From assembly GCF_020911865.1 (NCBI RefSeq), contig NZ_CP087131.1, forward strand, positions 372,001 to 436,000: a DNA stretch of 64,000 nt, written 5' to 3'. The translations under genes were made by a program, and so were the position numbers. The stretch comes from Chryseobacterium sp. C-71. GTDB lineage: Bacteria > Bacteroidota > Bacteroidia > Flavobacteriales > Weeksellaceae. This document shows, one piece after another, positions 1 through 64,000 of the stretch (positions within the stretch are counted from its first letter, which is position 1; every line of letters starts with the position of its first letter). The notes beneath the pieces are model-generated. The model saw only the letters and a program-made list of their open reading frames with translations. It did not search any database and was not told the DNA's origin.

Positions 1-90
1 AAGACAGACGAAAATTTTAATATTAGATATAAAAACAAAACAGCTCCGGCAAATATTACAGGAAGTTCGGTTGCCACCTACATTTTCTAA
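1..90 (+). CDS. C-terminal end of a secreted protein, probably GH30 glucanase (partial)
   Basis: An open frame enters from the left edge and stops with TAA at 88-90, leaving 29 residues. The tail ends in a short beta-strand pattern with the sequence GSSVATYIF. This resembles the last strand of the C-terminal beta domain of GH30 glucosylceramidase-like enzymes, which often ends in a VATYxW/F motif. Placement just before GH3, GH16 and GH30 genes fits a beta-glucan degradation cluster. Too little is left to prove the family; that it is a GH30 enzyme is inference. Confidence 0.5.
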   Translation, partial: KTDENFNIRYKNKTAPANITGSSVATYIF

Positions 91-256
91 AATTATATGC
101 AAAACAATTAGCAATTTTTAAATTTATTAAACTTTGTGTTCTTTGCTAAGTAGAACGCCTTTGCGAACATAAAAATCAACAGAATTATTTGCAAAAAAAT
201 CTTTGTGGACTTTGTGTTAAAATTAATTTAAAGCTTCCAGCAAAAAATAAATTAAA
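91..256. repeat. AT-rich intergenic spacer with a 'ctttgtgtt' type repeat
   Basis: This spacer carries phrases such as aacgcctttgc (149-159) and ctttgtggactttgtgtt (201-218). The aacgcctttgc phrase recurs with similar surroundings near 45049 upstream of another secreted hydrolase gene. It looks like a dispersed intergenic repeat rather than coding DNA. No clear TAnnTTTG promoter was found. Confidence 0.35.
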
Positions 257-2479
257 ATGAAAAAACTTTATTTCATACTAGCATTTACCGCATTTGGACT
301 TAATGCCTTTGGACAAAAAACAATTGACCAGAAAGTTTCTGAGCTTTTATCTAAAATGACCTTGGAAGAAAAAGTCGGACAACTCGTACAATATAGCGGC
401 TTCGAATATGCAACAGGACCTCAAAATTCCAATTCGGCATCTGTTTTAGACGAAATTAAAAAAGGTAAAGTAGGATCAATGCTTAATGTTTCGGGTGCTG
501 AAGAAACGAGAAAATTTCAGGAATTAGCTTTAAAATCAAGATTAAAAATTCCAATGTTATTCGGTCAGGACGTGATTCATGGTTACCGAACTACCTTTCC
601 TGTAAATCTTGGTCAGGCTGCGAGCTGGGATTTAGGATTAATCGAAAAATCAGAACGAATTGCTGCGACAGAAGCTTCTGCTTACGGAATTCACTGGACT
701 TTTGCACCGATGGTTGACATCGCAAGAGATCCAAGATGGGGTAGAGTGATGGAAGGTTCGGGTGAAGATACTTATCTCGGAACTCAAATTGGTTTGGCAA
801 GAATTAAAGGTTTTCAGGGAAAAGGTTTGGGAAATCTTGATGCAATAATGGCTTGTGCAAAGCATTTCGCAGCATATGGAGCAGCGGTTGGCGGAAGAGA
901 TTACAATTCTGTTGACATGAGTTTAAGACAATTGCACGAAACGTATTTACCACCGTTCAAAGCAGCTGCAGAAGCGGGAGTTGCCACATTTATGAACTCT
1001 TTTAATGATATCAATGGAATTCCGGCAACGGCAAACAAATATATTTTAAGAGATTTATTAAAAGACAAATGGAACTATCAGGGTTTTGTGGTTTCAGATT
1101 GGGGAAGTATCGGCGAAATGGTTCCTCACGGGTACGCAAAAGACAATAGAGAAGCTGCCGAAAAAGCAATCAATGCAGGAAGCGATATGGACATGGAAAG
1201 CCGTGCTTACATGGCAGAACTTCCTAATTTAGTTAAAGAAGGAAAGGTTGATCCGAAGTTGATTGATGATGCAGCGAGAAGAATTTTAGTTAAGAAATTT
1301 GAGATGGGATTATTTGATGATCCTTACAGATTCAGCAACGAAAAAAGACAGAAAGAGCAATTAAACAATCAGGAAAACAGAAAATTCGGGAGAGAATTTG
1401 GTTCAAAAAGTATTGTTTTATTAAAAAATCAAAAAAATATTCTTCCACTTTCAAAATCGATTAAAACTGTTGCTTTAATTGGACCTTTCGGGAAAGAAAC
1501 CACAGCCAATCACGGTTTTTGGTCGGTTGCATTTAAAGATGACAATCAAAGAATTGTAACCCAATTTGATGGAATCAAAAATCAGTTAGACAAAAATTCA
1601 ACTTTACTCTATGCAAAAGGTGCCAACGTTGATGATCAGGACAAATCGATGTTTGCAGAAGCTGTAGAAACGGCAAAAAAAGCAGACGTTGTCATCATGA
1701 CTTTAGGTGAAGGTCATGCGATGAGCGGTGAGGCGAAAAGCAGGAGTAATCTCCATTTCACGGGAGTTCAGGAAGATTTATTAAAAGAAATTGCAAAAAC
1801 AGGAAAACCGATTGTCTTAATGATCAATGCCGGAAGACCTTTGGTTTTTGACTGGGCGGCAGACAATATTCCTACAATTATGTACAATTGGTGGTTGGGT
1901 ACCGAAGCAGGAAATTCAATTGCAGATGTACTTTTCGGAACAATAAATCCTGGTGGGAAATTGCCGATGACCTTCCCAAGAACTGAAGGACAAATCCCTG
2001 TTTATTATAATCATTACAACACCGGAAGACCTGCAAAAAACAATACAGACAGAAATTACGTTTCGGCTTACATCGATTTGGATAATGATCCTAAATTTCC
2101 ATTTGGTTTTGGTTTAAGTTATACTCAATTTAAATATTCTGATATGAATTTGAGTTCAACAAATCTTAAAGGAAATCAAAATTTAAATATCAATGTAAAA
2201 GTTTCTAATACTGGAAATTATGATGGGGAAGAAGTAGTGCAATTATACATCAGAGATCTGGTAGGAAAAGTGGTAAGACCTGTGAAGGAATTAAAAGGTT
2301 TCCAAAAAGTTTTCATAAAAAAAGGAGAAAGTAAGACCGTCAATTTTACATTAACTCCTGAAAATTTAAAATTCTATGATGATCAGTTAAATTTTGATTG
2401 GGAAGGCGGAGAATTCGATATTATGGTCGGAACCGATTCTCAAAATGTTCAGACAAAAAGAATTAATTGGTCAAAATAA
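257..2479 (+). CDS. bglX: Secreted GH3 beta-glucosidase (BglX type)
   Basis: This 740-residue glycoside hydrolase family 3 enzyme releases glucose from the non-reducing ends of beta-glucan oligosaccharides. A signal peptide covers about residues 1-20 and ends at FGQ, so it is exported to the periplasm or beyond. The N-terminal (beta/alpha)8 domain (about 25-370) carries the nucleophile Asp281 in the VVSDWG motif. The second domain (about 390-610) contains GHAMSGEA, with Glu492 a good candidate for the acid/base. A fibronectin III-like domain with VQLYIRD closes the protein (about 655-725). Length and domain order match BglX. It is followed by GH16 and GH30 genes on the same strand, so it probably finishes the breakdown of their laminarin-type products. 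The start is the first ATG before the signal peptide. Confidence 0.93.
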   Translation: MKKLYFILAFTAFGLNAFGQKTIDQKVSELLSKMTLEEKVGQLVQYSGFEYATGPQNSNSASVLDEIKKGKVGSMLNVSGAEETRKFQELALKSRLKIPMLFGQDVIHGYRTTFPVNLGQAASWDLGLIEKSERIAATEASAYGIHWTFAPMVDIARDPRWGRVMEGSGEDTYLGTQIGLARIKGFQGKGLGNLDAIMACAKHFAAYGAAVGGRDYNSVDMSLRQLHETYLPPFKAAAEAGVATFMNSFNDINGIPATANKYILRDLLKDKWNYQGFVVSDWGSIGEMVPHGYAKDNREAAEKAINAGSDMDMESRAYMAELPNLVKEGKVDPKLIDDAARRILVKKFEMGLFDDPYRFSNEKRQKEQLNNQENRKFGREFGSKSIVLLKNQKNILPLSKSIKTVALIGPFGKETTANHGFWSVAFKDDNQRIVTQFDGIKNQLDKNSTLLYAKGANVDDQDKSMFAEAVETAKKADVVIMTLGEGHAMSGEAKSRSNLHFTGVQEDLLKEIAKTGKPIVLMINAGRPLVFDWAADNIPTIMYNWWLGTEAGNSIADVLFGTINPGGKLPMTFPRTEGQIPVYYNHYNTGRPAKNNTDRNYVSAYIDLDNDPKFPFGFGLSYTQFKYSDMNLSSTNLKGNQNLNINVKVSNTGNYDGEEVVQLYIRDLVGKVVRPVKELKGFQKVFIKKGESKTVNFTLTPENLKFYDDQLNFDWEGGEFDIMVGTDSQNVQTKRINWSK

Positions 2480-2499
2480 ATATTAGTTTACTTACTAAG

Positions 2500-2521
2500 A
2501 GCGGGATGAAACCCGCTTTTG
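2500..2521 (+). terminator. Hairpin terminator after the GH3 gene
   Basis: AGCGGG pairs with CCCGCT around a six-base loop, followed by a short run of four T. It lies 20 bases after the GH3 stop codon. Confidence 0.6.
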
Positions 2522-2557
2522 GTGGTAAAAGACGTGAGTTTTTAAGTAAACGTAATC

Positions 2558-2714
2558 TTTGTCATTCTGAAAGAATCTAGATAATCTTTGTAGAGATGCT
2601 TCCAGCATGACAAACTTTGAAAATAAACCCGAGTTTGTCATTCAGAGCGAAACGATGTGGAGCGTGGAATCTATTCAATTATAATGGAGATTCGTCCGTC
2701 GTCAGAATGACAAG
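2558..2714. repeat. Two degenerate copies of the GTCATTC/GAATGAC hairpin repeat
   Basis: Copy A (2558-2614) starts TTTGTCATTC and ends CATGACAAA; its two 21-base arms pair at 18 positions. Copy B (2634-2714) starts TTTGTCATTC and ends GAATGACAAG, with GAATCT and AGATTC at the inner ends. Both share outer and inner motifs with the perfect copies at 13266-13338 and 44946-45002. The pair fills the space between the GH3 and GH16 genes. Confidence 0.7.
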
Positions 2715-2753
2715 CTTTGGAGATAATCTTAATAATAAATTTTAAATAAAACT

Positions 2754-3563
2754 TTGAATATAAAATTCCAACATATCATTCACCTTTTAATCGGAGGAGC
2801 TTTGGCTTTCTGTGTTGAAGGTTGTGCTTCAAACAAGCCTGATTCCAACAGAAAATTAATCTGGAATGATGAATTCAACGGGAAAGGTTTACCAGATTCT
2901 TCCAAATGGAATTATGATGTTGGCGGCGATGGTTACGGAAATAATGAAGCTCAGTTTTATACCAAAAGTCGTTTGGAAAATGCAAGAATGGAGAACGGAA
3001 ATCTTGTCATTGAAGCCAGAAAAGAAAACTGGGAAAAGAATAAATATACTTCGGCAAGATTGTTAACCAAAGGAAAATTATCCTTTCAATATGGAACAAT
3101 TGAAGTCCGAGCTAAACTTCCGAAAGGTCGCGGAACGTGGCCTGCAATCTGGATGATGAGTGAAAATATGAAAGAATGGCCCGATGACGGCGAACTGGAT
3201 ATTATGGAGCATGTTGGTTTTAATCAAGGTTATATTCATGCTTCCGTGCATACCAAAAAGTATAATCACATTATTGGAACACAGAAAACCGATACGTTGA
3301 TCGTGAAAAATGCTAGTGAAAAATTTCACATCTACAAAGCAGATTGGACACCTGAAAAAATTGATGTTTATATAGACGATCAAAAGTTTTTCACGTATGA
3401 AAATAAAGAAAAGACCTATGAATCCTGGCCTTTTGATCAACCCTATTTTATCATTTTAAATCTTGCTGTCGGTGGATTTTGGGGCGGAAAAGAAGGAATT
3501 GATGACACAATCTTTCCTCAGAAATATTACATTGATTACGTAAGGGTATATAAAAATGATTAG
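2754..3563 (+). CDS. GH16 endo-beta-1,3-glucanase (laminarinase) lipoprotein
   Basis: This 269-residue family 16 hydrolase should cut beta-1,3-glucans internally. The catalytic signature is GELDIMEHVG, with Glu147 as nucleophile, Asp149 as helper and Glu152 as acid/base. The N-terminus is a lipoprotein signal peptide ending in VEGC, so the mature protein is probably lipid-anchored at Cys24. The reading frame opens with TTG at 2754. A stop lies just upstream in frame and no ATG is available before the lipobox, so TTG is the likely start. It sits between GH3 and GH30 genes on the same strand, as expected for a laminarin utilisation cluster. Confidence 0.9.
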   Translation: MNIKFQHIIHLLIGGALAFCVEGCASNKPDSNRKLIWNDEFNGKGLPDSSKWNYDVGGDGYGNNEAQFYTKSRLENARMENGNLVIEARKENWEKNKYTSARLLTKGKLSFQYGTIEVRAKLPKGRGTWPAIWMMSENMKEWPDDGELDIMEHVGFNQGYIHASVHTKKYNHIIGTQKTDTLIVKNASEKFHIYKADWTPEKIDVYIDDQKFFTYENKEKTYESWPFDQPYFIILNLAVGGFWGGKEGIDDTIFPQKYYIDYVRVYKND

Positions 3564-3571
3564 TATTAAAA

Positions 3572-3627
3572 TTCCCCTCCTCTGGAGGGGTGGCGAAAAT
3601 TCAAAAGAATTTTTGACGGGGTGGTTA
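3572..3627. repeat. Palindromic CCCCTCC/GGAGGGG repeat
   Basis: CCCCTCC (3574-3580) pairs perfectly with GGAGGGG (3584-3590) around TCT. It is followed by aattcaaaagaatttttgac and a GGGGTGG motif. It resembles the palindromic intergenic repeats scattered in Flavobacteriia genomes. It could also act as a processing or termination hairpin between the GH16 and GH30 genes. Confidence 0.6.
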
Positions 3628-3656
3628 ATTATATATAAGAATAGAAAGAAGAAATA

Positions 3657-5096
3657 ATGAAGAAACTAGTAGTAAGTTGTTTTGTAATGGGAGCTTTTTT
3701 TAATGCAAACGCACAAAATTACTGGAAAAAAAATGCAGGAAAATCTGCAAAAGTAATTCTCACCAATTCTAAGACCAACGAAAAAATGGTTGATAAAGGA
3801 ACGGTGAAGTTCGAAAAAATGGCTCAGCCAAAAGAAACTGATGCCTGTATTTTTGTAGATCCGGATTTTAAGTATCAAAAATTAATAGGAATCGGTGGTG
3901 CTATTACTGATGCATCTGCCGAAACTTTTTATAAACTTCCAAAAAATAAACAGAAAGAAATCATTGAAGCTTACTACGGGAAAAACGGTTTGGGATATAC
4001 CGTTGTTCGTACCAATATGAACTCATGTGACTTCTCCAGCGATTCCTATACCTACGTTACGGAAAATGATAAATCTTTAAAATCATTCAACGTTGCGCAT
4101 GATGAGAAGTTTAAAATTCCGATGATTAAGGAAGCTCAAAAGGCAATTGGAAAAGATTTTACTTTCTACTTTTCTCCTTGGAGTCCACCAGCTTGGATGA
4201 AATCTAATAAAAATATGTTGAAAGGTGGAAGACTGGAAAATACTTTCTACCAAACCTGGGCTGATTATTATGTGAAATTCATCAGCGAATACGAAAAAAG
4301 AGGAATTAATGTTTGGGGATTGACTATTCAGAACGAGCCGATGGCAACACAAACTTGGGAATCTTGTATTTATACTGCTGAAGAAGAAGGAGAGTTTCTT
4401 AAAAATAATTTAGGGCCAACGCTTTGGAAAAACGGCTTTAAAGATAAAAAAGTAATGATTTGGGATCACAATCGTGATTTAATTTACCAAAGAGCGACCA
4501 CAACACTAAGCGATACCGAAACTTCAAAATATGCGCATGGAATCGGCTATCACTGGTACGAAACATGGAATAACAAGACGCAGCTTTTTGATAATTTATC
4601 GGAAACACAGAGAGCTTTTCCGGATAAGTTTTTAGCATTTACAGAAGGTTGTAAAGAGCAATTTGATATGTCTAAAATTTATGACGTAAAATTGGGCGAA
4701 TTATACGGAAGAAATATGATCAACGATTTCAACAAAGGAACGGCTTTATGGACAGACTGGAATGTTCTTCTTGATGAAACAGGCGGTCCAAATCACGTTG
4801 GAAATTTTTGTTTTGCACCGATCATCGCAGATACAAAAACGGGTGAAGTTCATTATACTTATGAATATTATTATGTTGGACACGTTTCGAAATACATTAA
4901 GCCAAATGCTCAGAGAATCGGAACTTCATCGAACAGAGCAGCTCTTACTTCTACAACTTTCATGAATGAAAACGGACAATTGGTAACCGTCATCATGAAT
5001 GATTCTGATAACGATATCGACACCAATCTTTGGATCGAAGGAATGTCTGCAAAATTATCTGCACCTGCACATTCTATACAGACCGTAATTTTATAG
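3657..5096 (+). CDS. Secreted GH30 glucanase (glucosylceramidase-like)
   Basis: This 479-residue glycoside hydrolase family 30 protein most resembles bacterial endo-beta-1,6-glucanases and glucosylceramidases. A signal peptide occupies about residues 1-19 (NANAQ). The TIM barrel carries the acid/base Glu227 in TIQNEPMA and the nucleophile Glu330 in AFTEGC. The early GIGGAITDASA motif and the ARP-like barrel entry are typical. A short C-terminal beta domain ends in SIQTVIL. Together with the upstream GH3 and GH16 genes it would debranch and degrade mixed beta-1,3/1,6-glucans such as laminarin or fungal glucan. The exact substrate is inferred from neighbours. Confidence 0.9.
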   Translation: MKKLVVSCFVMGAFFNANAQNYWKKNAGKSAKVILTNSKTNEKMVDKGTVKFEKMAQPKETDACIFVDPDFKYQKLIGIGGAITDASAETFYKLPKNKQKEIIEAYYGKNGLGYTVVRTNMNSCDFSSDSYTYVTENDKSLKSFNVAHDEKFKIPMIKEAQKAIGKDFTFYFSPWSPPAWMKSNKNMLKGGRLENTFYQTWADYYVKFISEYEKRGINVWGLTIQNEPMATQTWESCIYTAEEEGEFLKNNLGPTLWKNGFKDKKVMIWDHNRDLIYQRATTTLSDTETSKYAHGIGYHWYETWNNKTQLFDNLSETQRAFPDKFLAFTEGCKEQFDMSKIYDVKLGELYGRNMINDFNKGTALWTDWNVLLDETGGPNHVGNFCFAPIIADTKTGEVHYTYEYYYVGHVSKYIKPNAQRIGTSSNRAALTSTTFMNENGQLVTVIMNDSDNDIDTNLWIEGMSAKLSAPAHSIQTVIL

Positions 5097-5125
5097 CACA
5101 TCATATTAACATTTTTATTATTAAG

Positions 5126-5154
5126 AATCGGCGATACCTTTGGTGTCGCCGATT
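5126..5154 (+). other. Strong hairpin after the GH30 gene, without a T run
   Basis: AATCGGCGATACC (5126-5138) pairs with GGTGTCGCCGATT (5142-5154), 13 pairs with one G-U, around a three-base loop. It begins 29 bases after the GH30 stop. No T tract follows, so it is more likely a 3' end-stabilising or repeat-derived hairpin than a classical terminator. Confidence 0.5.
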
Positions 5155-5305
5155 TGGCGATAGCAGAATATATGAAAAATATTCTTGCACGATGCAACCG
5201 AAAATGTCATTATAATTATTTCCTGAAAAACGTTAGGAATTATTTTTTTGTGTTAACTTGCTTATGCTTTAATATAAATTATTATTTTCCTTATATATTT
5301 TTAAT

Positions 5306-6241
5306 ATGTTAAAATCTATATTTTACGCAGCATTAGAGAGAAAAAAAATAACAAATGATGAAATTGAATATGAAAAAAGTCTTCTTTTTGACATATACAC
5401 CATTGTTCTTATTTTTATTTTAGGATGTAATATATTTCTTAATATTATTTTCCTCGAAGACTATCAAAATGCTACTGTCTTTCTTGGTCTGACTTTGTTG
5501 ATGATCAGCACATTATTTTGGCCGGATAAAATTCGCTTTAAGAGAATTAATCTGGCAATTATATTTTTCTTTTTAGGAATAATTATATTTTTCTGTGATA
5601 TCATTGGTGGTGAAGGCTGTATGAATTATTTATCTTACGTATCACTTACAATTGCTCTGTCATTTTTCTTTAATTACACTTCTGATAAATATGTTATTTT
5701 TTTTCTCATTGGATCTTATCTTCTTTGGTTTCTAATCAATATAGTTACCAATTATTCTTTATTTTTATCATTTCAGGAACACTTATCGCCCGAAAAACAA
5801 TGGTATGTGAGAATCTATAAAGTATTGGAGATATCAATCTGTACTTTTGTAGGAATGTATTTTATCAATAGAAAAGAAAAAATGATTATCAAATATCATT
5901 TAGAAAAAGAAAGATTAAATAATCTTCTTGAAAAAACAGATCGTATTAATTTCTCAGGTGAATTATACGATTTGGCACTTAGCAAAAATTCATTATTCAT
6001 AACTTATTTTAAATCTCAATATCCAGATTTTTTTGAAAAGATTCTGCAAAATTCTCCTACTATTATTTCTTCAGAACTGGAAGTTTGTGCCATGCTAAAA
6101 TTAAATATGGGTACTAAGGAAATAGCTACCGCAACCAACTCTACCATACGAGCGATCGAAAATAAAAAATACAGAATACGCAGAAAGCTTAATATTTCTT
6201 CTGATACGGATATTAATCTTCATATAATTAATACATATTAA
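5306..6241 (+). CDS. Membrane-bound LuxR-type HTH regulator
   Basis: This 311-residue protein has about six hydrophobic segments between residues 25 and 190, then a short coiled linker (KYHLEKERLNNLLEK). The C-terminal DNA-binding domain (about 235-300) contains LNMGTKEIATATNSTIRAIENKKYRIRRKL. That is a LuxR/GerE-like helix-turn-helix, with the TxxAIxxxKxxIRKKL recognition helix seen in Flavobacteriia regulators. It probably senses a membrane or envelope signal directly; no ligand domain is recognised. The last 100 residues are clearly similar to the stand-alone protein at 20281-20583. It stands alone between the GH cluster and a secreted protein, with no clear target. Confidence 0.75.
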   Translation: MLKSIFYAALERKKITNDEIEYEKSLLFDIYTIVLIFILGCNIFLNIIFLEDYQNATVFLGLTLLMISTLFWPDKIRFKRINLAIIFFFLGIIIFFCDIIGGEGCMNYLSYVSLTIALSFFFNYTSDKYVIFFLIGSYLLWFLINIVTNYSLFLSFQEHLSPEKQWYVRIYKVLEISICTFVGMYFINRKEKMIIKYHLEKERLNNLLEKTDRINFSGELYDLALSKNSLFITYFKSQYPDFFEKILQNSPTIISSELEVCAMLKLNMGTKEIATATNSTIRAIENKKYRIRRKLNISSDTDINLHIINTY

Positions 6242-6507
6242 TTCTTATTTTACAATTTAATAACTCTGATTTTCAACTAATTAATCATTTGAGTATATGT
6301 GAGTATGCTTGTGAGTAATTGTGAGCTGTGTTTTCTTTTGGGGTGACGTATTCTATTTATACTATTGCAGCATGAAAATGAATTAATAATCATTTGTCAT
6401 ACAAAAACACACTTGTCTATATACCAGAAGCTGGGTTCATATAATGTCCCAGCTTCCCCTAGCGGGATTTATAGACTTTATAAAACTAAGTTTACAATGA
6501 ACCTTAT

Positions 6508-7329
6508 ATGATGAAAAGAACATTATTTTTATTAAGCAATTTATTAGCAGGATCTATTTTAGCACAAAATGTAGGTATCAATACCGAAACTCCGAATCAG
6601 TCTGCAATTCTACACTTAGAAGCTACAAACATGGGATTCCTTCCTCCGCGTATAGATCTGAATTCAGCCACAGACGTAGTCACTATCGCTAATCCGGCTA
6701 CGGGATTATTAGTTTTTAATACGGGCTTAGGATTACTGAAAACAAAAGGATATTATTATTGGGACGGAGTTAAATGGACGAGATTTGGTATTGCAGATGG
6801 GGGTGGTGATTTCCAGATTGGTGAAGAAAGAGGATATAGATTTCTTGTTCCGGGAACCTTTCAAAATTCTACTGGAAATACAAGTAAAAATCAAATGACG
6901 GGAAAGCTAGCATCTCAAACAGGAACTATCAACAGAAAAGCACTTTCCGAATTTGTAAATCCAGCAGAACTGCCACTTTTTGAAGGTCTTAGATTAGATG
7001 TTTTAGGAGGAGAGAATAGTGTTTTGAAGCCGCGTTTTTACAATACTACAAACAGTAACATATTAGTCTCTTATGCAACATTATCTACAAGCAATCCTTT
7101 ACAAAACTCACCTAATATGACAATACTTCCCAATTATTATAGTACTCCTATTGATGGTGACGACTGGCTGAATACCAATTATGGAAATATGGAACAAGAT
7201 CTTGTAGAAATCTTGTTTGAAGATGGTAAATATTACAGAATGTCTATCGTAGCATACTCTACTAATTCCTCCTATAATACCGCTGCATCGAATACTGTTA
7301 TTGGAATTTCTTTAAAAAGAGTTCAATAA
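6508..7329 (+). CDS. Secreted protein of unknown function
   Basis: This 273-residue protein has a signal peptide (about 1-20, ending LAQ). It opens its mature part with NVGINTETPNQSAILHLEATNMGFLPPRI, a layout very common in exported Bacteroidetes proteins that resemble adhesin or tail-fibre-like surface proteins. A YYYWDGVKWTRFG segment follows near residue 80-95, then a beta-rich domain. No catalytic motif is visible. Two ATGs are adjacent (6508 and 6511); either could start. A strong bidirectional terminator region follows. The function is unknown. Confidence 0.75.
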   Translation: MMKRTLFLLSNLLAGSILAQNVGINTETPNQSAILHLEATNMGFLPPRIDLNSATDVVTIANPATGLLVFNTGLGLLKTKGYYYWDGVKWTRFGIADGGGDFQIGEERGYRFLVPGTFQNSTGNTSKNQMTGKLASQTGTINRKALSEFVNPAELPLFEGLRLDVLGGENSVLKPRFYNTTNSNILVSYATLSTSNPLQNSPNMTILPNYYSTPIDGDDWLNTNYGNMEQDLVEILFEDGKYYRMSIVAYSTNSSYNTAASNTVIGISLKRVQ

Positions 7330-7357
7330 ATTATATCAAGTGTTATTCTATTCAATG

Positions 7358-7391
7358 AAGCCAAGGCAATTGCTTTGGCTTTGTTTTTTTT
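7358..7391 (+). terminator. Rho-independent terminator of the secreted-protein gene
   Basis: AAGCCAA (7358-7364) pairs with TTGGCTT (7375-7381), with further pairing GGCAATTGCT in the middle, followed by a T run. Confidence 0.85.
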
Positions 7392-7470
7392 TAAGTCGTT
7401 CTTTAAATTATTACGACAGAAGCGGAAGTTACAAATCATTTTTTTTGAAATACATCATATACTATAAAGT

Positions 7471-7506
7471 AAAAGACCAAAGTAAATATTTTCACTTTGG
7501 TCTTTT
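7471..7506. terminator. Bidirectional terminator between convergent genes
   Basis: AAAAGACCAAAGT (7471-7483) pairs perfectly with ACTTTGGTCTTTT (7494-7506) around a ten-base loop, with T runs available on both strands. It lies 26 bases from the end of fabI on the minus strand. Confidence 0.85.
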
Positions 7507-7531
7507 TTTATTTTAATGTAATATTTTGGGA

Positions 7532-8338
7532 CTAAAAATCATATTTCTCAATCACTTTCTGAGTAACTCCGGTGTTACTGAATCCTCCATCATGGAATAA
7601 ATTCTGCATCGTCACTTTCTTGGTAAGATCTGAGAATAAAGTTACACAGTAATCTGCACACTCAAGAGCTGATGCATTTCCCAGTGGAGACATATCTTCA
7701 GCATATCCTAAGAAACCTCCAAAACCTTTTACTCCGCTTCCTGCAGTAGTAACTGTTGGAGACTGAGAAACTGTATTCACACGTACTTTTCTTTCGCCCC
7801 AGTAATATCCGAAAGTTCTTGCAATACTTTCTAAGTATGCTTTATTGTCAGACATATCATTGTAATCCGGGAATGTTCTTTGAGCTGCAATGTAAGTAAG
7901 AGCCAAGATGCTTCCCCATTCATTCATACAGTTCTTTTCCCACGCTGTACGCATTACTTTGTGGAAAGATACTGCTGAGATATCCCAACCTTTCTCTGTC
8001 CAATCGTAATTCATCTCAGTGTAGTGTTTTCCTTTTCTTACATTTACGGACATTCCTATCGAGTGAAGAATAAAATCTATTTTCCCAAATTTTGCGATTG
8101 CAGCATCAAAAAGTTTATCAAGATCTTCAGTAGAAGTAGCATCTGCGCCAATTACTTCAGAGCCTGTTTTTTCAGCTAATCCGTTCAGTTCTCCCATTCT
8201 TAGAGCGATAGGAGCATTAGATAATATAAATTCAGCGCCTTCTTCATGGCATCTCTCAGCAACTTTCCATGCGATAGATTGTTCATTAAGGGCTCCAAAA
8301 ATAATTCCTTTCTTCCCTTTAAGTAAACCGTATGACAT
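7532..8338 (-). CDS. fabI: Enoyl-[acyl-carrier-protein] reductase (NADH) FabI
   Basis: This 268-residue reductase carries out the last step of each fatty-acid elongation cycle, reducing trans-2-enoyl-ACP with NAD(P)H in the cytoplasm. It has the FabI-type SDR layout: N-terminal KGKKGIIFGALNEQSIAWK cofactor motif, then TYIAAQRTFPDYNDMSDNK. The active-site Tyr159 and Lys166 keep the Tyr-x6-Lys spacing special to FabI, and the second tyrosine of the site sits in TYIAA. The HSIGM segment is also as expected. It is the target of triclosan in related species. It is monocistronic, with a TAnnTTTG promoter just upstream and a strong terminator downstream. Confidence 0.95.
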   Translation of the reverse strand: MSYGLLKGKKGIIFGALNEQSIAWKVAERCHEEGAEFILSNAPIALRMGELNGLAEKTGSEVIGADATSTEDLDKLFDAAIAKFGKIDFILHSIGMSVNVRKGKHYTEMNYDWTEKGWDISAVSFHKVMRTAWEKNCMNEWGSILALTYIAAQRTFPDYNDMSDNKAYLESIARTFGYYWGERKVRVNTVSQSPTVTTAGSGVKGFGGFLGYAEDMSPLGNASALECADYCVTLFSDLTKKVTMQNLFHDGGFSNTGVTQKVIEKYDF

Positions 8339-8361
8339 AATTTTTTAATGTTTAATATCTA

Positions 8362-8369
8362 CAAATGTA
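8362..8369 (-). promoter_or_regulatory. Bacteroidetes -7 promoter element for fabI
   Basis: Read on the minus strand this is TACATTTG, matching TAnnTTTG, 24 bases before the fabI ATG. A clear -33 TTG was not identified. Confidence 0.5.
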
Positions 8370-8393
8370 GCAATAATTTATGTTTAGGACATA

Positions 8394-8436
8394 ATAAAAA
8401 ACGGAGCCTTTGTAAAAAGACTCCATTTTCTTTGAA
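8394..8436 (-). terminator. Terminator of the small helical protein gene
   Basis: On the minus strand GGAGTC pairs with GGCTCC (one G-U) around a loop, followed by a T run. It lies downstream of the stop of the minus-strand gene at 8460. Confidence 0.55.
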
Positions 8437-8459
8437 TATATTTAAAAGACTGAATTTTT

Positions 8460-8759
8460 CTAATTCGTTTTCTTGTTCCATTCTGCTTTCACATCTTCAG
8501 CAGCATCTTTTGTTTTTTCCCAGGCATCACTTGCGCCATCTTTAATGTCTTCCCAAGTTTCAGAAGCATTAGCTTTCACTCTGTCTAGCCAGTCTTCCTG
8601 AGTAGCTTCCTGATCATTATCACGTTTTTCTTTGATATAATCTCTTGCTTTGTCAGCTAGGTCACTGATTTTCCATTTTGCGTCACTTGCAGTATTTCTT
8701 AATGCATCTTCTGTATTATTTACTGCTTTTTCTGCTTTGTTGTAATCTTGATTGTCCAT
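8460..8759 (-). CDS. Small charged helical protein, LEA/YtxH-like
   Basis: This 99-residue protein is almost entirely helical, rich in Lys, Asp, Glu, Ala and Trp. It has repeating segments of the form WxDRVKANASETWEDIKDGASDAWEKTKDAAEDV. Such 11-residue amphipathic repeats resemble late-embryogenesis-abundant and YtxH/CsbD-like stress proteins. No signal peptide is seen. The frame extends 14 residues further upstream, but ATG at 8759 (MDNQDYNK) starts a better-composed protein. The function is probably protection under stress; this is inferred from composition only. Confidence 0.7.
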   Translation of the reverse strand: MDNQDYNKAEKAVNNTEDALRNTASDAKWKISDLADKARDYIKEKRDNDQEATQEDWLDRVKANASETWEDIKDGASDAWEKTKDAAEDVKAEWNKKTN

Positions 8760-8987
8760 AATATTATTGTATTTAAGTGTTATATATACTATGTTAAACA
8801 AGAACTATTCCTAAAAAAAAATACGATAGTTAAAATTTTCATAAAATTTAAATAATCTTTTACGTTTGTGTAAAATTTATACTTGTAGAATTACGATGAT
8901 TTGATTTTTTAAAGTAATTCTAACTCATCAGCATTTTAACGTGATGATCAATGAGTTTTGAAAAAACATTGCAATAGTTTTATTTAA

Positions 8988-9026
8988 ACAAAAAAAAATC
9001 CGTCATACGATTTTGTATGACGGATT
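8988..9026 (-). terminator. Rho-independent terminator of the OMP gene
   Basis: AATCCGTCATAC (8997-9008) pairs perfectly with GTATGACGGATT (9015-9026), 12 pairs with a six-base loop. On the minus strand a T run follows, provided by the A run at 8989-8998. Confidence 0.9.
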
Positions 9027-9055
9027 CATCTTTATTGAAATAAGATTATTTTTTC

Positions 9056-9760
9056 TTAGAACTTGTAAGCCAAACCTACTTGGAAAGTATTGTTTCTTAC
9101 AGCATCAGAACCATTTGGTCTGTCTTTAGCAACATCAGTTACACCAGCAACATATCTCGCTGTGATACCAATATTATCTGTGAAATAATAACCAGCACCA
9201 AGACCTACTCCGAAATTGAATGTATTTAAATTATCCTTATCAATTTTGTCACTATAACTTGCTGATGATGTAGAAGTGTTAGAACCTGTTGTAACGGTAG
9301 TAGTTCTATCACCTTTATTTTTAGCACCTACTAAAAATCCGAATTCAGGACCTGCTTCAACATAGAAGTTTGGTACAAAATTATATTGGAACATTACAGG
9401 AACTGCTATGTAATCAAGATTTGTTGAATAAGATTCAACATTTCTAGTTGTTGTACCAAGTACTGTAAATTCGTCTGTGCTTTCTATTTTAGCACCATAC
9501 TGGCTATACAAAACCTCTGGCTGAATACTAAAAGATTCTGCTACCGGAATTGTTGCAAAAATACCAGCGTTAAAACCGATTTTTGATTTTTGGTCTTCAA
9601 GACCTGCATCTTTAGATAAAGAAGAAACGTTCATACCACCCTTAACACCGAATCTTACATCTGATGAAGATGTTGATCTTGTTGTTGTAGTAGTTGTAGT
9701 TGTCTGAGCGAATGCTAATGAACCTGCTGTAATTGCTAGTCCTAAAATTAACTTTTTCAT
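9056..9760 (-). CDS. Outer-membrane beta-barrel protein (OMP_b-brl / PorT-like family)
   Basis: This 234-residue protein has a signal peptide (about 1-18, ending AFAQ) and a threonine/serine-rich stretch (TTTTTTTRSTSSS). A small outer-membrane barrel follows, opening with VRFGVKGGMNVSSL. Alternating hydrophobic strands run to a C-terminal NTFQVGLAYKF, with the terminal Phe typical of barrels inserted by the BAM machinery. The GxxAGIFATIPV and SIQPEVLYSQYGAK segments are characteristic of the OMP_b-brl_2 group. The substrate or role is unknown. It is a single-gene unit with its own terminator. Confidence 0.85.
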   Translation of the reverse strand: MKKLILGLAITAGSLAFAQTTTTTTTTRSTSSSDVRFGVKGGMNVSSLSKDAGLEDQKSKIGFNAGIFATIPVAESFSIQPEVLYSQYGAKIESTDEFTVLGTTTRNVESYSTNLDYIAVPVMFQYNFVPNFYVEAGPEFGFLVGAKNKGDRTTTVTTGSNTSTSSASYSDKIDKDNLNTFNFGVGLGAGYYFTDNIGITARYVAGVTDVAKDRPNGSDAVRNNTFQVGLAYKF

Positions 9761-9990
9761 AACTTTAAATTTTTAATATTTACTATTTCCTAATTTTAAA
9801 TTTTACTGTCAAATTTTTCATTTTGACGAATGGTATCTTTCAAATTGTTTGCCAAAACCATAATTATAGGTCTGGATAAGACATGACAGATATCATTAAA
9901 TTGAATGTTTATTTTTAAATACCTTAAAATCAGGTGTTTAAATTATGCATTGAAATAATATGTTATGAATAATATTTGTTAAATTTAGTT

Positions 9991-11037
9991 TTAAAAATCA
10001 CTCAGTTTTCTATAAAAATCCAATGATTTTTGAATGTTTTGTGTCTTGCATTCGTGGTCAAAAATACAAGATCCAATTCCTGAAAGTAAGGAAAAGTTAA
10101 TTTTCGTGTCTGTATTCTTCTTATCATTTAGTAATAATCTGAAAATATCGTCATCTTTAAATTCACTTAAATCTATAAATGAATAATATTTCTGAATATT
10201 TTCGATAATCAATTCTGAATCTTCTATTGAAATCAAACCTTCCAGATAAGAAAGATGCGTTTCGCAAATCATTCCAAGTGCCACAGCCTCACCGTGGAGA
10301 ATAGGATTTTCTTTTTCTAAACATAAGCTTTCTATTGCATGACCAATCGTATGTCCAAAATTCAGGGTTTTTCTTACATTTTTCTCGTGAAAATCTTTGT
10401 CTACAACCTCCTGCTTAATATCCATTGAAGTCTGAATGTGTGGAAAAATACCTTCAACGTCTAATTTCTGAATCTGAATTAAATTTTCCCAATGAGCTTT
10501 GTCTGCAATCAAACCATGTTTCAGCATTTCAGCAAAGCCGCTTCGAAGTTCTTTATAAGGAAGCGTTTCTAAAAATTGAGGATACACAAAAATCTGCTCC
10601 GGAAAACTAAAGGTTCCTACCATATTTTTATAATGCATCAGATCAATACCGGTTTTTCCGCCGATAGAAGCATCACACATGGATAGAAGAGTAGTAGGAA
10701 TATTGATAAACTGAATCCCTCTTTTATAAGTACAAGCAATAAAACCACCCATATCAGTAATCACGCCGCCGCCAACATTGATGATCAGAGCTTTTCGGTC
10801 AGCCTGCATTTCAGTTAAAATTTCCCACAATTGAGTGACCGTCTGAATGTTTTTCATTTCCTCGCCAGGCTCAACTTCCAGAATTTCAAAACTGATTTCT
10901 GTTTCCAAATTCCCCAGAAGTACAGGAAGACAATATTCATGCGTATTTTCGTCTACAAGAATAAATATTTTGCTGAATGTGTTTTGGGTAATAAAATCGT
11001 TGAGCTGAGAAAAATTTTGGTCTAAAAAAGTAATCAT
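9991..11037 (-). CDS. aroB: 3-dehydroquinate synthase
   Basis: This 348-residue enzyme converts DAHP to 3-dehydroquinate, the second step of the shikimate pathway to aromatic amino acids. The NAD-binding NVGGGVITDMGGF motif, the IPTTLLSMCDASIGGKTGID motif, and the zinc ligands in RSGFAEMLKHG, LNFGHTIGHAIE and HGEAVALGM are all present. The C-terminus contains the NDKKNTDTKINFSLL loop. A longer frame from a TTG at 11079 would add 14 residues. The ATG at 11037 is preferred because a TAnnTTTG promoter lies at 11077-11084, which would overlap the longer start. It is divergent from the rluB-like gene. Confidence 0.93.
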   Translation of the reverse strand: MITFLDQNFSQLNDFITQNTFSKIFILVDENTHEYCLPVLLGNLETEISFEILEVEPGEEMKNIQTVTQLWEILTEMQADRKALIINVGGGVITDMGGFIACTYKRGIQFINIPTTLLSMCDASIGGKTGIDLMHYKNMVGTFSFPEQIFVYPQFLETLPYKELRSGFAEMLKHGLIADKAHWENLIQIQKLDVEGIFPHIQTSMDIKQEVVDKDFHEKNVRKTLNFGHTIGHAIESLCLEKENPILHGEAVALGMICETHLSYLEGLISIEDSELIIENIQKYYSFIDLSEFKDDDIFRLLLNDKKNTDTKINFSLLSGIGSCIFDHECKTQNIQKSLDFYRKLSDF

Positions 11038-11076
11038 TTTTTGATTTTTGAATAAATTAATAAGCAAACAATTGTA

Positions 11077-11084
11077 CAAAGTTA
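11077..11084 (-). promoter_or_regulatory. Bacteroidetes -7 promoter element for aroB
   Basis: On the minus strand this reads TAACTTTG, matching TAnnTTTG, 40 bases before the ATG at 11037. It helps choose that start over the upstream TTG. Confidence 0.55.
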
Positions 11085-11117
11085 TGATTCTTAATTTCTA
11101 ACTCGTAACTAAATCAC

Positions 11118-11125
11118 TATCTTTG
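11118..11125 (+). promoter_or_regulatory. Bacteroidetes -7 promoter element for the pseudouridine synthase
   Basis: The sequence TATCTTTG followed by C matches TAnnTTTGC, 15 bases before the ATG at 11140. The aroB promoter lies back to back within 40 bases. Confidence 0.6.
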
Positions 11126-11139
11126 CAAAAATATTTAGA

Positions 11140-12375
11140 ATGAGCAGAGACAATAATAATTCAGGAAGACCAAAAAAACCGAGATCTTCAACAAGAAATT
11201 CGGACAGTCCTCGCTCTCCTAAATCTGGAAATTCTTCAGATTCAAAATCTTTTAAGAAGCCGTTCTCTAAAACTGGCGGAAGAAGTTTTGAGCCAAAAGA
11301 TAGAGATGACAACGGCTCATCAAAATTTGAAAAAAAGCCTTTCGGCAGAAGCGATAGAGATACTGACAGCTCTACACCTTTTTCAAAACCTGATTCTAGG
11401 AGATCTGATACTAGCTATGAGAGTCGAATGGAAAAGAAATACTCAAAAGTTGAAAAAGAACCATTTGTATCCAACAAGGGTGAAGAAAAAAAATCTTTTG
11501 GATCTAAAAGGGGTGGTGTAAGAAGTACCAATACCAGAGATAAATACGAAAGAGGAAGCTTAAAATATGGAAGAAGACCTGGCAGCGAGACTGACAGAGA
11601 TGATGACAGAGCAAGATCTTTTGTACAGAAAAGAAGATTCAAGAAAGTTGAAAAAGATGTTCATAAAGACACGATTCGTCTTAACAAATACATCGCAAAC
11701 TCAGGAATTTGCAGCAGGAGAGAAGCGGATGACTTAATCGTTCAAGGATTGGTAGAAGTCAACGGAAAGGTAGTTACCGAAATGGGATATCAGGTTGAGA
11801 AAACAGATAAAGTAGTTTTTGACGGACAGGGTATTACTCCGGAAAAACCAGTTTATGTACTTTTGAATAAGCCAAAAGGATATATTTCTACAACCAAAGA
11901 TGACAAAGCAAGAAAAACCGTGATGGATTTGGTTGCCAATGCATCACCATATCGTCTGTTCCCGGTGGGAAGATTAGACCGTTCTACAACGGGAGTTATT
12001 CTTTTGACCAATGACGGACACATGACGAAGAAACTGACGCACCCATCTTTTGATTCTAAAAAAATCTATCATGTCACTTTGGATAAGAAATTAACCAATG
12101 AAGACATGAAGCTGATTGCGGAAGGTATTCGCTTGGAAGAAGGTATTGCAGTGGTAGATCAAATTTCGTTCATCGAAGGGAAACCAAGAAATGAAATTGG
12201 AATGGAAATCAGCATCGGCTGGAACCGTCTTATCAGAAGAATTTTCCAAAGATTAGGATACGAGGTGGAAGCATTAGACAGAGTAATGTTTGCAGGAATG
12301 ACGAAGAAAAACATCAAAAGAGGACATTGGAGAATCCTTACAGATTTGGAAGTGAATAACTTGAAAATGCTTTAA
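11140..12375 (+). CDS. rluB: 23S rRNA pseudouridine synthase (RluB-like) with long disordered N-terminus
   Basis: This 411-residue protein isomerises a uridine in 23S rRNA. The first 175 residues are low-complexity and rich in Ser, Arg, Lys, Asp and Gly, probably disordered and RNA-binding. An S4 RNA-binding domain follows (about 179-225, IRLNKYIANSGICSRREADD). The RsuA/RluB catalytic domain has Asp280 in the GRLDRSTTGVILLTNDG motif. The C-terminal IGWNRLIRRIFQRLGYEVEALDR is conserved in RluB. Such N-terminal extensions are common in Bacteroidetes homologues and absent from the 290-residue E. coli protein. The exact uridine modified is inferred from family. Confidence 0.88.
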   Translation: MSRDNNNSGRPKKPRSSTRNSDSPRSPKSGNSSDSKSFKKPFSKTGGRSFEPKDRDDNGSSKFEKKPFGRSDRDTDSSTPFSKPDSRRSDTSYESRMEKKYSKVEKEPFVSNKGEEKKSFGSKRGGVRSTNTRDKYERGSLKYGRRPGSETDRDDDRARSFVQKRRFKKVEKDVHKDTIRLNKYIANSGICSRREADDLIVQGLVEVNGKVVTEMGYQVEKTDKVVFDGQGITPEKPVYVLLNKPKGYISTTKDDKARKTVMDLVANASPYRLFPVGRLDRSTTGVILLTNDGHMTKKLTHPSFDSKKIYHVTLDKKLTNEDMKLIAEGIRLEEGIAVVDQISFIEGKPRNEIGMEISIGWNRLIRRIFQRLGYEVEALDRVMFAGMTKKNIKRGHWRILTDLEVNNLKML

Positions 12376-12398
12376 TAGAGATTTAAGTTTAAAATATA

Positions 12399-12433
12399 AA
12401 AGACGCAGAATTGATTTCTGCGTCTTTTTTTGT
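12399..12433 (+). terminator. Rho-independent terminator of the pseudouridine synthase gene
   Basis: AAAGACGCAGAA (12399-12410) pairs perfectly with TTCTGCGTCTTT (12416-12427) around a five-base loop, then a T run. Confidence 0.9.
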
Positions 12434-12502
12434 GTAGTAGATTATCAGTTAAGTTTGTATTAATAATTAACTCATAATTAATAATACAAAACTTATAACA
12501 GA

Positions 12503-13108
12503 TTACCCCAAAACCGTCACCCCTTTCTGAATCATCTCAAAAACAGCATCTTTACCGTTATCTGGTTTTACATTGACAGCACGGGTTCCGTTAAAATGAA
12601 GACAAGTTACGTAACCGTTTGCCACAGCATCTGTAGCGGTGAATTTTACACAGTAATCTAATGCCAGCCCAACAATTTCAACCAATTGAATATCGTGATA
12701 TTTTAAAAAGTCATCCAAACCGGTTTTCATAAAGTGATTGTTATCCTGAAAACCACTGTAAGCATCAATTTCAGTATTTTTCCCTTTTTGAATTACATGA
12801 GTTACTTTTTCTCTGTTCAGATCTTTATGAAATTCTGCCCCGAACGTTCCTTCCACACAATGATCTGGCCACATAAACTGCGGAACACCGTTTAAAATAA
12901 TACTTTCGCCAACTTTTCTATTGTTATTGCTTGCAAAACTTTTATGGTTGGCAGGATGCCAGTCCTGCGTCAGAACAATTTGGTCATATTCATTTTCTTC
13001 CATCAGAAGATTGATGTACGGAATTACTTCGTTTGCTCCTGGAACAGCTAAAGCTCCGCCTTCACAAAAATCATTCTGAACATCGACTATTATTAATGCT
13101 TTTTTCAT
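12503..13108 (-). CDS. pncA: Nicotinamidase / pyrazinamidase
   Basis: This 201-residue isochorismatase-fold amidase hydrolyses nicotinamide to nicotinate for NAD salvage. The catalytic triad is visible: Asp9 in IIVDVQNDFCEGGAL, a lysine in HVIQKGKNTEIDAYSGF, and Cys153 in GLALDYCVKFTATDA. The metal-binding TQDWHPANHKSF motif is present, as is the WPDHCVEGTFGAEF segment typical of PncA. Length fits the family (about 200). It is a single gene on the minus strand in front of a repeat-containing spacer. Confidence 0.94.
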   Translation of the reverse strand: MKKALIIVDVQNDFCEGGALAVPGANEVIPYINLLMEENEYDQIVLTQDWHPANHKSFASNNNRKVGESIILNGVPQFMWPDHCVEGTFGAEFHKDLNREKVTHVIQKGKNTEIDAYSGFQDNNHFMKTGLDDFLKYHDIQLVEIVGLALDYCVKFTATDAVANGYVTCLHFNGTRAVNVKPDNGKDAVFEMIQKGVTVLG

Positions 13109-13265
13109 ACTTATTATTATGGTTGATTTTTTTAATAATTTATTAAAATCTAATATTCAAAAATTTATCCAAATTTTAATTATCGGACAAAACGGCATTT
13201 AGAATATCGTTCTCAATCAATTTTATAAATGTGAAGAAGCTTATTAATACCTAAAAATGAACGCT

Positions 13266-13338
13266 CAGTTTGTCATTCCGGAGGAATCTCTATGATACTT
13301 TATTTTCGATATTTAGATTCCTCCGGAATGACAAACTG
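13266..13338. repeat. Perfect 24-bp inverted repeat (GTCATTC family)
   Basis: The arm at 13266-13289 (begins CAGTTTGTCATTCC, ends GGAATCT) is matched at all 24 positions by its reverse complement at 13315-13338, around a 25-base loop. Two arm positions differ from the copy at 44946-45002, and both are compensated on the opposite arm. It is an intergenic repeat that would form a long hairpin in RNA or extruded DNA. Confidence 0.9.
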
Positions 13339-13426
13339 CACGGAAAATGAAAAGGTTAAATAAAAGTCTTTATTTATTAAAATTATTACAATCAGTATTT
13401 TCTGGAATAAACAAATACCAATAGCT

Positions 13427-13434
13427 TATCTTTG
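13427..13434 (+). promoter_or_regulatory. Bacteroidetes -7 promoter element for the DEAD-box helicase
   Basis: TATCTTTG followed by CA matches TAnnTTTGC, 17 bases before the ATG at 13452. Confidence 0.6.
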
Positions 13435-13451
13435 CAATAAATCAATATTTT

Positions 13452-14594
13452 ATGTTATTTGAGTCTTTAGGATTATCAAGCAATATCATTCATTCTGTTA
13501 AAAAGTTAGGGTATTTAAAACCATTTCCAATTCAGGAACAGGCTATTCCTGTAATTTTACAAGGAAAAGATTTGATGGGAATTGCTCAAACAGGTTCCGG
13601 AAAAACAGCTTGTTTTGTAATGCCGATTTTAGAGAAACTGCAAAATGCAGACGTGAAAAAAGATCGTAACGTTCAGGTTTTGATATTGGTTCCTACAAGA
13701 GAATTGGCGATTCAGATTGATGAAGTTTTCAGAGCTTTTACAGAAAACTTGAAACGTGAGATTCGTACAATGGCAGTGTATGGAGGTGTTTCTATCAACC
13801 CACAGATGAAAGGAATGTTTGGTGTAGAGGTTCTTATTGCAACACCTGGTCGTCTTTTAGATTTGATCGATCATAATGCATTGAGCATTTCGGGAATTCA
13901 ACATTTGGTGATTGATGAAGCCGACAAAATGTTTCAGCTTGGTTTTGGAGAAGAGATGGATAAGCTTTTCGGAATGATGCCTGTGATGAAACAGACGACG
14001 TTATTTTCTGCAACGTTAGATGAAAAGGTTTCTGAGATGAAGAAACGTATTTCAATGAATCCCATATTGATTGAAATTAAAAAAGAAGAAGTTGAAATCG
14101 ACAATATTGAGCAAATGGCATATCACGTTTCGCCTGAAAATAAAGGTCCATTTTTAAGATATTTAATTAAAGAAAAGAAAGTTGAGAAAGCACTGATTTT
14201 TGTCTCATCTACAAAATCTGCTGACAATTTGGTTGAAAAACTAAAGAAAAATAAAATTAAAGCTGTTGCTATTCACAGTCAGAAATCGCAGGGTGCGCGT
14301 AGAAATAATCTGGAAGAATTTAAAGTGAATGGCGCTCAGATTTTGGTCGCAACAGATTTGATTGGTCGTGGTATTCATATCGAGTCTTTGCCTTGTGTGA
14401 TTAATTATGAATTGCCGCGTTCGCCTTTAGATTATATTCACAGAATTGGTAGGACAGGTCGTGCAGGCGAAAAAGGAACTGCCATCAATATTCTGACGGA
14501 TGATGAATTGCAACATTTTCGAGTGATTCAGAAAAAAATGGGAAAGAAAATCACTTTACAGCGTACAGAAGGTATTGATTTACATGGTTATTAA
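13452..14594 (+). CDS. DEAD-box RNA helicase (RhlE-like)
   Basis: This 380-residue ATP-dependent helicase unwinds short RNA duplexes, probably in ribosome assembly, mRNA turnover or cold adaptation. Motifs appear in order: Q motif (PFPIQEQAIP), motif I AQTGSGKT (45-52), PTRELAIQ, TPGRLLDL, motif II DEAD (155-158), SAT, IFVSSTKSA, VATDLIGRGIHIESL and HRIGRTGRAG. The two RecA domains make up almost the whole protein. The usual basic C-terminal tail of RhlE is missing, making it a minimal version. Confidence 0.92.
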   Translation: MLFESLGLSSNIIHSVKKLGYLKPFPIQEQAIPVILQGKDLMGIAQTGSGKTACFVMPILEKLQNADVKKDRNVQVLILVPTRELAIQIDEVFRAFTENLKREIRTMAVYGGVSINPQMKGMFGVEVLIATPGRLLDLIDHNALSISGIQHLVIDEADKMFQLGFGEEMDKLFGMMPVMKQTTLFSATLDEKVSEMKKRISMNPILIEIKKEEVEIDNIEQMAYHVSPENKGPFLRYLIKEKKVEKALIFVSSTKSADNLVEKLKKNKIKAVAIHSQKSQGARRNNLEEFKVNGAQILVATDLIGRGIHIESLPCVINYELPRSPLDYIHRIGRTGRAGEKGTAINILTDDELQHFRVIQKKMGKKITLQRTEGIDLHGY

Positions 14595-14616
14595 TGTATT
14601 CAATTAAACTTATAAT

Positions 14617-14648
14617 AAACTTCAATTTTTAAAAGAATTGGAGTTTTT
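14617..14648 (+). terminator. Rho-independent terminator of the helicase gene
   Basis: AAACTTCAATT (14617-14627) pairs with AATTGGAGTTT (one G-U pair) and is followed by a T run. Confidence 0.8.
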
Positions 14649-14794
14649 TTTGTCTAAAATTTTCAGACAAAATAATGATAATTAAAGTTTATTTCATATT
14701 TAAATTCTCGGATTTTTGATATTTTTACAAAAAACTTATTATCAAAAATTGCTTAAAAAAGATTGGAAAAGCAAGACTCAAATAAAAATCAACT

Positions 14795-15331
14795 ATGGAT
14801 AATTTAGAGCATAAAAAATTCCCCATCGGAAAATTTCAGGAAAATAATACCAGTTGCGACATTGAGCTGGAAAGCCATATTAAAGTCATCAAAAATTTCC
14901 CTGAAAAACTAAAAAAACTGATTGAAGATTTTTCAGATGAGCAATTAGACACACCATACAGAGAAGGTGGCTGGACGGTAAGACAACTTGTGAATCATCT
15001 GGCAGACAGTCATGCGAACAGTTTTATTCGTTTTAAATTAGCTTTAACAGAACAAAATCCAACGATAAAACCTTACGATGAAGCAAAGTGGGCAGAACTT
15101 CAGGACAGCATAAGCATGCCGGTAAAACCAGCGATGAAAATGTTGAAAGGTATTCATCAAAGATGGTATGTCTTATTAAAAACAATGACCAATAAGCAGT
15201 TTGAAAAAACCTTCCGTCATCCTGAAAAGGAAAATGACTATAATCTCAGATATTTTTTGGCTTTTTACGCTTGGCATTGCAATCATCACTTTGCACACAT
15301 TGAAAACTTAAAGAACGAAAAAGCTTGGTAA
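14795..15331 (+). CDS. YfiT/BstA-like DinB-fold protein (putative bacillithiol S-transferase)
   Basis: This 178-residue protein belongs to the YfiT branch of the DinB/YfiT four-helix family. Its opening KFPIGKFQ and EGGWTVRQLVNHLADSHANSFIRFKLALTE block are characteristic. The metal-binding histidines are visible in VNHLADSH and in AWHCNHHFAHI near the C-terminus. In Bacillus and Staphylococcus, relatives are metal-dependent bacillithiol transferases (BstA) that conjugate the thiol to electrophiles. It begins a tightly overlapping operon with a DUF1569 protein, YtxJ and a Crp regulator. The presence of YtxJ makes a bacillithiol role more likely, but this is inference. Confidence 0.85.
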   Translation: MDNLEHKKFPIGKFQENNTSCDIELESHIKVIKNFPEKLKKLIEDFSDEQLDTPYREGGWTVRQLVNHLADSHANSFIRFKLALTEQNPTIKPYDEAKWAELQDSISMPVKPAMKMLKGIHQRWYVLLKTMTNKQFEKTFRHPEKENDYNLRYFLAFYAWHCNHHFAHIENLKNEKAW

Positions 15332-15786
15332 AAAAAAGTCTTCATAACAGCAATGATTTTAATGAAATTATCTCAAGAATCTCACTGCTTTCCGAAAATT
15401 CTCATAGAAAATGGGGTAGGATGAACGTTGCACAAATGCTCACTCATTGCGAATTGATTTTAAAAGTTCCATTGAAAAAAGTTCATCTTTCTAAGCCAAA
15501 TTTTATATTCAGAGCAATAGGAATTTTAACTAAAAAAGAAATTCAGATTTTCAATAACGGAATTCCGCATAATATGCCGAGTTTTCAAAAACTAATCGTT
15601 AATTTTGAGTGTGATTTTGAGGGAGCAAAAAATAATCTTTTGAACACGCTAAACGAATACGTAAAAGCTTATGAAAATCATAATTTGCCCAATGATCACG
15701 CACTTTTTGGAACGATGAAAGAAAAGGATTGGGGTTTTATGGAATATAAACATCTCAATCACCATTTAAAACAATTTAATGTATGA
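15325..15786 (+). CDS. DUF1569 family protein
   Basis: This 153-residue protein has the DUF1569 hallmark NSHRKWGRMNVAQMLTHCELILKVPL, where the histidine in THCE is a likely metal ligand. DUF1569 is related to the DinB/YfiT superfamily, so this operon carries two such folds. The frame opens with TTG at 15325, inside the end of the upstream gene (seven-base overlap). No ATG lies near the family's usual start, so TTG is accepted. It overlaps the next gene by four bases. No specific reaction is known. Confidence 0.82.
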   Translation: MVKKSLHNSNDFNEIISRISLLSENSHRKWGRMNVAQMLTHCELILKVPLKKVHLSKPNFIFRAIGILTKKEIQIFNNGIPHNMPSFQKLIVNFECDFEGAKNNLLNTLNEYVKAYENHNLPNDHALFGTMKEKDWGFMEYKHLNHHLKQFNV

Positions 15787-16166
15787 GTTTTTTAGATAAA
15801 ATATTTGGCGGAAAGACAGAAGAAAATAAGTCAAAATCTTTTTGGAATTTAATAGAATCTGAAAAAGATTTGGAAGAAGCTATTAAAAAATCGTATTCTG
15901 GAAAAATTGCGATTTTCAAACATTCTACGAGCTGTTTTATCAGTAAAACGGTTTTGAAAAATTTTGAAAAAGAAATTGAAGAAGCTCAGGAACATGGCGC
16001 TACCCTTTACTTTTTAGACCTTTTGGCGCACAGAAATATTTCGAATAAAATCGCAGAAGATTTCGGGATAAGACATGAAAGTCCGCAATTGATTGTCATC
16101 GAAAATGGTGACGAAATCAATAATGCATCACATCAGGATATCACTTTAAGCCAGATCACCTCATGA
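15783..16166 (+). CDS. ytxJ: Bacillithiol system redox protein YtxJ
   Basis: This 127-residue thioredoxin-fold protein has a single active-site cysteine, Cys51, in FKHSTSCFISKTVL. It starts with the family's SFLDKIFGGK-like segment. YtxJ is found in organisms that make bacillithiol and is thought to act as a monothiol bacilliredoxin, removing bacillithiol from proteins. It overlaps both neighbours by four bases (ATGA), so the whole unit is almost certainly one transcript. No bshA, bshB or bshC gene lies in this window. Confidence 0.86.
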   Translation: MSFLDKIFGGKTEENKSKSFWNLIESEKDLEEAIKKSYSGKIAIFKHSTSCFISKTVLKNFEKEIEEAQEHGATLYFLDLLAHRNISNKIAEDFGIRHESPQLIVIENGDEINNASHQDITLSQITS

Positions 16167-16753
16167 GTAATATGACCAATTATTTAGCAAAAGTTTTAGA
16201 GGTTCCAGCAGAACGATTAAGCCTTTGCAGTGTACAATACGAAACAAAAAAAGTTTCTAAAGGTGAGCTTTTGTTGCAATACGGTGAAGTTTGCCGCAAT
16301 ACATTTTTCGTAGAAAAAGGACTTTTAAGAATGTTTTCTATTGATAAAAACGGAAAAGAGCACATTATTCAGTTTGCTCCTGAAAACTGGTTGATTGGCG
16401 ACCGAAGCAGTCTTTATTTCAGTGAAAAATCAAACTATTATATTGAAGCAGTAGAAGATTCTGAAGTTTCAGTTTTGCAGCGTGATTTTTTTAATAGATT
16501 ATTAGAAGAGTTTCCAAACAGCATAGAAAAAAATGATTTAGTCCTCCAAAAACATGTGAAAAGTTTACAAGACAGAATCAATTCTTTATTGGGTGAAACA
16601 GCAGAAGAAAGATATTTAAAATTCATCAAAATGTATCCTGATCTGCTTCTCAGAGTTCCACAGTGGATGGTGGCATCATATTTAGGAATCACACCTGAAA
16701 GCTTAAGCCGTGTGAGAAAAGAGTTGGCGAGAAAAAATTTTATAACTGATTAG
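16163..16753 (+). CDS. Crp/Fnr family regulator
   Basis: This 196-residue regulator has a cyclic-nucleotide-binding-fold domain (about 30-120, LLQYGEVCRNTFFVEKGLLRMF and IIQFAPENWLIGDRSSL) and a C-terminal winged helix (WMVASYLGITPESLSRVRKEL). The phosphate-binding cassette residues for cAMP are not obvious, as is usual in this Bacteroidetes group. No Fnr-type cysteine cluster is present. It ends the bacillithiol-like operon and may regulate it. It belongs to a different subgroup from the two Crp proteins at 17960 and 19385. Confidence 0.88.
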   Translation: MSNMTNYLAKVLEVPAERLSLCSVQYETKKVSKGELLLQYGEVCRNTFFVEKGLLRMFSIDKNGKEHIIQFAPENWLIGDRSSLYFSEKSNYYIEAVEDSEVSVLQRDFFNRLLEEFPNSIEKNDLVLQKHVKSLQDRINSLLGETAEERYLKFIKMYPDLLLRVPQWMVASYLGITPESLSRVRKELARKNFITD

Positions 16754-16756
16754 TCA

Positions 16757-17107
16757 TTAATCCGGATTCAGAATGCTTACCAATCTATTCAGATATTCCT
16801 GTTCCATCATTACTTTATCAAAAGATCTCTTCGCAAAAACAGGACAGACTTGTTTGTTTGAGTTGTGATGAAGACTGATATCATTTTCAACGAATCCGTC
16901 AAAATTCATGGCGTATTCTTTGATGAATTTATCGATGGTATTTCTTTTAATCTCACAGAGTGTGCTATTCTGAATTTTCTGCAGAGAGGTGAGAATGAAA
17001 GATTTGTCACCGGTAAAATTGATGATATTGGTAATGAACTTCAGGTTTTCGTGTGGCATGCTGTTCATTTCCTGGCGAACAGCATGCGGTTGGTCTTCAA
17101 AAATCAT
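16757..17107 (-). CDS. Hypothetical protein, 116 residues
   Basis: No family is recognised. The protein is mostly helical and ends MMEQEYLNRLVSILNPD; it contains a CPVFAKRSFDKV segment and no signal peptide or membrane segment. It begins 30 bases after the PNPOx-fold gene on the same strand, so the two may be co-transcribed. It converges tightly (three-base gap) with the Crp gene at 16163. An overlapping plus-strand frame was judged a shadow. Confidence 0.55.
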   Translation of the reverse strand: MIFEDQPHAVRQEMNSMPHENLKFITNIINFTGDKSFILTSLQKIQNSTLCEIKRNTIDKFIKEYAMNFDGFVENDISLHHNSNKQVCPVFAKRSFDKVMMEQEYLNRLVSILNPD

Positions 17108-17137
17108 GGCTACATTTTTTTTAGTTTTAAAAAAATT

Positions 17138-17644
17138 CTAAATCGTTGCGTTTCCTTCAACTCCGTCTGAATTATCAGTTTTATTTCCGGTCACTGCTGC
17201 AGCCACAAAACTTAGCATACTTACCAATTTTCCTGCTTTGGTATCCCAATAATAACTTTCTTTAGGTTCTACTCGGATGATTGATACATTTGGGTCTTCT
17301 TTACCGTCAAACCATGCATTTGCCATTGCTGACCATTTTTCTTCGATGGTGGTTTTATCTTTATAAATTGAAGCTTCTCCGTAGATTGATAAGTATTCAG
17401 AATTGCTGTTATTCATAAAGAAAAGCTGTACTCTTCGGTCATCTCTGATTTCAAAATTCTTGTTACTTGCTTCGCTGCTGATAAACCAAAGATTACCTTC
17501 ATCATCAGTTTCCTGAAGCCCCATTGGTCTTGAAGTAATCGGTAAAGTTTCAAGATCTGTAGCAAACATACAAATTCTTGCCTTTTCTGAAAGTTCTTTA
17601 ATTTTTTTAATCGCCTCAAGGTGCGTTAGATTTTCTGTTGACAT
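17138..17644 (-). CDS. PNPOx-fold general stress protein (GSP26-like)
   Basis: This 168-residue protein matches the pyridoxamine 5'-phosphate oxidase-like family of general stress proteins. Typical segments are ARICMFATDLETLPITSRPM, GNLWFISSEASNKNFEIRDDRRVQLFF and YLSIYGEASIYKD. Such proteins bind FMN or FAD and are induced by stress; the reaction is not known. The intergenic region to the divergent Crp gene at 17960 contains two inverted repeats, so both genes may share a regulator. Confidence 0.87.
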   Translation of the reverse strand: MSTENLTHLEAIKKIKELSEKARICMFATDLETLPITSRPMGLQETDDEGNLWFISSEASNKNFEIRDDRRVQLFFMNNSNSEYLSIYGEASIYKDKTTIEEKWSAMANAWFDGKEDPNVSIIRVEPKESYYWDTKAGKLVSMLSFVAAAVTGNKTDNSDGVEGNATI

Positions 17645-17827
17645 AATATTAATATTTAAGTGTGATTTAATAAAAAAAGAGAAGTGGAGATTTCTCTTGC
17701 GTTAGAAAAATGTTCTAACTGATTTTTCAACTTCAAAAATCTAACCAAAAATTAAAAAATAGCTCAAAAAATGATAATTACTTTAAAATAATTTAAAAAT
17801 ACATTAAATAGTTTAAATATATTGATT

Positions 17828-17849
17828 AATTATGATTCAAATCATAATT
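17828..17849. promoter_or_regulatory. Palindromic operator candidate
   Basis: AATTATGAT (17828-17836) pairs perfectly with ATCATAATT (17841-17849) around TCAA. Its length and symmetry fit a dimeric regulator such as the adjacent Crp protein. It sits between divergent genes. Function inferred. Confidence 0.45.
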
Positions 17850-17878
17850 GTAGTGAATTAAGTTTCAGGATATAAAGA

Positions 17879-17895
17879 TTGATTTACTAAATCAA
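17879..17895. promoter_or_regulatory. Second palindromic operator candidate (TTGAT/ATCAA)
   Basis: TTGATTT (17879-17885) pairs with AAATCAA (17889-17895) around ACT. The TTGAT...ATCAA half-sites recall Fnr/Crp operators, though the spacing is seven rather than four. It lies 65 bases before the Crp gene. Confidence 0.45.
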
Positions 17896-17959
17896 GTAAT
17901 GTTTCAATGGAAATTGGCACAAAATATGTCTTAAAAATTCGGTAAACTAATTAAATGAT

Positions 17960-18574
17960 ATGAAAACTATTAGCTGTACTAAATTAGATGAAGATCTTTT
18001 AAAGGCTTTCGGAGGTGAAATAAAATCATACAAAGAGGGTGAAAAGTTTTTTCAACAAGGTGAAATTCCTTTGTATTATTTTCAAATTGTAGAAGGAAAA
18101 GTGAAGGAAAATAATCAGGATGATGAAGGTAGAGAATTTATACACAATATTTTAGGCGCGGGTCAAAGCTTTGGAGATTCTATGTTATTTATTGACAAAA
18201 GATACCCGATCAATGCTGAAGCAATCACAGACTGCAGAGTGATAAAATTGGCTAAACCTAATTTTTTGAATCTTATTGAGAAACATCCGGAAACATCTGT
18301 TCAGATTAATTCTTGCATGTCCCAAAGAATGCATTATCAATTTATTATGATGCAAAATCTAGCTTCGAATGATCCTGTTATAAGATTGACAGGTTTATTA
18401 GAATATTTAAAAAGTTTTCACAGTGACGATATTCCTTTATCATTTCAGGTTCAGTTGACTCGACAGCAGATTGCCAATCTTACAGGACTTCGTGTAGAAA
18501 CGGTTATCAGAACTATAAAAAAAATGGAAAAAGATTTTACCGTGAAAATTGACAATAGAAAAATTTTCTTTTAA
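17960..18574 (+). CDS. Crp/Fnr family regulator, paralogue 1
   Basis: This 204-residue regulator has an N-terminal cNMP-like sensor fold (FFQQGEIPLYYFQIVEGKVKENNQDDEGREF). The C-terminal helix-turn-helix reads LTRQQIANLTGLRVETVIRTIKKME, with a terminal KIDNRKIFF. It is closely related along its length to the protein at 19385-19996, sharing YYFQI..GKVK, RQQ.A.LTGL.VETVIR and NRKIFF. It is probably co-transcribed with the SDR gene 35 bases downstream. Palindromes upstream may be its own operator. Confidence 0.9.
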   Translation: MKTISCTKLDEDLLKAFGGEIKSYKEGEKFFQQGEIPLYYFQIVEGKVKENNQDDEGREFIHNILGAGQSFGDSMLFIDKRYPINAEAITDCRVIKLAKPNFLNLIEKHPETSVQINSCMSQRMHYQFIMMQNLASNDPVIRLTGLLEYLKSFHSDDIPLSFQVQLTRQQIANLTGLRVETVIRTIKKMEKDFTVKIDNRKIFF

Positions 18575-18609
18575 AATTAATTTAAATCAAACCAAAAAGC
18601 GAAATATAA

Positions 18610-19353
18610 ATGCAGTTAGAAAACAAATCGGTACTCATCACAGGAGCCGACAGCGGAATAGGAAAAGCAGTAGCATTACTTTTTGCTAAAGAAGGTGCCA
18701 ATGTTTCAATTATGTTTCATTCGGATGAAGAGGGTGCTGCAAAAGTGATGAATGAAATTATTTCTTTAGGAAGAAAGTCAATCATTTTACAAGGCGATAT
18801 CAATGACTCAGATTTTTGTAACAAAGCAGTTGAAAAAACAGTTTCAGAGTTCGGAAAATTAGATATTTTAATCAATAATGCAGGAACTCAATTTCCATGT
18901 GATAGTATTGAAAATTTGGAGGAAGAAAACATTCGTACAACTTTTAATTCAAATATCATCGGGATGATTTTATTGACCAAAGCTGCGTTTCCATCTTTAA
19001 AAGAGGGCGGGTCTGTAATCAATACTACTTCTGCTACAGCTTATCAAGGTCATGCAGAGCTATTAGATTATTCGGCAACGAAAGGAGCAATTGTCTCATT
19101 CACAAGATCATTGGCATTACAGGCTAAACCCAAAGGAATTCGGGTAAACGCTGTGGCACCAGGACCAGTAGCGACGCCACTTACTAAAGAAACTTTCGGC
19201 GAAGATGAAGAAGATCAATCTAAACCACCACTACAAAGAAATGCAACTGAAGAAGAAATTGCTGCAAGTTTTCTTTTTCTCGCATCAGATCAGGCCGTGC
19301 AGATCACAGGACAGGTTTTGCATCCCAACGGCGGATTGATTGTAAACGGATAA
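18610..19353 (+). CDS. SDR family oxidoreductase
   Basis: This 247-residue short-chain dehydrogenase has the NAD(P)-binding TGADSGIGKAVA motif near residue 12, NNAG in the fourth strand, a catalytic Ser in NTTSATAY, and Tyr154/Lys158 in YSATKGA. The RVNAVAPGPVATPL segment is standard for glucose/3-oxoacyl reductase-like members. It closely resembles YhdG/YghA-type stress-associated SDRs. The substrate is unknown. It lies between two paralogous Crp regulators, suggesting redox- or stress-controlled expression. Confidence 0.9.
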   Translation: MQLENKSVLITGADSGIGKAVALLFAKEGANVSIMFHSDEEGAAKVMNEIISLGRKSIILQGDINDSDFCNKAVEKTVSEFGKLDILINNAGTQFPCDSIENLEEENIRTTFNSNIIGMILLTKAAFPSLKEGGSVINTTSATAYQGHAELLDYSATKGAIVSFTRSLALQAKPKGIRVNAVAPGPVATPLTKETFGEDEEDQSKPPLQRNATEEEIAASFLFLASDQAVQITGQVLHPNGGLIVNG

Positions 19354-19384
19354 ATTTAGTTTTAAATAAAATATAGGGAACGTA

Positions 19385-19996
19385 TTAAAAAAATATTTTC
19401 CTGTTTTGTATTTTTAAAATTTCGTTCTTCTCCATATTTTTTGTGACTCTGATGACGGTTTCGACGCTTAATCCGGTGAGAGAAGCCAATTGCTGGCGAG
19501 TATATGGAATTTGAAATGAATATTGCGACTGATCATAATGTTGATTTTTAAGATAATTCATCAACGTTTTAAGCTTATTTTCAGGATTTTGAAATGACAT
19601 GCTTTGCATCATAATGTATTTGTAATACATATTTTCTGAAATGAAATTCAAAGTAGTTTCATACAATTCAGGATTTTGTTTTAAAAGCTGCAGATAATTA
19701 TGTTTTGGTAATCTGATTACTATACAATCTTCAATGGCAACAGCATTCAAAGGATAAGGTTTTGCTGTAAAGAAGGCAGTTGGCACCAAACTTCCGCCTT
19801 TAGAAATAATACCCTGAATAAACTCTTTTCCTTGGTCGTTGAAGTTGTTTATTTTCACTTTACCTTTTGTAATCTGAAAATAATAGGAAGGCGTGTCGCC
19901 TTCAGCAAAAATTATCTCGTTTGCTTTGAAATTTTTTAATTCTGCACCATTAGAAAACAGTAGATCTTCATTAATCATAAATTGATTTAAAAACAC
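19385..19996 (-). CDS. Crp/Fnr family regulator, paralogue 2
   Basis: This 203-residue regulator shares its whole layout with the protein at 17960-18574. The sensor part has IIFAEGDTPSYYFQITKGKVKINNFNDQGKEF and the DNA-binding part TRQQLASLTGLSVETVIRVTKNMEK. The pair flanks the SDR gene, in opposite orientation. An internal ATG six residues in (19978, MINEDL) is an alternative start and aligns better with the paralogue. The two were probably generated by an old duplication. Confidence 0.88.
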   Translation of the reverse strand: MFLNQFMINEDLLFSNGAELKNFKANEIIFAEGDTPSYYFQITKGKVKINNFNDQGKEFIQGIISKGGSLVPTAFFTAKPYPLNAVAIEDCIVIRLPKHNYLQLLKQNPELYETTLNFISENMYYKYIMMQSMSFQNPENKLKTLMNYLKNQHYDQSQYSFQIPYTRQQLASLTGLSVETVIRVTKNMEKNEILKIQNRKIFF

Positions 19997-20280
19997 TAAT
20001 TATTATTCCTTGTATTTACTTTAAATAGGGATATTTTAATAAAATGTAAAGAAAAAATAATTTTTATTAATAGTGAATTAATGTGCTACCACACAGATAC
20101 CACATGGTTTTTGATTTGAGTTTAATTTAAATTTTGACATCTTGATTTCAATCATAAAAAGTCAACGGTATAATCTAATATATTTGATGATAATTAATCA
20201 TTTGATGGTAGAATTATATCTAAAAACTTACTATTAAATAGATGTACTACTATGAAATGAAAAAAATATAATTGAGAAAT

Positions 20281-20583
20281 ATGATGAAAAATTTGGCAGA
20301 AGAGGAAATTATAAGACTTGCTAAAGACAACTCACCGCGACTTTTGAGTAAATTCAAAACTTCAAATCCGGATTTTTTTGAAAAACTGGCAGCAATACAA
20401 ACCAATCTCCAAAATTCGGAGCTGATATTTTGTATATATCTGAAATTGAATCTAACGACAAAAGAAATTGCGACCTACACTTATGTAACCCCGAAAGCAA
20501 TACAAAACAGAAAAAACAGAATCAGAAAAAAACTGAATATCTCTTCATCAGTCGATATTTATAAATGGTTTGATGAATTATAA
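20281..20583 (+). CDS. Stand-alone LuxR-type HTH protein
   Basis: This protein of about 100 residues consists only of the C-terminal region found in the membrane regulator at 5306-6241. Shared blocks are NPDFFEKL, SELIFCIYLKLNLTTKEIATYTYVTPKAIQNRKNRIRKKLNISSSVDI. It therefore has the DNA-binding helix-turn-helix without a sensor. A TTG at 20272 would add three residues; adjacent ATGs at 20281 and 20284 are more likely starts. It may be a truncated descendant of a larger regulator or a genuine small regulator. It converges with the pdeM gene (six-base gap). Confidence 0.72.
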   Translation: MMKNLAEEEIIRLAKDNSPRLLSKFKTSNPDFFEKLAAIQTNLQNSELIFCIYLKLNLTTKEIATYTYVTPKAIQNRKNRIRKKLNISSSVDIYKWFDEL

Positions 20584-20589
20584 ATTTAT

Positions 20590-21234
20590 CTAAATCTCAT
20601 AAATTTCAGAATCTGTAAAAACAAAATACATTCCTTTTTTAGGGATGTTTTTTGTATCCAGACCTGTGAATTCGCTGAACGCAGGCAACAACAATTGCTT
20701 TGAAGTTTGAGCAAAACAGGGTAGTTTAATTTTCTTAACTGGAGAATTGATAACAAATCCTGGATGAATATGTCCTGTGATTTGAAACTTAGGATTTGAA
20801 CGATCAAAATCGTGAACGAAAGCAATATCTTCAATTTCTAACGAAGCACTTCGTGAATCCAAACATAATTTTTTTTCTAATGTTTTCGAGATCTTATCGT
20901 GATTTCCTTCTACTAAAATGAATTTAATATCAGGATATTGATTTTGCCAAGCACAGAATTCATCAACATCTGAATTGTTTCCTGCATGCAATAAATCACC
21001 AACGATAATGAATTTTTCAGGCTGGAAGTTCTCAATTAAAATGGATAAACGCTCCAAATCATTTTTCATAATATGATTCGCTAAAGCAATTCCGTTTTTA
21101 CGAAAATGAGCGGTTTTTCCGATGTGTAAATCTGAAAAAATCAACGCCTTTTCCTTTTCCCAATACAAAGCTCTTTGGTTGGTTAAAGTGAAGATTTCAT
21201 TTTGAATGGTTATGTCTTTGGTCGCTATCTTCAT
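20590..21234 (-). CDS. pdeM: Ligase-associated DNA damage response endonuclease PdeM
   Basis: This 214-residue calcineurin-like metallophosphoesterase carries all metal motifs: FSDLHIGKTAHF, VGDLLHAGNN, VEGNHDK and ITGHIHPG. These match the ligase-associated group (TIGR04123-type), about 215 residues long. It is predicted to process DNA ends or single strands in repair together with the linked helicase, ligase and exonuclease. It is last in a minus-strand operon, 24 bases after the helicase gene. Biochemical roles come from family knowledge. Confidence 0.9.
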   Translation of the reverse strand: MKIATKDITIQNEIFTLTNQRALYWEKEKALIFSDLHIGKTAHFRKNGIALANHIMKNDLERLSILIENFQPEKFIIVGDLLHAGNNSDVDEFCAWQNQYPDIKFILVEGNHDKISKTLEKKLCLDSRSASLEIEDIAFVHDFDRSNPKFQITGHIHPGFVINSPVKKIKLPCFAQTSKQLLLPAFSEFTGLDTKNIPKKGMYFVFTDSEIYEI

Positions 21235-21258
21235 AGTAAAGTTGGAAGACGGAAGTTT

Positions 21259-23715
21259 TTATTCATCTTTAATATTTCTTCCGGATTGTTTAATTAATTT
21301 CTGAATTCTCGCATCGAGATTTTCACTCGTCAGAGTCTGCCGTAAACTGTCGACCTTAATCGGGAAACTCAAAGGCGTAAATTTATTGGAATATTTTAAA
21401 ATAAACTTCGATTTCTCAATTCGTTTAAAAGCTTCTACTAAACGTTGTTCCTGCAATTGCATATTGAAAACTTCCGTATAAGCCTGCCTTACCAAAAAAT
21501 GATTCGGATCGTAATCTTCCAATACTTTGAAAATCAATCCGGCTGAACTTTGCAAAGCTTTATTGGAACGTTGCTGTCCAGGGAAATTCTGCACAACCAT
21601 TCCTGAAATTACCGCAATATCTCTGAATTTACGTCTCGCCATTTCGGCCGAATTAATACTCGAAATCACATCAACCATCAGATTATCTCTCGTCAGAATT
21701 TTATCTAAATTATCCTCATTCAGCGGAATTTCTTTATCGCTGAACAGTTCAAAACCGTAATCATTCATCGCCATTGAAAAGGAAATTGGAGCCAGTTTGG
21801 AAATTCGGTAGGCAATCAACGCTGCCATCACTTCGTGTACCAAACGGCCTTCAAAAGGATACATAAACAAATGATAGCCTTCACGGTTTTTAATGAGTTC
21901 AATCAAAAATTCATCATCTTTCGGAATGTGTGAACGCTTTTCCTGATTGGCCAAAAGCGGATGTAGAAATTTCAGTTCCTTCTCAGAAGCTTTCGGATTC
22001 AACGCTCCGGACAATTTTTCTCGTAAAAAATGACCCAAATTTGAACTTAAAGGCAATCGTCCACCCAAGTAACTCGGCGCTTGCGCTTTTCCTTTGGAAG
22101 CCCGAACGAAAACCGTCATATCTTTAATCATCGCCACTTCCAAAACTCTACCCGCTAAAATAAATTTTTCTTCTTTTTTCAATCTTGAAATAAAATATTC
22201 CTCAACCATCCCGATATAACCACCGGAAATAAATTTAACTTTTAACATAGCATCGCTGACAATGGCGCCCATATTCATTCGATGGAGCATTGCAATTTTT
22301 CGGGAAGTCACTTTGTGCAAACCATCTTCCATCACAACAACTTTATGGTATTCTTCGTAGCTTTTCAACGCGCTTCCGCCAATCGTTAGAAAATCTATCA
22401 TCGCTTTCCATTCTTCATCCCTAATCTCTTGAAACGTATAAACTTTTTTGATTCTTTCGTAAACTTCATCGGGAAAGAATCCGTCGCCAACCGCCAAAGT
22501 CATCAGGAACTGAACCAAGACATCAAAGCACAAAACCACTGGTTCACGAGGTTCAATAACTTTTTGTTTTACAGCTTCTTTTAGTGCGGCAACTTCAATC
22601 AATTCCAAAGAATGCGTAGGAACGCAGAAGATTTTTGAGGTCTCAAAAGGGGAGTGGCCACTTCGTCCTGCACGTTGCAGAAATCTCGCAACACCTTTCG
22701 CAGAACCAATTTGAATGACCGTATCAACAGGTTTAAAGTCGATTCCCAAATCCAAAGACGAAGTGGAAACAACCGCTTTTAATTTTCCTGAACTTAAATT
22801 TTCTTCGATCCAGATTCTCAAATGCGCATCAATTGAACTGTGATGAATGGCGATTTGTCCGGCAAAATCGGGGTATGCATTCAGTAAAAGCTGATACCAC
22901 ATTTCGCTCTGACTTCGTGTATTCGTAAAAACAATGGTCGATTTTGACTCCAAAATTATTGGAACAACTTTGTCTGCTAATTTCTGTCCGAGATGTCCTG
23001 CCCAAGGCAAAAGTTCGACTTCATCTGGGAAAACCGAAATAATATCAATTTTCTTGAGTTCTTTAGCTGTAATTTTTGTTTTCTTAATGTCATAAGGAAT
23101 CAAAACATCCTGCGCTTCATTGAGATTTCCTATAGTTGCCGTAATTCCCCAGATTTTAAGTTTCGGAACATAATGAAAGAGTTGTGAAATTCCCAGTTCG
23201 ACCATCACACCACGTTTTGAACCCAACAATTCGTGCCATTCATCCACCGCAACGCAATGCATATTGGTAAAGAATCGCTGATGATTTTTCTGAGCCAAAA
23301 GCAAGTGCAGACTTTCTGGAGTTACGACCAGAATTTCAGGCATATTTTTGACCTGCTGTTGACGGACTTTCGGGTCGGTGTCGCCATTTCTTACGCCGAC
23401 TGCCAAGTCTAGTCCAATCTCGTCAATTGCTTCCTGCATTGCTTTGGCAATATCTTTGGATAAAGAACGAAGTGGCGTAATCCAAATCATTTTCAGCCCT
23501 TTCTTATACTTATCAGGATTCGTCAGAAAATCTGAAATTAAAGCTAAAAACACAGAAAAAGTCTTCCCAAAACCGGTCGGAGCTACCACCATTCCGCTGT
23601 AGCCACTGCCAAATTTCTTCCAGGTATCCACCTGAAATTTGAATGGGGAATTGCCTTTTTCCATCATCCAGTTTTGAATGATTTTGAAGCCTTCTGTATT
23701 TTCGTAGTTGCTCAA
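21259..23715 (-). CDS. Ligase-associated DNA damage response DEXH-box helicase (Lhr-like)
   Basis: This 818-residue superfamily 2 helicase has Walker A VAPTGFGKTFS near residue 42-52, the motif WITPLRSLSKDIA, TPESLHLLLAQ, the DEWH box in AVDEWHELLG, and WGITATIGN. The second RecA domain shows FTNTRSQSEMWYQ, STSSLDLGIDFKPVDTVIQIGS and RFLQRAGRSGH. The long C-terminal Lhr-core region is intact, giving the usual length of about 815. It works with the ligase-associated nucleases in DNA end repair. It starts only 20 bases after the HNH gene, which interrupts its usual link to the ligase. Confidence 0.93.
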   Translation of the reverse strand: MSNYENTEGFKIIQNWMMEKGNSPFKFQVDTWKKFGSGYSGMVVAPTGFGKTFSVFLALISDFLTNPDKYKKGLKMIWITPLRSLSKDIAKAMQEAIDEIGLDLAVGVRNGDTDPKVRQQQVKNMPEILVVTPESLHLLLAQKNHQRFFTNMHCVAVDEWHELLGSKRGVMVELGISQLFHYVPKLKIWGITATIGNLNEAQDVLIPYDIKKTKITAKELKKIDIISVFPDEVELLPWAGHLGQKLADKVVPIILESKSTIVFTNTRSQSEMWYQLLLNAYPDFAGQIAIHHSSIDAHLRIWIEENLSSGKLKAVVSTSSLDLGIDFKPVDTVIQIGSAKGVARFLQRAGRSGHSPFETSKIFCVPTHSLELIEVAALKEAVKQKVIEPREPVVLCFDVLVQFLMTLAVGDGFFPDEVYERIKKVYTFQEIRDEEWKAMIDFLTIGGSALKSYEEYHKVVVMEDGLHKVTSRKIAMLHRMNMGAIVSDAMLKVKFISGGYIGMVEEYFISRLKKEEKFILAGRVLEVAMIKDMTVFVRASKGKAQAPSYLGGRLPLSSNLGHFLREKLSGALNPKASEKELKFLHPLLANQEKRSHIPKDDEFLIELIKNREGYHLFMYPFEGRLVHEVMAALIAYRISKLAPISFSMAMNDYGFELFSDKEIPLNEDNLDKILTRDNLMVDVISSINSAEMARRKFRDIAVISGMVVQNFPGQQRSNKALQSSAGLIFKVLEDYDPNHFLVRQAYTEVFNMQLQEQRLVEAFKRIEKSKFILKYSNKFTPLSFPIKVDSLRQTLTSENLDARIQKLIKQSGRNIKDE

Positions 23716-23734
23716 GATTTTAATGGTATTTAAA

Positions 23735-24664
23735 TTAATCTAAAAGATTTTTATCAATGCGTAATAGTTTATCAATTATATCTTTTTTGAACTTACTAAA
23801 TGGCCTTTTATGATAATCATTTTCGTTTATTTCTATTCCAAAAATTGTTCTATAAATTTCATCTTTACTAATCTTCAAATTTTCAAAAGTATTTTCTGTA
23901 AGTATTTTTATATAATTTTTTGAATATTTATATCTTAGATTTACTAAATCTCTTAGTTCCTTTTCAGAATGTGAATTATAAATTTCTTTGGTTTTATTGA
24001 AGTTGAGAGTTTTGTCTGTTTTAATATTTTTTTTAAAACTTTTAGTTTCAACATTTAATCTATCTAAAGATTTATTATAAAAAAAGTCAAAACTAAATCC
24101 CTCATTATTTTCTTTAAAATAAGGATGAATATATTCATTTAATGCATTGTCCCAATCAATTTTTGGATTTCCTTTTATATGATTGCAAGAATGACAACTT
24201 GGGATTAAATTATAAAATGATAATGATAATAAAGGAAACTGTGTTTTAGGAAACCAATGGTCAAGCTCTGCTCTAGAGTGATTTTTTGTTATATTAATTG
24301 TATAATTTCTATTACAATAGACGCAAGTATCAACTCCTATTAAATCTAAAAACTCTTTTCCATATTTTTTTTGAAAACCACCATAACCCGTCTGCAAAAA
24401 GAAATTTTTAATATAGTCTTTCTCTGAATCACTTAGAATAATATTTTCATATACCTTATTAATTTCTAATAATCTTTTTGGTTTTCCTGAAATTAAATCT
24501 GTAGCATTATTATGTAGAAAATCCAAAAAATCTTTATTTAAATGTATATTTAAGGATGGTCTACCTCTTTTTATGTAGCCTTTATCTAATATTTCATCAA
24601 AAATATTTTGAACTTTTTCTGTATGAAATTCAAATGCTTTTTTATTAAATTTTAAATAAATCAT
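23735..24664 (-). CDS. HNH endonuclease, Septu PtuB-like
   Basis: This 309-residue nuclease has an HNH core: Cys114-x2-Cys117, AELDHWFP (Asp135, His136), YNLIPSCHSCNHIKG (Asn152, Cys157, Cys160, His162). The two CxxC pairs should hold a structural zinc and the DH/N/H residues a catalytic metal. The N-terminal 110 residues and the Lys-rich C-terminal 130 have no recognised fold. Its ATG shares one base with the stop of the upstream ATPase (TAATG), so translation is probably coupled. An ATPase followed by an HNH nuclease is the layout of the Septu anti-phage system, in which PtuB cuts nucleic acid. Composition is much more AT-rich than the repair genes around it. Confidence 0.8.
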   Translation of the reverse strand: MIYLKFNKKAFEFHTEKVQNIFDEILDKGYIKRGRPSLNIHLNKDFLDFLHNNATDLISGKPKRLLEINKVYENIILSDSEKDYIKNFFLQTGYGGFQKKYGKEFLDLIGVDTCVYCNRNYTINITKNHSRAELDHWFPKTQFPLLSLSFYNLIPSCHSCNHIKGNPKIDWDNALNEYIHPYFKENNEGFSFDFFYNKSLDRLNVETKSFKKNIKTDKTLNFNKTKEIYNSHSEKELRDLVNLRYKYSKNYIKILTENTFENLKISKDEIYRTIFGIEINENDYHKRPFSKFKKDIIDKLLRIDKNLLD

Positions 24665-26703
24665 TATAGTTTTTCAATTTTATATCCTAATTCTTCTGCT
24701 AACTTTTTTAATTCTTTTTCTTTTTGGTCTTCTTCGAATTCAAGAGGAAAAAGTTCATAGAATTTTTCTTTCAACTTATAATGTATTACAGTTTCATCAA
24801 TAAGATTAATTATTTTCTTATAATAATCTATTTGTGCAATATTTTCTTGGAAATTTTTATTAGTTTTTATTTTTTCTTCCATTTCAATCAACCACTGAAT
24901 CGTTTCTTCAACTTTTTGTTTAGCGAAAGCTCCCACCAGTCCATCATTTAAGAAAAAACTATCTTCTAAAAGCTCGGAAATATTACCTGCAAATGTGTTT
25001 TTATTCTCATAATCCTTTGGTTGAGATTTTTGGTTTTCATTAACTTCTAGAAATAATACGTTTTGTTTGGGAATATCAGATAAAATAAAAGGTGAATGTG
25101 TAATGAAAGTAAAGTTTAAATTTTTTATAAAATCTAATTTTAATTTATTAACATTATCAATTAAATCTTTCACATAATTAATTTGCATTTCCGGGTGATA
25201 ATAAAGTTCAATCTCATCAAGAATTACATTTAAATTTTCATACTTATATTTTGCATTTTTATTATAATGAACTGAATTTAAATTCAGTAAATGATATAAT
25301 ATAGAATTAAGACTGTAAATTCGTTGTTTCTCTCCTGAACTTAATGCTGAGAAAGAATAATTTCCATCCAAAATGAAATCGCTCACGAATATTGCTGGAG
25401 GCAAAAAATAGATAGCTTGACAATTATTTTTATTTTTAAAAAATTCAATTTTGCTTCTTACATTTTGATTTACTTCTTCAAAAAAATCTCTAAAATTATT
25501 ATCAACAAAAGTTTGTTTTTCGTAATAATTTTTAAACAAAATATTTTGTTTTCGATTTTGTAAATTGTTAAAAAATAAAAAATTTAAAGCCTGCTTTAGT
25601 TTCAAAGTAATATGACTATTATCTAAGTTTAGTTGAGTATAGAATTCTTTTGAATTATTAATAGTATATGTAATATTATCCCCTTCAACATAAATATTAT
25701 AATCTTTGTAAAAATCATATTGCTCAGTAATTTTCACTAATTTTCGTAGAATGTAATTTATAAGGATTTTATTTATTCCATCATATGTTAAATCCAGTTC
25801 ATTCGAATTAAATTTGAAAAAGAATTTTAGAAGATAATTCTTAAAATATACATCAGGGTCATCATAGTAGCGAGAAGAATCATTATCATCAATATAATAA
25901 CCAAAATCATTTTCATACTCCTTCAATTCAATTGTAAAATTCAAAATTTTTTTATTGGATCCGATTGATAATAAACTTTCGTTAAGAACTAAATTTGTAA
26001 TGAATCTTTGCTTCGCCAAATCAGTTTCTGTATTAATATCGAAATTCCCTTCTGTTCTCATTGGATTTAAAACTATGGGAGTTTGATATCCATCATTCTT
26101 GTGAAAAATAGACTCTATCCAATCTCCAACTTCTTTTGAATTTAGACCATAAAGAGAATAATTAATTACAATATTATATAAGAATGAGTTTTTATCTAAT
26201 AATTCTTTTAGATGATTTTTTTCATCATCAATTAGTACGAATTTTAGTTTGTCTTTTTCAAAACATCTAATTTGTGTAGGCTTAGCGGAAAATATTATCT
26301 GATAAATTTTTTCTTCTAAAAGAAAATAAAGCTCTAAATTAATATCAGATATTTGTAAAAATTTGTTGCTTTTTTTGATGACACCATTTTCAATCGATAA
26401 ATTATAAAATGCTATATAAATTAACTCTAATAAACTACTTTTACCACTTCCATTTTTTCCAACTACGGCTGAAATATTGATTTTGTTTCCATAGAAATTT
26501 TCAGGAATCGATTCATTGTATTTAATTTCTGTAATCGATTTGTCTGAAATATCTATTTCATTTTCGTAATTGTCAATTTTTGTATCTCCATTAAAAAATT
26601 CGTAATCATTATAAAACTTATAAAATCTATTAATCTCTAAGTTTTTAAGAAACGATTTTTTACAGTTTTTTAATGGTCTAATTGCTAAAATTTTAAAACT
26701 CAT
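24664..26703 (-). CDS. AAA/ABC-type ATPase, Septu PtuA-like
   Basis: This 679-residue ATPase has Walker A GKNGSGKSS (82-90), an ABC-type signature LSSGEKQR (about 454-461), Walker B NVILDEIELYYHPE (Asp496, Glu497) and a FITHSPFILSD switch. The middle 350 residues are long, helical and lysine/asparagine-rich, as in SMC/OLD-like defence ATPases. In Septu, PtuA senses the phage and controls the PtuB nuclease. A TTG at 26721 would add six residues, but ATG at 26703 (MSFKILAIRPLK) gives a normal beta-strand start. The gene is strikingly AT-rich: a sampled 60-base stretch at 25441 has 11 G/C, against 31 in one from the helicase. This suggests acquisition. Confidence 0.8.
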   Translation of the reverse strand: MSFKILAIRPLKNCKKSFLKNLEINRFYKFYNDYEFFNGDTKIDNYENEIDISDKSITEIKYNESIPENFYGNKINISAVVGKNGSGKSSLLELIYIAFYNLSIENGVIKKSNKFLQISDINLELYFLLEEKIYQIIFSAKPTQIRCFEKDKLKFVLIDDEKNHLKELLDKNSFLYNIVINYSLYGLNSKEVGDWIESIFHKNDGYQTPIVLNPMRTEGNFDINTETDLAKQRFITNLVLNESLLSIGSNKKILNFTIELKEYENDFGYYIDDNDSSRYYDDPDVYFKNYLLKFFFKFNSNELDLTYDGINKILINYILRKLVKITEQYDFYKDYNIYVEGDNITYTINNSKEFYTQLNLDNSHITLKLKQALNFLFFNNLQNRKQNILFKNYYEKQTFVDNNFRDFFEEVNQNVRSKIEFFKNKNNCQAIYFLPPAIFVSDFILDGNYSFSALSSGEKQRIYSLNSILYHLLNLNSVHYNKNAKYKYENLNVILDEIELYYHPEMQINYVKDLIDNVNKLKLDFIKNLNFTFITHSPFILSDIPKQNVLFLEVNENQKSQPKDYENKNTFAGNISELLEDSFFLNDGLVGAFAKQKVEETIQWLIEMEEKIKTNKNFQENIAQIDYYKKIINLIDETVIHYKLKEKFYELFPLEFEEDQKEKELKKLAEELGYKIEKL

Positions 26704-26757
26704 AATTATTAATTTTAACAAAAATATCTAAACAAAAAATAAGAAACTAATAATAAA

Positions 26758-28338
26758 TTACTGTATCAATTTCTTAATCTCTTCAATATCATCAATATCA
26801 TTTACTGTTTTATCTTTCCGCCATCTTAGAATCCTTGGAAAACGCAATGCCACACCGCTTTTGTGACGGTTGCTGAAGCCAATTCCTTCAAACGCAATTT
26901 CGAAAACCAATTCAGCTTTTACGGTACGGACAGGACCGAATTTTTCAATCGCATTTTTATTCACAAACTTGCTGACTTCCATAATTTCCTTGTCGGTCAG
27001 TCCAGAATATGCTTTGGCAATGGTGACCAATTTATCGCCACTTTTCACGGCAAAGCTGTAATCAGTGTAGTAGGCACTTCTTCGTCCGCTACCTTTTTGG
27101 GCGTAAATCAAAACTGCATCAATCGTCAACGGACTGATTTTCCATTTCCACCAATCCCCTTTTTTTCGTCCTGAATGATAATGCGAATTTTTCTGTTTCA
27201 GCATCAAACCTTCGCTGTTGATTTCCCTTGAATTTTCTCTGATTAAATCTAATTTACTCCAATCTTCATAATCAATAGCCTGAGAAATTTTGATGTTTTC
27301 GGGAGATTCATTTAATAATAATTCCTGCAACATTGCTCTTCTGGCAGAAATGGGTTTTTCTCTTAAATCCGTTCCTTCCAGTTCCAGAATATCATACGCA
27401 AAAACCTCAATCGGAATTTCAGTAAGCATTTTTTTAGTTAAAGTTTTACGATTTAATCGTTTCTGTAATTCATTAAAATTTAAAACGTTACCTTCCTTTA
27501 CCGCAAGTATTTCTCCATCTATTACAAAGTTGCCTTTCATCGCTTTTACGGTCTCGGCAATTTCGGGAAATTGTTCGGTCACCAATTCTTCCCCGCGCGA
27601 CCAGATAAAAACTTCTTCATTTCTTCTGATGATTTGTCCACGGATTCCGTCCCACTTATATTCAATCAACCATTCTTCAGGTTTTCCTAAATCTTCCAAC
27701 TCTTTTTCCAGTGGATAGGCCAAACAAAAAGGGTAGGGTTTTGAATTATCGGGATTGATGTTTTCAGCCGAAATCAATTCTTTGAATGAAACTTCATCAG
27801 GTTGCCATTTCCCCATTAAACTGTGCATCAAAGTGCTTGCTTCCTGTCCGGAAAATTTGGTTAAAGAATTAATCAAAGTCTTTGAGGAAACCCCAATTCT
27901 GAAACTTCCGCCTAATAATTTATTGAAAATTAATCGTTCGGTATAATCTAAACCAGCCCAGGAATTTAAGACAAATTCTTTTTTCTCGGCTTCAGTTTTG
28001 GTTTTCAGTCCGATGATTTCATTCATCCATTCAGACAGTGTTTTCTCGATTTTTTCTGTAGGCGGAGGAAGAATCAATGATATCGTTTCACCCAAATCTC
28101 CGACCGAAGAATAGCTTTCTTGAAACAGCCAAAAAGGCAGTTGGATAATTTCCAAAGCCCATTCTTTCATATAGTTGGTGTTCACATTCCGCTTGGGTCT
28201 TTTCCCCGTAAACAAGGCGATGAACCACAATTTATCATCATCAGGCGCACGCTCAAGATAATCGATGATGGCATCGATTTTAGCATTGGTTTTATTGGTG
28301 CTTTCTAAGGCATTGATGAGTTCTGCGAAATTTTTCAT
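26758..28338 (-). CDS. ATP-dependent DNA ligase (ligase-associated repair cluster)
   Basis: This 526-residue ATP-dependent ligase seals nicks via a ligase-adenylate on Lys228 in the EYKWDGIRGQ motif. Other motifs are FVIDGEILAVKEG, EVFAYDILELEG, SEGLMLKQKNSHYHSGRKKGDWWKWK and an OB-fold C-terminus with ELVFEIAFEGIGFSNRHKSG and RFPRILRWRKDK. The first 200 residues form the N-terminal DNA-binding domain. Length and arrangement match the TIGR04120-type ligase that gives this repair cluster its name. The ATPase gene begins 54 bases downstream, where the helicase would normally follow. Confidence 0.93.
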   Translation of the reverse strand: MKNFAELINALESTNKTNAKIDAIIDYLERAPDDDKLWFIALFTGKRPKRNVNTNYMKEWALEIIQLPFWLFQESYSSVGDLGETISLILPPPTEKIEKTLSEWMNEIIGLKTKTEAEKKEFVLNSWAGLDYTERLIFNKLLGGSFRIGVSSKTLINSLTKFSGQEASTLMHSLMGKWQPDEVSFKELISAENINPDNSKPYPFCLAYPLEKELEDLGKPEEWLIEYKWDGIRGQIIRRNEEVFIWSRGEELVTEQFPEIAETVKAMKGNFVIDGEILAVKEGNVLNFNELQKRLNRKTLTKKMLTEIPIEVFAYDILELEGTDLREKPISARRAMLQELLLNESPENIKISQAIDYEDWSKLDLIRENSREINSEGLMLKQKNSHYHSGRKKGDWWKWKISPLTIDAVLIYAQKGSGRRSAYYTDYSFAVKSGDKLVTIAKAYSGLTDKEIMEVSKFVNKNAIEKFGPVRTVKAELVFEIAFEGIGFSNRHKSGVALRFPRILRWRKDKTVNDIDDIEEIKKLIQ

Positions 28339-28638
28339 TTCTTCATTTCTTTAATTTGGATATAATTTACATCCATTGAATGTTTTGTATTTTTGGGCAG
28401 CTATGACCTTCGTTCGTAAATTTATTTCAATAAAAGTCTACGCCTTTCTTTCATTTATGCCTTCTGTTCCCTCGAAATCCACTCAAGTCGGGCTGCGGGC
28501 AATTCGACGTTTAAAACTAATTACTTAATGTCGCTCCTACGGAGCTCAAACTTCTCACATTATTACCTTCTTCTACAAACATTTCGCTCCTACGGAGCTT
28601 CCGAAACTTTCAAGGTTTAATGAAAATTAATCGCTTAT
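28339..28638. repeat. 300-base spacer with repeats between ligase and exonuclease
   Basis: No gene is seen. A repeat element spans about 28392-28497, bounded by TTTGGGCAGCT and TCAAGTCGGGCTGCG; the same bounds occur at 44803-44912. After it, the 16-base phrase TCGCTCCTACGGAGCT occurs twice (28531-28546 and 28584-28599), each a palindrome of CTCC/GGAG around TAC. The exonuclease and ligase genes may therefore be separately transcribed. Confidence 0.7.
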
Positions 28639-29673
28639 TCAAGCTTGCTTATCTTTTTTATCTGATACAACTTCCTTTTCAGTCACTTCATCGTCATCAT
28701 CTCCATACAGCGTTTCCACAACATCAGATTTAATTCCGATTTCATTTAAATATTTAGAAAAAACTTCGGTTTGACCGTGTGTTACGTGAACGATTTCAGC
28801 TTCAGTTGCTTTGATTGCCTGTAACAATCCTTTCCAGTCGGCATGGTCACTCATCGGAAAACCAGCGTCCATACTTCGCCATCTTCTCGCACCACGAACC
28901 TGCATCCAACCGGAGCAAATTGCTGTCGCAGCATCAGGAATTTTCTTAATTACATTGCTGTCTAACAATGCCGGCGGAACAATGACAATGTCACCTGCAA
29001 CGTGTTTGATGCTTTCCCTGAAATCTGGAACTTCATAATCTGGAAGCACGATTCCGACTTCTTCAAAGGCTTTATTGAGTTTTCCAATCGAGTAGTGGAC
29101 GTGTATTTTTCCCATTCCTTCAACGGCTTTCATAATTCGCTGCGCTTTACCCAAAGAATATCCGATAAACACGGAAGTTTTCTGATTTTCCTGATTCCGC
29201 AAAACCCAATTCTGAAGTCTTTTATTTAAATCAGGAACTTCAAGCCAATTGTAAATAGGAAGTCCGAAAGTACTTTCTGTAACAAATTCATTACACTTTA
29301 CCAATTCAAAAGGCGTACTCAAACCGTCATCCTGAACTTTATAATCACCTGAAACCACGCTCACATAACCTTTATATTCCAAACGAATCTGAGCCGAACC
29401 AATAATGTGACCAGCCGGATGCAGTGAAAGTTTGACCCCATTAATGTCTAAAACTTCGCCGTATTGCAAAGTCTGACATTCGATATCCGGAGAAATCCTT
29501 TGATGTAAGATGGGTTTTGTGAAGTGATGGCAAAGATATTTTTTCATTCCCCAACGGGCGTGATCTGCGTGACCGTGCGTGATAACTGCAAAATCTACAG
29601 GTCGCCACGGGTCAATATAAAATTTACCCTGCGGACAGTAAATACCTTTGTTTGTGAATGTGATGAGTTTCAA
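28639..29673 (-). CDS. Ligase-associated DNA exonuclease (metallo-beta-lactamase fold)
   Basis: This 344-residue nuclease has the metallo-beta-lactamase core with THGHADHARWG (His33, His35, Asp37, His38), LHPAGHIIGSAQI and VSGDYK, and the beta-CASP elements VFIGYSLGKAQRI, AICSGWMQVRG and PMSDHADWKG. It is related to SNM1/Artemis and the bacterial ligase-associated exonucleases (TIGR04122-type, about 335 residues). It would trim DNA ends before ligation. The charged C-terminal tail (DDDDEVTEKEV) is poorly conserved. It is upstream of the ligase but separated by a repeat-rich spacer. Confidence 0.92.
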   Translation of the reverse strand: MKLITFTNKGIYCPQGKFYIDPWRPVDFAVITHGHADHARWGMKKYLCHHFTKPILHQRISPDIECQTLQYGEVLDINGVKLSLHPAGHIIGSAQIRLEYKGYVSVVSGDYKVQDDGLSTPFELVKCNEFVTESTFGLPIYNWLEVPDLNKRLQNWVLRNQENQKTSVFIGYSLGKAQRIMKAVEGMGKIHVHYSIGKLNKAFEEVGIVLPDYEVPDFRESIKHVAGDIVIVPPALLDSNVIKKIPDAATAICSGWMQVRGARRWRSMDAGFPMSDHADWKGLLQAIKATEAEIVHVTHGQTEVFSKYLNEIGIKSDVVETLYGDDDDEVTEKEVVSDKKDKQA

Positions 29674-29843
29674 ATGAGTGATGATTAGTGTGTTTCTGAA
29701 TATTCAAAAACCTAACCAAATTATGTTTTTTCGATACTTATATGCAATTAGCTCTAAATTTAAGTTCGTTTTCAAATTTTCTTATTCAAATTATTTAAAA
29801 ACTTGAATTGTTTTTATATTTCTTTTGAAACAATTTTATTAAT

Positions 29844-29874
29844 CAAAAAAAAGAGTTGCTTCTAAACAACTCTT
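29844..29874 (-). terminator. Terminator of the PRISE-type SDR gene
   Basis: AAGAGTTG (29851-29858) pairs perfectly with CAACTCTT (29867-29874) around an eight-base loop. On the minus strand the A run at 29845-29852 gives the T run. Confidence 0.8.
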
Positions 29875-29885
29875 CTCACAAATAT

Positions 29886-30962
29886 TTAAGGTATAATTTT
29901 TTCTTCCTTCAATTTTTTAAACAAATCAAAGAAAGAATCTTCGGTATTTTGAAATTCTCTGAATCCCGCTTTTCTGCTGTTGGTCATGTCTGTCATCACC
30001 TCAAGTGGTCTTCCTAAATCAAGATCGGTATGCCATGCCGATGACAATCTTTCTATATTTTTTTCCTTTAAATTGTATTTCTTGACTATTTTTCTCCAGA
30101 TTTCCTGATTATTCTGCATTTCTTTTTCGAGAGGTTTGATTTCGTCTTCATAACCAATTGCTTCCACACCAAAATAATCTGCCAATCTGTACCACAACCA
30201 TTTCCAACGGAAAATGTCTCCGTTTGTGATATTAAATGCTGTATTTTTCGCTTCTTCTGTGGTTGATGCCCAAACTAATTGTTTAGCTAAAATTCTTGCA
30301 TCCGTCACATCCGAAATTCCGTTCCACTGTGCGGATGATCCAGGCCAGATAAATTTTCTACCGGTCTCTTTGCAAATGCTTGCATAAACTGCTAATGTCG
30401 TTCCTAAATTCATTGCATTTCCGACTGCATAGCCAATTACGGTATGGGGTCTGTGAATACTCCAGCTAAAACCATCTCGTTCAGAAGCTGCATAAACCTC
30501 ATCTTCCTGAGCATAGTAAAAATTGGGAAGTGGGAGTCTCGGCTGTTCTTCTCTTAAAGGAGTTTCGGGAAGTTTTCCTTCTTTTGCGTAGGCTTCGAAT
30601 GGTCCTAAATAATGCTTCAATCCGGTTACCAAAGCAACGTGCTGCACTGACTTTTTTTCAGACAAAACATTTAACAGATTTCTCACCAAAGCACTGTTGA
30701 CACGGATATTTTCTTCTTCAGTATCATTTCGCATCCATGTTGTAAAAAAAACATGAGTGGGAGCGATGTTTTCTAAAGCATTTTCTAAACTTTCGATATC
30801 CAAAAGATCAGCTTTTACAGAAATTAATCCTTCGATATTGTTGTTTGTATTTCTGGAGATTCCGTAGGTTGTCCAGCCCTGAGAAATAAGTTCGTTTGCC
30901 AAATTGCTACCCGTAATTCCGGTTGCGCCGACGACCAATGCGATATTTTTATTGTTTTCCAT
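29886..30962 (-). CDS. PRISE-type SDR (progesterone 5-beta-reductase/iridoid synthase-like)
   Basis: This 358-residue reductase belongs to the atypical SDR group related to plant progesterone 5-beta-reductase and iridoid synthase. GATGITG (12-18) is the NADPH site. VALVTGLKHYLGPFEAYAKEG and LPNFYYAQEDEVYAAS contain the group's characteristic Lys and YYxQED tyrosine. IHRPHTVIGYAVGNAMN and FNITNGDIFRWKWLW are also typical. It probably reduces activated C=C bonds of an enone; the natural substrate is unknown. It has its own promoter and terminator, next to a decayed Crp gene. Confidence 0.87.
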   Translation of the reverse strand: MENNKNIALVVGATGITGSNLANELISQGWTTYGISRNTNNNIEGLISVKADLLDIESLENALENIAPTHVFFTTWMRNDTEEENIRVNSALVRNLLNVLSEKKSVQHVALVTGLKHYLGPFEAYAKEGKLPETPLREEQPRLPLPNFYYAQEDEVYAASERDGFSWSIHRPHTVIGYAVGNAMNLGTTLAVYASICKETGRKFIWPGSSAQWNGISDVTDARILAKQLVWASTTEEAKNTAFNITNGDIFRWKWLWYRLADYFGVEAIGYEDEIKPLEKEMQNNQEIWRKIVKKYNLKEKNIERLSSAWHTDLDLGRPLEVMTDMTNSRKAGFREFQNTEDSFFDLFKKLKEEKIIP

Positions 30963-30980
30963 TTTGTAAAATTTCTTCTA

Positions 30981-30988
30981 CAAAGCTA
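30981..30988 (-). promoter_or_regulatory. Bacteroidetes -7 promoter element for the PRISE-type SDR
   Basis: On the minus strand this reads TAGCTTTG, matching TAnnTTTG, 18 bases before the ATG at 30962. Confidence 0.5.
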
Positions 30989-31067
30989 TGAGGATGAGAA
31001 TCGAAAACACTTGATCTAAGTCATGAGTTTTAGTTGATAGTTGATAGTTGAAGGTAAAAATTTAGAT

Positions 31068-31649
31068 TTAACTTTTTAATAAAAGTTTTTTACGAATTCT
31101 GCTGACGGTTTCGGGAGCTAAACCTAAAAATGAAGCAATCAGATTGTGAGGAATTCTTTTGATCATTTCGGGATTTTTCTTAGACAGCTCAAGATATTTT
31201 TCTTCGGCTGTATAACTGTTGGAAGCAATCAAACGATAATCTTTTGTCACCAGACTATTCTGATACAGAATTCTGAAATAACGATCCATCACCGGAATTT
31301 TGAGCATCAATTTTTCATAACCTTCAAGAGTGATCATGAGTATTTCTGTTTCTTCAACTGCATCGATATTTAAAACTGCTTTTTCCTTATTGATAAAACT
31401 TTTAAAATCTGAAATCCACCAGCCTTCGAAAGCAAACATATTGATGTTTTCACCACCTTTTTCATCAACAAAATAAGATTTGAGCAAACCTTTACTTACG
31501 AAAGAAAGATGTGTGCAGATATTTCCTTCCTGAAGTAAGAACTGTTTTCTCTTTAATTTTTTAACCGAGAAAAAAGATTGTAATTAGATTTTTTCTTTTT
31601 CGGTTAAATGTACTTTGTTTTGAATATGTGAAATGAGTACGTCAAACAT
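31068..31649 (-). pseudogene. Crp/Fnr family regulator with one in-frame stop
   Basis: The full-length frame starts at ATG 31649 (MFDVLISHIQNKVHLTEKEKI), meets TAA at codon 22 (31584-31586), and then continues in the same frame with LQSFFSVKKLKRKQFLLQEG to a normal Crp C-terminus (LIASFLGLAPETVSRIRKKLLL). No other damage is seen, so this is either a recent nonsense mutation or a sequencing error. The remaining 139-residue frame from a TTG lacks the first half of the sensor barrel. It is last in the DoxX-PPC transcript, 20 bases after the PPC gene. Confidence 0.85.
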
Positions 31650-31669
31650 CTGGGTAATTTAAAACAAAA

Positions 31670-32140
31670 TTATGCTTTCTCATCAGACTTTTCAAAATCA
31701 TAGAGAAGAATTCCAATGTCTTCATTTTTAGTTTTAAAAACCGGAACTCCCATCGGATAAAAGAAAAATTCTCCCGCTCCCCGAATTTTTGCATCCTGTA
31801 AATGCCCGGCAATGGCAGAGTAATCCTGTCTTCCCAAAGTAATATGCAGGTGGAGGAGCGGTTTATCTTCCGCAACCGAAACGTTTCCTGATATATTGGT
31901 AACTTCCATCTGTTCGTCAAACTTTTTGTCGACATAATCTTTCGTAGAAAAGTCGAAAAACCTCAGCGTGGCTTCACTTACCGCGCCAATTCCTGTCACC
32001 TGTCCCGATTTGATATTCTGATTTAAAACAAAATCATTCAATGCCTGCACAATACTCGATTGGTCTTTAATGCTCACGATATAATTATTCTCAATTTTTT
32101 TGGCAGTCCACAATTCGCCTTCTAGAATTCGTTCTTTCAT
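31670..32140 (-). CDS. PPC/DUF296 domain protein
   Basis: This 156-residue protein matches the plant-and-prokaryote conserved (PPC, DUF296) domain. The GQVTGIGAVSEATLRFFDF opening and the PLLHLHITLGRQDYSAIAGHLQDAKIRGAGEFFF block hold the conserved histidines for metal. In bacteria the domain stands alone and forms a trimer of unknown role. It follows the DoxX gene by nine bases, and a broken Crp gene follows it. Confidence 0.88.
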   Translation of the reverse strand: MKERILEGELWTAKKIENNYIVSIKDQSSIVQALNDFVLNQNIKSGQVTGIGAVSEATLRFFDFSTKDYVDKKFDEQMEVTNISGNVSVAEDKPLLHLHITLGRQDYSAIAGHLQDAKIRGAGEFFFYPMGVPVFKTKNEDIGILLYDFEKSDEKA

Positions 32141-32149
32141 ATTGTTATA

Positions 32150-32539
32150 TTATGGTTGATGTTCTTCTGAACTGTATTTTAGATAAAACCACAAAAGCGC
32201 AAACAGATACAGTGAATGGAGTAGCTGCGCTTCAATCGCTGACCAGTTTTCAACAGAGCTGCTTCCCAAAATCAGTATGCTCATCAAGGTAAATGAAGCA
32301 TAAATGGTTAATTTCGGTTTAAAACCAATCAATAAAGCAATTCCGACTATCGCTTCTAAAAATGGAAGCAGATATCCGAAAGGCGTGATCAATACTTCCG
32401 GAATTGCCGATTTCTCCATAGATTTTACCATTCCTTCAGCAAAGGACTGTAGTTTTGGAATTCTTACTAACCCATGGCCTGCCAATGAAATGGCGATCGG
32501 AAGTCTCAGGAAGAAGAATAGGGTTTTGAAGTCTTTCAT
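32150..32539 (-). CDS. DoxX family membrane protein
   Basis: This 129-residue protein has four hydrophobic segments and the DoxX features FFLRLPIAISLAGHGLVRI at the start and TPFGYLLPFLEAIVGIALLIGFKPK in the middle. DoxX-like proteins are inner-membrane partners of redox or oxidative-stress systems. It lies in a run of minus-strand redox genes, 86 bases after the dehydrogenase gene. Confidence 0.85.
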   Translation of the reverse strand: MKDFKTLFFFLRLPIAISLAGHGLVRIPKLQSFAEGMVKSMEKSAIPEVLITPFGYLLPFLEAIVGIALLIGFKPKLTIYASFTLMSILILGSSSVENWSAIEAQLLHSLYLFALLWFYLKYSSEEHQP

Positions 32540-32625
32540 TGTAATATTTTTGGATAGAAGAAGGAAGCCGGAAGATAACTACACCTATTATCCAATTCTT
32601 CCATAAACTTTTAACTTGGTTCTTT

Positions 32626-33471
32626 TTACATTTTACTTAAATACTGAATGATCCCAATCACATCATCTTTCCCGAAACCTTCGTTTTGAGCAGACTTGTA
32701 AGTTTCAATTAATGTCTTGGTGAAAGGAAAATCAGCACCTGCGTCTTTCGCCAGCAGAATATCTTTTAACATTAAATCCAAGGAAAATGCAGGTTGGTAA
32801 TTTTCTTCTATCAACAGAGGCGTTTTCACTTTTGTGGCGCCGCTTCCGCTTGCACTTTCGTTGATGATGTCAAGCATATCTTCTCTTTCGATTCCTAATG
32901 TATCCGAAAACAAAATTGTTTCTGCTAAACCTTGATACAAAGCCGAAATGAAATAATTGACCGACAATTTTGCAGCCAGACCTTTTCCATTTTTTCCTAA
33001 ATGTTTAATCTGCTTTCCAAGTTTTTCCAAATAAGGCCTAGCTCTTTCCAAATCTTTTTCGTCTCCACCGACCATGATAATTAAAGTTCCTTCAGCAGCA
33101 GGTTTTGTACTCCCCGCAACCGGAGCGTCAAGGAATGAGGCCTCTTTTATTTTCACTGCATCTGCAATCTTCCCACTTGTTTCAGGCGAAATTGTGCTCA
33201 TGTCGATGAACAGCTTATCTGAGATATTCAGTTCTAAAATTTGCTTATAAACCTCATTTGCCGCTTGATCATTGGTCAACATCGTGAAAATGACATCACT
33301 GTTTTTCACCAATTCTTTGACATCGACCGCAACTTTTGACTGAGCCTTAAAATCTTCAGCTTTCTCTGCACTTCTGTTGTAAACGAATAATGGGAATCCT
33401 GCTTTCTCCAAATTTTTTGCCATCGGATGTCCCATATTTCCTAAACCGATGAAACCTATTTTCTCACTCAT
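32626..33471 (-). CDS. NAD(P)-dependent beta-hydroxyacid dehydrogenase
   Basis: This 281-residue enzyme is of the 3-hydroxyisobutyrate/6-phosphogluconate dehydrogenase type. It has the Rossmann GFIGLGNMGHPMA motif (5-17), the substrate-binding DAPVAGSTKPAAEGTLIIMVGG motif and the catalytic lysine in GKGLAAKLSVNYF. Such enzymes oxidise small beta-hydroxyacids or reduce semialdehydes. The substrate is not evident. It is 25 bases downstream of the SDR gene and probably in the same operon. Confidence 0.9.
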   Translation of the reverse strand: MSEKIGFIGLGNMGHPMAKNLEKAGFPLFVYNRSAEKAEDFKAQSKVAVDVKELVKNSDVIFTMLTNDQAANEVYKQILELNISDKLFIDMSTISPETSGKIADAVKIKEASFLDAPVAGSTKPAAEGTLIIMVGGDEKDLERARPYLEKLGKQIKHLGKNGKGLAAKLSVNYFISALYQGLAETILFSDTLGIEREDMLDIINESASGSGATKVKTPLLIEENYQPAFSLDLMLKDILLAKDAGADFPFTKTLIETYKSAQNEGFGKDDVIGIIQYLSKM

Positions 33472-33495
33472 ATTTTTGATTTAATTTAATGAAGA

Positions 33496-34290
33496 CTAAA
33501 ATGCAGAATCAATAACACCACCGTCAACTCTCAACGCCGCACCCGTTGTTGCCGAAGAAAGCGGACTTGCGGTGTACACCACGAGATTAGCAACTTCTTC
33601 CGCTTCTACAAATTTTCCTACAATAGAAGAAGGTCTTTTTTCTTTGACAAAAGCATTTCCTGCTTCTTCAAGGCTGACGCCTCGTTCATCAGCTATTTTC
33701 TGCATGTTTTTAATGTTTGCTGCTGACCAGGTCGGGCCTGGTAAAATCGCATTAACGGTTACATTTGTTCCTTTCAAATGTTTTGCCAACCCTCGGCTCA
33801 ATGCAAGATAAGCAGTTTTTGTGACTCCATACAAAATCATATCGTCCGGAATATTCACCGCCGATTCGCTGGAAAGAAAGATTATTCTTCCCCAGTTTTT
33901 CTTTTTCATGATCGGAGCATAATGACGAGACAGTCTTACACCGCTCATCACATTTACTTCGAAATCATGAAACCAAGTATCATCTTCTGTCGTTTCGAAC
34001 GGCTGATCTCCGTAGATTCCGACGTTGTTTATTAAAATATCAACCTCTGGAAGCTGTTTTATCAGTGCATTCACTTCCTCAATTTTAGAAAAATCAGCAA
34101 CAATACCTTTTACCTCAGCATTGGGTAGTTCGCTTTTAAGTTGAGCGATCGCTTTGTCTACCTTTTCCTGTTGTCGTCCGTTGATATAAACTTCTGTTCC
34201 TTCTTTCAGCAAACCTTTGGCAATGGCAAAACCGATTCCTTCTGTGGAACCGGTAACCAAAGCTGTTTTATTTTTTAACTGTAAATCCAT
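33496..34290 (-). CDS. SDR family oxidoreductase
   Basis: This 264-residue short-chain dehydrogenase has TGSTEGIGFAIAKGLL, NNVGIYGDQPFE, a catalytic SSESA serine and Tyr/Lys in YGVTKTA. The late SIVGKFVEAEEVANLVVYTASPLSSATTGAALRVDGG is standard. The frame runs to 34326, but ATG at 34290 (MDLQLKNKTALVTG) places the cofactor motif normally. It is in the minus-strand redox operon; the substrate is unknown. Confidence 0.88.
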   Translation of the reverse strand: MDLQLKNKTALVTGSTEGIGFAIAKGLLKEGTEVYINGRQQEKVDKAIAQLKSELPNAEVKGIVADFSKIEEVNALIKQLPEVDILINNVGIYGDQPFETTEDDTWFHDFEVNVMSGVRLSRHYAPIMKKKNWGRIIFLSSESAVNIPDDMILYGVTKTAYLALSRGLAKHLKGTNVTVNAILPGPTWSAANIKNMQKIADERGVSLEEAGNAFVKEKRPSSIVGKFVEAEEVANLVVYTASPLSSATTGAALRVDGGVIDSAF

Positions 34291-34332
34291 TTTTAGTTTT
34301 ATTTTTTTAAATTTAGAATTGAACATTTAAAA

Positions 34333-34623
34333 TTACGTGCTTTTCAGTTTCTTCATAAATTCCTGAATTGCCGGGCGTAAATCCTCAAATAGCGTATGAT
34401 TTTTATTCGTAATCAAAACTTCTGTAAATAATTTTAAACCTAAGCTAAACTCTAGCGACGTCTTTTCATCTTCAAAGAGATTTTTAGTTTTAATTAAATC
34501 AAAAATTTTAAAAAGATCATCATGGTTTTCAAATTCAAAAGAGATGTTCTTACTTGCTTCCGAACTGTCTTTTAATGATAATTCTTTAAGATCAATCTGG
34601 TATCTGTTATTTCTTTTTTCCAT
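34333..34623 (-). CDS. DUF3861 family protein
   Basis: This 96-residue protein has the DUF3861 pattern: RYQIDLKEL, then ISFEFENHDDLFKIFDLIK, then SLGLKLFTEVLITNKNHTLFEDLRPAIQEFMKKLK. The family is small, cytoplasmic and of unknown function. It lies seven bases from the aldo/keto reductase gene and is likely co-expressed with it. Confidence 0.85.
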   Translation of the reverse strand: MEKRNNRYQIDLKELSLKDSSEASKNISFEFENHDDLFKIFDLIKTKNLFEDEKTSLEFSLGLKLFTEVLITNKNHTLFEDLRPAIQEFMKKLKST

Positions 34624-34630
34624 TTTTTAT

Positions 34631-35614
34631 TTAAAAAGCATTAACTAGATCATCAATTCCTTTCAATTCTTCTTTGCTTAAATGAATATCAATTGCTTTT
34701 GCATTTTGTACGGCTTGTTCTGCGTTTCTTGCTCCTGCCAATGCAATCGTGATTCCCGGTCTTTCAATCGTCCATCTTAAAACCAATTGACCTAAAGAGG
34801 CGTTGTGCAGTTCTGCAATCGGTTTAATTTTATCTAAAAGCTGATTCGTTTTCTCTATAAAATCTGGCTGAAAATGAGCGTGACCCGCTCTGTGATCACC
34901 CTCTTTAAATTTATAATCGGAAGTAATTTTCCCTGTCAACAAACCTCTTTCAAGCGGACTGTATGCCAAAATAGATTTGTTGTTTTCGATGCAGTAAGGA
35001 ACAGTTTCTTCTTCAATCCCACGGTTAACCATGCTGAACGGAATCTGATTGGAAACTAATTGTAAAGTCTTTTCAGCCTCTGCCATTTGAGCCGCATCAT
35101 AATTACATACTCCAGCAAAACGAACTTTCCCTTGCTCAATCAACTTTGAAACTGCTTCAAAGGTTTCATCAATCGGCGTAGTAGAATCTGGCCAGTGAAT
35201 TTGGTATAAATCAATATAATCTGTCCCCAGCCTTTTCAAGCTTTGCTCGCACTCATGAATAATACTTTCTTTTCCTGCATATTTGTAAATGTCAATATCC
35301 TGTCCATTGTTATTTTTACTTTTCATTGCAAGATTTCCTTTAGCTAAATCCCAACGCATCCCAAATTTTGTCAAGATCTGAACTTTATCTCTGGGAAATC
35401 CTTTGATGGCCTCGCCGACTATTTCTTCGCTAGCACCTTGTCCGTAGATAGGAGCGGTATCTATGGAAGTTACACCAACATCATACGAAGCTTTGATGGC
35501 ATCAATCGCCTCGTTTCTATCTGTACTTCCCCACATCCAGCCACCGGCAGCCCAAGCTCCAAAAGTGATTGCTGAAACTTCTAAATCGCTAGTTCCTAAT
35601 TTTCTGTATTGCAT
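34631..35614 (-). CDS. Aldo/keto reductase
   Basis: This 327-residue NADPH-dependent reductase has the catalytic tetrad: Asp52 and Tyr57 in IDTAPIYGQGASEE, a lysine in ILTKFGMRWD and a histidine in YQIHWPDSTTP. ILAYSPLERGLLTGKI and ALAGARNAEQA contribute to the cofactor site. It reduces aldehydes, often in detoxification. As the first gene of the minus-strand redox operon it is divergent from a decayed AraC-type regulator, which was probably once its activator. Confidence 0.9.
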   Translation of the reverse strand: MQYRKLGTSDLEVSAITFGAWAAGGWMWGSTDRNEAIDAIKASYDVGVTSIDTAPIYGQGASEEIVGEAIKGFPRDKVQILTKFGMRWDLAKGNLAMKSKNNNGQDIDIYKYAGKESIIHECEQSLKRLGTDYIDLYQIHWPDSTTPIDETFEAVSKLIEQGKVRFAGVCNYDAAQMAEAEKTLQLVSNQIPFSMVNRGIEEETVPYCIENNKSILAYSPLERGLLTGKITSDYKFKEGDHRAGHAHFQPDFIEKTNQLLDKIKPIAELHNASLGQLVLRWTIERPGITIALAGARNAEQAVQNAKAIDIHLSKEELKGIDDLVNAF

Positions 35615-35741
35615 AATTTTATTGTTAAAATGTATAATGTATTATCGTATTCAAAATGTTCAATTTCGTCTTAGGTAATATTCCATTCGACAACTGAAAA
35701 TTTACTTTCTCTCGGCTTTAAATACTAAAAATATTTTCCGC

Positions 35742-36571
35742 ATGAAAAAAAAGCAGTTTGAACCCCTGGAAATTGATACTTTCGAAGCAACTAAATATCC
35801 TTTTCCCAGGCACAGTCATACTTACTACGAATTGATCTATATTTCAAAAGGTTCCGGAAGTCATCATACTAATCAGATTGTCATTCCATATAAAGCCGGA
35901 GATCTGTATCTCATTTCTCCTGATGATGAGCATTTCTTTGACATCAAAAAATCGACCAGCTTTTTCTTCATTAAATTTAACGATGCTTATTTTAAAGGAA
36001 ATAAACCGATCATCTGGTGATTGCATCACCAACAGAGATTATGCAGAATCATTTGCTGAAAGAAGAAAAACTGATTTTTGATGAACCCTGCAAAACGATT
36101 CTAAGAAAGACGGTAGAAAATATTTTCTAATACGGCAATTTTCATAAGATTTCATATTCACCTATCGTATTTTTTCAGGTACTCTTGATTTTCGGATTTA
36201 TTCGTGAGGCTTCACTTAAACTGAATATACGAATTGATAACGGCTTAACATAAAAAGATGATTTAATCTCCTACATTCATCAAAATATTTATACTCCGGA
36301 TAAAATAAGAGTCAATACTATTTCTAAACATTTTAATATTTCAAAAACCTATTTCAGTGCTTATTTTAAAAGAAATTTCGACGTTTCTTACCGAAATTAC
36401 ATTACAGATTACAAACTTAAGTTGATTGAAAAAAGAATTCAGTCCGGACAAATGACGATGAAGCAGATTGCTTTTGAATTTGGTTTTACAGATGAAAGTC
36501 ATTTGACCAACTATTTTAAAAATTTAAAGAAGATAAATCCTTCTGATTTTAAATTACAAAATCACGTATAA
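35742..36571 (+). pseudogene. AraC family regulator, frameshifted and with two stops
   Basis: The first frame (35742-36020) encodes the cupin-like sensor start with HSHTYYELIYISKGSGSHHTNQI. After KPI near 36006-36009 the reading shifts to another frame and continues DHLVIASPTEIMQNHLLKEEK. That frame has TAA at 36128 and TAA at 36251, then runs on with the AraC helix-turn-helix (ISKHFNISKTYFSAYFKRNF, QIAFEFGFTDESHLTNYFK) and ends at 36571. One frameshift and two stops mean a true pseudogene. The intact aldo/keto reductase operon is divergent from it. Confidence 0.9.
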
Positions 36572-36597
36572 AAAAAGCAGTTTCGAAATGAAACTGC
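36569..36597 (-). terminator. Terminator of the old yellow enzyme gene
   Basis: GCAGTTTC (36577-36584) pairs perfectly with GAAACTGC (36590-36597) around a five-base loop. On the minus strand a T run follows. Confidence 0.8.
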
Positions 36598-36620
36598 CTT
36601 ATCTAACTTTTAAAATCAAA

Positions 36621-37682
36621 TTAATACAAGACGCCAAGGCTCTCTGCAGAGAAATCTGAAATTTCTTCTGTTCTTCCTTCTTTTATTTTTTGTACCCACT
36701 GATGATCGGTCAATAATGCACGCCCTACAGCTACAAGATCAAAATCCTGACGCTCAAATCTGCGCAACAATTCTGAAAGATCAGCTTTTTCGCTTCCTTC
36801 ACCGGCAAATGCACTCATGAAATCACCTTTTAAACCTACAGACCCTACAGTTATCGTTGGCTGACCTGTAATTTTCTTTGCCCAACCAGCAAAATTTAAA
36901 TCAGAACCTTCAAATTCCGGTTCCCAAAAACGACGCTGAGAACAGTGAAAAATATCAATTCCGGCATCTTTCAACGGTAAAAGCCAGTCTTCCATTTCTG
37001 ACGGTGTTGCTGCCAATCTGCTTTTGTAATCCTGCTGCTTCCATTGAGAAAGTCGGATGATAATCGTGAAATCTTCACCTACTGCAGCTCTGATTGCTTT
37101 GATGACATCAACTGCAAAACGGCTTCTTTCTTTGATGTTTTTCCCACCGTATTCGTCTGTTCTTGTATTCGTAACTTCCCAAAAAAACTGATCGATCAAA
37201 TAGCCGTGAGCTCCATGAATTTCAACACAATCAAAGCCTAAATCTTTGGCAGATTTTGCAGATGCTGCAAACTGTGCGATGGTATCTTTGATATCTTCTA
37301 AAGTCATAGTGGAAGCCTTTTCCATCGGGATTTCCGGATAGGTTTCAGAACTTCTGGTATCACCTACGTGCCAGATTTGTGGTCCCATTTTTCCACCATT
37401 TTGGTGAACGGCATCAATTACGTTTTTCCAGCCTTGCAAAGCTTCCGTTCCGTAGAAATCGGGAATGTTTTGAATGTTTTTTGAGGCAGGACGATTGATT
37501 ACTGTACCTTCTGATAAAATCAAGCCTACGTTTGCTGCAGCTCTTCTTGCATAGTAATCTTCAATTGCCTTCGTAGGAACTCCATTATCAGAGTGGGCTC
37601 TTGTCATGGGTGCCATTACTAATCTGTTTTTAAGGTTCAGATTTTTATAATTGAATGGAGCAAATAATGCGTCTATATTCAT
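36621..37682 (-). CDS. Old yellow enzyme family alkene reductase
   Basis: This 353-residue FMN-dependent NAD(P)H oxidoreductase reduces activated alkenes and nitro compounds. The barrel begins LFAPFNYKNLNLKNRLVMAPMTRAHSDNGVP, with the FMN-binding MAPMTR. The substrate-binding pair and second catalytic block appear in DCVEIHGAHGYLIDQFFWEVTNTRTDEYGG, and DLVAVGRALLTD closes the FMN phosphate site. It is divergent from an HxlR regulator, a common arrangement in which HxlR represses the reductase until an electrophile appears. Confidence 0.92.
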   Translation of the reverse strand: MNIDALFAPFNYKNLNLKNRLVMAPMTRAHSDNGVPTKAIEDYYARRAAANVGLILSEGTVINRPASKNIQNIPDFYGTEALQGWKNVIDAVHQNGGKMGPQIWHVGDTRSSETYPEIPMEKASTMTLEDIKDTIAQFAASAKSAKDLGFDCVEIHGAHGYLIDQFFWEVTNTRTDEYGGKNIKERSRFAVDVIKAIRAAVGEDFTIIIRLSQWKQQDYKSRLAATPSEMEDWLLPLKDAGIDIFHCSQRRFWEPEFEGSDLNFAGWAKKITGQPTITVGSVGLKGDFMSAFAGEGSEKADLSELLRRFERQDFDLVAVGRALLTDHQWVQKIKEGRTEEISDFSAESLGVLY

Positions 37683-37718
37683 CTTTTTAAATTAATTTAA
37701 ATTTTTAAATTCCTTATT

Positions 37719-37733
37719 GTTACACAAAGTAAC
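37719..37733. promoter_or_regulatory. GTTAC/GTAAC inverted repeat, candidate HxlR operator
   Basis: GTTAC and GTAAC flank five bases. Two further GTAAC half-sites occur at 37776 and 37787, all between the divergent OYE and hxlR genes. A TAnnTTTG-like TATTTTTG lies at 37745. Function is inferred from position and symmetry. Confidence 0.4.
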
Positions 37734-37812
37734 TAATAATAGTTTATTTTTGTACCATGTAGTTAAAAAAAACTAGTAACTTAGTGGTAACTAATAACTA
37801 ATTTAACACATC

Positions 37813-38160
37813 ATGAGACAGGAAAAAATGAAACAGTGCAACTGTCCGCTCGGAAAGGCCATGTCAGCTTTGGGCAGCAAATGGAAACCCATTATTGTGT
37901 TGGTCATTAAAGACCGCACTTTGAGATTTGGAGAAATCGCAGCACGGATTTCGGTAATTTCACGAAAAGTTCTTACCGATCAATTGAGAGAAATGGAAGA
38001 AGACAAATTGATTATCAGAGAAGAATTCAAAGAATTACCGCCAAGAGTAGAGTATCACCTTACTAAAAAAGGGTTGGCATTACTGCCTATTTTAAATTTG
38101 CTTGAAGAATGGGAAAATGAGTTTGATTTCACTGACAAAAAATCGGATGCTACTGTTTAA
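37813..38160 (+). CDS. HxlR family transcriptional regulator
   Basis: This 115-residue winged-helix regulator has the HxlR signature CPLGKAMSALGSKWKPIIVLVI and RFGEIAARISVISRKVLTDQLREMEEDKLI, followed by PPRVEYHLTKKG. The N-terminal cysteines (CNC, plus CPL) may sense electrophiles or oxidants, as in the YodB and HypR relatives. It is divergent from the old yellow enzyme gene and 31 bases before the acetyltransferase gene, so both may be its targets. Confidence 0.9.
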   Translation: MRQEKMKQCNCPLGKAMSALGSKWKPIIVLVIKDRTLRFGEIAARISVISRKVLTDQLREMEEDKLIIREEFKELPPRVEYHLTKKGLALLPILNLLEEWENEFDFTDKKSDATV

Positions 38161-38191
38161 TTAAAATAAAAAGACTGACTGTTATAAAAAA

Positions 38192-38818
38192 ATGAAAATA
38201 ATAGATATAGAAAGCTGGAACAGAAAGGAACATTTTGAATTTTTCTCAAAAATGCAAAGTCCGTTTTTCGGATTCACTACCGAAGTTGACTGTACAAAAG
38301 CTTATGATGATGCAAAAGAACAAGGACATTCTTTTTATGCTGTTTATCTACACAAATCAATGATTGCCATCAACATGGTGGATGAATTGAAACTTAGAAT
38401 CGTTGACGGAAAAGTAGTTTTATATGATGAAGTGCACGTAGGAGGTACTATCGGAAGAGCTGACGGAACTTTTGGATTTTCCTTCTTTGAGTATTCTGAA
38501 GATTTTGAAATTTTTAACACCCGATTACAAGATCAGGTAAAAACAGTGCAAAACTCTTCTGGCTTAGGAATCAGCAATGATGTCTTACCGATAAATCATA
38601 TCAGGCATACAACCATTCCGTGGAAATCGTTTTCTGCTATGCTTCATCCGACTAATTTTGATCCGAAAGAATGTATTCCGAAAATTACGTTTGGAAAATT
38701 CAACATCCGTGACGGTAAAAAATATCTTCCCGTTTCAATCGAAGCGCATCATGGTTTGGCAGATGGAATTCATTTAGCGAAATACTTTGAAGAATTTGAA
38801 AGACAACTAAGTTTATAA
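38192..38818 (+). CDS. Chloramphenicol acetyltransferase-like enzyme (type A)
   Basis: This 208-residue acetyltransferase has the CAT trimer-fold features. The catalytic His187 and nearby Asp191 sit in EAHHGLADGIHLAKYFEEFE, matching the HHxxxDG motif. The upstream TNFDPKECIPKITFGKF segment mirrors the CAT region before the active site. Such genes can give chloramphenicol resistance, but many environmental homologues have no proven drug activity. It follows the HxlR regulator on the same strand. Confidence 0.85.
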   Translation: MKIIDIESWNRKEHFEFFSKMQSPFFGFTTEVDCTKAYDDAKEQGHSFYAVYLHKSMIAINMVDELKLRIVDGKVVLYDEVHVGGTIGRADGTFGFSFFEYSEDFEIFNTRLQDQVKTVQNSSGLGISNDVLPINHIRHTTIPWKSFSAMLHPTNFDPKECIPKITFGKFNIRDGKKYLPVSIEAHHGLADGIHLAKYFEEFERQLSL

Positions 38819-38856
38819 CAATAAAAAATCCTGAGTAAATCAGGATTTTCTTTTTT
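38819..38856. terminator. Bidirectional terminator between CAT-like and NrtR-like genes
   Basis: AAAATCCTGA (38825-38834) pairs perfectly with TCAGGATTTT (38840-38849) around a five-base loop. T runs are available on both strands, between convergent genes. Confidence 0.88.
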
Positions 38857-39604
38857 ACCAGTTATTCAAACCGTTTTCTAAAGCTTTTTTATAATTTTCT
38901 TCATCAAAAGAGTACAGGTCAGGAGACTTGTGAGCTCCACCACGGCGTTGCTCATCTAATTTTCTGAGAATTCCCAAATTTTTAATCTTTCTGTAGAAAT
39001 TCCCTCTGTTGAGCTCTTTTCCTAAAATTGTTTCATACAATTTCTGTAATTCTGAAAGGGTGAATTTCTCCGTTAAAAGATTATAACCGATTGGTTTATA
39101 GGAAATTCTTTCTCTTAAAGCGAGTAATGCTTTATCAATGATTTCGCGGTGATCCATCGCCAATTCAATCTCATTAAGCTGGCTTAGATATACCCATTCA
39201 CACTTATCACTGAATTCGTCAATGATGAGATTCGCATTGTCAGGATTATATAAAGCGTAATATCCAATAGAAACGAAACGTTGCTTGTGCCACAGAGAAT
39301 CATCAAAATCTTCGAAATAAAATTCACTTCTTTTATTTTTTCCAAAAACTGCAAATTCTTCAAGATAAACATCTGATATTCCTGCTCTTTCTCTTAAAAC
39401 GCGTTTTGCTGCATCATCTAAATCTTCATTTTTTTTCACGTAACCACCAGGTAGAAGCCATTGTTTACGGTAAGTCATTTGAAGAAGCAGTACTTTCAGT
39501 TCACTTTTATCAAAACCAAAAACGACCGGGTCGGCCGACAGATGGGGAAGGTAAAGGTCTTTAGCTTCTTCAGATTTCCTTAAAAATTGTTGTTGTGAAT
39601 CCAT
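38855..39604 (-). CDS. NrtR-like Nudix-domain transcriptional regulator
   Basis: This 249-residue protein has a Nudix domain at about residues 20-160 (VVFGFDKSELKVLLLQMTYRKQWLLPGGYVKKNEDLDD) and a winged-helix C-terminus (about 165-240, FTLSELQKLYETILGKELNRGNFYRKIKNL). The Nudix box is degenerate (AAKRVLRERAGI in place of the REUxEExGU core), so catalysis is unlikely. In Bacteroidetes such regulators, including AraR, control sugar pathways. Its gene is divergent from the TonB receptor of the downstream glycoside locus, so it may regulate that locus. Confidence 0.88.
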   Translation of the reverse strand: MDSQQQFLRKSEEAKDLYLPHLSADPVVFGFDKSELKVLLLQMTYRKQWLLPGGYVKKNEDLDDAAKRVLRERAGISDVYLEEFAVFGKNKRSEFYFEDFDDSLWHKQRFVSIGYYALYNPDNANLIIDEFSDKCEWVYLSQLNEIELAMDHREIIDKALLALRERISYKPIGYNLLTEKFTLSELQKLYETILGKELNRGNFYRKIKNLGILRKLDEQRRGGAHKSPDLYSFDEENYKKALENGLNNW

Positions 39605-40153
39605 ATAATGTGTTTGTGAATCTCTAATATGACAAATTTAACATTAAAATATTAAGAATTTTTGAAATATGGTAGATAGAATAAGAATTTGGGGATTTTT
39701 TAACTTGATTTTTATCATAGTTTCTATATGAACCAATGATAATTTAAACATTAATGAATTTTAATTTATTAATAATCAATACTTTAAATTAAATATTAAT
39801 TTTTATTAATATTTTCTTTGGTAATTCGGGTAAACAATGTATAATTGTATTGTTTCATTATGAAGCAATGAAAAAAAAGCACATCTGTTATTAATTATTT
39901 ATTTCAAGGTATTCTTATTTGAATATCTATTTCTCAACAATAAATGAATTTCCTTTTCATCTAAAGTTGAAATACAATTTGGAATTAGATTGAAGTTTTA
40001 CATGAACTATGTTTTTTTAAAAATTAAAAAGTAGCAGGTTACTAAAAATTCCAAACAGTTTTAATGAATGTAGAAATCACCCAAAATTGGGTGCAGGAAA
40101 TGTTGTGCCTTGGAAAAAGGATAAAAAAGAAAAGACAAACTATATAATAAAAC
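39605..40153. other. 549-base divergent regulatory region of the glycoside locus
   Basis: No gene is seen. The minus-strand element TAAATTTG (39633-39640) is a likely -7 promoter for the NrtR-like gene. A 21-base palindrome lies at 39849-39869. The stretch just before the TonB receptor contains CCAAAATTGGG (40080-40090), another short palindrome. The rest is AT-rich. The length suggests a long leader or several control sites for the receptor gene. Confidence 0.5.
39849..39869. promoter_or_regulatory. 21-base palindrome, candidate sugar-regulator operator
   Basis: ATTGTTTCAT and ATGAAGCAAT surround one central T, with one mismatched pair (G-T). It sits between the NrtR-like regulator and the TonB receptor. 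NrtR-type operators in Bacteroidetes sugar loci are palindromes of about this size. Inferred. Confidence 0.45.
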
Positions 40154-42421
40154 ATGAGAAAATCTACACTTAAAATTTCAGCTCTTGGACTGATGCTTTC
40201 CTTCGCCACAGCTTTTGCACAGGAAAAGACAAACAGTCTTGCAGTGAAAAGCGCTATCAATGCTGCTGCAAAAACAGAGGAAGGCGTAAAAACCGTGACC
40301 ACCTCTTCAAAAGAAGACAACAACAGAAACGTAATGCTGAACGCAGCCAATAACACAAGTCCAAGAGACGTGAATATCGGTTTGCCCTCAACTGTGGGTG
40401 GAATTACCATTCTTGAAAACGACTTGCCCGCAGTATACTTCTTCTGGCCGGAACTTCCCAACAAAACGTGGAGGCAAAGTGTAGGCTTAGAAAAAACAGG
40501 ACTGCTAAAGATGGATCAATTGGCAAATACAATGGGTGACCTTGGTTTTGCAGTTAACTCTTATTCTCAAATCGGAACAAAGGATTTAAAAGTAAAAGGA
40601 AAATTTACAACAAGCACTTTCGGCTGGCTGCAGGGTGATGCCAATGTTTCGGGTCCTATATCTAAAAACGGCTGGACGTACACAGTTGGTGCCTTCGCCA
40701 ATTTTGACCCGAGCACCTATAAATTGGGTTTTGCCAGAAATGCCGATGAAACAAAGATTTTCAGAGCCGGAATAACCAAATATTTTAATGACGATAAGGG
40801 TAAAATCTCAGTTTTATACAAATATGCTGATTCGTACAGTCTTACCAATTATGCGGTTTTTGAATACGGACCGGAAGGTAAGGTAACCGAGCTGGATAAC
40901 TTCAAAATCGGTAGAGATTCTTACATAGTGCGTGAGGGAAATATGAAGTTTAAAGACGTTCTTTCCGGACAGACCTATTTTGCAAATCTTGCAGGGAATG
41001 ATAACAGGTCTAGCTCTCATAACATTGACGTTGTCGGAAATTATCTGCTGAATAACGGCTGGAATTTCAAATTCTCAACACGAGCCCACTTCTCAAAAGT
41101 AAAAATGGCCAACAGCATTCCTTTAAGTATTTTCAATGCTACCCCGGGAGCTGGTTACACACTGGCTTCAAACGGACAGGCGTATTCAGGCCCAGTCGGA
41201 ACGCAATTGGCAATGTACACGCCGGAAACACCGATTACGAGTGTTGCAGGACGTTTTTCACTGAACAAACAGGTGGGAAATCATAACCTTACCGTAGGTG
41301 TTTTGGAGCAATATTATCACATTGATAAATTCACCTCAAACCGTTCTTTCTTCTACCAAACGGTTGGCGCGCAGCCTCAAAGATTAATCGGTCCCAATAC
41401 AGATGCAGACGGTTTCTACAACTACAATACCGGCGCAGAATACCACAGCGGAACAGAAAATAAACTGTCTGTTTATGGAACAGATGAATGGAAAGTTTCT
41501 GATAATTTCAACTTGAGCTACGGTTTGCATCTGAAAAATCACATTCTGGACGGAGAATATTCTTTAACACCAAGAACGGTTGGTTTCAGCTTTACAGATC
41601 CAAGTCAATTCAATCAGATTAATCAGAGCTTTTTCCAGATTGGAGGTAGCTTGAACGCAACATACAACATTACCAAAAATTTTGGCGTGATCGCAAACGC
41701 TTTATACACCGAAGAAAACAGAAGACTGGAAAGTTATTCACAGGCTTTTGAACCCAATACCAATAAAATTAAAAGTCCGCTTGGTGCAATCGGAGTGTTC
41801 TGGAATACAGACTGGATTCAGCTGATTTCTCAGGCGACTTATCTGAAGAAAAATAACAACCTGAACCGATACAATCTTGTAAATCCAGCCAACAGTTCTC
41901 AGGCGCAGGTTGCAACGGTTTATTACGATATTCAGACATTGGGATGGACAACGGATTTTGTTTTAAAGCCATTCAAAGGATTTAACTTGCATTATTTGGT
42001 GACGTTCCAGAATCCGGTTTACAAGAAATTTAATTTTGATGCATTCGGAACTTCATATAACTACAGCGACAACAATGTGTTGGGTGTTGCTAAAACTTTA
42101 ATGGAAATCGACCCGAGTTACACGATTGACAAGTGGAGATTCTGGGCAAGTTTCAGATATTTTTCAAAACAATATGCAAACCTTACCAACGCTTTATATT
42201 TCGCTCCAAGATGGGAAACTTTCGGTGGGGTAAGTTATACGGTGAACAAAAATATCAACCTTGGCGCAACGGTTATCAACTTCCTGAACCAAAGAGGGGC
42301 GAGCGGAACCATAAACGGTGCTGAACTGATTACCGATGCAAGTCCATACTACGGAAAATTATTGACGGGAACTTACATTATGCCACTAACAGGTCAGTTT
42401 TCTGTAAGCTTTAATTTCTAA
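40154..42421 (+). CDS. TonB-dependent outer-membrane receptor
   Basis: This 755-residue receptor has a signal peptide (about 1-22, AFAQ) and a short low-complexity spacer. A plug-like region follows with SPRDVNIGLPSTVGGITILENDLPAVY, then a 22-strand barrel ending in TGQFSVSFNF with a terminal Phe. It lacks the N-terminal carboxypeptidase-regulatory domain typical of SusC, and no SusD follows. It is likely to import a small glycoside or oligosaccharide. The GH3 gene begins 11 bases downstream, so the two are co-transcribed. Confidence 0.85.
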   Translation: MRKSTLKISALGLMLSFATAFAQEKTNSLAVKSAINAAAKTEEGVKTVTTSSKEDNNRNVMLNAANNTSPRDVNIGLPSTVGGITILENDLPAVYFFWPELPNKTWRQSVGLEKTGLLKMDQLANTMGDLGFAVNSYSQIGTKDLKVKGKFTTSTFGWLQGDANVSGPISKNGWTYTVGAFANFDPSTYKLGFARNADETKIFRAGITKYFNDDKGKISVLYKYADSYSLTNYAVFEYGPEGKVTELDNFKIGRDSYIVREGNMKFKDVLSGQTYFANLAGNDNRSSSHNIDVVGNYLLNNGWNFKFSTRAHFSKVKMANSIPLSIFNATPGAGYTLASNGQAYSGPVGTQLAMYTPETPITSVAGRFSLNKQVGNHNLTVGVLEQYYHIDKFTSNRSFFYQTVGAQPQRLIGPNTDADGFYNYNTGAEYHSGTENKLSVYGTDEWKVSDNFNLSYGLHLKNHILDGEYSLTPRTVGFSFTDPSQFNQINQSFFQIGGSLNATYNITKNFGVIANALYTEENRRLESYSQAFEPNTNKIKSPLGAIGVFWNTDWIQLISQATYLKKNNNLNRYNLVNPANSSQAQVATVYYDIQTLGWTTDFVLKPFKGFNLHYLVTFQNPVYKKFNFDAFGTSYNYSDNNVLGVAKTLMEIDPSYTIDKWRFWASFRYFSKQYANLTNALYFAPRWETFGGVSYTVNKNINLGATVINFLNQRGASGTINGAELITDASPYYGKLLTGTYIMPLTGQFSVSFNF

Positions 42422-42432
42422 AATTTAAAACA

Positions 42433-44724
42433 ATGAAAAAATCAGTATTCAATATCGCCGCTTTATTTTTGGGTGTGACTGCATTTTCTCAAAATATCCA
42501 AACCGTGACCAATTCCAAAGGTCCTGTTTTAGGATATTCTGCAGATTCAGGCGTCAAGATTTTGACGGTGGGCGGAAATAAATTCAAAGATTTAAACAAA
42601 AACGGAAAACTCGACAAATACGAAGACTGGAGACTTCCGGTTGACGAAAGAGCCAAAGATTTAGCTTCAAAAATGTCCGTCGAGCAGATTGCAGGATTAA
42701 TGTTGTACAGTGGTCACCAATCGGTTCCGGCTCCTGCAGAAGGTTTCAGAGCAGGAAAATACAACGGAATGTTTTACAAAGAAAGCGGTGCAAAAGCTTT
42801 TGATTTAACAGACCAGCAAAAGAAATTTTTAAAAGAAGATAATCTTCGTCACGTTTTGGTAACAACGGTAGAATCTCCGGAAATTGCTGCAAAATGGAGC
42901 AATAATATTCAGGCTTACATCGAAGGTTTGGGATTAGGAATTCCTGCCAACAACAGTACAGACCCTAGACATTCGGCAACGGTAACAGCAGAATTTAATG
43001 AAGGAGCAGGCGGACAAATTTCTCTTTGGCCGGACGGTTTGGCAATGGGTGCAACTTTCGACCCGGAATTGGTGAAGAAATTCGGAAATATCGCCGCTCA
43101 GGAATACAGAGCATTGGGAATTTCAACCGCTTTATCGCCTCAGATTGATTTAGGAACAGAACCTCGCTGGTATAGAATCGCTTACGTTTTCAGTGAAAGT
43201 CCGGAATTGACGGCAGATTTAGGAAGAGGTTACATCGACGGTTTCCAGACAACCATCGGAAGTAAAAACGGTTGGGGAAATAAAAGTGTAAATGCAATGG
43301 TGAAACACTGGCCGGGAGGCGGACCTGAGGAAGGTGGTCGTGACGGTCACTGGGCAATGGGAAAATTTGCGGTTTATCCGGGAAATAATTTCCAGAATCA
43401 CGTAAAACCGTTTACTGAAGGTGCTTTCAAACTCAATGGCGGAACCAAAGAAGCTTCTGCGGTAATGCCTTATTATACGATTAGTTTCAATCAGGATACG
43501 AAAAACGGAGAAAACGTTGGAAACGGCTACAGCAAATATTTAATCACCGATTTACTCCGTGGAAAATACAAATACGACGGCGTAGTCTGTACCGATTGGT
43601 TAATCACCGCAGACGAACCAAAATCTCCGGGAGGATTTGCCGGAAAACCTTGGGGAGCAGAAAAATTGTCAATCGCTCAACGTCATTACAAAGTGTTAGA
43701 AGCCGGCGTTGACCAGTTCGGAGGAAACAACGATAAAGCTCCTGTTTTGGAAGCCTATCAAATGGGCGTGAAAGAACACGGTGAAAAGGCATACCGTGCA
43801 AAATTTGAGCAGTCAGCGGTTCGTTTATTGAGAAATTTCTTCAGAACCGGATTGTTTGAAAACCCTTACGTTAACGTTGAAGAAACCAAGAAAATCGTTG
43901 GTAATCCTGAATTTATGAAAGCAGGTTACGAAGCTCAGGTAAAATCCATCGTACTATTGAAAAACAAAGCCAATATTCTTCCGATTAAAGAAAGAAAAAC
44001 GGTTTACATTCCGAAAAGATATTCTCCTGCAACCTTCAACTGGTGGGGAGTTTACACCGGACCATCTTTGGAATATCCTGTCGATATCGAAAAAGTGAAG
44101 AAACATTTTAACGTAACCAATGACCCTGCAAAAGCTGATTTCGCTTTGGTTTTTGTGAAAAGTCCGCACAGTGAAGAAGGTGGTTACAGCGACATCGACG
44201 CGAAAGAAGGTGGAAACGGCTATGTACCGATTTCTCTTCAGTATCAGACGTACACGGCAACCGAAGCTCGTGAAAAAAGTATTGCAGCGGGAGACCCAGT
44301 TGTAGCATCGAATGTTCACGACAGAACGTTCAAGAACAAAACTTCTACAGCGACTAATTTCACAGATTTGCTAGCGATAGAAAATGCTTACAAAGCAATG
44401 AACGGAAAGCCGGTCATCGTTTCTATCACAGCTTCCAAGCCAATGATTTTTAATGAGTTTGAAAATCACGCAGATGCAATTCTGATGAATTTCAATGTAT
44501 CCAATCAGGCAGTTGTGGATATTGTGACCGGAAAATACGAACCTTCAGGTTTGCTTCCTTTACAGATGCCTGCGAATATGGCGACGGTTGAAAAGCAGAA
44601 AGAAGATGTTCCTTATGATATGGAAACACACAAAGATTCCGAAGGTCACAACTACGATTTCGGATATGGAATGAACTGGTCAGGTGTGATTAAAGACGTC
44701 AGAACTCATAAATATCATAAGTAA
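42433..44724 (+). CDS. Secreted GH3 glycosidase
   Basis: This 763-residue family 3 hydrolase has a signal peptide (about 1-19, AFSQ) and an N-terminal calcium-binding-like loop FKDLNKNGKLDKYEDWRLP. The barrel has VKHWPGGGPEEGG and the nucleophile Asp388 in YDGVVCTDWLI. The C-terminal domain contains SIVLLKNKANILPI. It lacks the fibronectin III domain of BglX. Its substrate specificity is not evident; the locus suggests a beta-glycoside. The N-terminal loop recurs in the GH3 at 47257. It ends in a strong terminator. Confidence 0.9.
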   Translation: MKKSVFNIAALFLGVTAFSQNIQTVTNSKGPVLGYSADSGVKILTVGGNKFKDLNKNGKLDKYEDWRLPVDERAKDLASKMSVEQIAGLMLYSGHQSVPAPAEGFRAGKYNGMFYKESGAKAFDLTDQQKKFLKEDNLRHVLVTTVESPEIAAKWSNNIQAYIEGLGLGIPANNSTDPRHSATVTAEFNEGAGGQISLWPDGLAMGATFDPELVKKFGNIAAQEYRALGISTALSPQIDLGTEPRWYRIAYVFSESPELTADLGRGYIDGFQTTIGSKNGWGNKSVNAMVKHWPGGGPEEGGRDGHWAMGKFAVYPGNNFQNHVKPFTEGAFKLNGGTKEASAVMPYYTISFNQDTKNGENVGNGYSKYLITDLLRGKYKYDGVVCTDWLITADEPKSPGGFAGKPWGAEKLSIAQRHYKVLEAGVDQFGGNNDKAPVLEAYQMGVKEHGEKAYRAKFEQSAVRLLRNFFRTGLFENPYVNVEETKKIVGNPEFMKAGYEAQVKSIVLLKNKANILPIKERKTVYIPKRYSPATFNWWGVYTGPSLEYPVDIEKVKKHFNVTNDPAKADFALVFVKSPHSEEGGYSDIDAKEGGNGYVPISLQYQTYTATEAREKSIAAGDPVVASNVHDRTFKNKTSTATNFTDLLAIENAYKAMNGKPVIVSITASKPMIFNEFENHADAILMNFNVSNQAVVDIVTGKYEPSGLLPLQMPANMATVEKQKEDVPYDMETHKDSEGHNYDFGYGMNWSGVIKDVRTHKYHK

Positions 44725-44756
44725 TAGTTCATCAAAAAATTAGTTAATTGATGTCT

Positions 44757-44790
44757 TGAGACCGGGCATTAGGTTCGGTCTCATTTCTTT
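44757..44790 (+). terminator. Terminator after the GH3 gene
   Basis: TGAGACCG (44757-44764) pairs perfectly with CGGTCTCA (44776-44783) around an eleven-base loop, followed by TTTCTTTT. Confidence 0.75.
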
Positions 44791-44802
44791 TAACCGTATT
44801 TA

Positions 44803-45002
44803 TTTGGGCAGCTTTATCCGCCTTCCACTCCCAATCTTTTTTGCAGACGATTTCTGTTTAAATAGAACTTGAATACAAAGCAAAAAAGGATTTCCGTTCA
44901 AGTCGGGCTGCGCTTCGCAAAGTTGAAGTTTTGTCTTTTAACAAATAGTTTGTCATTCCGTAGGAATCTAAACAGTCGAGATTCCTACGGAATGACAAAC
45001 TA
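44803..45002. repeat. Repeat block: TTTGGGCAGCT element plus perfect inverted repeat
   Basis: Within the 409-base gap 44725-45133 there are two elements. The first (44803-44912) is bounded by TTTGGGCAGCT and TCAAGTCGGGCTGCG, as at 28392-28497. The second is a perfect 24-base inverted repeat (44946-44969 with 44979-45002, nine-base loop) of the GTCATTC family. After it, 45045-45120 resembles the spacer at 91-256 (aacgcctttgc...). Confidence 0.85.
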
Positions 45003-45133
45003 ACTTGAAAATCTTAGCTGAGGGAAATCGAAGATTCGACGAAGTCAAACGCCTTTGCTAACGGAAAATTTGCAGAACAACATTAAAAAAACTTAGCGCT
45101 CTTTGCGTTTAAAAAAATTAAAATCAAATCAAA

Positions 45134-46012
45134 ATGAAAAAATTAATCATAGCAAGTTTATTTCTTGTAGGTTTAACAACCATCAACGCTCAAAAATCAA
45201 TTCCATTATACAAAGGAAAAGCGCCGGGAACAGAAAACTGGACGCAGAAAGAAGCGCAGCAATTTAATGAATTGTTCAAAACCGAAGTGGTTTTTAATGT
45301 TGCGCAACCTTCAATGTTATTATTCGAAGCCGATAAGGCGAAAGCCAACGGAACAGTTATCGTTGTCGCTCCGGGTGGTGGTTTTCAAAGTTTATCTATC
45401 AACAGAGAAGGAATTGATGTTGCCAAAAAACTAGCAGAAAACGGAATCACGGCAATCGTTTTAAAATACCGATTATTGGAAACAAAATCCAACGACCCTG
45501 CAAAAGAAATGATGGAAGGCATCAAAGACCGAAAAGCATTTGACGCAAAAACAGCTCCAATCAAAGTAATGGCTGGTGACGACATCAAAACGGCCATTTC
45601 CTACATCAGAACCCACGCAAAAGAACTGAATATCAATCCTGAAAAATTGGGTGTTATCGGTTTTTCAGCGGGTGCAAGTGTGATTTTGGAAAGCGTTCTT
45701 CACAGCAAAGATGCTTCAACGTTACCCAACTTCGCAGCTTCCATTTACGGCGGACCAAGTCAGGAGATTTTAGATACACAGATTCCTTCAACACCTTTAC
45801 CATTGTTCATTTGTGCTGCAAGTGATGATCAATTAAAACTGGCTCCAAAATCAGTTTTATTATACAGCAAATGGCTTGAAGCAGGACAGCCAACCGAACT
45901 TCACATCTACGAAAAAGGTGGTCACGGTTTCGGAATGGGGAAACAGAATCTTCCTGTTGATAAATGGTCGGATGTGTATTTGGATTGGCTGAAATTCCAC
46001 AAATTTTTATAG
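45134..46012 (+). CDS. Secreted alpha/beta hydrolase (acetylesterase/xylanase-esterase-like)
   Basis: This 292-residue hydrolase has a signal peptide (about 1-20, INAQ). The oxyanion region VIVVAPGGGFQSLSINREG precedes a nucleophilic serine in LGVIGFSAGAS; the histidine is in EKGGHGFGMG near the end, and the acid is in SDDQLKL. It resembles BD-FAE and acetyl-xylan esterase families that remove acetyl groups from carbohydrates. In this locus it would deacetylate the imported glycoside. Substrate inferred. Confidence 0.87.
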   Translation: MKKLIIASLFLVGLTTINAQKSIPLYKGKAPGTENWTQKEAQQFNELFKTEVVFNVAQPSMLLFEADKAKANGTVIVVAPGGGFQSLSINREGIDVAKKLAENGITAIVLKYRLLETKSNDPAKEMMEGIKDRKAFDAKTAPIKVMAGDDIKTAISYIRTHAKELNINPEKLGVIGFSAGASVILESVLHSKDASTLPNFAASIYGGPSQEILDTQIPSTPLPLFICAASDDQLKLAPKSVLLYSKWLEAGQPTELHIYEKGGHGFGMGKQNLPVDKWSDVYLDWLKFHKFL

Positions 46013-46214
46013 CATTTGATTAAATCATAAAGATTGTACTGACTTTAGTCTCACGTAGGTTGAGCAAATTTTGCAGATAATAAATTAAGAAATCTACTTT
46101 ATCTGAATAATCTGCGAGAGATTCTATAGAGTCCCAAAGGGACGATTTACTAAAGGATAGGATAAAATCCTATCAGAAAATAATCAATAACTCTTTTGTG
46201 GTTAACCTACAACA
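46013..46214. repeat. Spacer with two palindromic motifs
   Basis: GTCCC-AAA-GGGAC lies at 46131-46143, and GATAGGAT-AAA-ATCCTATC at 46156-46174. They sit between the hydrolase and nucleoside-hydrolase-like genes and resemble intergenic palindromic repeats. No clear promoter element was found. Confidence 0.6.
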
Positions 46215-47243
46215 ATGAAATCAATTTTTAATATAGTTTCTTTTTTTGCGGCAATGGCTGTCTCCGCACAGTCTACTGCCGTGATTTCAGAAATTGATAA
46301 ATACGTGAAACCCCGTTATCGCATCATCGTCGACAATGATTTCGGTGGCGACCCCGACGGACTTTTTCAGCTCGTTCATCAGATTCTTTCGCCTTCTGCG
46401 GAAATCAAGGGAATTATTGGTTCTCATTTAAAACCGAATGACCCTTTTGATAAGTCGAATATCACTGCAGAAAATGCGGTAAAAAGAGTCAACGAAACTT
46501 TGGAAGTGATGAATTTGAAAAACAAATTTTCAGTTTTCCAGGGTTCAAATGACCAATTGAAAGATTTGAAAACTCCTAATGTTTCCGAAGGTGCGAAAGC
46601 CATTGTTGCAGAAGCAATGAAAGCGGATGAAAAAAATCCTTTGTTCGTGGTTTGTGGCGCAGGTTTAACGGAAGTTGCAAGTGCCTATTTAATGGAACCA
46701 AAAATCGCAGACAAAATTATCGTCGTTTGGATTGGCGGTCCGGAATATCTCGATTTGGCAACGCCACCTCCGGGTTACACGCCTTTAGATTACAATCTCG
46801 GAATCGACATCAAAGCAGCACAGGTTGTTTTCAATGAATCCAACTTAAATATCTGGCAAATTCCGAGAAACGCTTACCGACAGACTTTGATGTCTTATGC
46901 AGAACTCGTAACCAAAGTAAAACCTGAAGGAAAAACCGGAGCTTATTTAACCAAAAAGATTGAAGACCTGATGGAAATGGTTCAGAAATTCAATCTGAAA
47001 ATCGGGGAGACTTACATTATGGGAGATTCGCCTTTGGTTTTGCTGACAGCTTTACAGTCTTCATTTGAAGCCGACCCGTCATCGAGTTCTTACGTCATCA
47101 AAAATGCGCCGAAAATCAATGATAGTGGACTGTACGAATACAATTCAAAAGAAAGGAACATCAGAGTTTACACACAATTGGACACTCGACTGATGTTCGA
47201 AGATTTCTATTCAAAATTAAAATTATTCAATAACAAAAAGTAA
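46215..47243 (+). CDS. Secreted nucleoside-hydrolase-like protein
   Basis: This 342-residue protein has a signal peptide (about 1-19, VSAQ) and the inosine-uridine nucleoside hydrolase fold. The calcium-binding N-terminal motif is altered: RIIVDNDFGGDPDGLFQLVH instead of the usual DTDxGxDDA. FVVCGAGLTEVASAYLMEP corresponds to the family's NGPLTN segment, and MGDSPLVLLT to the late DAVA motif. The change suggests a related but different N- or O-glycoside substrate. It sits 13 bases before the second GH3 gene, inside a glycoside locus rather than a nucleotide salvage locus. Confidence 0.8.
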   Translation: MKSIFNIVSFFAAMAVSAQSTAVISEIDKYVKPRYRIIVDNDFGGDPDGLFQLVHQILSPSAEIKGIIGSHLKPNDPFDKSNITAENAVKRVNETLEVMNLKNKFSVFQGSNDQLKDLKTPNVSEGAKAIVAEAMKADEKNPLFVVCGAGLTEVASAYLMEPKIADKIIVVWIGGPEYLDLATPPPGYTPLDYNLGIDIKAAQVVFNESNLNIWQIPRNAYRQTLMSYAELVTKVKPEGKTGAYLTKKIEDLMEMVQKFNLKIGETYIMGDSPLVLLTALQSSFEADPSSSSYVIKNAPKINDSGLYEYNSKERNIRVYTQLDTRLMFEDFYSKLKLFNNKK

Positions 47244-47256
47244 AAAATATAGAATT

Positions 47257-49716
47257 ATGCAGAAGAATATATCAACGCTGATAGGACTTTCTCAGAAAGC
47301 AAAATATTCAGGATTATTTCTGGCTTTATTGGCTGCATCACCATTTGCGAATGCTCAGACTAAAAATGCAACGGTAACGGTTGATGGAAAAACATTTAAA
47401 GATTCCAATAAAAACGGAAAATTAGATGTTTGGGAAGACACAAGACTTTCTGTTGACAAAAGAATCGACGCCATCATTAAGCAAATGACCAACGAAGAAA
47501 AAGTAAACCTTCTCATCGGAACCGGAATGCCCGGAATTGAGGTTCTGACAGGTCCTGTGGGAGATTCAAAACAAGGTTTGGTTCCCGGAGCAGCTGGTGG
47601 AACGGATTCTTTTGACAGATTCGGAATTCCTGCAACGATTGCTGCTGATGGACCTGCAGGTTTGAGAATTCAGCCGACAAGAGATAATGATTCAAAAACA
47701 TATTATGCAACGGCTTTTCCTGTTGGGACAGCTTTGGCTTCAACTTGGAATAAACCATTGTTGGAGGAGGTTGGAAAAGCAATGGGAAATGAAGTGAAAG
47801 AATACGGTGTTGACGTACTTTTAGCGCCGGCTCTGAACATCCAGAGAAATCCATTGAACGGAAGAAACTTCGAATATTATTCGGAAGACCCATTAATTTC
47901 AGGGAAAACTGCGGCAGCCATCGTTAATGGAATCCAGTCTCAAGGTGTAGGAACTTCTATCAAACATTTCGCTGCGAATAACGAAGAAACCAATCGTTTA
48001 ACCATCAACGCTCACGTTTCTGAAAGAGCAATGAGAGAATTGTATTTGAGGAATTTCGAAATTACTGTTAAAGAATCTCAGCCTTGGACGGTAATGTCTT
48101 CTTATAATAAAGTGAATGGCGTTTATACATCAGATTCAAAAGATTTACTGACTCAGGTTTTGAGAAACGAATGGGGTTTCAAAGGTATCGTAATGACCGA
48201 TTGGTTTGGAGGTTTTCCAGGATTTGAATCGATTAGAAGCGGAGGAATTTCTGACGTTGTAAAACAGATGAATGCAGGAAACGACTTGTTGATGCCCGGA
48301 ATTCCTGCACAGAAAAAAGTCTTGCTGGAAGCTTTAAACTCGGGGAAATTATCTCCGGAAGTTGCGAATCTGAATGTAAAAAGAATCTTGGAATATGTTT
48401 TCAAAACACCGACTTTCGCACAGTACAAATACAGTGACAAGCCGAATCTAGCTGAACACGCAGAAGTGACGAGAAACGCTGCAGCAGAGGGAATGGTTTT
48501 GCTTAAAAATGAACAAAACGCTTTGCCTTTTGCTAACAAACAGAAAGAAGTTTCGTTATTCGGAGTGACTTCTTACGCTTGGATTACCGGCGGAACGGGA
48601 AGCGGAAGTGTGAACAACAAACATACGGTTTCTTTATTGGAAGGTTTAAATGCAGCTGGTTACAAATTAGACAAAGAGCTGGTTGATTTATATAAACCTC
48701 ACGCTGAAAAAGAAGTCGCAGCCGAAAAAGAAAGAAGAAAAGAAAGAGGAATTTTAGCATTGCCAGAAAGACTTCCTGAAATGAAAATGGATGATATATT
48801 TATCGCTAAAAAAGCAGAAACTTCTGAAATAGCTTTCGTGACTTTGGGAAGAAACTCAGGAGAAAGTGGTGATAGAGTAGTGAATGAAGATTTCAACTTA
48901 GCAACGGAAGAAATCGAAATGCTGGATAAAATCTCAAAAGCGTTCCACGCAAAAGGAAAGAAGGTGGTTGTGATTTTAAACATCGGTGGCGTCATCGAAA
49001 CGGCTTCTTGGAAAGATAAAGTGGATGGAATTCTTTTAGCTTGGCAATCAGGTCAGGAGGGTGGACATTCTGTTGCAGATGTAATTTCTGGAAAAGTAAA
49101 TCCTTCAGGAAAACTGACGATGACTTTCCCTGTGAATTACGCAGACCACGCTTCGGCTAAGAATTTCCCGGGAATTCCTGCCGACAATCCGAAAGATGTG
49201 ACGTATCAGGAGGGTGTTTATGTTGGATACCGTTATTTCAATACGTTTGGGGTGAAACCTTCTTATGAATTCGGTTATGGAAAGTCTTATACGGATTTTG
49301 CTTATTCAAATATTAAAACTAATTCAACAACTTTCAACAACAAATTAGAAGTTACAGTTGATGTAAAAAATACAGGAAAGGTTGCAGGAAAAGAAGTGGT
49401 GGAATTATACGTTTCAGCTCCTGGAAAAACGATTGACAAACCAAAATCTGAATTGAAAGCGTATGCTAAAACCAAAGATTTGAAACCGGGAGAATCTCAA
49501 ACGATTACTTTGACTCTTAATCCGAAAGATTTGGCTTCATTTGAAACTGCAAAATCAGCTTGGATTGCTGAAGCGGGAAATTATAAAGTGTCTGTCGGAA
49601 CTTCTTCTTTAGACCTTAAACAAACGGCAGAGTTCTCTGTTCCTAAAGAATTGGTGGTTGAAAAAGTTCAGCATATTTTGCCTGCGGATGAGAAGTTTGA
49701 GGATTTGAAGCCATAA
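47257..49716 (+). CDS. Secreted GH3 beta-glycosidase
   Basis: This 819-residue family 3 enzyme has an extended N-terminus with a signal peptide (about 15-33, ANAQ) and the FKDSNKNGKLDVWEDTRLS calcium-like loop. The nucleophile is Asp315 in GIVMTDWFGG. A GRNSGESGDRV motif in the second domain fits the acid/base loop of the BglB-like subgroup. FnIII-like sequence (EVVELYVSAPG) lies near the end. It shares the N-terminal loop with the GH3 at 42433. It belongs to the same transcript as the nucleoside-hydrolase-like gene. Confidence 0.92.
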   Translation: MQKNISTLIGLSQKAKYSGLFLALLAASPFANAQTKNATVTVDGKTFKDSNKNGKLDVWEDTRLSVDKRIDAIIKQMTNEEKVNLLIGTGMPGIEVLTGPVGDSKQGLVPGAAGGTDSFDRFGIPATIAADGPAGLRIQPTRDNDSKTYYATAFPVGTALASTWNKPLLEEVGKAMGNEVKEYGVDVLLAPALNIQRNPLNGRNFEYYSEDPLISGKTAAAIVNGIQSQGVGTSIKHFAANNEETNRLTINAHVSERAMRELYLRNFEITVKESQPWTVMSSYNKVNGVYTSDSKDLLTQVLRNEWGFKGIVMTDWFGGFPGFESIRSGGISDVVKQMNAGNDLLMPGIPAQKKVLLEALNSGKLSPEVANLNVKRILEYVFKTPTFAQYKYSDKPNLAEHAEVTRNAAAEGMVLLKNEQNALPFANKQKEVSLFGVTSYAWITGGTGSGSVNNKHTVSLLEGLNAAGYKLDKELVDLYKPHAEKEVAAEKERRKERGILALPERLPEMKMDDIFIAKKAETSEIAFVTLGRNSGESGDRVVNEDFNLATEEIEMLDKISKAFHAKGKKVVVILNIGGVIETASWKDKVDGILLAWQSGQEGGHSVADVISGKVNPSGKLTMTFPVNYADHASAKNFPGIPADNPKDVTYQEGVYVGYRYFNTFGVKPSYEFGYGKSYTDFAYSNIKTNSTTFNNKLEVTVDVKNTGKVAGKEVVELYVSAPGKTIDKPKSELKAYAKTKDLKPGESQTITLTLNPKDLASFETAKSAWIAEAGNYKVSVGTSSLDLKQTAEFSVPKELVVEKVQHILPADEKFEDLKP

Positions 49717-49748
49717 TTCAAAAAATGTAAATAAGTATTCTAACACTG

Positions 49749-49858
49749 CGTCAATCCGAGTGATTTTTGAAATGAAGTGGAAAAAATTGTATCGAGAATG
49801 GGTCACGAAACAAAAAATTCTCGATACAAATTCTTTCAGAATTTTACTCGAATTGACG
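49749..49858. repeat. 110-base imperfect inverted repeat (MITE-like)
   Basis: The ends CGTCAATCCGAGT (49749 on) and its near reverse complement ACTCGAATTGACG (to 49858) pair. Inside, TTGTATCGAGAAT (49787-49799) pairs perfectly with ATTCTCGATACAA (49817-49829). The element is nested and contains no gene. It sits between the GH3 and FHS transporter genes. Confidence 0.75.
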
Positions 49859-49954
49859 ATTTACAATAAAGTAACAATTTCAACCATAAATTTATTGTCT
49901 CAAAATAAGATTATATCAACTAAAGAGGTTATCTTTAACCTCTTTTTAACTTAA

Positions 49955-51385
49955 ATGAATGTTATGATTAATGATGTAAAGACAAATAGCAGGAATTATA
50001 CAGTTCCTCTAATTACCATTACGCTTTTATTTTTTATGTGGGGATTCATCACCTGTATGAATGACATCCTTATTCCTTATCTGAAACAGCTTTTCAACCT
50101 TACCTTTTTCGAATCGATGTTGGTGCAGTTTTGTTTCTTTGGAGCTTATTTTATCGGATCTCTGATTTACTTTTTAATCTCCATGATTAGTGAAGACCCG
50201 ATTAACAAAGTAGGGTATAAGAAAGGAATTCTTTTCGGGATTTTCCTTGCAGCTTTCGGATGTATTCTGTTTTATCCGGCGGCAACTTTTTCTTCTTACG
50301 GATTGTTCCTTGGAGCATTATTCGTTCTCGGATTAGGATTTACCGTTCTTCAAATCACTGCAAACGCTTACGTTTCACTGTTAGGTTCAGAAGATTCTGC
50401 ATCAAGCCGACTGAATATGACTCAGGCTTTCAATGCATTCGGGACAACGATTGCTCCGGTATTGGGCGGACATTTAATCTTTGAATTTTTCTCCGCTGAT
50501 GACGGTTCGTTCTCTGCCGTGGCAACAAGAATTCCGTACCTCATCTTTGCAGGAATTTTATTATTGGTTGCTTTATTAATTTCTCAGGTAAAACTTCCGT
50601 CTTTCCAGAGTGAGGAAGAGGAAGCCGTAAAAGGTTTGGGAGCACTTCAGTATCCGCATCTTTTATTCGGAGTTTTTGCTATGTTTTGTTATGTAGGTGG
50701 GGAAGTAGCGGTAGGAAGTTTTATCATCAGTTTCCTTGAGCAGCCACAGGTTATGAACCTTAATGAAGTGGTCAGTAAAAACTATCTTTCTCTGTATTGG
50801 GGCGGTGCGATGATCGGAAGATTTTTGGGAGCAATATCTTTGAATCAGGCAATCAGTCAGCAGAAAAAAGCTTTATACATGATAGGTGCTGCAGCTGCGG
50901 TTTTCTTGGTTATTTTCAGCATTGTTGATTTGACATTCTCACAGATTAGCTTTTTCCTTGTATTTATTGTATTAAACTTTATCGCTTTCTTTATCGGAAA
51001 ATCTGCTCCGGCAAGAACGTTATCAATCTTTGCCTCGATCAACGTTTTGTTATTGATTTCAGCAATGGTAAATCATGGCGAACTGGCAATGTACAGCATT
51101 TTAGGAATCGGAATTTTCAACTCAATTATGTTCTCTAATATTTATACGCTTGCCATTTCAGGATTAGGAAAATACACAAGTCAGGGTTCGTCATTGGTAG
51201 TAATGGCAATTTTGGGTGGTGCAATTGTTCCTATTTTCCAGGGATATTTGGCTGATATTTTTGGAGTACAGAAATCATTTATCATTCCTGTATTCTGTTA
51301 TGTAGCCATCTTGATTTTTGGTGCATACTGTACTAAATATTTAGGGCATGTGAAACAGGATGCTGATGCGAAATCTGGGCATTAG
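49955..51385 (+). CDS. FHS-family sugar:proton symporter (FucP/GluP-like)
   Basis: This 476-residue major-facilitator importer has about 12 hydrophobic segments. It opens VPLITITLLFFMWGFITCMNDILIPYLKQLFNLTFFES, the hallmark of the fucose/glucose/galactose-proton symporter family. LNMTQAFNAFGTTIAPVLGG is the family's second conserved block. It would move the monosaccharide freed by the glycosidases across the inner membrane. The sugar is not decidable from sequence. It closes the glycoside locus. Confidence 0.9.
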   Translation: MNVMINDVKTNSRNYTVPLITITLLFFMWGFITCMNDILIPYLKQLFNLTFFESMLVQFCFFGAYFIGSLIYFLISMISEDPINKVGYKKGILFGIFLAAFGCILFYPAATFSSYGLFLGALFVLGLGFTVLQITANAYVSLLGSEDSASSRLNMTQAFNAFGTTIAPVLGGHLIFEFFSADDGSFSAVATRIPYLIFAGILLLVALLISQVKLPSFQSEEEEAVKGLGALQYPHLLFGVFAMFCYVGGEVAVGSFIISFLEQPQVMNLNEVVSKNYLSLYWGGAMIGRFLGAISLNQAISQQKKALYMIGAAAAVFLVIFSIVDLTFSQISFFLVFIVLNFIAFFIGKSAPARTLSIFASINVLLLISAMVNHGELAMYSILGIGIFNSIMFSNIYTLAISGLGKYTSQGSSLVVMAILGGAIVPIFQGYLADIFGVQKSFIIPVFCYVAILIFGAYCTKYLGHVKQDADAKSGH

Positions 51386-51394
51386 TTAAAAACT

Positions 51395-51427
51395 AACCAT
51401 GTCAAGGTTTAAAACCTTGACATGGTT
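51395..51427. repeat. Perfect 15-bp palindrome (AACCATGTCAAGG)
   Basis: AACCATGTCAAGGTT (51395-51409) pairs perfectly with AACCTTGACATGGTT (51413-51427) around a three-base loop. It has no T run. It resembles dispersed 'caaggtttaaaaccttg' palindromes of Flavobacteriia and lies just after the transporter gene. Confidence 0.75.
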
Positions 51428-51450
51428 ATCATGTTTGAATCTTAAAATAT

Positions 51451-51477
51451 AAAACTTGCTCAACAGCAAGTTTTTTT
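51451..51477 (+). terminator. Terminator of the FHS transporter gene
   Basis: AAAACTTGCT (51451-51460) pairs perfectly with AGCAAGTTTT (51465-51474) around four bases, followed by a T run. Confidence 0.9.
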
Positions 51478-51573
51478 GTTGCATTTTTTCTTGTTTTATG
51501 GTTTTCCGTATTTTTCCCTTTTAGCCTTAGTTTACTTTTGTTACAGATTTAAACAACTATAAAACTTGACCTA

Positions 51574-51765
51574 ATGAAAAAATTATTATTAATGATTGTC
51601 TTAACAATTACGATTAACTCTTGTGACCGAAGCAGTAATAGTTCAGAATCTTGTAGTTATAATGGACATACCTTGTACACAGGTGAGAAAGGTGGATGTT
51701 ATTATTTATCGTCTGGAGGTAATAAAGAATACGTCGATAAAAGTTATTGCAATGGTTGTAACTAA
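51574..51765 (+). CDS. Small cysteine-rich lipoprotein of unknown function
   Basis: This 63-residue protein has a signal peptide ending in INSC, a plausible lipobox, so Cys17 would carry the lipid. The mature part is rich in Ser, Gly and Cys (SCSYNGHTLYTGEKGGCYYLSSGGNKEYVDKSYCNGCN), with five further cysteines spaced as if for disulphides. No family is recognised. It has its own terminator and lies between the glycoside locus and the DUF4041 gene. Confidence 0.65.
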   Translation: MKKLLLMIVLTITINSCDRSSNSSESCSYNGHTLYTGEKGGCYYLSSGGNKEYVDKSYCNGCN

Positions 51766-51786
51766 AATCTTATATCTTTAATTGAC

Positions 51787-51813
51787 AAAACCTGCTGTTG
51801 AGCAGGTTTTTTT
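51787..51813 (+). terminator. Terminator of the small lipoprotein gene
   Basis: AAAACCTGCT (51787-51796) pairs perfectly with AGCAGGTTTT (51801-51810) around four bases, followed by a T run. Confidence 0.88.
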
Positions 51814-51874
51814 GGTTTAGTTTTATATATTTTTTAAGCATAAAAACTCTAAGTTGATAACAACTTATTAAGAA

Positions 51875-53536
51875 TTATACTTCTTCAATTATTTCATCAT
51901 ATGTCACAGGATCTGCAACTTCTTGAAAACGTTTCCACTCAGCTTCCATTGCTTTGTTTGTTTTCATTTCTTCTTCTAGTTTCAAAGTTTCACGATACTG
52001 CTTTGCTTCGGCAAGAAGTGTCCATTTACAATTAATGCCAATTCTTTCAATATGACTTTTCAAATCATTAAGTTCAAGTCTGAAGAATTCTTTTCGTGGA
52101 TTGATTTTGTTAAGCTGATTTTTGAGAAACTTCTTATGAAGTTGTCTTTCCAAAGCCGGTGCATCATCACAGTAGATCATCGCATGAACATCAAACTCAA
52201 ACGGAACACTCGCATCTCCTAATTCACGAACTCTGTCTAAAGGTTCCAAACGTCTAGTCATTCCAATCTTATAAACATCTTCACCAAACGAACCGACATT
52301 TGAAATAATATAAACATTACCTGTTTTAGTTTGTTGTGCCATTGAAATTGCTCGTTGATTTTTTTCTTCAGCTGCTATTAGTTTTCCTTGAAGTTCTTCC
52401 AATTTTTGCTGGAAAAGTGCTTTCTGTTCTTCATTTGCTCGTGAAACCTGAGTTTCGGCTTTTTCAATCAGTCTTTTTAAAGTTTGTTCTTCTTTTTCAG
52501 CGTCTTTCATCGCTTTTTCAAATTCTCTACGAGCCTTTTCTTCTTCACGAATCTGTTCCCGGATTTCTCTTTGCTCTTCAAGTTCCATTGCTCTTAATTC
52601 CTGTGCAACAACTGCCCATTTAAGTTCTTCCAATCTTGCCTGATGATAAATTTCAGATATTCTTGCATTTCTGAAAGCTTTTCCATTAAAGTTGACCAAT
52701 TGAAAAGCATCTTCAATTTTCTGTTTTAAAATTCCATAGTTATCTTTTCTTACTGTCGCCAGAATAGAATCAACTTTCCCGTTATAAGCATCAATTACAA
52801 AATCGACAGCCGTTAGTTGTCGCTCTCTATCCACATAATCACAGATTCCAGCCTGTCTGTTGACAATCATCATCTTATTATTCTGACGAAGTTTTTTGAG
52901 ATTTTCTCCCGCCTCTTTATGACTGAAATCTTCTGCAAGCTGATCTAAAAGTGTGTAATTGGGAACTAGGTATTCATTTCCATATCCTTTGATTACATTT
53001 TTCATTGCCTGAATTCTGTCTGCAATTTCGTTTGCTTCTCTTAGGCTTCGGTAGGCATCACCACCAATCGTTTCGGCTTTATTTTCCGCGTTATCAATAA
53101 TTCTTTTCGATTCTCTTACAGCATTTTCATATAATAATTCGATTTCTCGTTGTTTCTTTTCTGTAAGCTCTTTAATATTTCTTCTCGATTCTTTTGCGTT
53201 TTCCTGAGCTTCAAATAATTCTTTACTTCCTTGTTCTCTCAGTTTTTCATAATCTTTTTGAGCTTTCTTCAGAAGATATTCGCATTCAATTTTTACATCG
53301 ATGATGCTTTGATATTTACTTAATTCTGCAATTTTATCTTTCATCTCACGATTGGTATTCTGAAGATTTAAATTTTCTCTGTTAGCAGATTGAATTTTAG
53401 TTTCAAGAAGATTGTTTTGTACTACTAATTCATTGAATTTTATATCTTTTGTTTTAATTTCATTTTTAAGTTTTTTAAACTTAGTATAAAAGTAGATTGC
53501 AAGAAAAGATAAAATTAAAATTAAAATAATTTCCAT
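51875..53536 (-). CDS. DUF4041 / T5orf172 (MUG113) coiled-coil protein with N-terminal membrane anchor
   Basis: This 553-residue protein starts with a membrane segment (about 2-18), then a coiled coil (about 20-150), the DUF4041 domain (about 170-330) and another long coiled coil (REQIREEEKARREFEKAMKDA). It ends in a GIY-YIG-like T5orf172 nuclease domain (about 415-500) with VYIISNVGSFGEDVYKIGMTRRLEPLDRVRELGD. This fusion occurs in phage-linked and bacterial genes; its role is unknown, but a membrane-tethered nuclease in defence or phage biology is plausible. It is a single gene. Confidence 0.85.
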   Translation of the reverse strand: MEIILILILSFLAIYFYTKFKKLKNEIKTKDIKFNELVVQNNLLETKIQSANRENLNLQNTNREMKDKIAELSKYQSIIDVKIECEYLLKKAQKDYEKLREQGSKELFEAQENAKESRRNIKELTEKKQREIELLYENAVRESKRIIDNAENKAETIGGDAYRSLREANEIADRIQAMKNVIKGYGNEYLVPNYTLLDQLAEDFSHKEAGENLKKLRQNNKMMIVNRQAGICDYVDRERQLTAVDFVIDAYNGKVDSILATVRKDNYGILKQKIEDAFQLVNFNGKAFRNARISEIYHQARLEELKWAVVAQELRAMELEEQREIREQIREEEKARREFEKAMKDAEKEEQTLKRLIEKAETQVSRANEEQKALFQQKLEELQGKLIAAEEKNQRAISMAQQTKTGNVYIISNVGSFGEDVYKIGMTRRLEPLDRVRELGDASVPFEFDVHAMIYCDDAPALERQLHKKFLKNQLNKINPRKEFFRLELNDLKSHIERIGINCKWTLLAEAKQYRETLKLEEEMKTNKAMEAEWKRFQEVADPVTYDEIIEEV

Positions 53537-53786
53537 GGTGACTTGTTTGTTTTATTGATGATAAAAATACTTATAAATTTTAAAAAGCATTTATGGAAAA
53601 CCGTAATTCAAATTTTAAATTTATTTGTTAATATTATTCATATTTCTAATGAAAATCAAATCTCTAAAATACCCGTTTTCCAAACTTACAACTTCGGCGG
53701 AAAAGTCATCAATGATAAAGATTCTTCATCAAAAAAGCCGGACTGATAAATCCTGCTTTTGTATTTTTCTTTTAAGACAATTAAAT

Positions 53787-54641
53787 TTAACTAATCACTC
53801 TCTCCAAAACCCACTCAATCAATCTTTTTTCAGACTGGTGGTGATCTGCTGAGAACTCGCCACGTCTTCTATTGGCGATGACGTTGTTGACGGTAATGGC
53901 TTTGTGACCTAAAAGTTTAGAGAAAGCATAGATGGCAGAAGTTTCCATTTCAAAATTGGTGATGCCCAGGTCATTTAAAGTTTCAAGGAACTTGTCATCC
54001 AAAGCTTTTAAACGAAGTTCTCTTCCCTGTGGCGCATAAAATCCGGGGAAAGTTGCCGTGTTGCCGTGGTATTTTGCATCTTTGAAAACTTCGCCCAAAT
54101 CTTCTGACCATTCAGAGAAATACAACATAGGCTTGATCTTTTCGTAAGGGAATTTCTCTAAAAAACTCCTTGAAAATTCGTTTTCAAAACTGTAGTCCTG
54201 ATAGAAATGCATCAGTCCGTCAAGGCCTACCACATTTTGCGTAACCAGCATATTATCGACCTGCACATCAGGATTTACGCTGCCGCAGGTTCCCATTCTG
54301 AAAAGTTCCAGAGATTTGTGTTCGGTTTTGAATTCCTTTTTCTGAAGATCGATATTCACCAAAGCATCAAGTTCGTTCATCACGATATCGATGTTTTCTG
54401 TTCCAATACCGGTTGACATTACAGAAATTCTCTCACCTCGCAAGGTTCCGGTGTGGGTATAGAATTCTCTTTTGTTCTTTTTGATTTCTACGGTATCAAA
54501 ATATTTTGAAACCTTCGGAACACGATCAGGATCTCCCACAAGGATTACTTTATCGGCAATATCTTCGGGTAAAAGATTCAGGTGGTAAACGCTTCCGTCT
54601 TCATTCAGAACCAGTTCTGAAGCTGCGAGTTTATTGAGCAT
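53787..54641 (-). CDS. udp: Nucleoside phosphorylase (uridine phosphorylase-like)
   Basis: This 284-residue phosphorylase has the family's VILVGDPDRVPKVSKYFD phosphate-binding opening, VMSTGIGTENIDIVMNEL, GTCGSVNPDVQVDNMLV, and FEMETSAIYAFSKLLGH where the MET/E pair binds ribose. A late NNVIANRRRGEF follows. It cleaves uridine or a related nucleoside with phosphate for pyrimidine salvage. Specificity for uridine is inferred from similarity. Confidence 0.88.
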   Translation of the reverse strand: MLNKLAASELVLNEDGSVYHLNLLPEDIADKVILVGDPDRVPKVSKYFDTVEIKKNKREFYTHTGTLRGERISVMSTGIGTENIDIVMNELDALVNIDLQKKEFKTEHKSLELFRMGTCGSVNPDVQVDNMLVTQNVVGLDGLMHFYQDYSFENEFSRSFLEKFPYEKIKPMLYFSEWSEDLGEVFKDAKYHGNTATFPGFYAPQGRELRLKALDDKFLETLNDLGITNFEMETSAIYAFSKLLGHKAITVNNVIANRRRGEFSADHHQSEKRLIEWVLERVIS

Positions 54642-54782
54642 ATTTTTTATATAGTTTGATTGAAATTTGTGAACCTGAATTTTTCAGGGATTTAAAATTA
54701 GTGAAAATTAAATGAAGCAAAATATAAACATTATTTAATTTTTCGTTAAAACTGCGGTAACGTTGGGATGATAGTTTTGCAG

Positions 54783-56630
54783 ATGAAAAATTTTACGAGG
54801 TCTTATCCTTTACTTATTCTTATCGCATTCATTGGAATTGCCGCCATGTCATTCAATCCGGTTCATAAAGGATTTGGAAACGAGAAAACATTTGTTGCTC
54901 AGGGTTTGTTCAGTTTTAAAAATCATCTTGAAAGTTTAAAGACCGACGTTTATCTTTTTAAAGATGATAAAATCAATGCAGAACAACTTCAGAATTCATT
55001 AAAAAATACCCGGAATTCTTATAAAGAAATTGAATTTTTCATCGCTTATCATTATCCGGAGTTTTCTAAAACGCATCTCAATGCCGCACCATTATTCAGA
55101 ATTGAAGCTGCAGGAACTACTGCTTACACACTTCCGCCAGAAGGTTTGCAGGTTTTGGACGAACTGATTTTTTCTGACGAAATAGCCGAACAGAAAGATA
55201 AGATCATTGAGATCACAGATTTTCTGTACAACAATTACAATAATTTCTATTTAAGCTCTATCACCAATGGTTTAAGCAAAGGAAATAATAAAACATTGCC
55301 TTTAAGAATCGAATTAATCAGAATCTACACTTTAGGATTGACAGGTTTTGATACGCCTGGCTCATTAAACATCTCTGAAGAAGCAGCTTTTGCTTTAAAG
55401 GGAATGAAAAAATACATTCAGGATGATGCTTATTTTAAAAATTACAATTCAGATAAAGCTCACCAACTTATAGATGAAAGTATCATTTATTTAAATAAAA
55501 ATAAAGATTTTGAAACATTTGACAGAATTGAGTTTTACAAGAAATATCTACAGCCATTGTACGAAGAATTAGGAAGCTGGGACGGAAACACAGATGATTT
55601 AAAAGAATTTTCGGGCTGGAATATTGCCAATAAAAACTTTTTCAGCAGTGATTTCTTAGATCCGTATTTTTTTACCATTTTAAAAGGTTCTGAAGACAAT
55701 GACGATCTGAAAGCATTAGGAAAAGAAATTTTCTATGACCAAAATCTCAGCGATAATGGAAAGATGAGCTGTGCATCTTGCCATCTTCCCGAAAATGCTT
55801 TTACCGATCTTAAAACTAAATCTTTGAGTAATGTGGAAGGAAAAACGGTTTTACGAAATTCACCTTCACTGTATAATGCGGTTTTTGCGAAAAGATTTTT
55901 CTACGATATGCGTGCTTTTTATCTTGAGCAGCAGGCAGAGCACGTTATTTATAATAATGATGAATTTAATACAAGCTATGAAAGCATCATTAAAAAACTA
56001 AAAAATAAACTAGAATACAAAAAAGCGTTCCGAAAGGCATTTAAAAACGGAGACATCAGCAAGCAGAATTTTTCTAAGGCTCTAAGTTCTTACGTAGCTT
56101 CTCTCTATTCTTTTGACAGCGATTTTGACCGTTTTATGAGAAACGAAAAAGAGATTTCTGATGACGCAAAGAAAGGTTTTAATTTATTTATGGGAAAAGC
56201 GAACTGTGCAACCTGCCATTTTGCGCCTCATTTTTCAGGATTGGTTCCGCCGTTTTTTAATGAAAATGAATCTGAAGTTTTGGGTGTTACCAAACAACCC
56301 ATAAAAATTTCCCCTCTGGAAATCGATTCTGATCAGGGAAGAATAAAAAGTAACGTTAAAAAAGAAGATTCCTGGATTTATGAAAATTCTTTTAAAACGA
56401 TGACGGTAAGAAATATTGCTTTAACGAAACCTTACTTTCACAACGGTGCCTTTACAACTTTAGAAGAAGTTTTAGATTTTTACAACGAAGGTGGGGCAGA
56501 AGGTTTAGGTTTAAAAATTAACAATCAGACTTTGCCTGCCGATAAATTGAACTTAACTGAAACTGAAATTAAACAGATTATCGCCTTCCTGAATTCTCTG
56601 ACGGATATCAGCAAAGCAAAAATTAAATAA
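54783..56630 (+). CDS. Di-haem cytochrome c peroxidase (MauG-like) with N-terminal extension
   Basis: This 615-residue protein carries two haem c sites, CASCH (from residue 330) and CATCH (from residue 475), in the CCP/MauG domain (about 310-605). The signal anchor (about 7-25, LLILIAFIGIAAMSF) places it in the periplasm. The first 290 residues are a separate helical domain, much longer than in ordinary cytochrome c peroxidases. It would reduce peroxides or modify a partner protein. An ATG 15 bases earlier (54768) is possible; MKNFTRSYP at 54783 gives a better signal start. Confidence 0.88.
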   Translation: MKNFTRSYPLLILIAFIGIAAMSFNPVHKGFGNEKTFVAQGLFSFKNHLESLKTDVYLFKDDKINAEQLQNSLKNTRNSYKEIEFFIAYHYPEFSKTHLNAAPLFRIEAAGTTAYTLPPEGLQVLDELIFSDEIAEQKDKIIEITDFLYNNYNNFYLSSITNGLSKGNNKTLPLRIELIRIYTLGLTGFDTPGSLNISEEAAFALKGMKKYIQDDAYFKNYNSDKAHQLIDESIIYLNKNKDFETFDRIEFYKKYLQPLYEELGSWDGNTDDLKEFSGWNIANKNFFSSDFLDPYFFTILKGSEDNDDLKALGKEIFYDQNLSDNGKMSCASCHLPENAFTDLKTKSLSNVEGKTVLRNSPSLYNAVFAKRFFYDMRAFYLEQQAEHVIYNNDEFNTSYESIIKKLKNKLEYKKAFRKAFKNGDISKQNFSKALSSYVASLYSFDSDFDRFMRNEKEISDDAKKGFNLFMGKANCATCHFAPHFSGLVPPFFNENESEVLGVTKQPIKISPLEIDSDQGRIKSNVKKEDSWIYENSFKTMTVRNIALTKPYFHNGAFTTLEEVLDFYNEGGAEGLGLKINNQTLPADKLNLTETEIKQIIAFLNSLTDISKAKIK

Positions 56631-56748
56631 TTAAAATTTGAGCACGATTTAACATAAAGTTAATCCCCGTAATATTATGTTTGAGATTAATTAATATTAA
56701 GCTTGATTTAATTAAAACCCTATTAACAGAGGGCTCGCAATAATAAAA

Positions 56749-56756
56749 TAGCTTTG
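56749..56756 (+). promoter_or_regulatory. Bacteroidetes -7 promoter element for the PhoX-like gene
   Basis: TAGCTTTG matches TAnnTTTG, 27 bases before the GTG start at 56784. Confidence 0.5.
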
Positions 56757-56783
56757 CAACAGAAAAAATAAAAGTATTTAAAA

Positions 56784-58928
56784 GTGAAAAGAAAACTACT
56801 TTCAGTTGCAGCACTTGTATTAATGACAAGCTCAGCATTTCAGGCTCAAACTACAATTTTCGGATTGCAAAGCTCTTGGAAATTTTATGATCTCGATGCA
56901 GCACCATCAGCAAATTGGAAAAACACCAATTTTGATGCTTCAGCTTGGTCTTCGGGTAATGGGCCATTAGGTTATGGTGATCCGGTAACAACTACTATTC
57001 ACAATGGTGCTACGGGTTTACCTACTGCATATTTCATTAAAGATTTTACTGTAAACTTAGCAGACCTTACCAATACTCTGGAATTTGGTGTGAGAAGAGA
57101 TGACGGTATCGTCGTTTATTTGAATGGTGAAGAAGTTGTGAGAGATAATATGCCTACAGGAACGATTACACACAATACAGCTTCTCTTACAACAATTGAT
57201 GGGGCAGGAGAAACTGCTATCAATGTATTCTCTATTCTGAAAAGTAAATTTGTACAGGGAGTGAACAGAATTTCAATCGAATTACACAATAGAACTGGCG
57301 CAAGTTCAGATTTAACGATTGATGCTTATCTTAAAAATGTAGGAGTAATTACTACTTGTACAGGAACACACATTAGCTGTTTTACATCTATCGTTCCTAC
57401 GTCTCAGACTTCAAAACTAATCATTCCTGCAGAGCATAGATTTCAGATGATTCTGAAAGAAGGTGATGCTTATACCGAGGGTGGTGGTCTTGTAGGTGGT
57501 CTGAATGATTTTACAGGTTATGTACCGAAAAGTTCAAGCAGCACAGACGGATATCTTTCTGTAAATCACGAGACCAGTCCTGGTGGGGTAACCATGGCAG
57601 AGATTAATTATAATCCAACCTCAAAACTTTGGGCTTTAACGAAATCAAGAGGCGTTAGTTTTTCTGCACCAAGTTTGGTACAGACCATCAGAAACTGTTC
57701 TGGCGGTGTTACACCTTGGGGAACAGTTGTTACTGCTGAAGAATCTGTAACAGGAAACGACAGCAATGCGGATGGAAACCATGACTACGGATGGTTGGTA
57801 GAAATTGATCCTGTTACTGCACAGGTGATGTCTCACAATCCTTCAGGAACTAAAGATAAACTTTGGCAAATGGGTAAGATGAATCATGAAAATGTAGTGG
57901 TAAACAATGCGGGAACAATCGCTTATTACGGTGAAGATGGAGGTACAAACTTAGTGTACAAATACGTGATGGATACTCCAAACGATCTTACATCAGGAAA
58001 TTTATATGTTTTAAAATTAGACCAACCTCTTTCTGGTGGAAATCCTACAGGAACTACAGCAACTTGGGTTCAGGTTCCTAATAAACAACAGGCAGATCAA
58101 AATAATACTCAGGCACTTGCACAATCATTAGGTGGAACTGCTTTCAACGGTGTTGAAGATGTAGAAATCAGCCCACTTGATGGTAAAATATACTTTACAG
58201 CAAAAGGTTTAAATAAAATATACCGTTTACAGGATAATGGGATGACGGCCTCTCAGGTAGAAGTTTTCGCTGGCGGTGCTACAACGCAATACTCATTTAA
58301 TACAGCTCAGGGTGTGAAAACTGAAACTTGGGGAGATGGTAATGATAACCTTACGTTTGACGAATTAGGAAACCTATGGGTACTTCAGGATGGTGGTAAA
58401 AATTACATTTGGGTAATTGCACCAGATCATACTGCAGCAAATCCTAAAGTGAAATTATTCGCTTCTATGCCTGCAGGTTCAGAGCCTACTGGTCTTACAT
58501 TCACACCAGATCACAAATTTGGATTCTTCTCTATTCAACATCCAAATTCCACTATATCTACGGATATTGATGCTACAGGAAATGTGATTGATTATAAAGG
58601 GAAATCTGCCACTATGGTCGTTGCTTTACAACAATTTTTGGGTACAACTGCAGTATTAGGAACTACTGAAACTGTTAAGGAAACAGAAGTGACCGTTTCT
58701 CCAAACCCAACATCTGGTTTAGTGAAAATCAATTCTCCTAAAGCTTTGAAAAACCTTGAAGTGACTGCATACAGCATGGATGGTAAAATTGTTTACCAAA
58801 AGAAATTCTCAGGAAACAATTCATCTTTAGACTTAGATTTTACCTCTCAACTTCAGGTTTCAAGAGTTTTGATGCTTAACATCGAGGCTGAAGGATTCCA
58901 GAAGACCGTGAAAATTCTTAAAAAATAA
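56784..58928 (+). CDS. T9SS-secreted PhoX-like phosphatase family protein
   Basis: This 714-residue protein starts at GTG 56784, where MKRKLLSVAALVLMTSSAFQAQ is a clear signal peptide. An N-terminal galactose-binding-like domain (about 25-190) precedes a PhoX/DUF839 domain (about 200-620) with TDGYLSVNHET, VTPWGTVVTAEESV, MGKMNHENVVV and GVEDVEISPLDGKIYFTAKG. PhoX enzymes bind calcium and iron and cleave phosphate esters. The last 75 residues (VSPNPTSGLVKINSP...KTVKILKK) are a type-A T9SS sorting domain, so it is exported across the outer membrane. No Pho box could be confirmed. Confidence 0.86.
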   Translation: MKRKLLSVAALVLMTSSAFQAQTTIFGLQSSWKFYDLDAAPSANWKNTNFDASAWSSGNGPLGYGDPVTTTIHNGATGLPTAYFIKDFTVNLADLTNTLEFGVRRDDGIVVYLNGEEVVRDNMPTGTITHNTASLTTIDGAGETAINVFSILKSKFVQGVNRISIELHNRTGASSDLTIDAYLKNVGVITTCTGTHISCFTSIVPTSQTSKLIIPAEHRFQMILKEGDAYTEGGGLVGGLNDFTGYVPKSSSSTDGYLSVNHETSPGGVTMAEINYNPTSKLWALTKSRGVSFSAPSLVQTIRNCSGGVTPWGTVVTAEESVTGNDSNADGNHDYGWLVEIDPVTAQVMSHNPSGTKDKLWQMGKMNHENVVVNNAGTIAYYGEDGGTNLVYKYVMDTPNDLTSGNLYVLKLDQPLSGGNPTGTTATWVQVPNKQQADQNNTQALAQSLGGTAFNGVEDVEISPLDGKIYFTAKGLNKIYRLQDNGMTASQVEVFAGGATTQYSFNTAQGVKTETWGDGNDNLTFDELGNLWVLQDGGKNYIWVIAPDHTAANPKVKLFASMPAGSEPTGLTFTPDHKFGFFSIQHPNSTISTDIDATGNVIDYKGKSATMVVALQQFLGTTAVLGTTETVKETEVTVSPNPTSGLVKINSPKALKNLEVTAYSMDGKIVYQKKFSGNNSSLDLDFTSQLQVSRVLMLNIEAEGFQKTVKILKK

Positions 58929-58946
58929 TTACTTAATTTCTTTCTT

Positions 58947-58981
58947 AGCTGCCGACATTTTCTTTGTCGGTGGCTTTTTTT
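58947..58981 (+). terminator. Terminator of the PhoX-like gene
   Basis: AGCTGCCGACA (58947-58957) pairs with TGTCGGTGGCT (58965-58975), with two G-U pairs, then a T run. Confidence 0.85.
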
Positions 58982-59029
58982 GTTTTAACGAAACCATTTT
59001 AAATTAAATTTTTTGCAAAAGATATTCTC

Positions 59030-59929
59030 ATGAAAAAATTAATTCTAAGCATTGCCTTTTTATCTCTTTATAACGTCAAAGCACAGATTGACCCCATCAA
59101 ATTTCCCACCTATACCAATATTGAAGACGCTCTGAAAAGTGAGAAAACAGTTTACAGCATGAGTTTCAGAGACAAGGGAATTTTTAATGTTCCTCCTGAT
59201 CTCGTGAAGATGGATTCTTTATTTTTCTTGAATCTGATGGCAAACAATTTAGAGAAAATGGATAATGATATTTTTAGTTTGAAACAATTGGAAATTTTAA
59301 ACATTAATTCAAACAGCATCAAATTTATTCCCGATGAAATTGGTAATCTGAAAAAACTGACTACTTTTTCAATGAATCTGAACGGTCTTACAAAGATTAA
59401 TCCCAATCTTTCAAAACTTCAGCAATTGAAAGTTGTGCATTTTGACGCCAATAATTTAAATGTTTTCCCTGAAGCGTTGCTTGAAATTCCGACGTTAGAA
59501 GAAATCAACCTGAGCAGCAATCAAATAAGCTTTGTGTCGCAGGATTTAAATAAAATTAAAAATTTAAAATATCTAAATCTTTCTGCCAATCAGATCAATG
59601 ATTTAGCTGATGTAAAGTTTCCAGAGAAAATAAAATATTTAGAGCTTCAGCAGAATGCGATTGTAAAACTTCCTGATTATTTATTTAAATCTAAAAATCT
59701 TGAGTTTTTGAATGTAAGCAATAACAATCTGAAAGAAATTTCTTCTAAAGTAAAAGGCTTAAAAGGTGTTGTGAGTATGAATTTGGCAAACAATCAACTG
59801 AAAGATCTTCCAACAGATTTTCAACAATTGAAAAATCTAAAAACATTAATTTTAGCAGGAAATCCTATGGAAAATGCAACCATACAAAAATTGAAAGAAC
59901 TGATGCCTCAAACGCAGATTTACTTTTAA
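59030..59929 (+). CDS. Secreted leucine-rich repeat protein
   Basis: This 299-residue protein has a signal peptide (about 1-18, VKAQ) followed by at least nine LRR units of 22-24 residues. Examples are LEILNINSNSIKFIPDEIGNLKKL, LEEINLSSNQISFVSQDL and LKYLNLSANQIND. These form a curved solenoid, usually for protein binding. The function is unknown. No other domain or anchor is seen. Confidence 0.88.
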   Translation: MKKLILSIAFLSLYNVKAQIDPIKFPTYTNIEDALKSEKTVYSMSFRDKGIFNVPPDLVKMDSLFFLNLMANNLEKMDNDIFSLKQLEILNINSNSIKFIPDEIGNLKKLTTFSMNLNGLTKINPNLSKLQQLKVVHFDANNLNVFPEALLEIPTLEEINLSSNQISFVSQDLNKIKNLKYLNLSANQINDLADVKFPEKIKYLELQQNAIVKLPDYLFKSKNLEFLNVSNNNLKEISSKVKGLKGVVSMNLANNQLKDLPTDFQQLKNLKTLILAGNPMENATIQKLKELMPQTQIYF

Positions 59930-59932
59930 AAA

Positions 59933-60256
59933 TTATCCGCCGACTCTTTTTGTCTTAAAGCCCAAATCTTTAAGAATAGTCATGATTTTATCACGGTTAT
60001 CTCCTTGAATGATAATCGTACCGTCTTTTTCAGAACCACCTATTCCCAGTGTGGTTTTTATTTTTTTCGAAATCTTTTTTAAATCTTCCTCACTACCTTC
60101 CCAACCTTCAACGATGGTCACCGGTTTTCCGTTTCTGCCTTTCTTTTCAAACTTACAAACCAAGGGTTCTTTCTGTTTAAACTGTTCTTCAGGCATTTGA
60201 AATTCCTGCTCTTCATGCTCAGGAAAAAGGTTTTTGAGTTGATCACGTAAATCCAT
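59933..60256 (-). CDS. SUI1/YciH-family translation initiation factor
   Basis: This 107-residue protein ends in an SUI1 domain (about 35-105): GKPVTIVEGWEGSEEDLKKISKKIKTTLGIGGSEKDGTIIIQGDNRDKIMTILKDLGF. Bacterial members are thought to act like eIF1 in start-site fidelity, though the role is not firmly established. The N-terminal 30 residues are acidic and unstructured. It converges on the LRR gene with only a three-base gap. Confidence 0.9.
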   Translation of the reverse strand: MDLRDQLKNLFPEHEEQEFQMPEEQFKQKEPLVCKFEKKGRNGKPVTIVEGWEGSEEDLKKISKKIKTTLGIGGSEKDGTIIIQGDNRDKIMTILKDLGFKTKRVGG

Positions 60257-60617
60257 AGCGCAAAATTAATAAAATATTTAAAAGGTTTAAAGATTAAACA
60301 AGATAAAGCAAATAAAGTGGTTTTATTTCGAGAAAAAAATCTGTGATTTGCGTGATTGATAATTCCCACGGATCACACAGATTTTCCTTTAGATTTGCCA
60401 AAGGATTTAGCATTAACTTAGATAATAATTATAATTCTGAAGAACCAGAGAAAATAAAGTGAACTAAACAGATTGCCAGAACAGAACTATTCTGTATATC
60501 AGACTTTATTTTCTCTTTTGAATTACTGCCATTTAGAATGTTAAGCATTGAGGCTTATTAAAGGTTTTAGCATCATTCAAGGTTGGTTCATTCAGGCTTA
60601 TTCCTAAATCCAAAATT
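60257..60617. other. 361-base gap: SUI1 upstream region and IS110 left end
   Basis: The first part (to about 60380) has a repeat-like stretch (tctgtgatttgcgtgatt, cacggatcacacagatt). From about 60384 on, the sequence belongs to the left end of the IS110 element, with a strong hairpin at 60447-60516. No gene is seen. Confidence 0.5.
60420..60617 (+). ncRNA. Candidate bridge RNA / structured leader of IS110
   Basis: Perfect 14-base arms AGAGAAAATAAAGT (60447-60460) and ACTTTATTTTCTCT (60503-60516) enclose a smaller hairpin ACAGAA-CTA-TTCTGT (60481-60495). In the IS110 group a bridge RNA that pairs with donor and target is encoded between the left end and the transposase. This leader has the right position and structure, but no pairing with the target has been tested. 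Confidence 0.4.
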
Positions 60618-61619
60618 ATGAAAAATTATTTTGTCGGAATAGACATTTCTAAAGATACATTGGATGTCTGTGTAATGAGTGAGAATGACGAAAAAGAGAT
60701 TTTCTTTAAGGTAGAAAACTCGGTTGAAGGAGTTGAAAAGATGATTTCAACTAACGTAAGAAAGGATTCCCAGTTACGGTATTGCTTTGAAAACACCGGT
60801 AACTACGGGCTTCTTCTTGCTAAAATATTAGAAAACCATAATCTGCCTTATTATCAGATTCCTGCCTTGGAAATAAAGTTGAGTCAGGGAATTCAGAGAG
60901 GGAAAAATGATAAAGTAGATTCGTGGAGAATAGCAAGGTATGCAAAAGTTCACTGTAATGAACTCAAAATCCATGCTCTTCCGGAGAAAGAAATTCTTAT
61001 AATAAAAAACCTTCTGACCTACAGAAACCATTTGATAAAGATAAGAACGCAGTTTAAAAATGAGAAACAATCTTTTCATCAAATAAATAAAATTGCCGAT
61101 GTTAGCTATCAAATAGATGAGATTGCAGAACACATCAAACGATTGGACAACAATATTGATTTGGTAGAAAAAAGAATACAGCAGGAAATTGATAAACAAC
61201 AGCAAATAAGCACGAATTATAAGAAAATAACCAAAGTAAAAGGAGTAGGTATGCTGACCGCTGCTTATATGATTGTTTTGACTAATAATTTTACAGCGTT
61301 TCAGAATCCCAGAAAATTCAATTGCTATGCAGGTTTAGCTCCCTTTGAGCATTGCTCGGGAACGAGTATTAAAGGAAAGACCAAAACCAGCAAGCTTAGA
61401 AATAAGAGGATTAAAACGGTACTCTTTAATGGTGCAAATTCGGCAGTTATTTACGATGAGGAGCTAAAATCTTATTACAAGAGAAAAAAAGAAGAGGGAA
61501 AAGCCCATAATTCCATTATTAATGCTGTTTGCTGTAAACTTGTTTACAGAATGTTTGCCGTTGTAAAAAGAGAAGAACCTTTCGTAAATTTAGTGAGATA
61601 TAATTTGCATATGTCTTAG
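60618..61619 (+). CDS. IS110-family transposase
   Basis: This 333-residue DEDD recombinase has the RuvC-like acidic residues Asp9 (GIDISKD), Glu58 (YCFENTGNYG), Asp98 and Asp101 (GKNDKVDSWRIARYA). The C-terminal Tnp_IS1111A/transposase_20 domain contains VKGVGMLTAAYMIVLT, YAGLAPFEHCSGTSIKGKTKTSKLRNKRIK, where the serine after C is the catalytic nucleophile candidate. It acts with a bridge RNA. The gene is full length with no frameshift. Confidence 0.93.
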   Translation: MKNYFVGIDISKDTLDVCVMSENDEKEIFFKVENSVEGVEKMISTNVRKDSQLRYCFENTGNYGLLLAKILENHNLPYYQIPALEIKLSQGIQRGKNDKVDSWRIARYAKVHCNELKIHALPEKEILIIKNLLTYRNHLIKIRTQFKNEKQSFHQINKIADVSYQIDEIAEHIKRLDNNIDLVEKRIQQEIDKQQQISTNYKKITKVKGVGMLTAAYMIVLTNNFTAFQNPRKFNCYAGLAPFEHCSGTSIKGKTKTSKLRNKRIKTVLFNGANSAVIYDEELKSYYKRKKEEGKAHNSIINAVCCKLVYRMFAVVKREEPFVNLVRYNLHMS

Positions 61620-62008
61620 AATACACAGATTATTGATGCTGAGAATTTAATATTACTTCATTTAACCCTTTGTGCATTTTAAATTTTTGTATTTCTAAAA
61701 TAAGTGAAACGGCTTTGTTTACCTTTATTTCAATATTTTTTAAAAAAATTCCTTGTCTATCCTTGCGTTTTTTTATCGCTAAGAAAGACTAAGTTTTTAA
61801 TTAGATTTCTTTTTTTAAGACAAACAATGGCATTTTATTTAGCAAAGAAACACAATTATTTAAATATCAATAATTTAAATATATTCTCGTAGTACGTAAC
61901 GAGTTTCATTTAATATATTTAAGAAGCTTTTTAATAAAAATTTAGGTTATTCAAATTCTTCAATTCACTTTAAAATCGATAAATTTGTTTGTTAAAAAAT
62001 AAATTAAA
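61620..62008. other. 389-base gap between IS110 and gpmI
   Basis: Its first bases are the right end of the IS110 element. The remainder (61660-61900) is AT-rich with phrases such as ccttgcg, atcgctaagaaagactaag and gcaaagaaacac, which look like the 'ctttgcg' intergenic repeat on the opposite strand. The gpmI promoter lies at 61980. A 62-residue frame here is judged chance. Confidence 0.5.
61980..61987 (+). promoter_or_regulatory. Bacteroidetes -7 promoter element for gpmI
   Basis: TAAATTTG matches TAnnTTTG, 21 bases before the ATG at 62009. Confidence 0.5.
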
Positions 62009-63550
62009 ATGTCAAAAAAAGCAATAATAGCAATACTTGACGGATGGGGTTTGGGTCAAAATCCTGAAGTTTCTGCATTAGCTCAGGCAAATACGCCATT
62101 TATAGATAGCTGTTATCAAAAATATCCACACACAACATTAGAGGCAAGTGGTCTTGCAGTAGGACTTCCATTGGGACAGATGGGAAATTCTGAAGTTGGA
62201 CACATGAATTTGGGTGCCGGAAGAGTGGTATATCAGAATTTGGTTAAACTCAACATGGCCGTTGAAAATGGTACTTTGGGTCATGAAGAAGTGATTCAGG
62301 AAGCGTTTGCTTATGCTAAGGCAGAGAAAAAAAACGTGCACTTTATCGGTTTGGTTTCCAACGGAGGGGTGCATTCACATATCAATCATTTAAAAGGATT
62401 ATTAACGGCTGCCAGCGAATATGGTTTGCATGAAAATGTATATGTTCACGCATTTACTGACGGGAGAGATTGTGATCCGCATTCTGGTTTAGGTTTTATC
62501 AGAGAACTTCAGGATCACATGAGTACAACGACTGGTGCTCTGGCAACGATAATCGGAAGATACTATGCAATGGACAGAGACAGACGTTGGGAACGTGTGA
62601 AATTGGCTTATGATGCAATGGTCAACGGTATCGGAGAAAGAACAATGAATGCAGCTTCTCTTATTCAAAATTCTTACAATGAAGGAGTAACTGACGAATT
62701 TATTAAACCTATTATTTTAGTTAAAGATACACAGATCGGAAATGAAGTTCCAGTAGGAAAGATTGTTGATAATGATGTGGTAATCTGCTTTAATTTCAGA
62801 ACAGACAGAGGAAGAGAAATTACTGAAGTTCTTTGTCAGCATGATATGCCTGAATATTTTATGCGAAAGCTCAATCTTCATTATGTAACGTTGACCAATT
62901 ACGACAAAACGTACGAAAATGTAAAAGTTGTTTTTGATGAAGATGTCTTAAAAGAAACAATGGGTGAAATTCTTGAAAGAAACGGAAAATCGCAGATCAG
63001 AATTGCCGAAACTGAAAAATACCCTCACGTTACCTTCTTCTTTTCGGGAGGTCGTGAAGAAGAATTTCATGGTGAAAAAAGATTGTTGTGTCCGAGCCCT
63101 AAAGATGTTCCGACTTATGATCTAAAACCAGAAATGTCTGCTTACGAAATCACCAATTCAATATTACCTGAATTGGAAAATGAAACTGCAGATTTTATCT
63201 GTTTAAATTTTGCAAATACCGACATGGTGGGTCACACAGGAGTTTTTGAAGCCGCAGTGAAAGCCGCAGAAACTGTTGACAAATGCATAGAAAAAGTAGC
63301 AACGACAGCTTACGAGCATGGTTATGCAGTTTTCATCCTTGCTGATCACGGAAATTCTGACGTAATGATCAATGCAGACGGTTCACCAAATACGCAGCAT
63401 TCAACCAATTTGGTTCCATTAATTGTAATGGATAAAGATCATGAATGGAATTTAAAACCAGGAAAACTGGGTGATATGGCTCCTACTATTTTATCTGTAA
63501 TGGGCGTTGAAATCCCTGCAATAATGACCGGAGACATTTTAGTTAGCTAA
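62009..63550 (+). CDS. gpmI: 2,3-bisphosphoglycerate-independent phosphoglycerate mutase
   Basis: This 513-residue enzyme interconverts 3- and 2-phosphoglycerate in glycolysis. It belongs to the alkaline phosphatase superfamily with two metal ions. Asp11 (ILDGWG) and the nucleophile Ser61 (GNSEVGHMNLGAGR) are present. HAFTDGRDCDPHSG, IGRYYAMDRDRRWERV, CFNFRTDRGRE, CLNFANTDMVGHTG and LADHGNSDVM also match. Length fits the family. It is a single gene with its own promoter and terminator. Confidence 0.96.
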   Translation: MSKKAIIAILDGWGLGQNPEVSALAQANTPFIDSCYQKYPHTTLEASGLAVGLPLGQMGNSEVGHMNLGAGRVVYQNLVKLNMAVENGTLGHEEVIQEAFAYAKAEKKNVHFIGLVSNGGVHSHINHLKGLLTAASEYGLHENVYVHAFTDGRDCDPHSGLGFIRELQDHMSTTTGALATIIGRYYAMDRDRRWERVKLAYDAMVNGIGERTMNAASLIQNSYNEGVTDEFIKPIILVKDTQIGNEVPVGKIVDNDVVICFNFRTDRGREITEVLCQHDMPEYFMRKLNLHYVTLTNYDKTYENVKVVFDEDVLKETMGEILERNGKSQIRIAETEKYPHVTFFFSGGREEEFHGEKRLLCPSPKDVPTYDLKPEMSAYEITNSILPELENETADFICLNFANTDMVGHTGVFEAAVKAAETVDKCIEKVATTAYEHGYAVFILADHGNSDVMINADGSPNTQHSTNLVPLIVMDKDHEWNLKPGKLGDMAPTILSVMGVEIPAIMTGDILVS

Positions 63551-63572
63551 ACTTATACGATTATGATATATC

Positions 63573-63608
63573 TACCGTTGTCTTAAAAGATAGCGGTATT
63601 TTTTTGTT
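63573..63608 (+). terminator. Terminator of gpmI
   Basis: TACCGTTGTCTT (63573-63584) pairs with AAGATAGCGGTA (63587-63598), with two G-U pairs, followed by a T run. Confidence 0.8.
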
Positions 63609-63669
63609 ATTTAGATAAGACTTACTATGAGACACATACAATAGTATGCTACAAATAATAAAATATTAA

Positions 63670-63677
63670 TATCTTTG
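63670..63677 (+). promoter_or_regulatory. Bacteroidetes -7 promoter element for the desaturase gene
   Basis: TATCTTTG followed by CAC matches TAnnTTTGC, 22 bases before the ATG at 63700. Confidence 0.6.
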
Positions 63678-63699
63678 CACTTTATAAACGTATTTTAAA

Positions 63700-64000
63700 A
63701 TGTATAATAAGCTCGTAAGAAAAGAGGTAATGGGTATTCTAGAAAAGGAAGTAGGTTCTTTTCTAGATAAGTTTTTGACGCCAATCGAAAAGATCTGGCA
63801 GCCATCAGACTATTTACCAGATCCTTCAAGCGAAAATTTTAAATATGATTTAGATGAAATTCAGACTTTTGCACGTGAGATGCCTTACGACCTTTTTGTG
63901 ACTTTAATTGGCGATTGTATCACTGAAGAAGCTTTACCTTCTTACGAATCTTGGTTAATGAGCGTTGACGGAATTGATCAGGAAAAAAGCGGACCGAGTT
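63700..64000 (+). CDS. Acyl-ACP desaturase (5' part, cut by window end)
   Basis: The frame from ATG 63700 runs open to the edge, giving 100 residues: MYNKLVRKEVMGILEKEVGSFLDKF, IWQPSDYLPDPSSENFKYDLDEI and LFVTLIGDCITEEALPSYESWL. This is the N-terminal part of the soluble acyl-ACP desaturase family (FA_desaturase_2), where the first di-iron ligand is the glutamate in EEALPSY. It would introduce double bonds into acyl-ACP. The rest of the di-iron site lies outside the window. Confidence 0.85.
   Translation, partial: MYNKLVRKEVMGILEKEVGSFLDKFLTPIEKIWQPSDYLPDPSSENFKYDLDEIQTFAREMPYDLFVTLIGDCITEEALPSYESWLMSVDGIDQEKSGPS

Follow-up and report, generated by a model that had tools for sequence, protein, structure and literature searches.

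The window analysed here (64,000 nucleotides of Chryseobacterium sp. C-71, contig NZ_CP087131.1) contains a ligase-associated DNA repair operon whose four genes are clustered on the minus strand and all score above the curated NCBIfam cut-offs for their families (TIGR04120–TIGR04123): an exonuclease (TIGR04122, positions 28639–29673, 436.9 bits against a cut-off of 325), an ATP-dependent DNA ligase of the cisplatin-response type (TIGR04120, 26758–28338, 612.4 against 400), a DEXH helicase of the Lhr type with a TTG start (TIGR04121, 21259–23715, 1060.3 against 850), and the phosphoesterase PdeM (TIGR04123, 20590–21234, 211.7 against 150). Two further genes on the same strand occupy the interval between ligase and helicase, accompanied by nothing but one antisense open reading frame (ORF) of 75 residues. 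They encode a PtuA-like ABC-type ATPase (679 residues, 24664–26703) and a PtuB-like HNH nuclease (309 residues, 23735–24664), with one base common to the stop of the former and the start of the latter (TAATG). The ligase, the upstream border of the insertion, is followed by an AT-rich leader of 54 bases (26704–26757, minus strand) reaching from its stop to the ATPase start, an ATG at 26703 for which the ORF finder gives an alternative TTG at 26721, and a 19-base gap (23716–23734, minus strand) between HNH stop and helicase start forms the downstream border. The first-pass annotation had described exactly this arrangement of an AT-rich ATPase gene and an HNH gene between ligase and helicase, down to the lengths of both gaps and the one-base overlap. 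GC content (in 500-base segments) is 0.21–0.25 across the pair and 0.36–0.42 across helicase, ligase and exonuclease, with PdeM lower at 0.30–0.34. No mobility gene adjoins the pair at this locus. A consensus scan of positions 20500–29700, uninformative about the borders of the pair, returned 47 promoter-like sites (35.5 in shuffled sequence, s.d. 5.7) and 7 terminator-like sites (4.7, s.d. 3.0); promoters of Bacteroidota depart from the consensus.

Profiles, a sequence match to a solved PtuA structure and predicted folds support the assignment of both proteins to a Septu-like system. Searched against PADLOC defence profiles, the ATPase best matches PDC-M62A (PDLC04737, 3.8e-44, residues 69–678), with PtuA1 lower among other matches (2.2e-17), and the HNH protein best matches PDC-M62B (PDLC04743, 5.2e-45, residues 1–300), followed by PDC-M01B (2.8e-14) and PtuB1 (6.2e-12). 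The Septu-like character proposed from layout is thus borne out, and neither protein falls outside the known defence families, the precise designation being PDC-M62 and not the retron Ec78 equivalog, whose NCBIfam cut-offs of 500 bits (PtuA) and 150 bits (PtuB) lie far above the 34.3 and 29.8 bits scored here. The only Pfam families above cut-off in the pair are HNH (21.4 of 21.4 bits) and AAA_21. The ATPase has a Walker A motif around K88, an SSGE signature at 455–458, a Walker B motif at D496-E497 and an H-loop histidine, H536. In an alignment of 24 sequences (the window protein and 23 of the best 120 of 3935 homologues) G82, K83, N84, G85, G87, K88, S89, S455–E458, D496-E497 and H536 are invariant, and position 86 of the Walker A motif varies. 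In the HNH protein the two CxxC pairs (114/117 and 157/160), D135, H136 and N152 are all invariant among 23 sequences (the window protein and 22 of the best 120 of 864 homologues). Against solved structures, the ATPase-family profile ranked PtuA (8ee4_A, E 1.7e-7) and retron PtuA first, and the HNH-family profile retrieved a single chain at E 0.036, which is not PtuB. AlphaFold models of the two proteins (pLDDT 81.1 and 80.6) returned Septu and type I-A retron chains as the top rows of a fold search, PtuA for the ATPase and PtuB for the HNH subunit, the best PtuA rows standing about two score points over the best Rad50 row.

The history of the pair was approached through the same junction in relatives. 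Of 197 sampled genomes of the family, the 132 with a helicase above cut-off were considered; 130 of the 131 loci besides the window's own were fetched (all but that of G156, which lies at the start of a contig), and the ligase–helicase gap could be measured in 128. Neither gene of the pair found a match at E 1e-5 in any of the 130 loci, the 128 measurable junctions included. The gap has a median of 46 bp, exceeding 250 bp in 13 junctions and 1000 bp in six, and most relatives examined have it empty. Eight of the 128, in turn, hold other genes. A cytosine methyltransferase with an opposite-strand restriction enzyme is found in L143 (MTase_II 1.3e-77, REase_II 2.2e-35) and L150, and L098 has a decayed version of this set that includes a different HNH gene. 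A co-directional Fic protein is found in L142 (SoFic 5.3e-40) and L151, ParD-ParE on the opposite strand in L047 and L049, and a DyP peroxidase with an ORF lacking a Pfam match, also on the opposite strand, in L141. These cargoes were assigned by profile in L143, L098 (its HNH gene), L142, L047 and L141, and by likeness in L150, L151 and L049; because several of them look orthologous, the eight perhaps represent four insertion events. A further relative, L060, has a 760-bp gap free of any gene-sized ORF. Long junctions (over 400 bp) occur throughout the operon, in four of 126 cases between exonuclease and ligase (one, L100, being an alignment artefact), 10 of 129 between ligase and helicase, and 21 of 117 between helicase and PdeM (counts that include L199, described below). 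Fourteen of the latter 21 contain a co-directional ORF of 170–218 residues, by eye a phosphoglycerate mutase in L044 and L064, and in L150 and L155 the helicase–PdeM junction carries a RhuM-Fic protein, the L150 copy corresponding to PADLOC PDC-S23. Comparison of gene order thus supports the view that the pair is an insertion into the repair operon and no invariant ancestral component, other systems having entered the same place in some relatives. Since the junction holds other cargo in eight of 128 relatives and the pair in none, its interpretation as a landing slot, one of two options raised at the outset, is likewise supported.

The borders of the insertion are visible in comparison with a close relative (L051, genome G133; helicase 98.5% identical) whose empty site measures 119 bp from ligase to helicase. 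In the window the pair replaces this spacer, the insertion running from right after the ligase stop to just before the helicase start. Transposition with target duplication was considered and set aside, as the comparison with the empty site amounts to spacer replacement with no visible duplication. Several of the 14 relatives' spacers inspected are palindromic and repetitive, and one 19-base spacer repeat (two mismatches allowed) occurs in 7 to 46 copies per genome in seven genomes. A phage- or plasmid-borne cassette was likewise rejected: the ATPase has no relative in 50,697 phage records, and although 26 plasmid records match it, no single place in any of them spans 80% of the query. PHROGs families do match both proteins (at best 4.7e-11 for HNH and 4.3e-15 for the ATPase), so that remote phage relatives exist.

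A second instance of the insertion was found via the ATPase search, outside the sample of 130 loci, in Chryseobacterium caseinilyticum (L199, on a contig of G209), where the pair lies between the same ligase and helicase genes. Its 61-base leader is closely similar to the 54-base leader of the window, which is therefore probably part of the inserted unit. In C. caseinilyticum an additional T interrupts the ATPase reading frame and puts TAG at codon 9, unless this is an assembly error. Between the two loci pS is 0.40 for the ATPase and 0.28 for the HNH gene, a rough guide only given their low GC, and 0.43–0.52 for exonuclease, ligase and helicase, which is consistent with the pair having arrived around the time when the flanks diverged, or somewhat later. 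The corresponding dN/dS values (0.12–0.15 for the pair, 0.02–0.03 for the same three flanking genes) fit proteins that are under purifying selection and evolve faster than their flanks. A chance pair of ORFs is excluded by these values together with the catalytic residues kept in homologues. The operon also has a history of its own. In a ligase-plus-helicase tree of 23 chosen genomes the genera g1 and g9 are mixed, with 8 changes of which at least four are forced by starred branches, whereas an rpoB tree of the same genomes separates them by one change (100/100). These trees indicate that the repair operon itself moves, and the pair may thus have been carried along by a mobile operon or have entered one by recombination.

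Relatives of the ATPase (E 1e-20) are patchily distributed, occurring in 62 of 320 family genomes, and 30 of the places were inspected as loci. Among 72 related loci (L170–L241, some places being counted twice), 70 lie outside ligase operons, the exceptions, L170 and L199, belonging to one genome. In a rough census (automatic assignment being wrong in a few loci, namely L204, L210, L215, L222 and the broken L199) 46 of 47 loci had an upstream ORF; 37 of these ORFs were co-directional and 24 lay within 100 bp. These figures are only slightly above those of 541 control genes (0.72 co-directional, 0.43 within 100 bp), and a strong general preference for co-directional operon neighbours was discarded as an explanation.

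Certain junctions recur nonetheless. Nine places follow uvrA (L212, L215, L218, L222, L227, L228, L260, L175 and L196; L172, L174 and L190 duplicate L228, L227 and L218), and one of these, L260, is a second, diverged pair of C-71 itself, 78 bp after uvrA (ATPase 772, HNH 383 residues). In seven of the nine the ATPase frame is intact, with its ATG 77–81 bp behind uvrA; L222 has a short frame, and none was found in L215. Six of the seven intact ATPases are of an MSFK type and mutually 37–54% identical, that of L212 being of another type, and the adjoining UvrA proteins are 93–96% identical to that of L212. Elsewhere the uvrA slot has other or no cargo, a match to the window ATPase occurring only in C-71 (best 30 uvrA loci, 97 genomes). 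A comparable situation is found in Shango operons, where a pair sits 25–26 bp behind sngC in four (L242–L245) of the 17 such operon genomes listed, L243 and L245 coming from the same genomes as L206 and L207. Identity among the ATPases is 36–42% for L242, L243 and L244, and in L242 and L244 SngB is 97 and 99%, and SngC 94 and 95%, identical to the L206 proteins. With flanks that are 93–96% (UvrA) and 94–99% (SngB/SngC) identical beside diverged ATPases, such pairs seem to have settled at the uvrA and sngC sites on repeated occasions. Pairs also lie between two RlaP genes in L205, L208, L210 and L220 (L183 duplicates L220; in L232 RlaP is upstream only), after type I hsdS in L221, L229, L231, L235, L238 and L240, and behind unrelated genes, an AdoHcyase in L200 and an outer-membrane protein in L214. 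These slots were noticed post hoc in loci found from the pair itself, and counts of repair neighbours stand without a base rate.

Taken together, the data indicate that the two genes probably form a self-contained defence module, Septu-like and of the PDC-M62 family, which occupies a recurrent ligase–helicase slot; its function is read from that of Septu. By this analogy the ATPase would form a PtuA-like oligomer restraining the HNH subunit, phage infection would free the nuclease, and the freed nuclease would cut an RNA of the host and so abort the infection; a tRNA is the likeliest substrate, by comparison with two characterised PtuAB systems. The co-directional position would permit read-through expression from the repair operon, whose enzymes would be neighbours and not partners. 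In Septu EcB88 (PMC13096335), substitution of PtuA K43 or D316, or of PtuB H75 or N91, abolishes defence, and infected cells grow poorly, with tRNA-Tyr cut in the variable loop. Window residues K88, D496, H136 and N152 are taken as the counterparts of these four on sequence grounds, the spacing of H136 and N152 matching that of PtuB H75 and N91. We infer that infection is aborted by a nuclease turned on the host itself, most likely on a tRNA; the RlaP genes around some relatives are in keeping with an RNA substrate.

The nature of the target is where a competing version of Septu-like defence differs, one in which the HNH subunit acts on DNA, of the phage or of the host, instead of tRNA. HNH nucleases are mostly DNA enzymes, and several related pairs are found in restriction-modification or DNA-repair surroundings. 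Retron-Eco4 PtuAB, moreover, shows no tRNA loss (PMC11555353), although the same paper reports depletion of tRNA-Tyr by retron-Eco7 PtuAB, so that with EcB88 (PMC13096335) two PtuAB systems act on this tRNA. Against a DNA target there is also the placement of pairs between RlaP genes (L205, L208, L210, L220), named for RNA repair, and on balance this version appears unlikely.

Tied more closely to the locus is the idea that the pair keeps watch on the repair machinery or makes use of it, phage attack or overload of the ligase/Lhr machine releasing a toxic nuclease. PrrC, sitting in a type I restriction locus, offers a precedent of placement, and the uvrA, RlaP, sngC and hsdS settings of related pairs, C-71's second pair among them, speak for the idea, with diverged ATPases seemingly drawn repeatedly to the uvrA and sngC sites. 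In its broadest form PDC-M62 pairs would be guards of nucleic-acid machines, returning to set positions beside uvrA, the ligase–Lhr helicase operon, RlaP genes, Shango and type I restriction-modification genes because they sense a neighbour's failure or hijacking and then cut tRNA. C-71 would then have two such guards, watching nucleotide excision repair and the ligase operon respectively. However, the sampled relatives have the pair in none of their 128 measurable junctions, only two of the 72 related loci (one genome) lie in a ligase operon, the slots also carry unrelated cargo, and they were recognised post hoc. Cooperation with the repair nucleases and helicase, the other option of the first-pass annotation, thus finds no direct support, the ligase operons examined in the sampled relatives lacking the pair, and we consider both the local and the broad form of guarding quite doubtful. 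An addiction or selfish module akin to toxin–antitoxin systems, with no defence role, could draw on the presence of ParDE in the same slot (L047 by profiles, L049 by likeness) and on the patchy distribution, but the interval of two genes and one short antisense ORF has no evident antitoxin and the family groups with Septu in profiles, structure match and folds, leaving this reading improbable. Least credible of all is the notion that the operon has domesticated the pair for repair, which is opposed by the lead of PtuA over Rad50 rows, by the lack of the pair at every measurable orthologous junction, and by a base composition foreign to the operon.

The preferred reading, a Septu-like defence module, thus places a PDC-M62 system at an unusual but explicable site, a variable junction of a repair operon, and implies that a small module entered a housekeeping operon with no mobility gene adjoining it. 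In the literature searched, covered in part, no description of PDC-M62 or Septu within a ligase operon or behind uvrA was found. The ligase–helicase junction, the 3' ends of uvrA and sngC, and the RlaP pair seemingly exchange such modules between species, and these recurrent junctions are concrete places in which to seek new defence genes in Flavobacteriia. Whether the pair is a guard of repair or a mere lodger becomes a testable question, and the repeated use of junctions next to nucleic-acid repair or defence genes is the part worth following.

Among known systems, PDC-M62 is the closest, as the top profile for both proteins over almost their full length and in its adjacent, same-strand ATPase and HNH genes; the window pair differs in being set inside a DNA-repair operon. 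PDC systems are unpublished candidates according to PMC11811056, which attributes to PDC-M62 203 of 244 Septu calls having a PADLOC duplicate, and the literature searches made turned up no function for this family. Septu proper (PtuA-PtuB) shares the adjacent ABC-type ATPase and HNH genes, the motifs and the folds, but the window proteins are larger (679 and 309 residues, against 465 in 8ee4_A and 205–250 in PtuB chains), and since PtuA1 and PtuB1 score more weakly than PDC-M62, the pair is filed as PDC-M62, Septu-like. The PtuA and PtuB effectors of type I-A retrons (Ec78/Eco7 and Ec83/Eco4) have the fold of both subunits, but the window interval lacks a reverse transcriptase gene and the four surrounding genes are repair genes. 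A retron was rejected on that lack and because nothing in the window reaches the gathering score of an Rfam family; the single hit below threshold inside the pair (SNORD75, 18.9 of 50 bits) is attributed to chance. Shango (SngABC) operons with a PDC-M62 pair behind sngC resemble the window in that the pair directly adjoins a DEXH helicase gene, but there it follows the helicase of a defence operon and here it precedes a ligase-associated one, which matches SngC as a relative only (3.4e-58) yet exceeds the TIGR04121 cut-off; SngA and SngB are absent among the PADLOC matches listed for six window proteins. With the ligase-associated repair cluster, finally, the locus shares all of exonuclease, ligase, DEXH helicase and PdeM in clustered form, and it departs from that cluster in the two foreign genes between ligase and helicase.

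A second Septu-like pair, also intact, lies in the same genome (locus L260, 7661-14604, corresponding to about 649660-656603 of C1), where an ATPase of 772 aa and an HNH protein of 383 aa are encoded by genes overlapping by 14 bases, with uvrA 78 bp upstream and a conserved 137-aa gene downstream. The HNH family is partnered by two types of ATPase (L212 versus L218 and L260; L208), one with the N-terminus MSFKLLAIRP and the other beginning MKLVAIYIKK or MRLVAIYLKD.

The gap between ligase and helicase holds other contents in other genomes. At L098 (3560-5960) it is occupied by a decayed restriction-modification system, in which the start of the methyltransferase is truncated and a different HNH gene sits mid-way, so that this junction is a case of layered turnover. 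Where the spacer is empty (L156, L159 and L058), it is filled by a palindromic dispersed repeat with arms ACCACAAAAGTCACAAAAG, of which the seven genomes searched carry 7 to 46 copies each. The repair operon is itself subject to change. The tree of the exonuclease-ligase-helicase block, built on the ligase and helicase genes (L039-L168), disagrees with that of rpoB across 23 genomes, and the block appears to have been swapped between two genera. In C. caseinilyticum (L199, 13518-16643) an additional 3.4-kb insert, in which inspection by eye suggests a TPR-like regulator together with a secreted protein, splits the helicase from PdeM.

Pairs of the PDC-M62 family are also found beside RlaP-like and Shango genes. 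In L205, L208, L210 and L220 (the same place as L183) the pair is flanked by two RlaP-like genes, which Pfam, run on the L205, L208 and L220 loci, places in the RNA-repair family PF10127, and in L208 a single base lies between the HNH stop and the second RlaP gene. In four Shango operons (L242, L243, L244 and L245) the pair lies 25-26 bp 3' of sngC; L243 and L245 are the loci also opened as L206 and L207, and PADLOC assigned SngA, SngB and SngC on L206. Beyond the Shango-borne pair of L206, on the opposite strand, is a gene read by eye as tyrosine-integrase-like (11504-12721), which is possibly the carrier of that copy. The slot behind sngC contains three different pairs, two of the Shango operons being nearly identical to a third, and in L247 the same slot holds a different two-gene module of 1180 and 663 aa.
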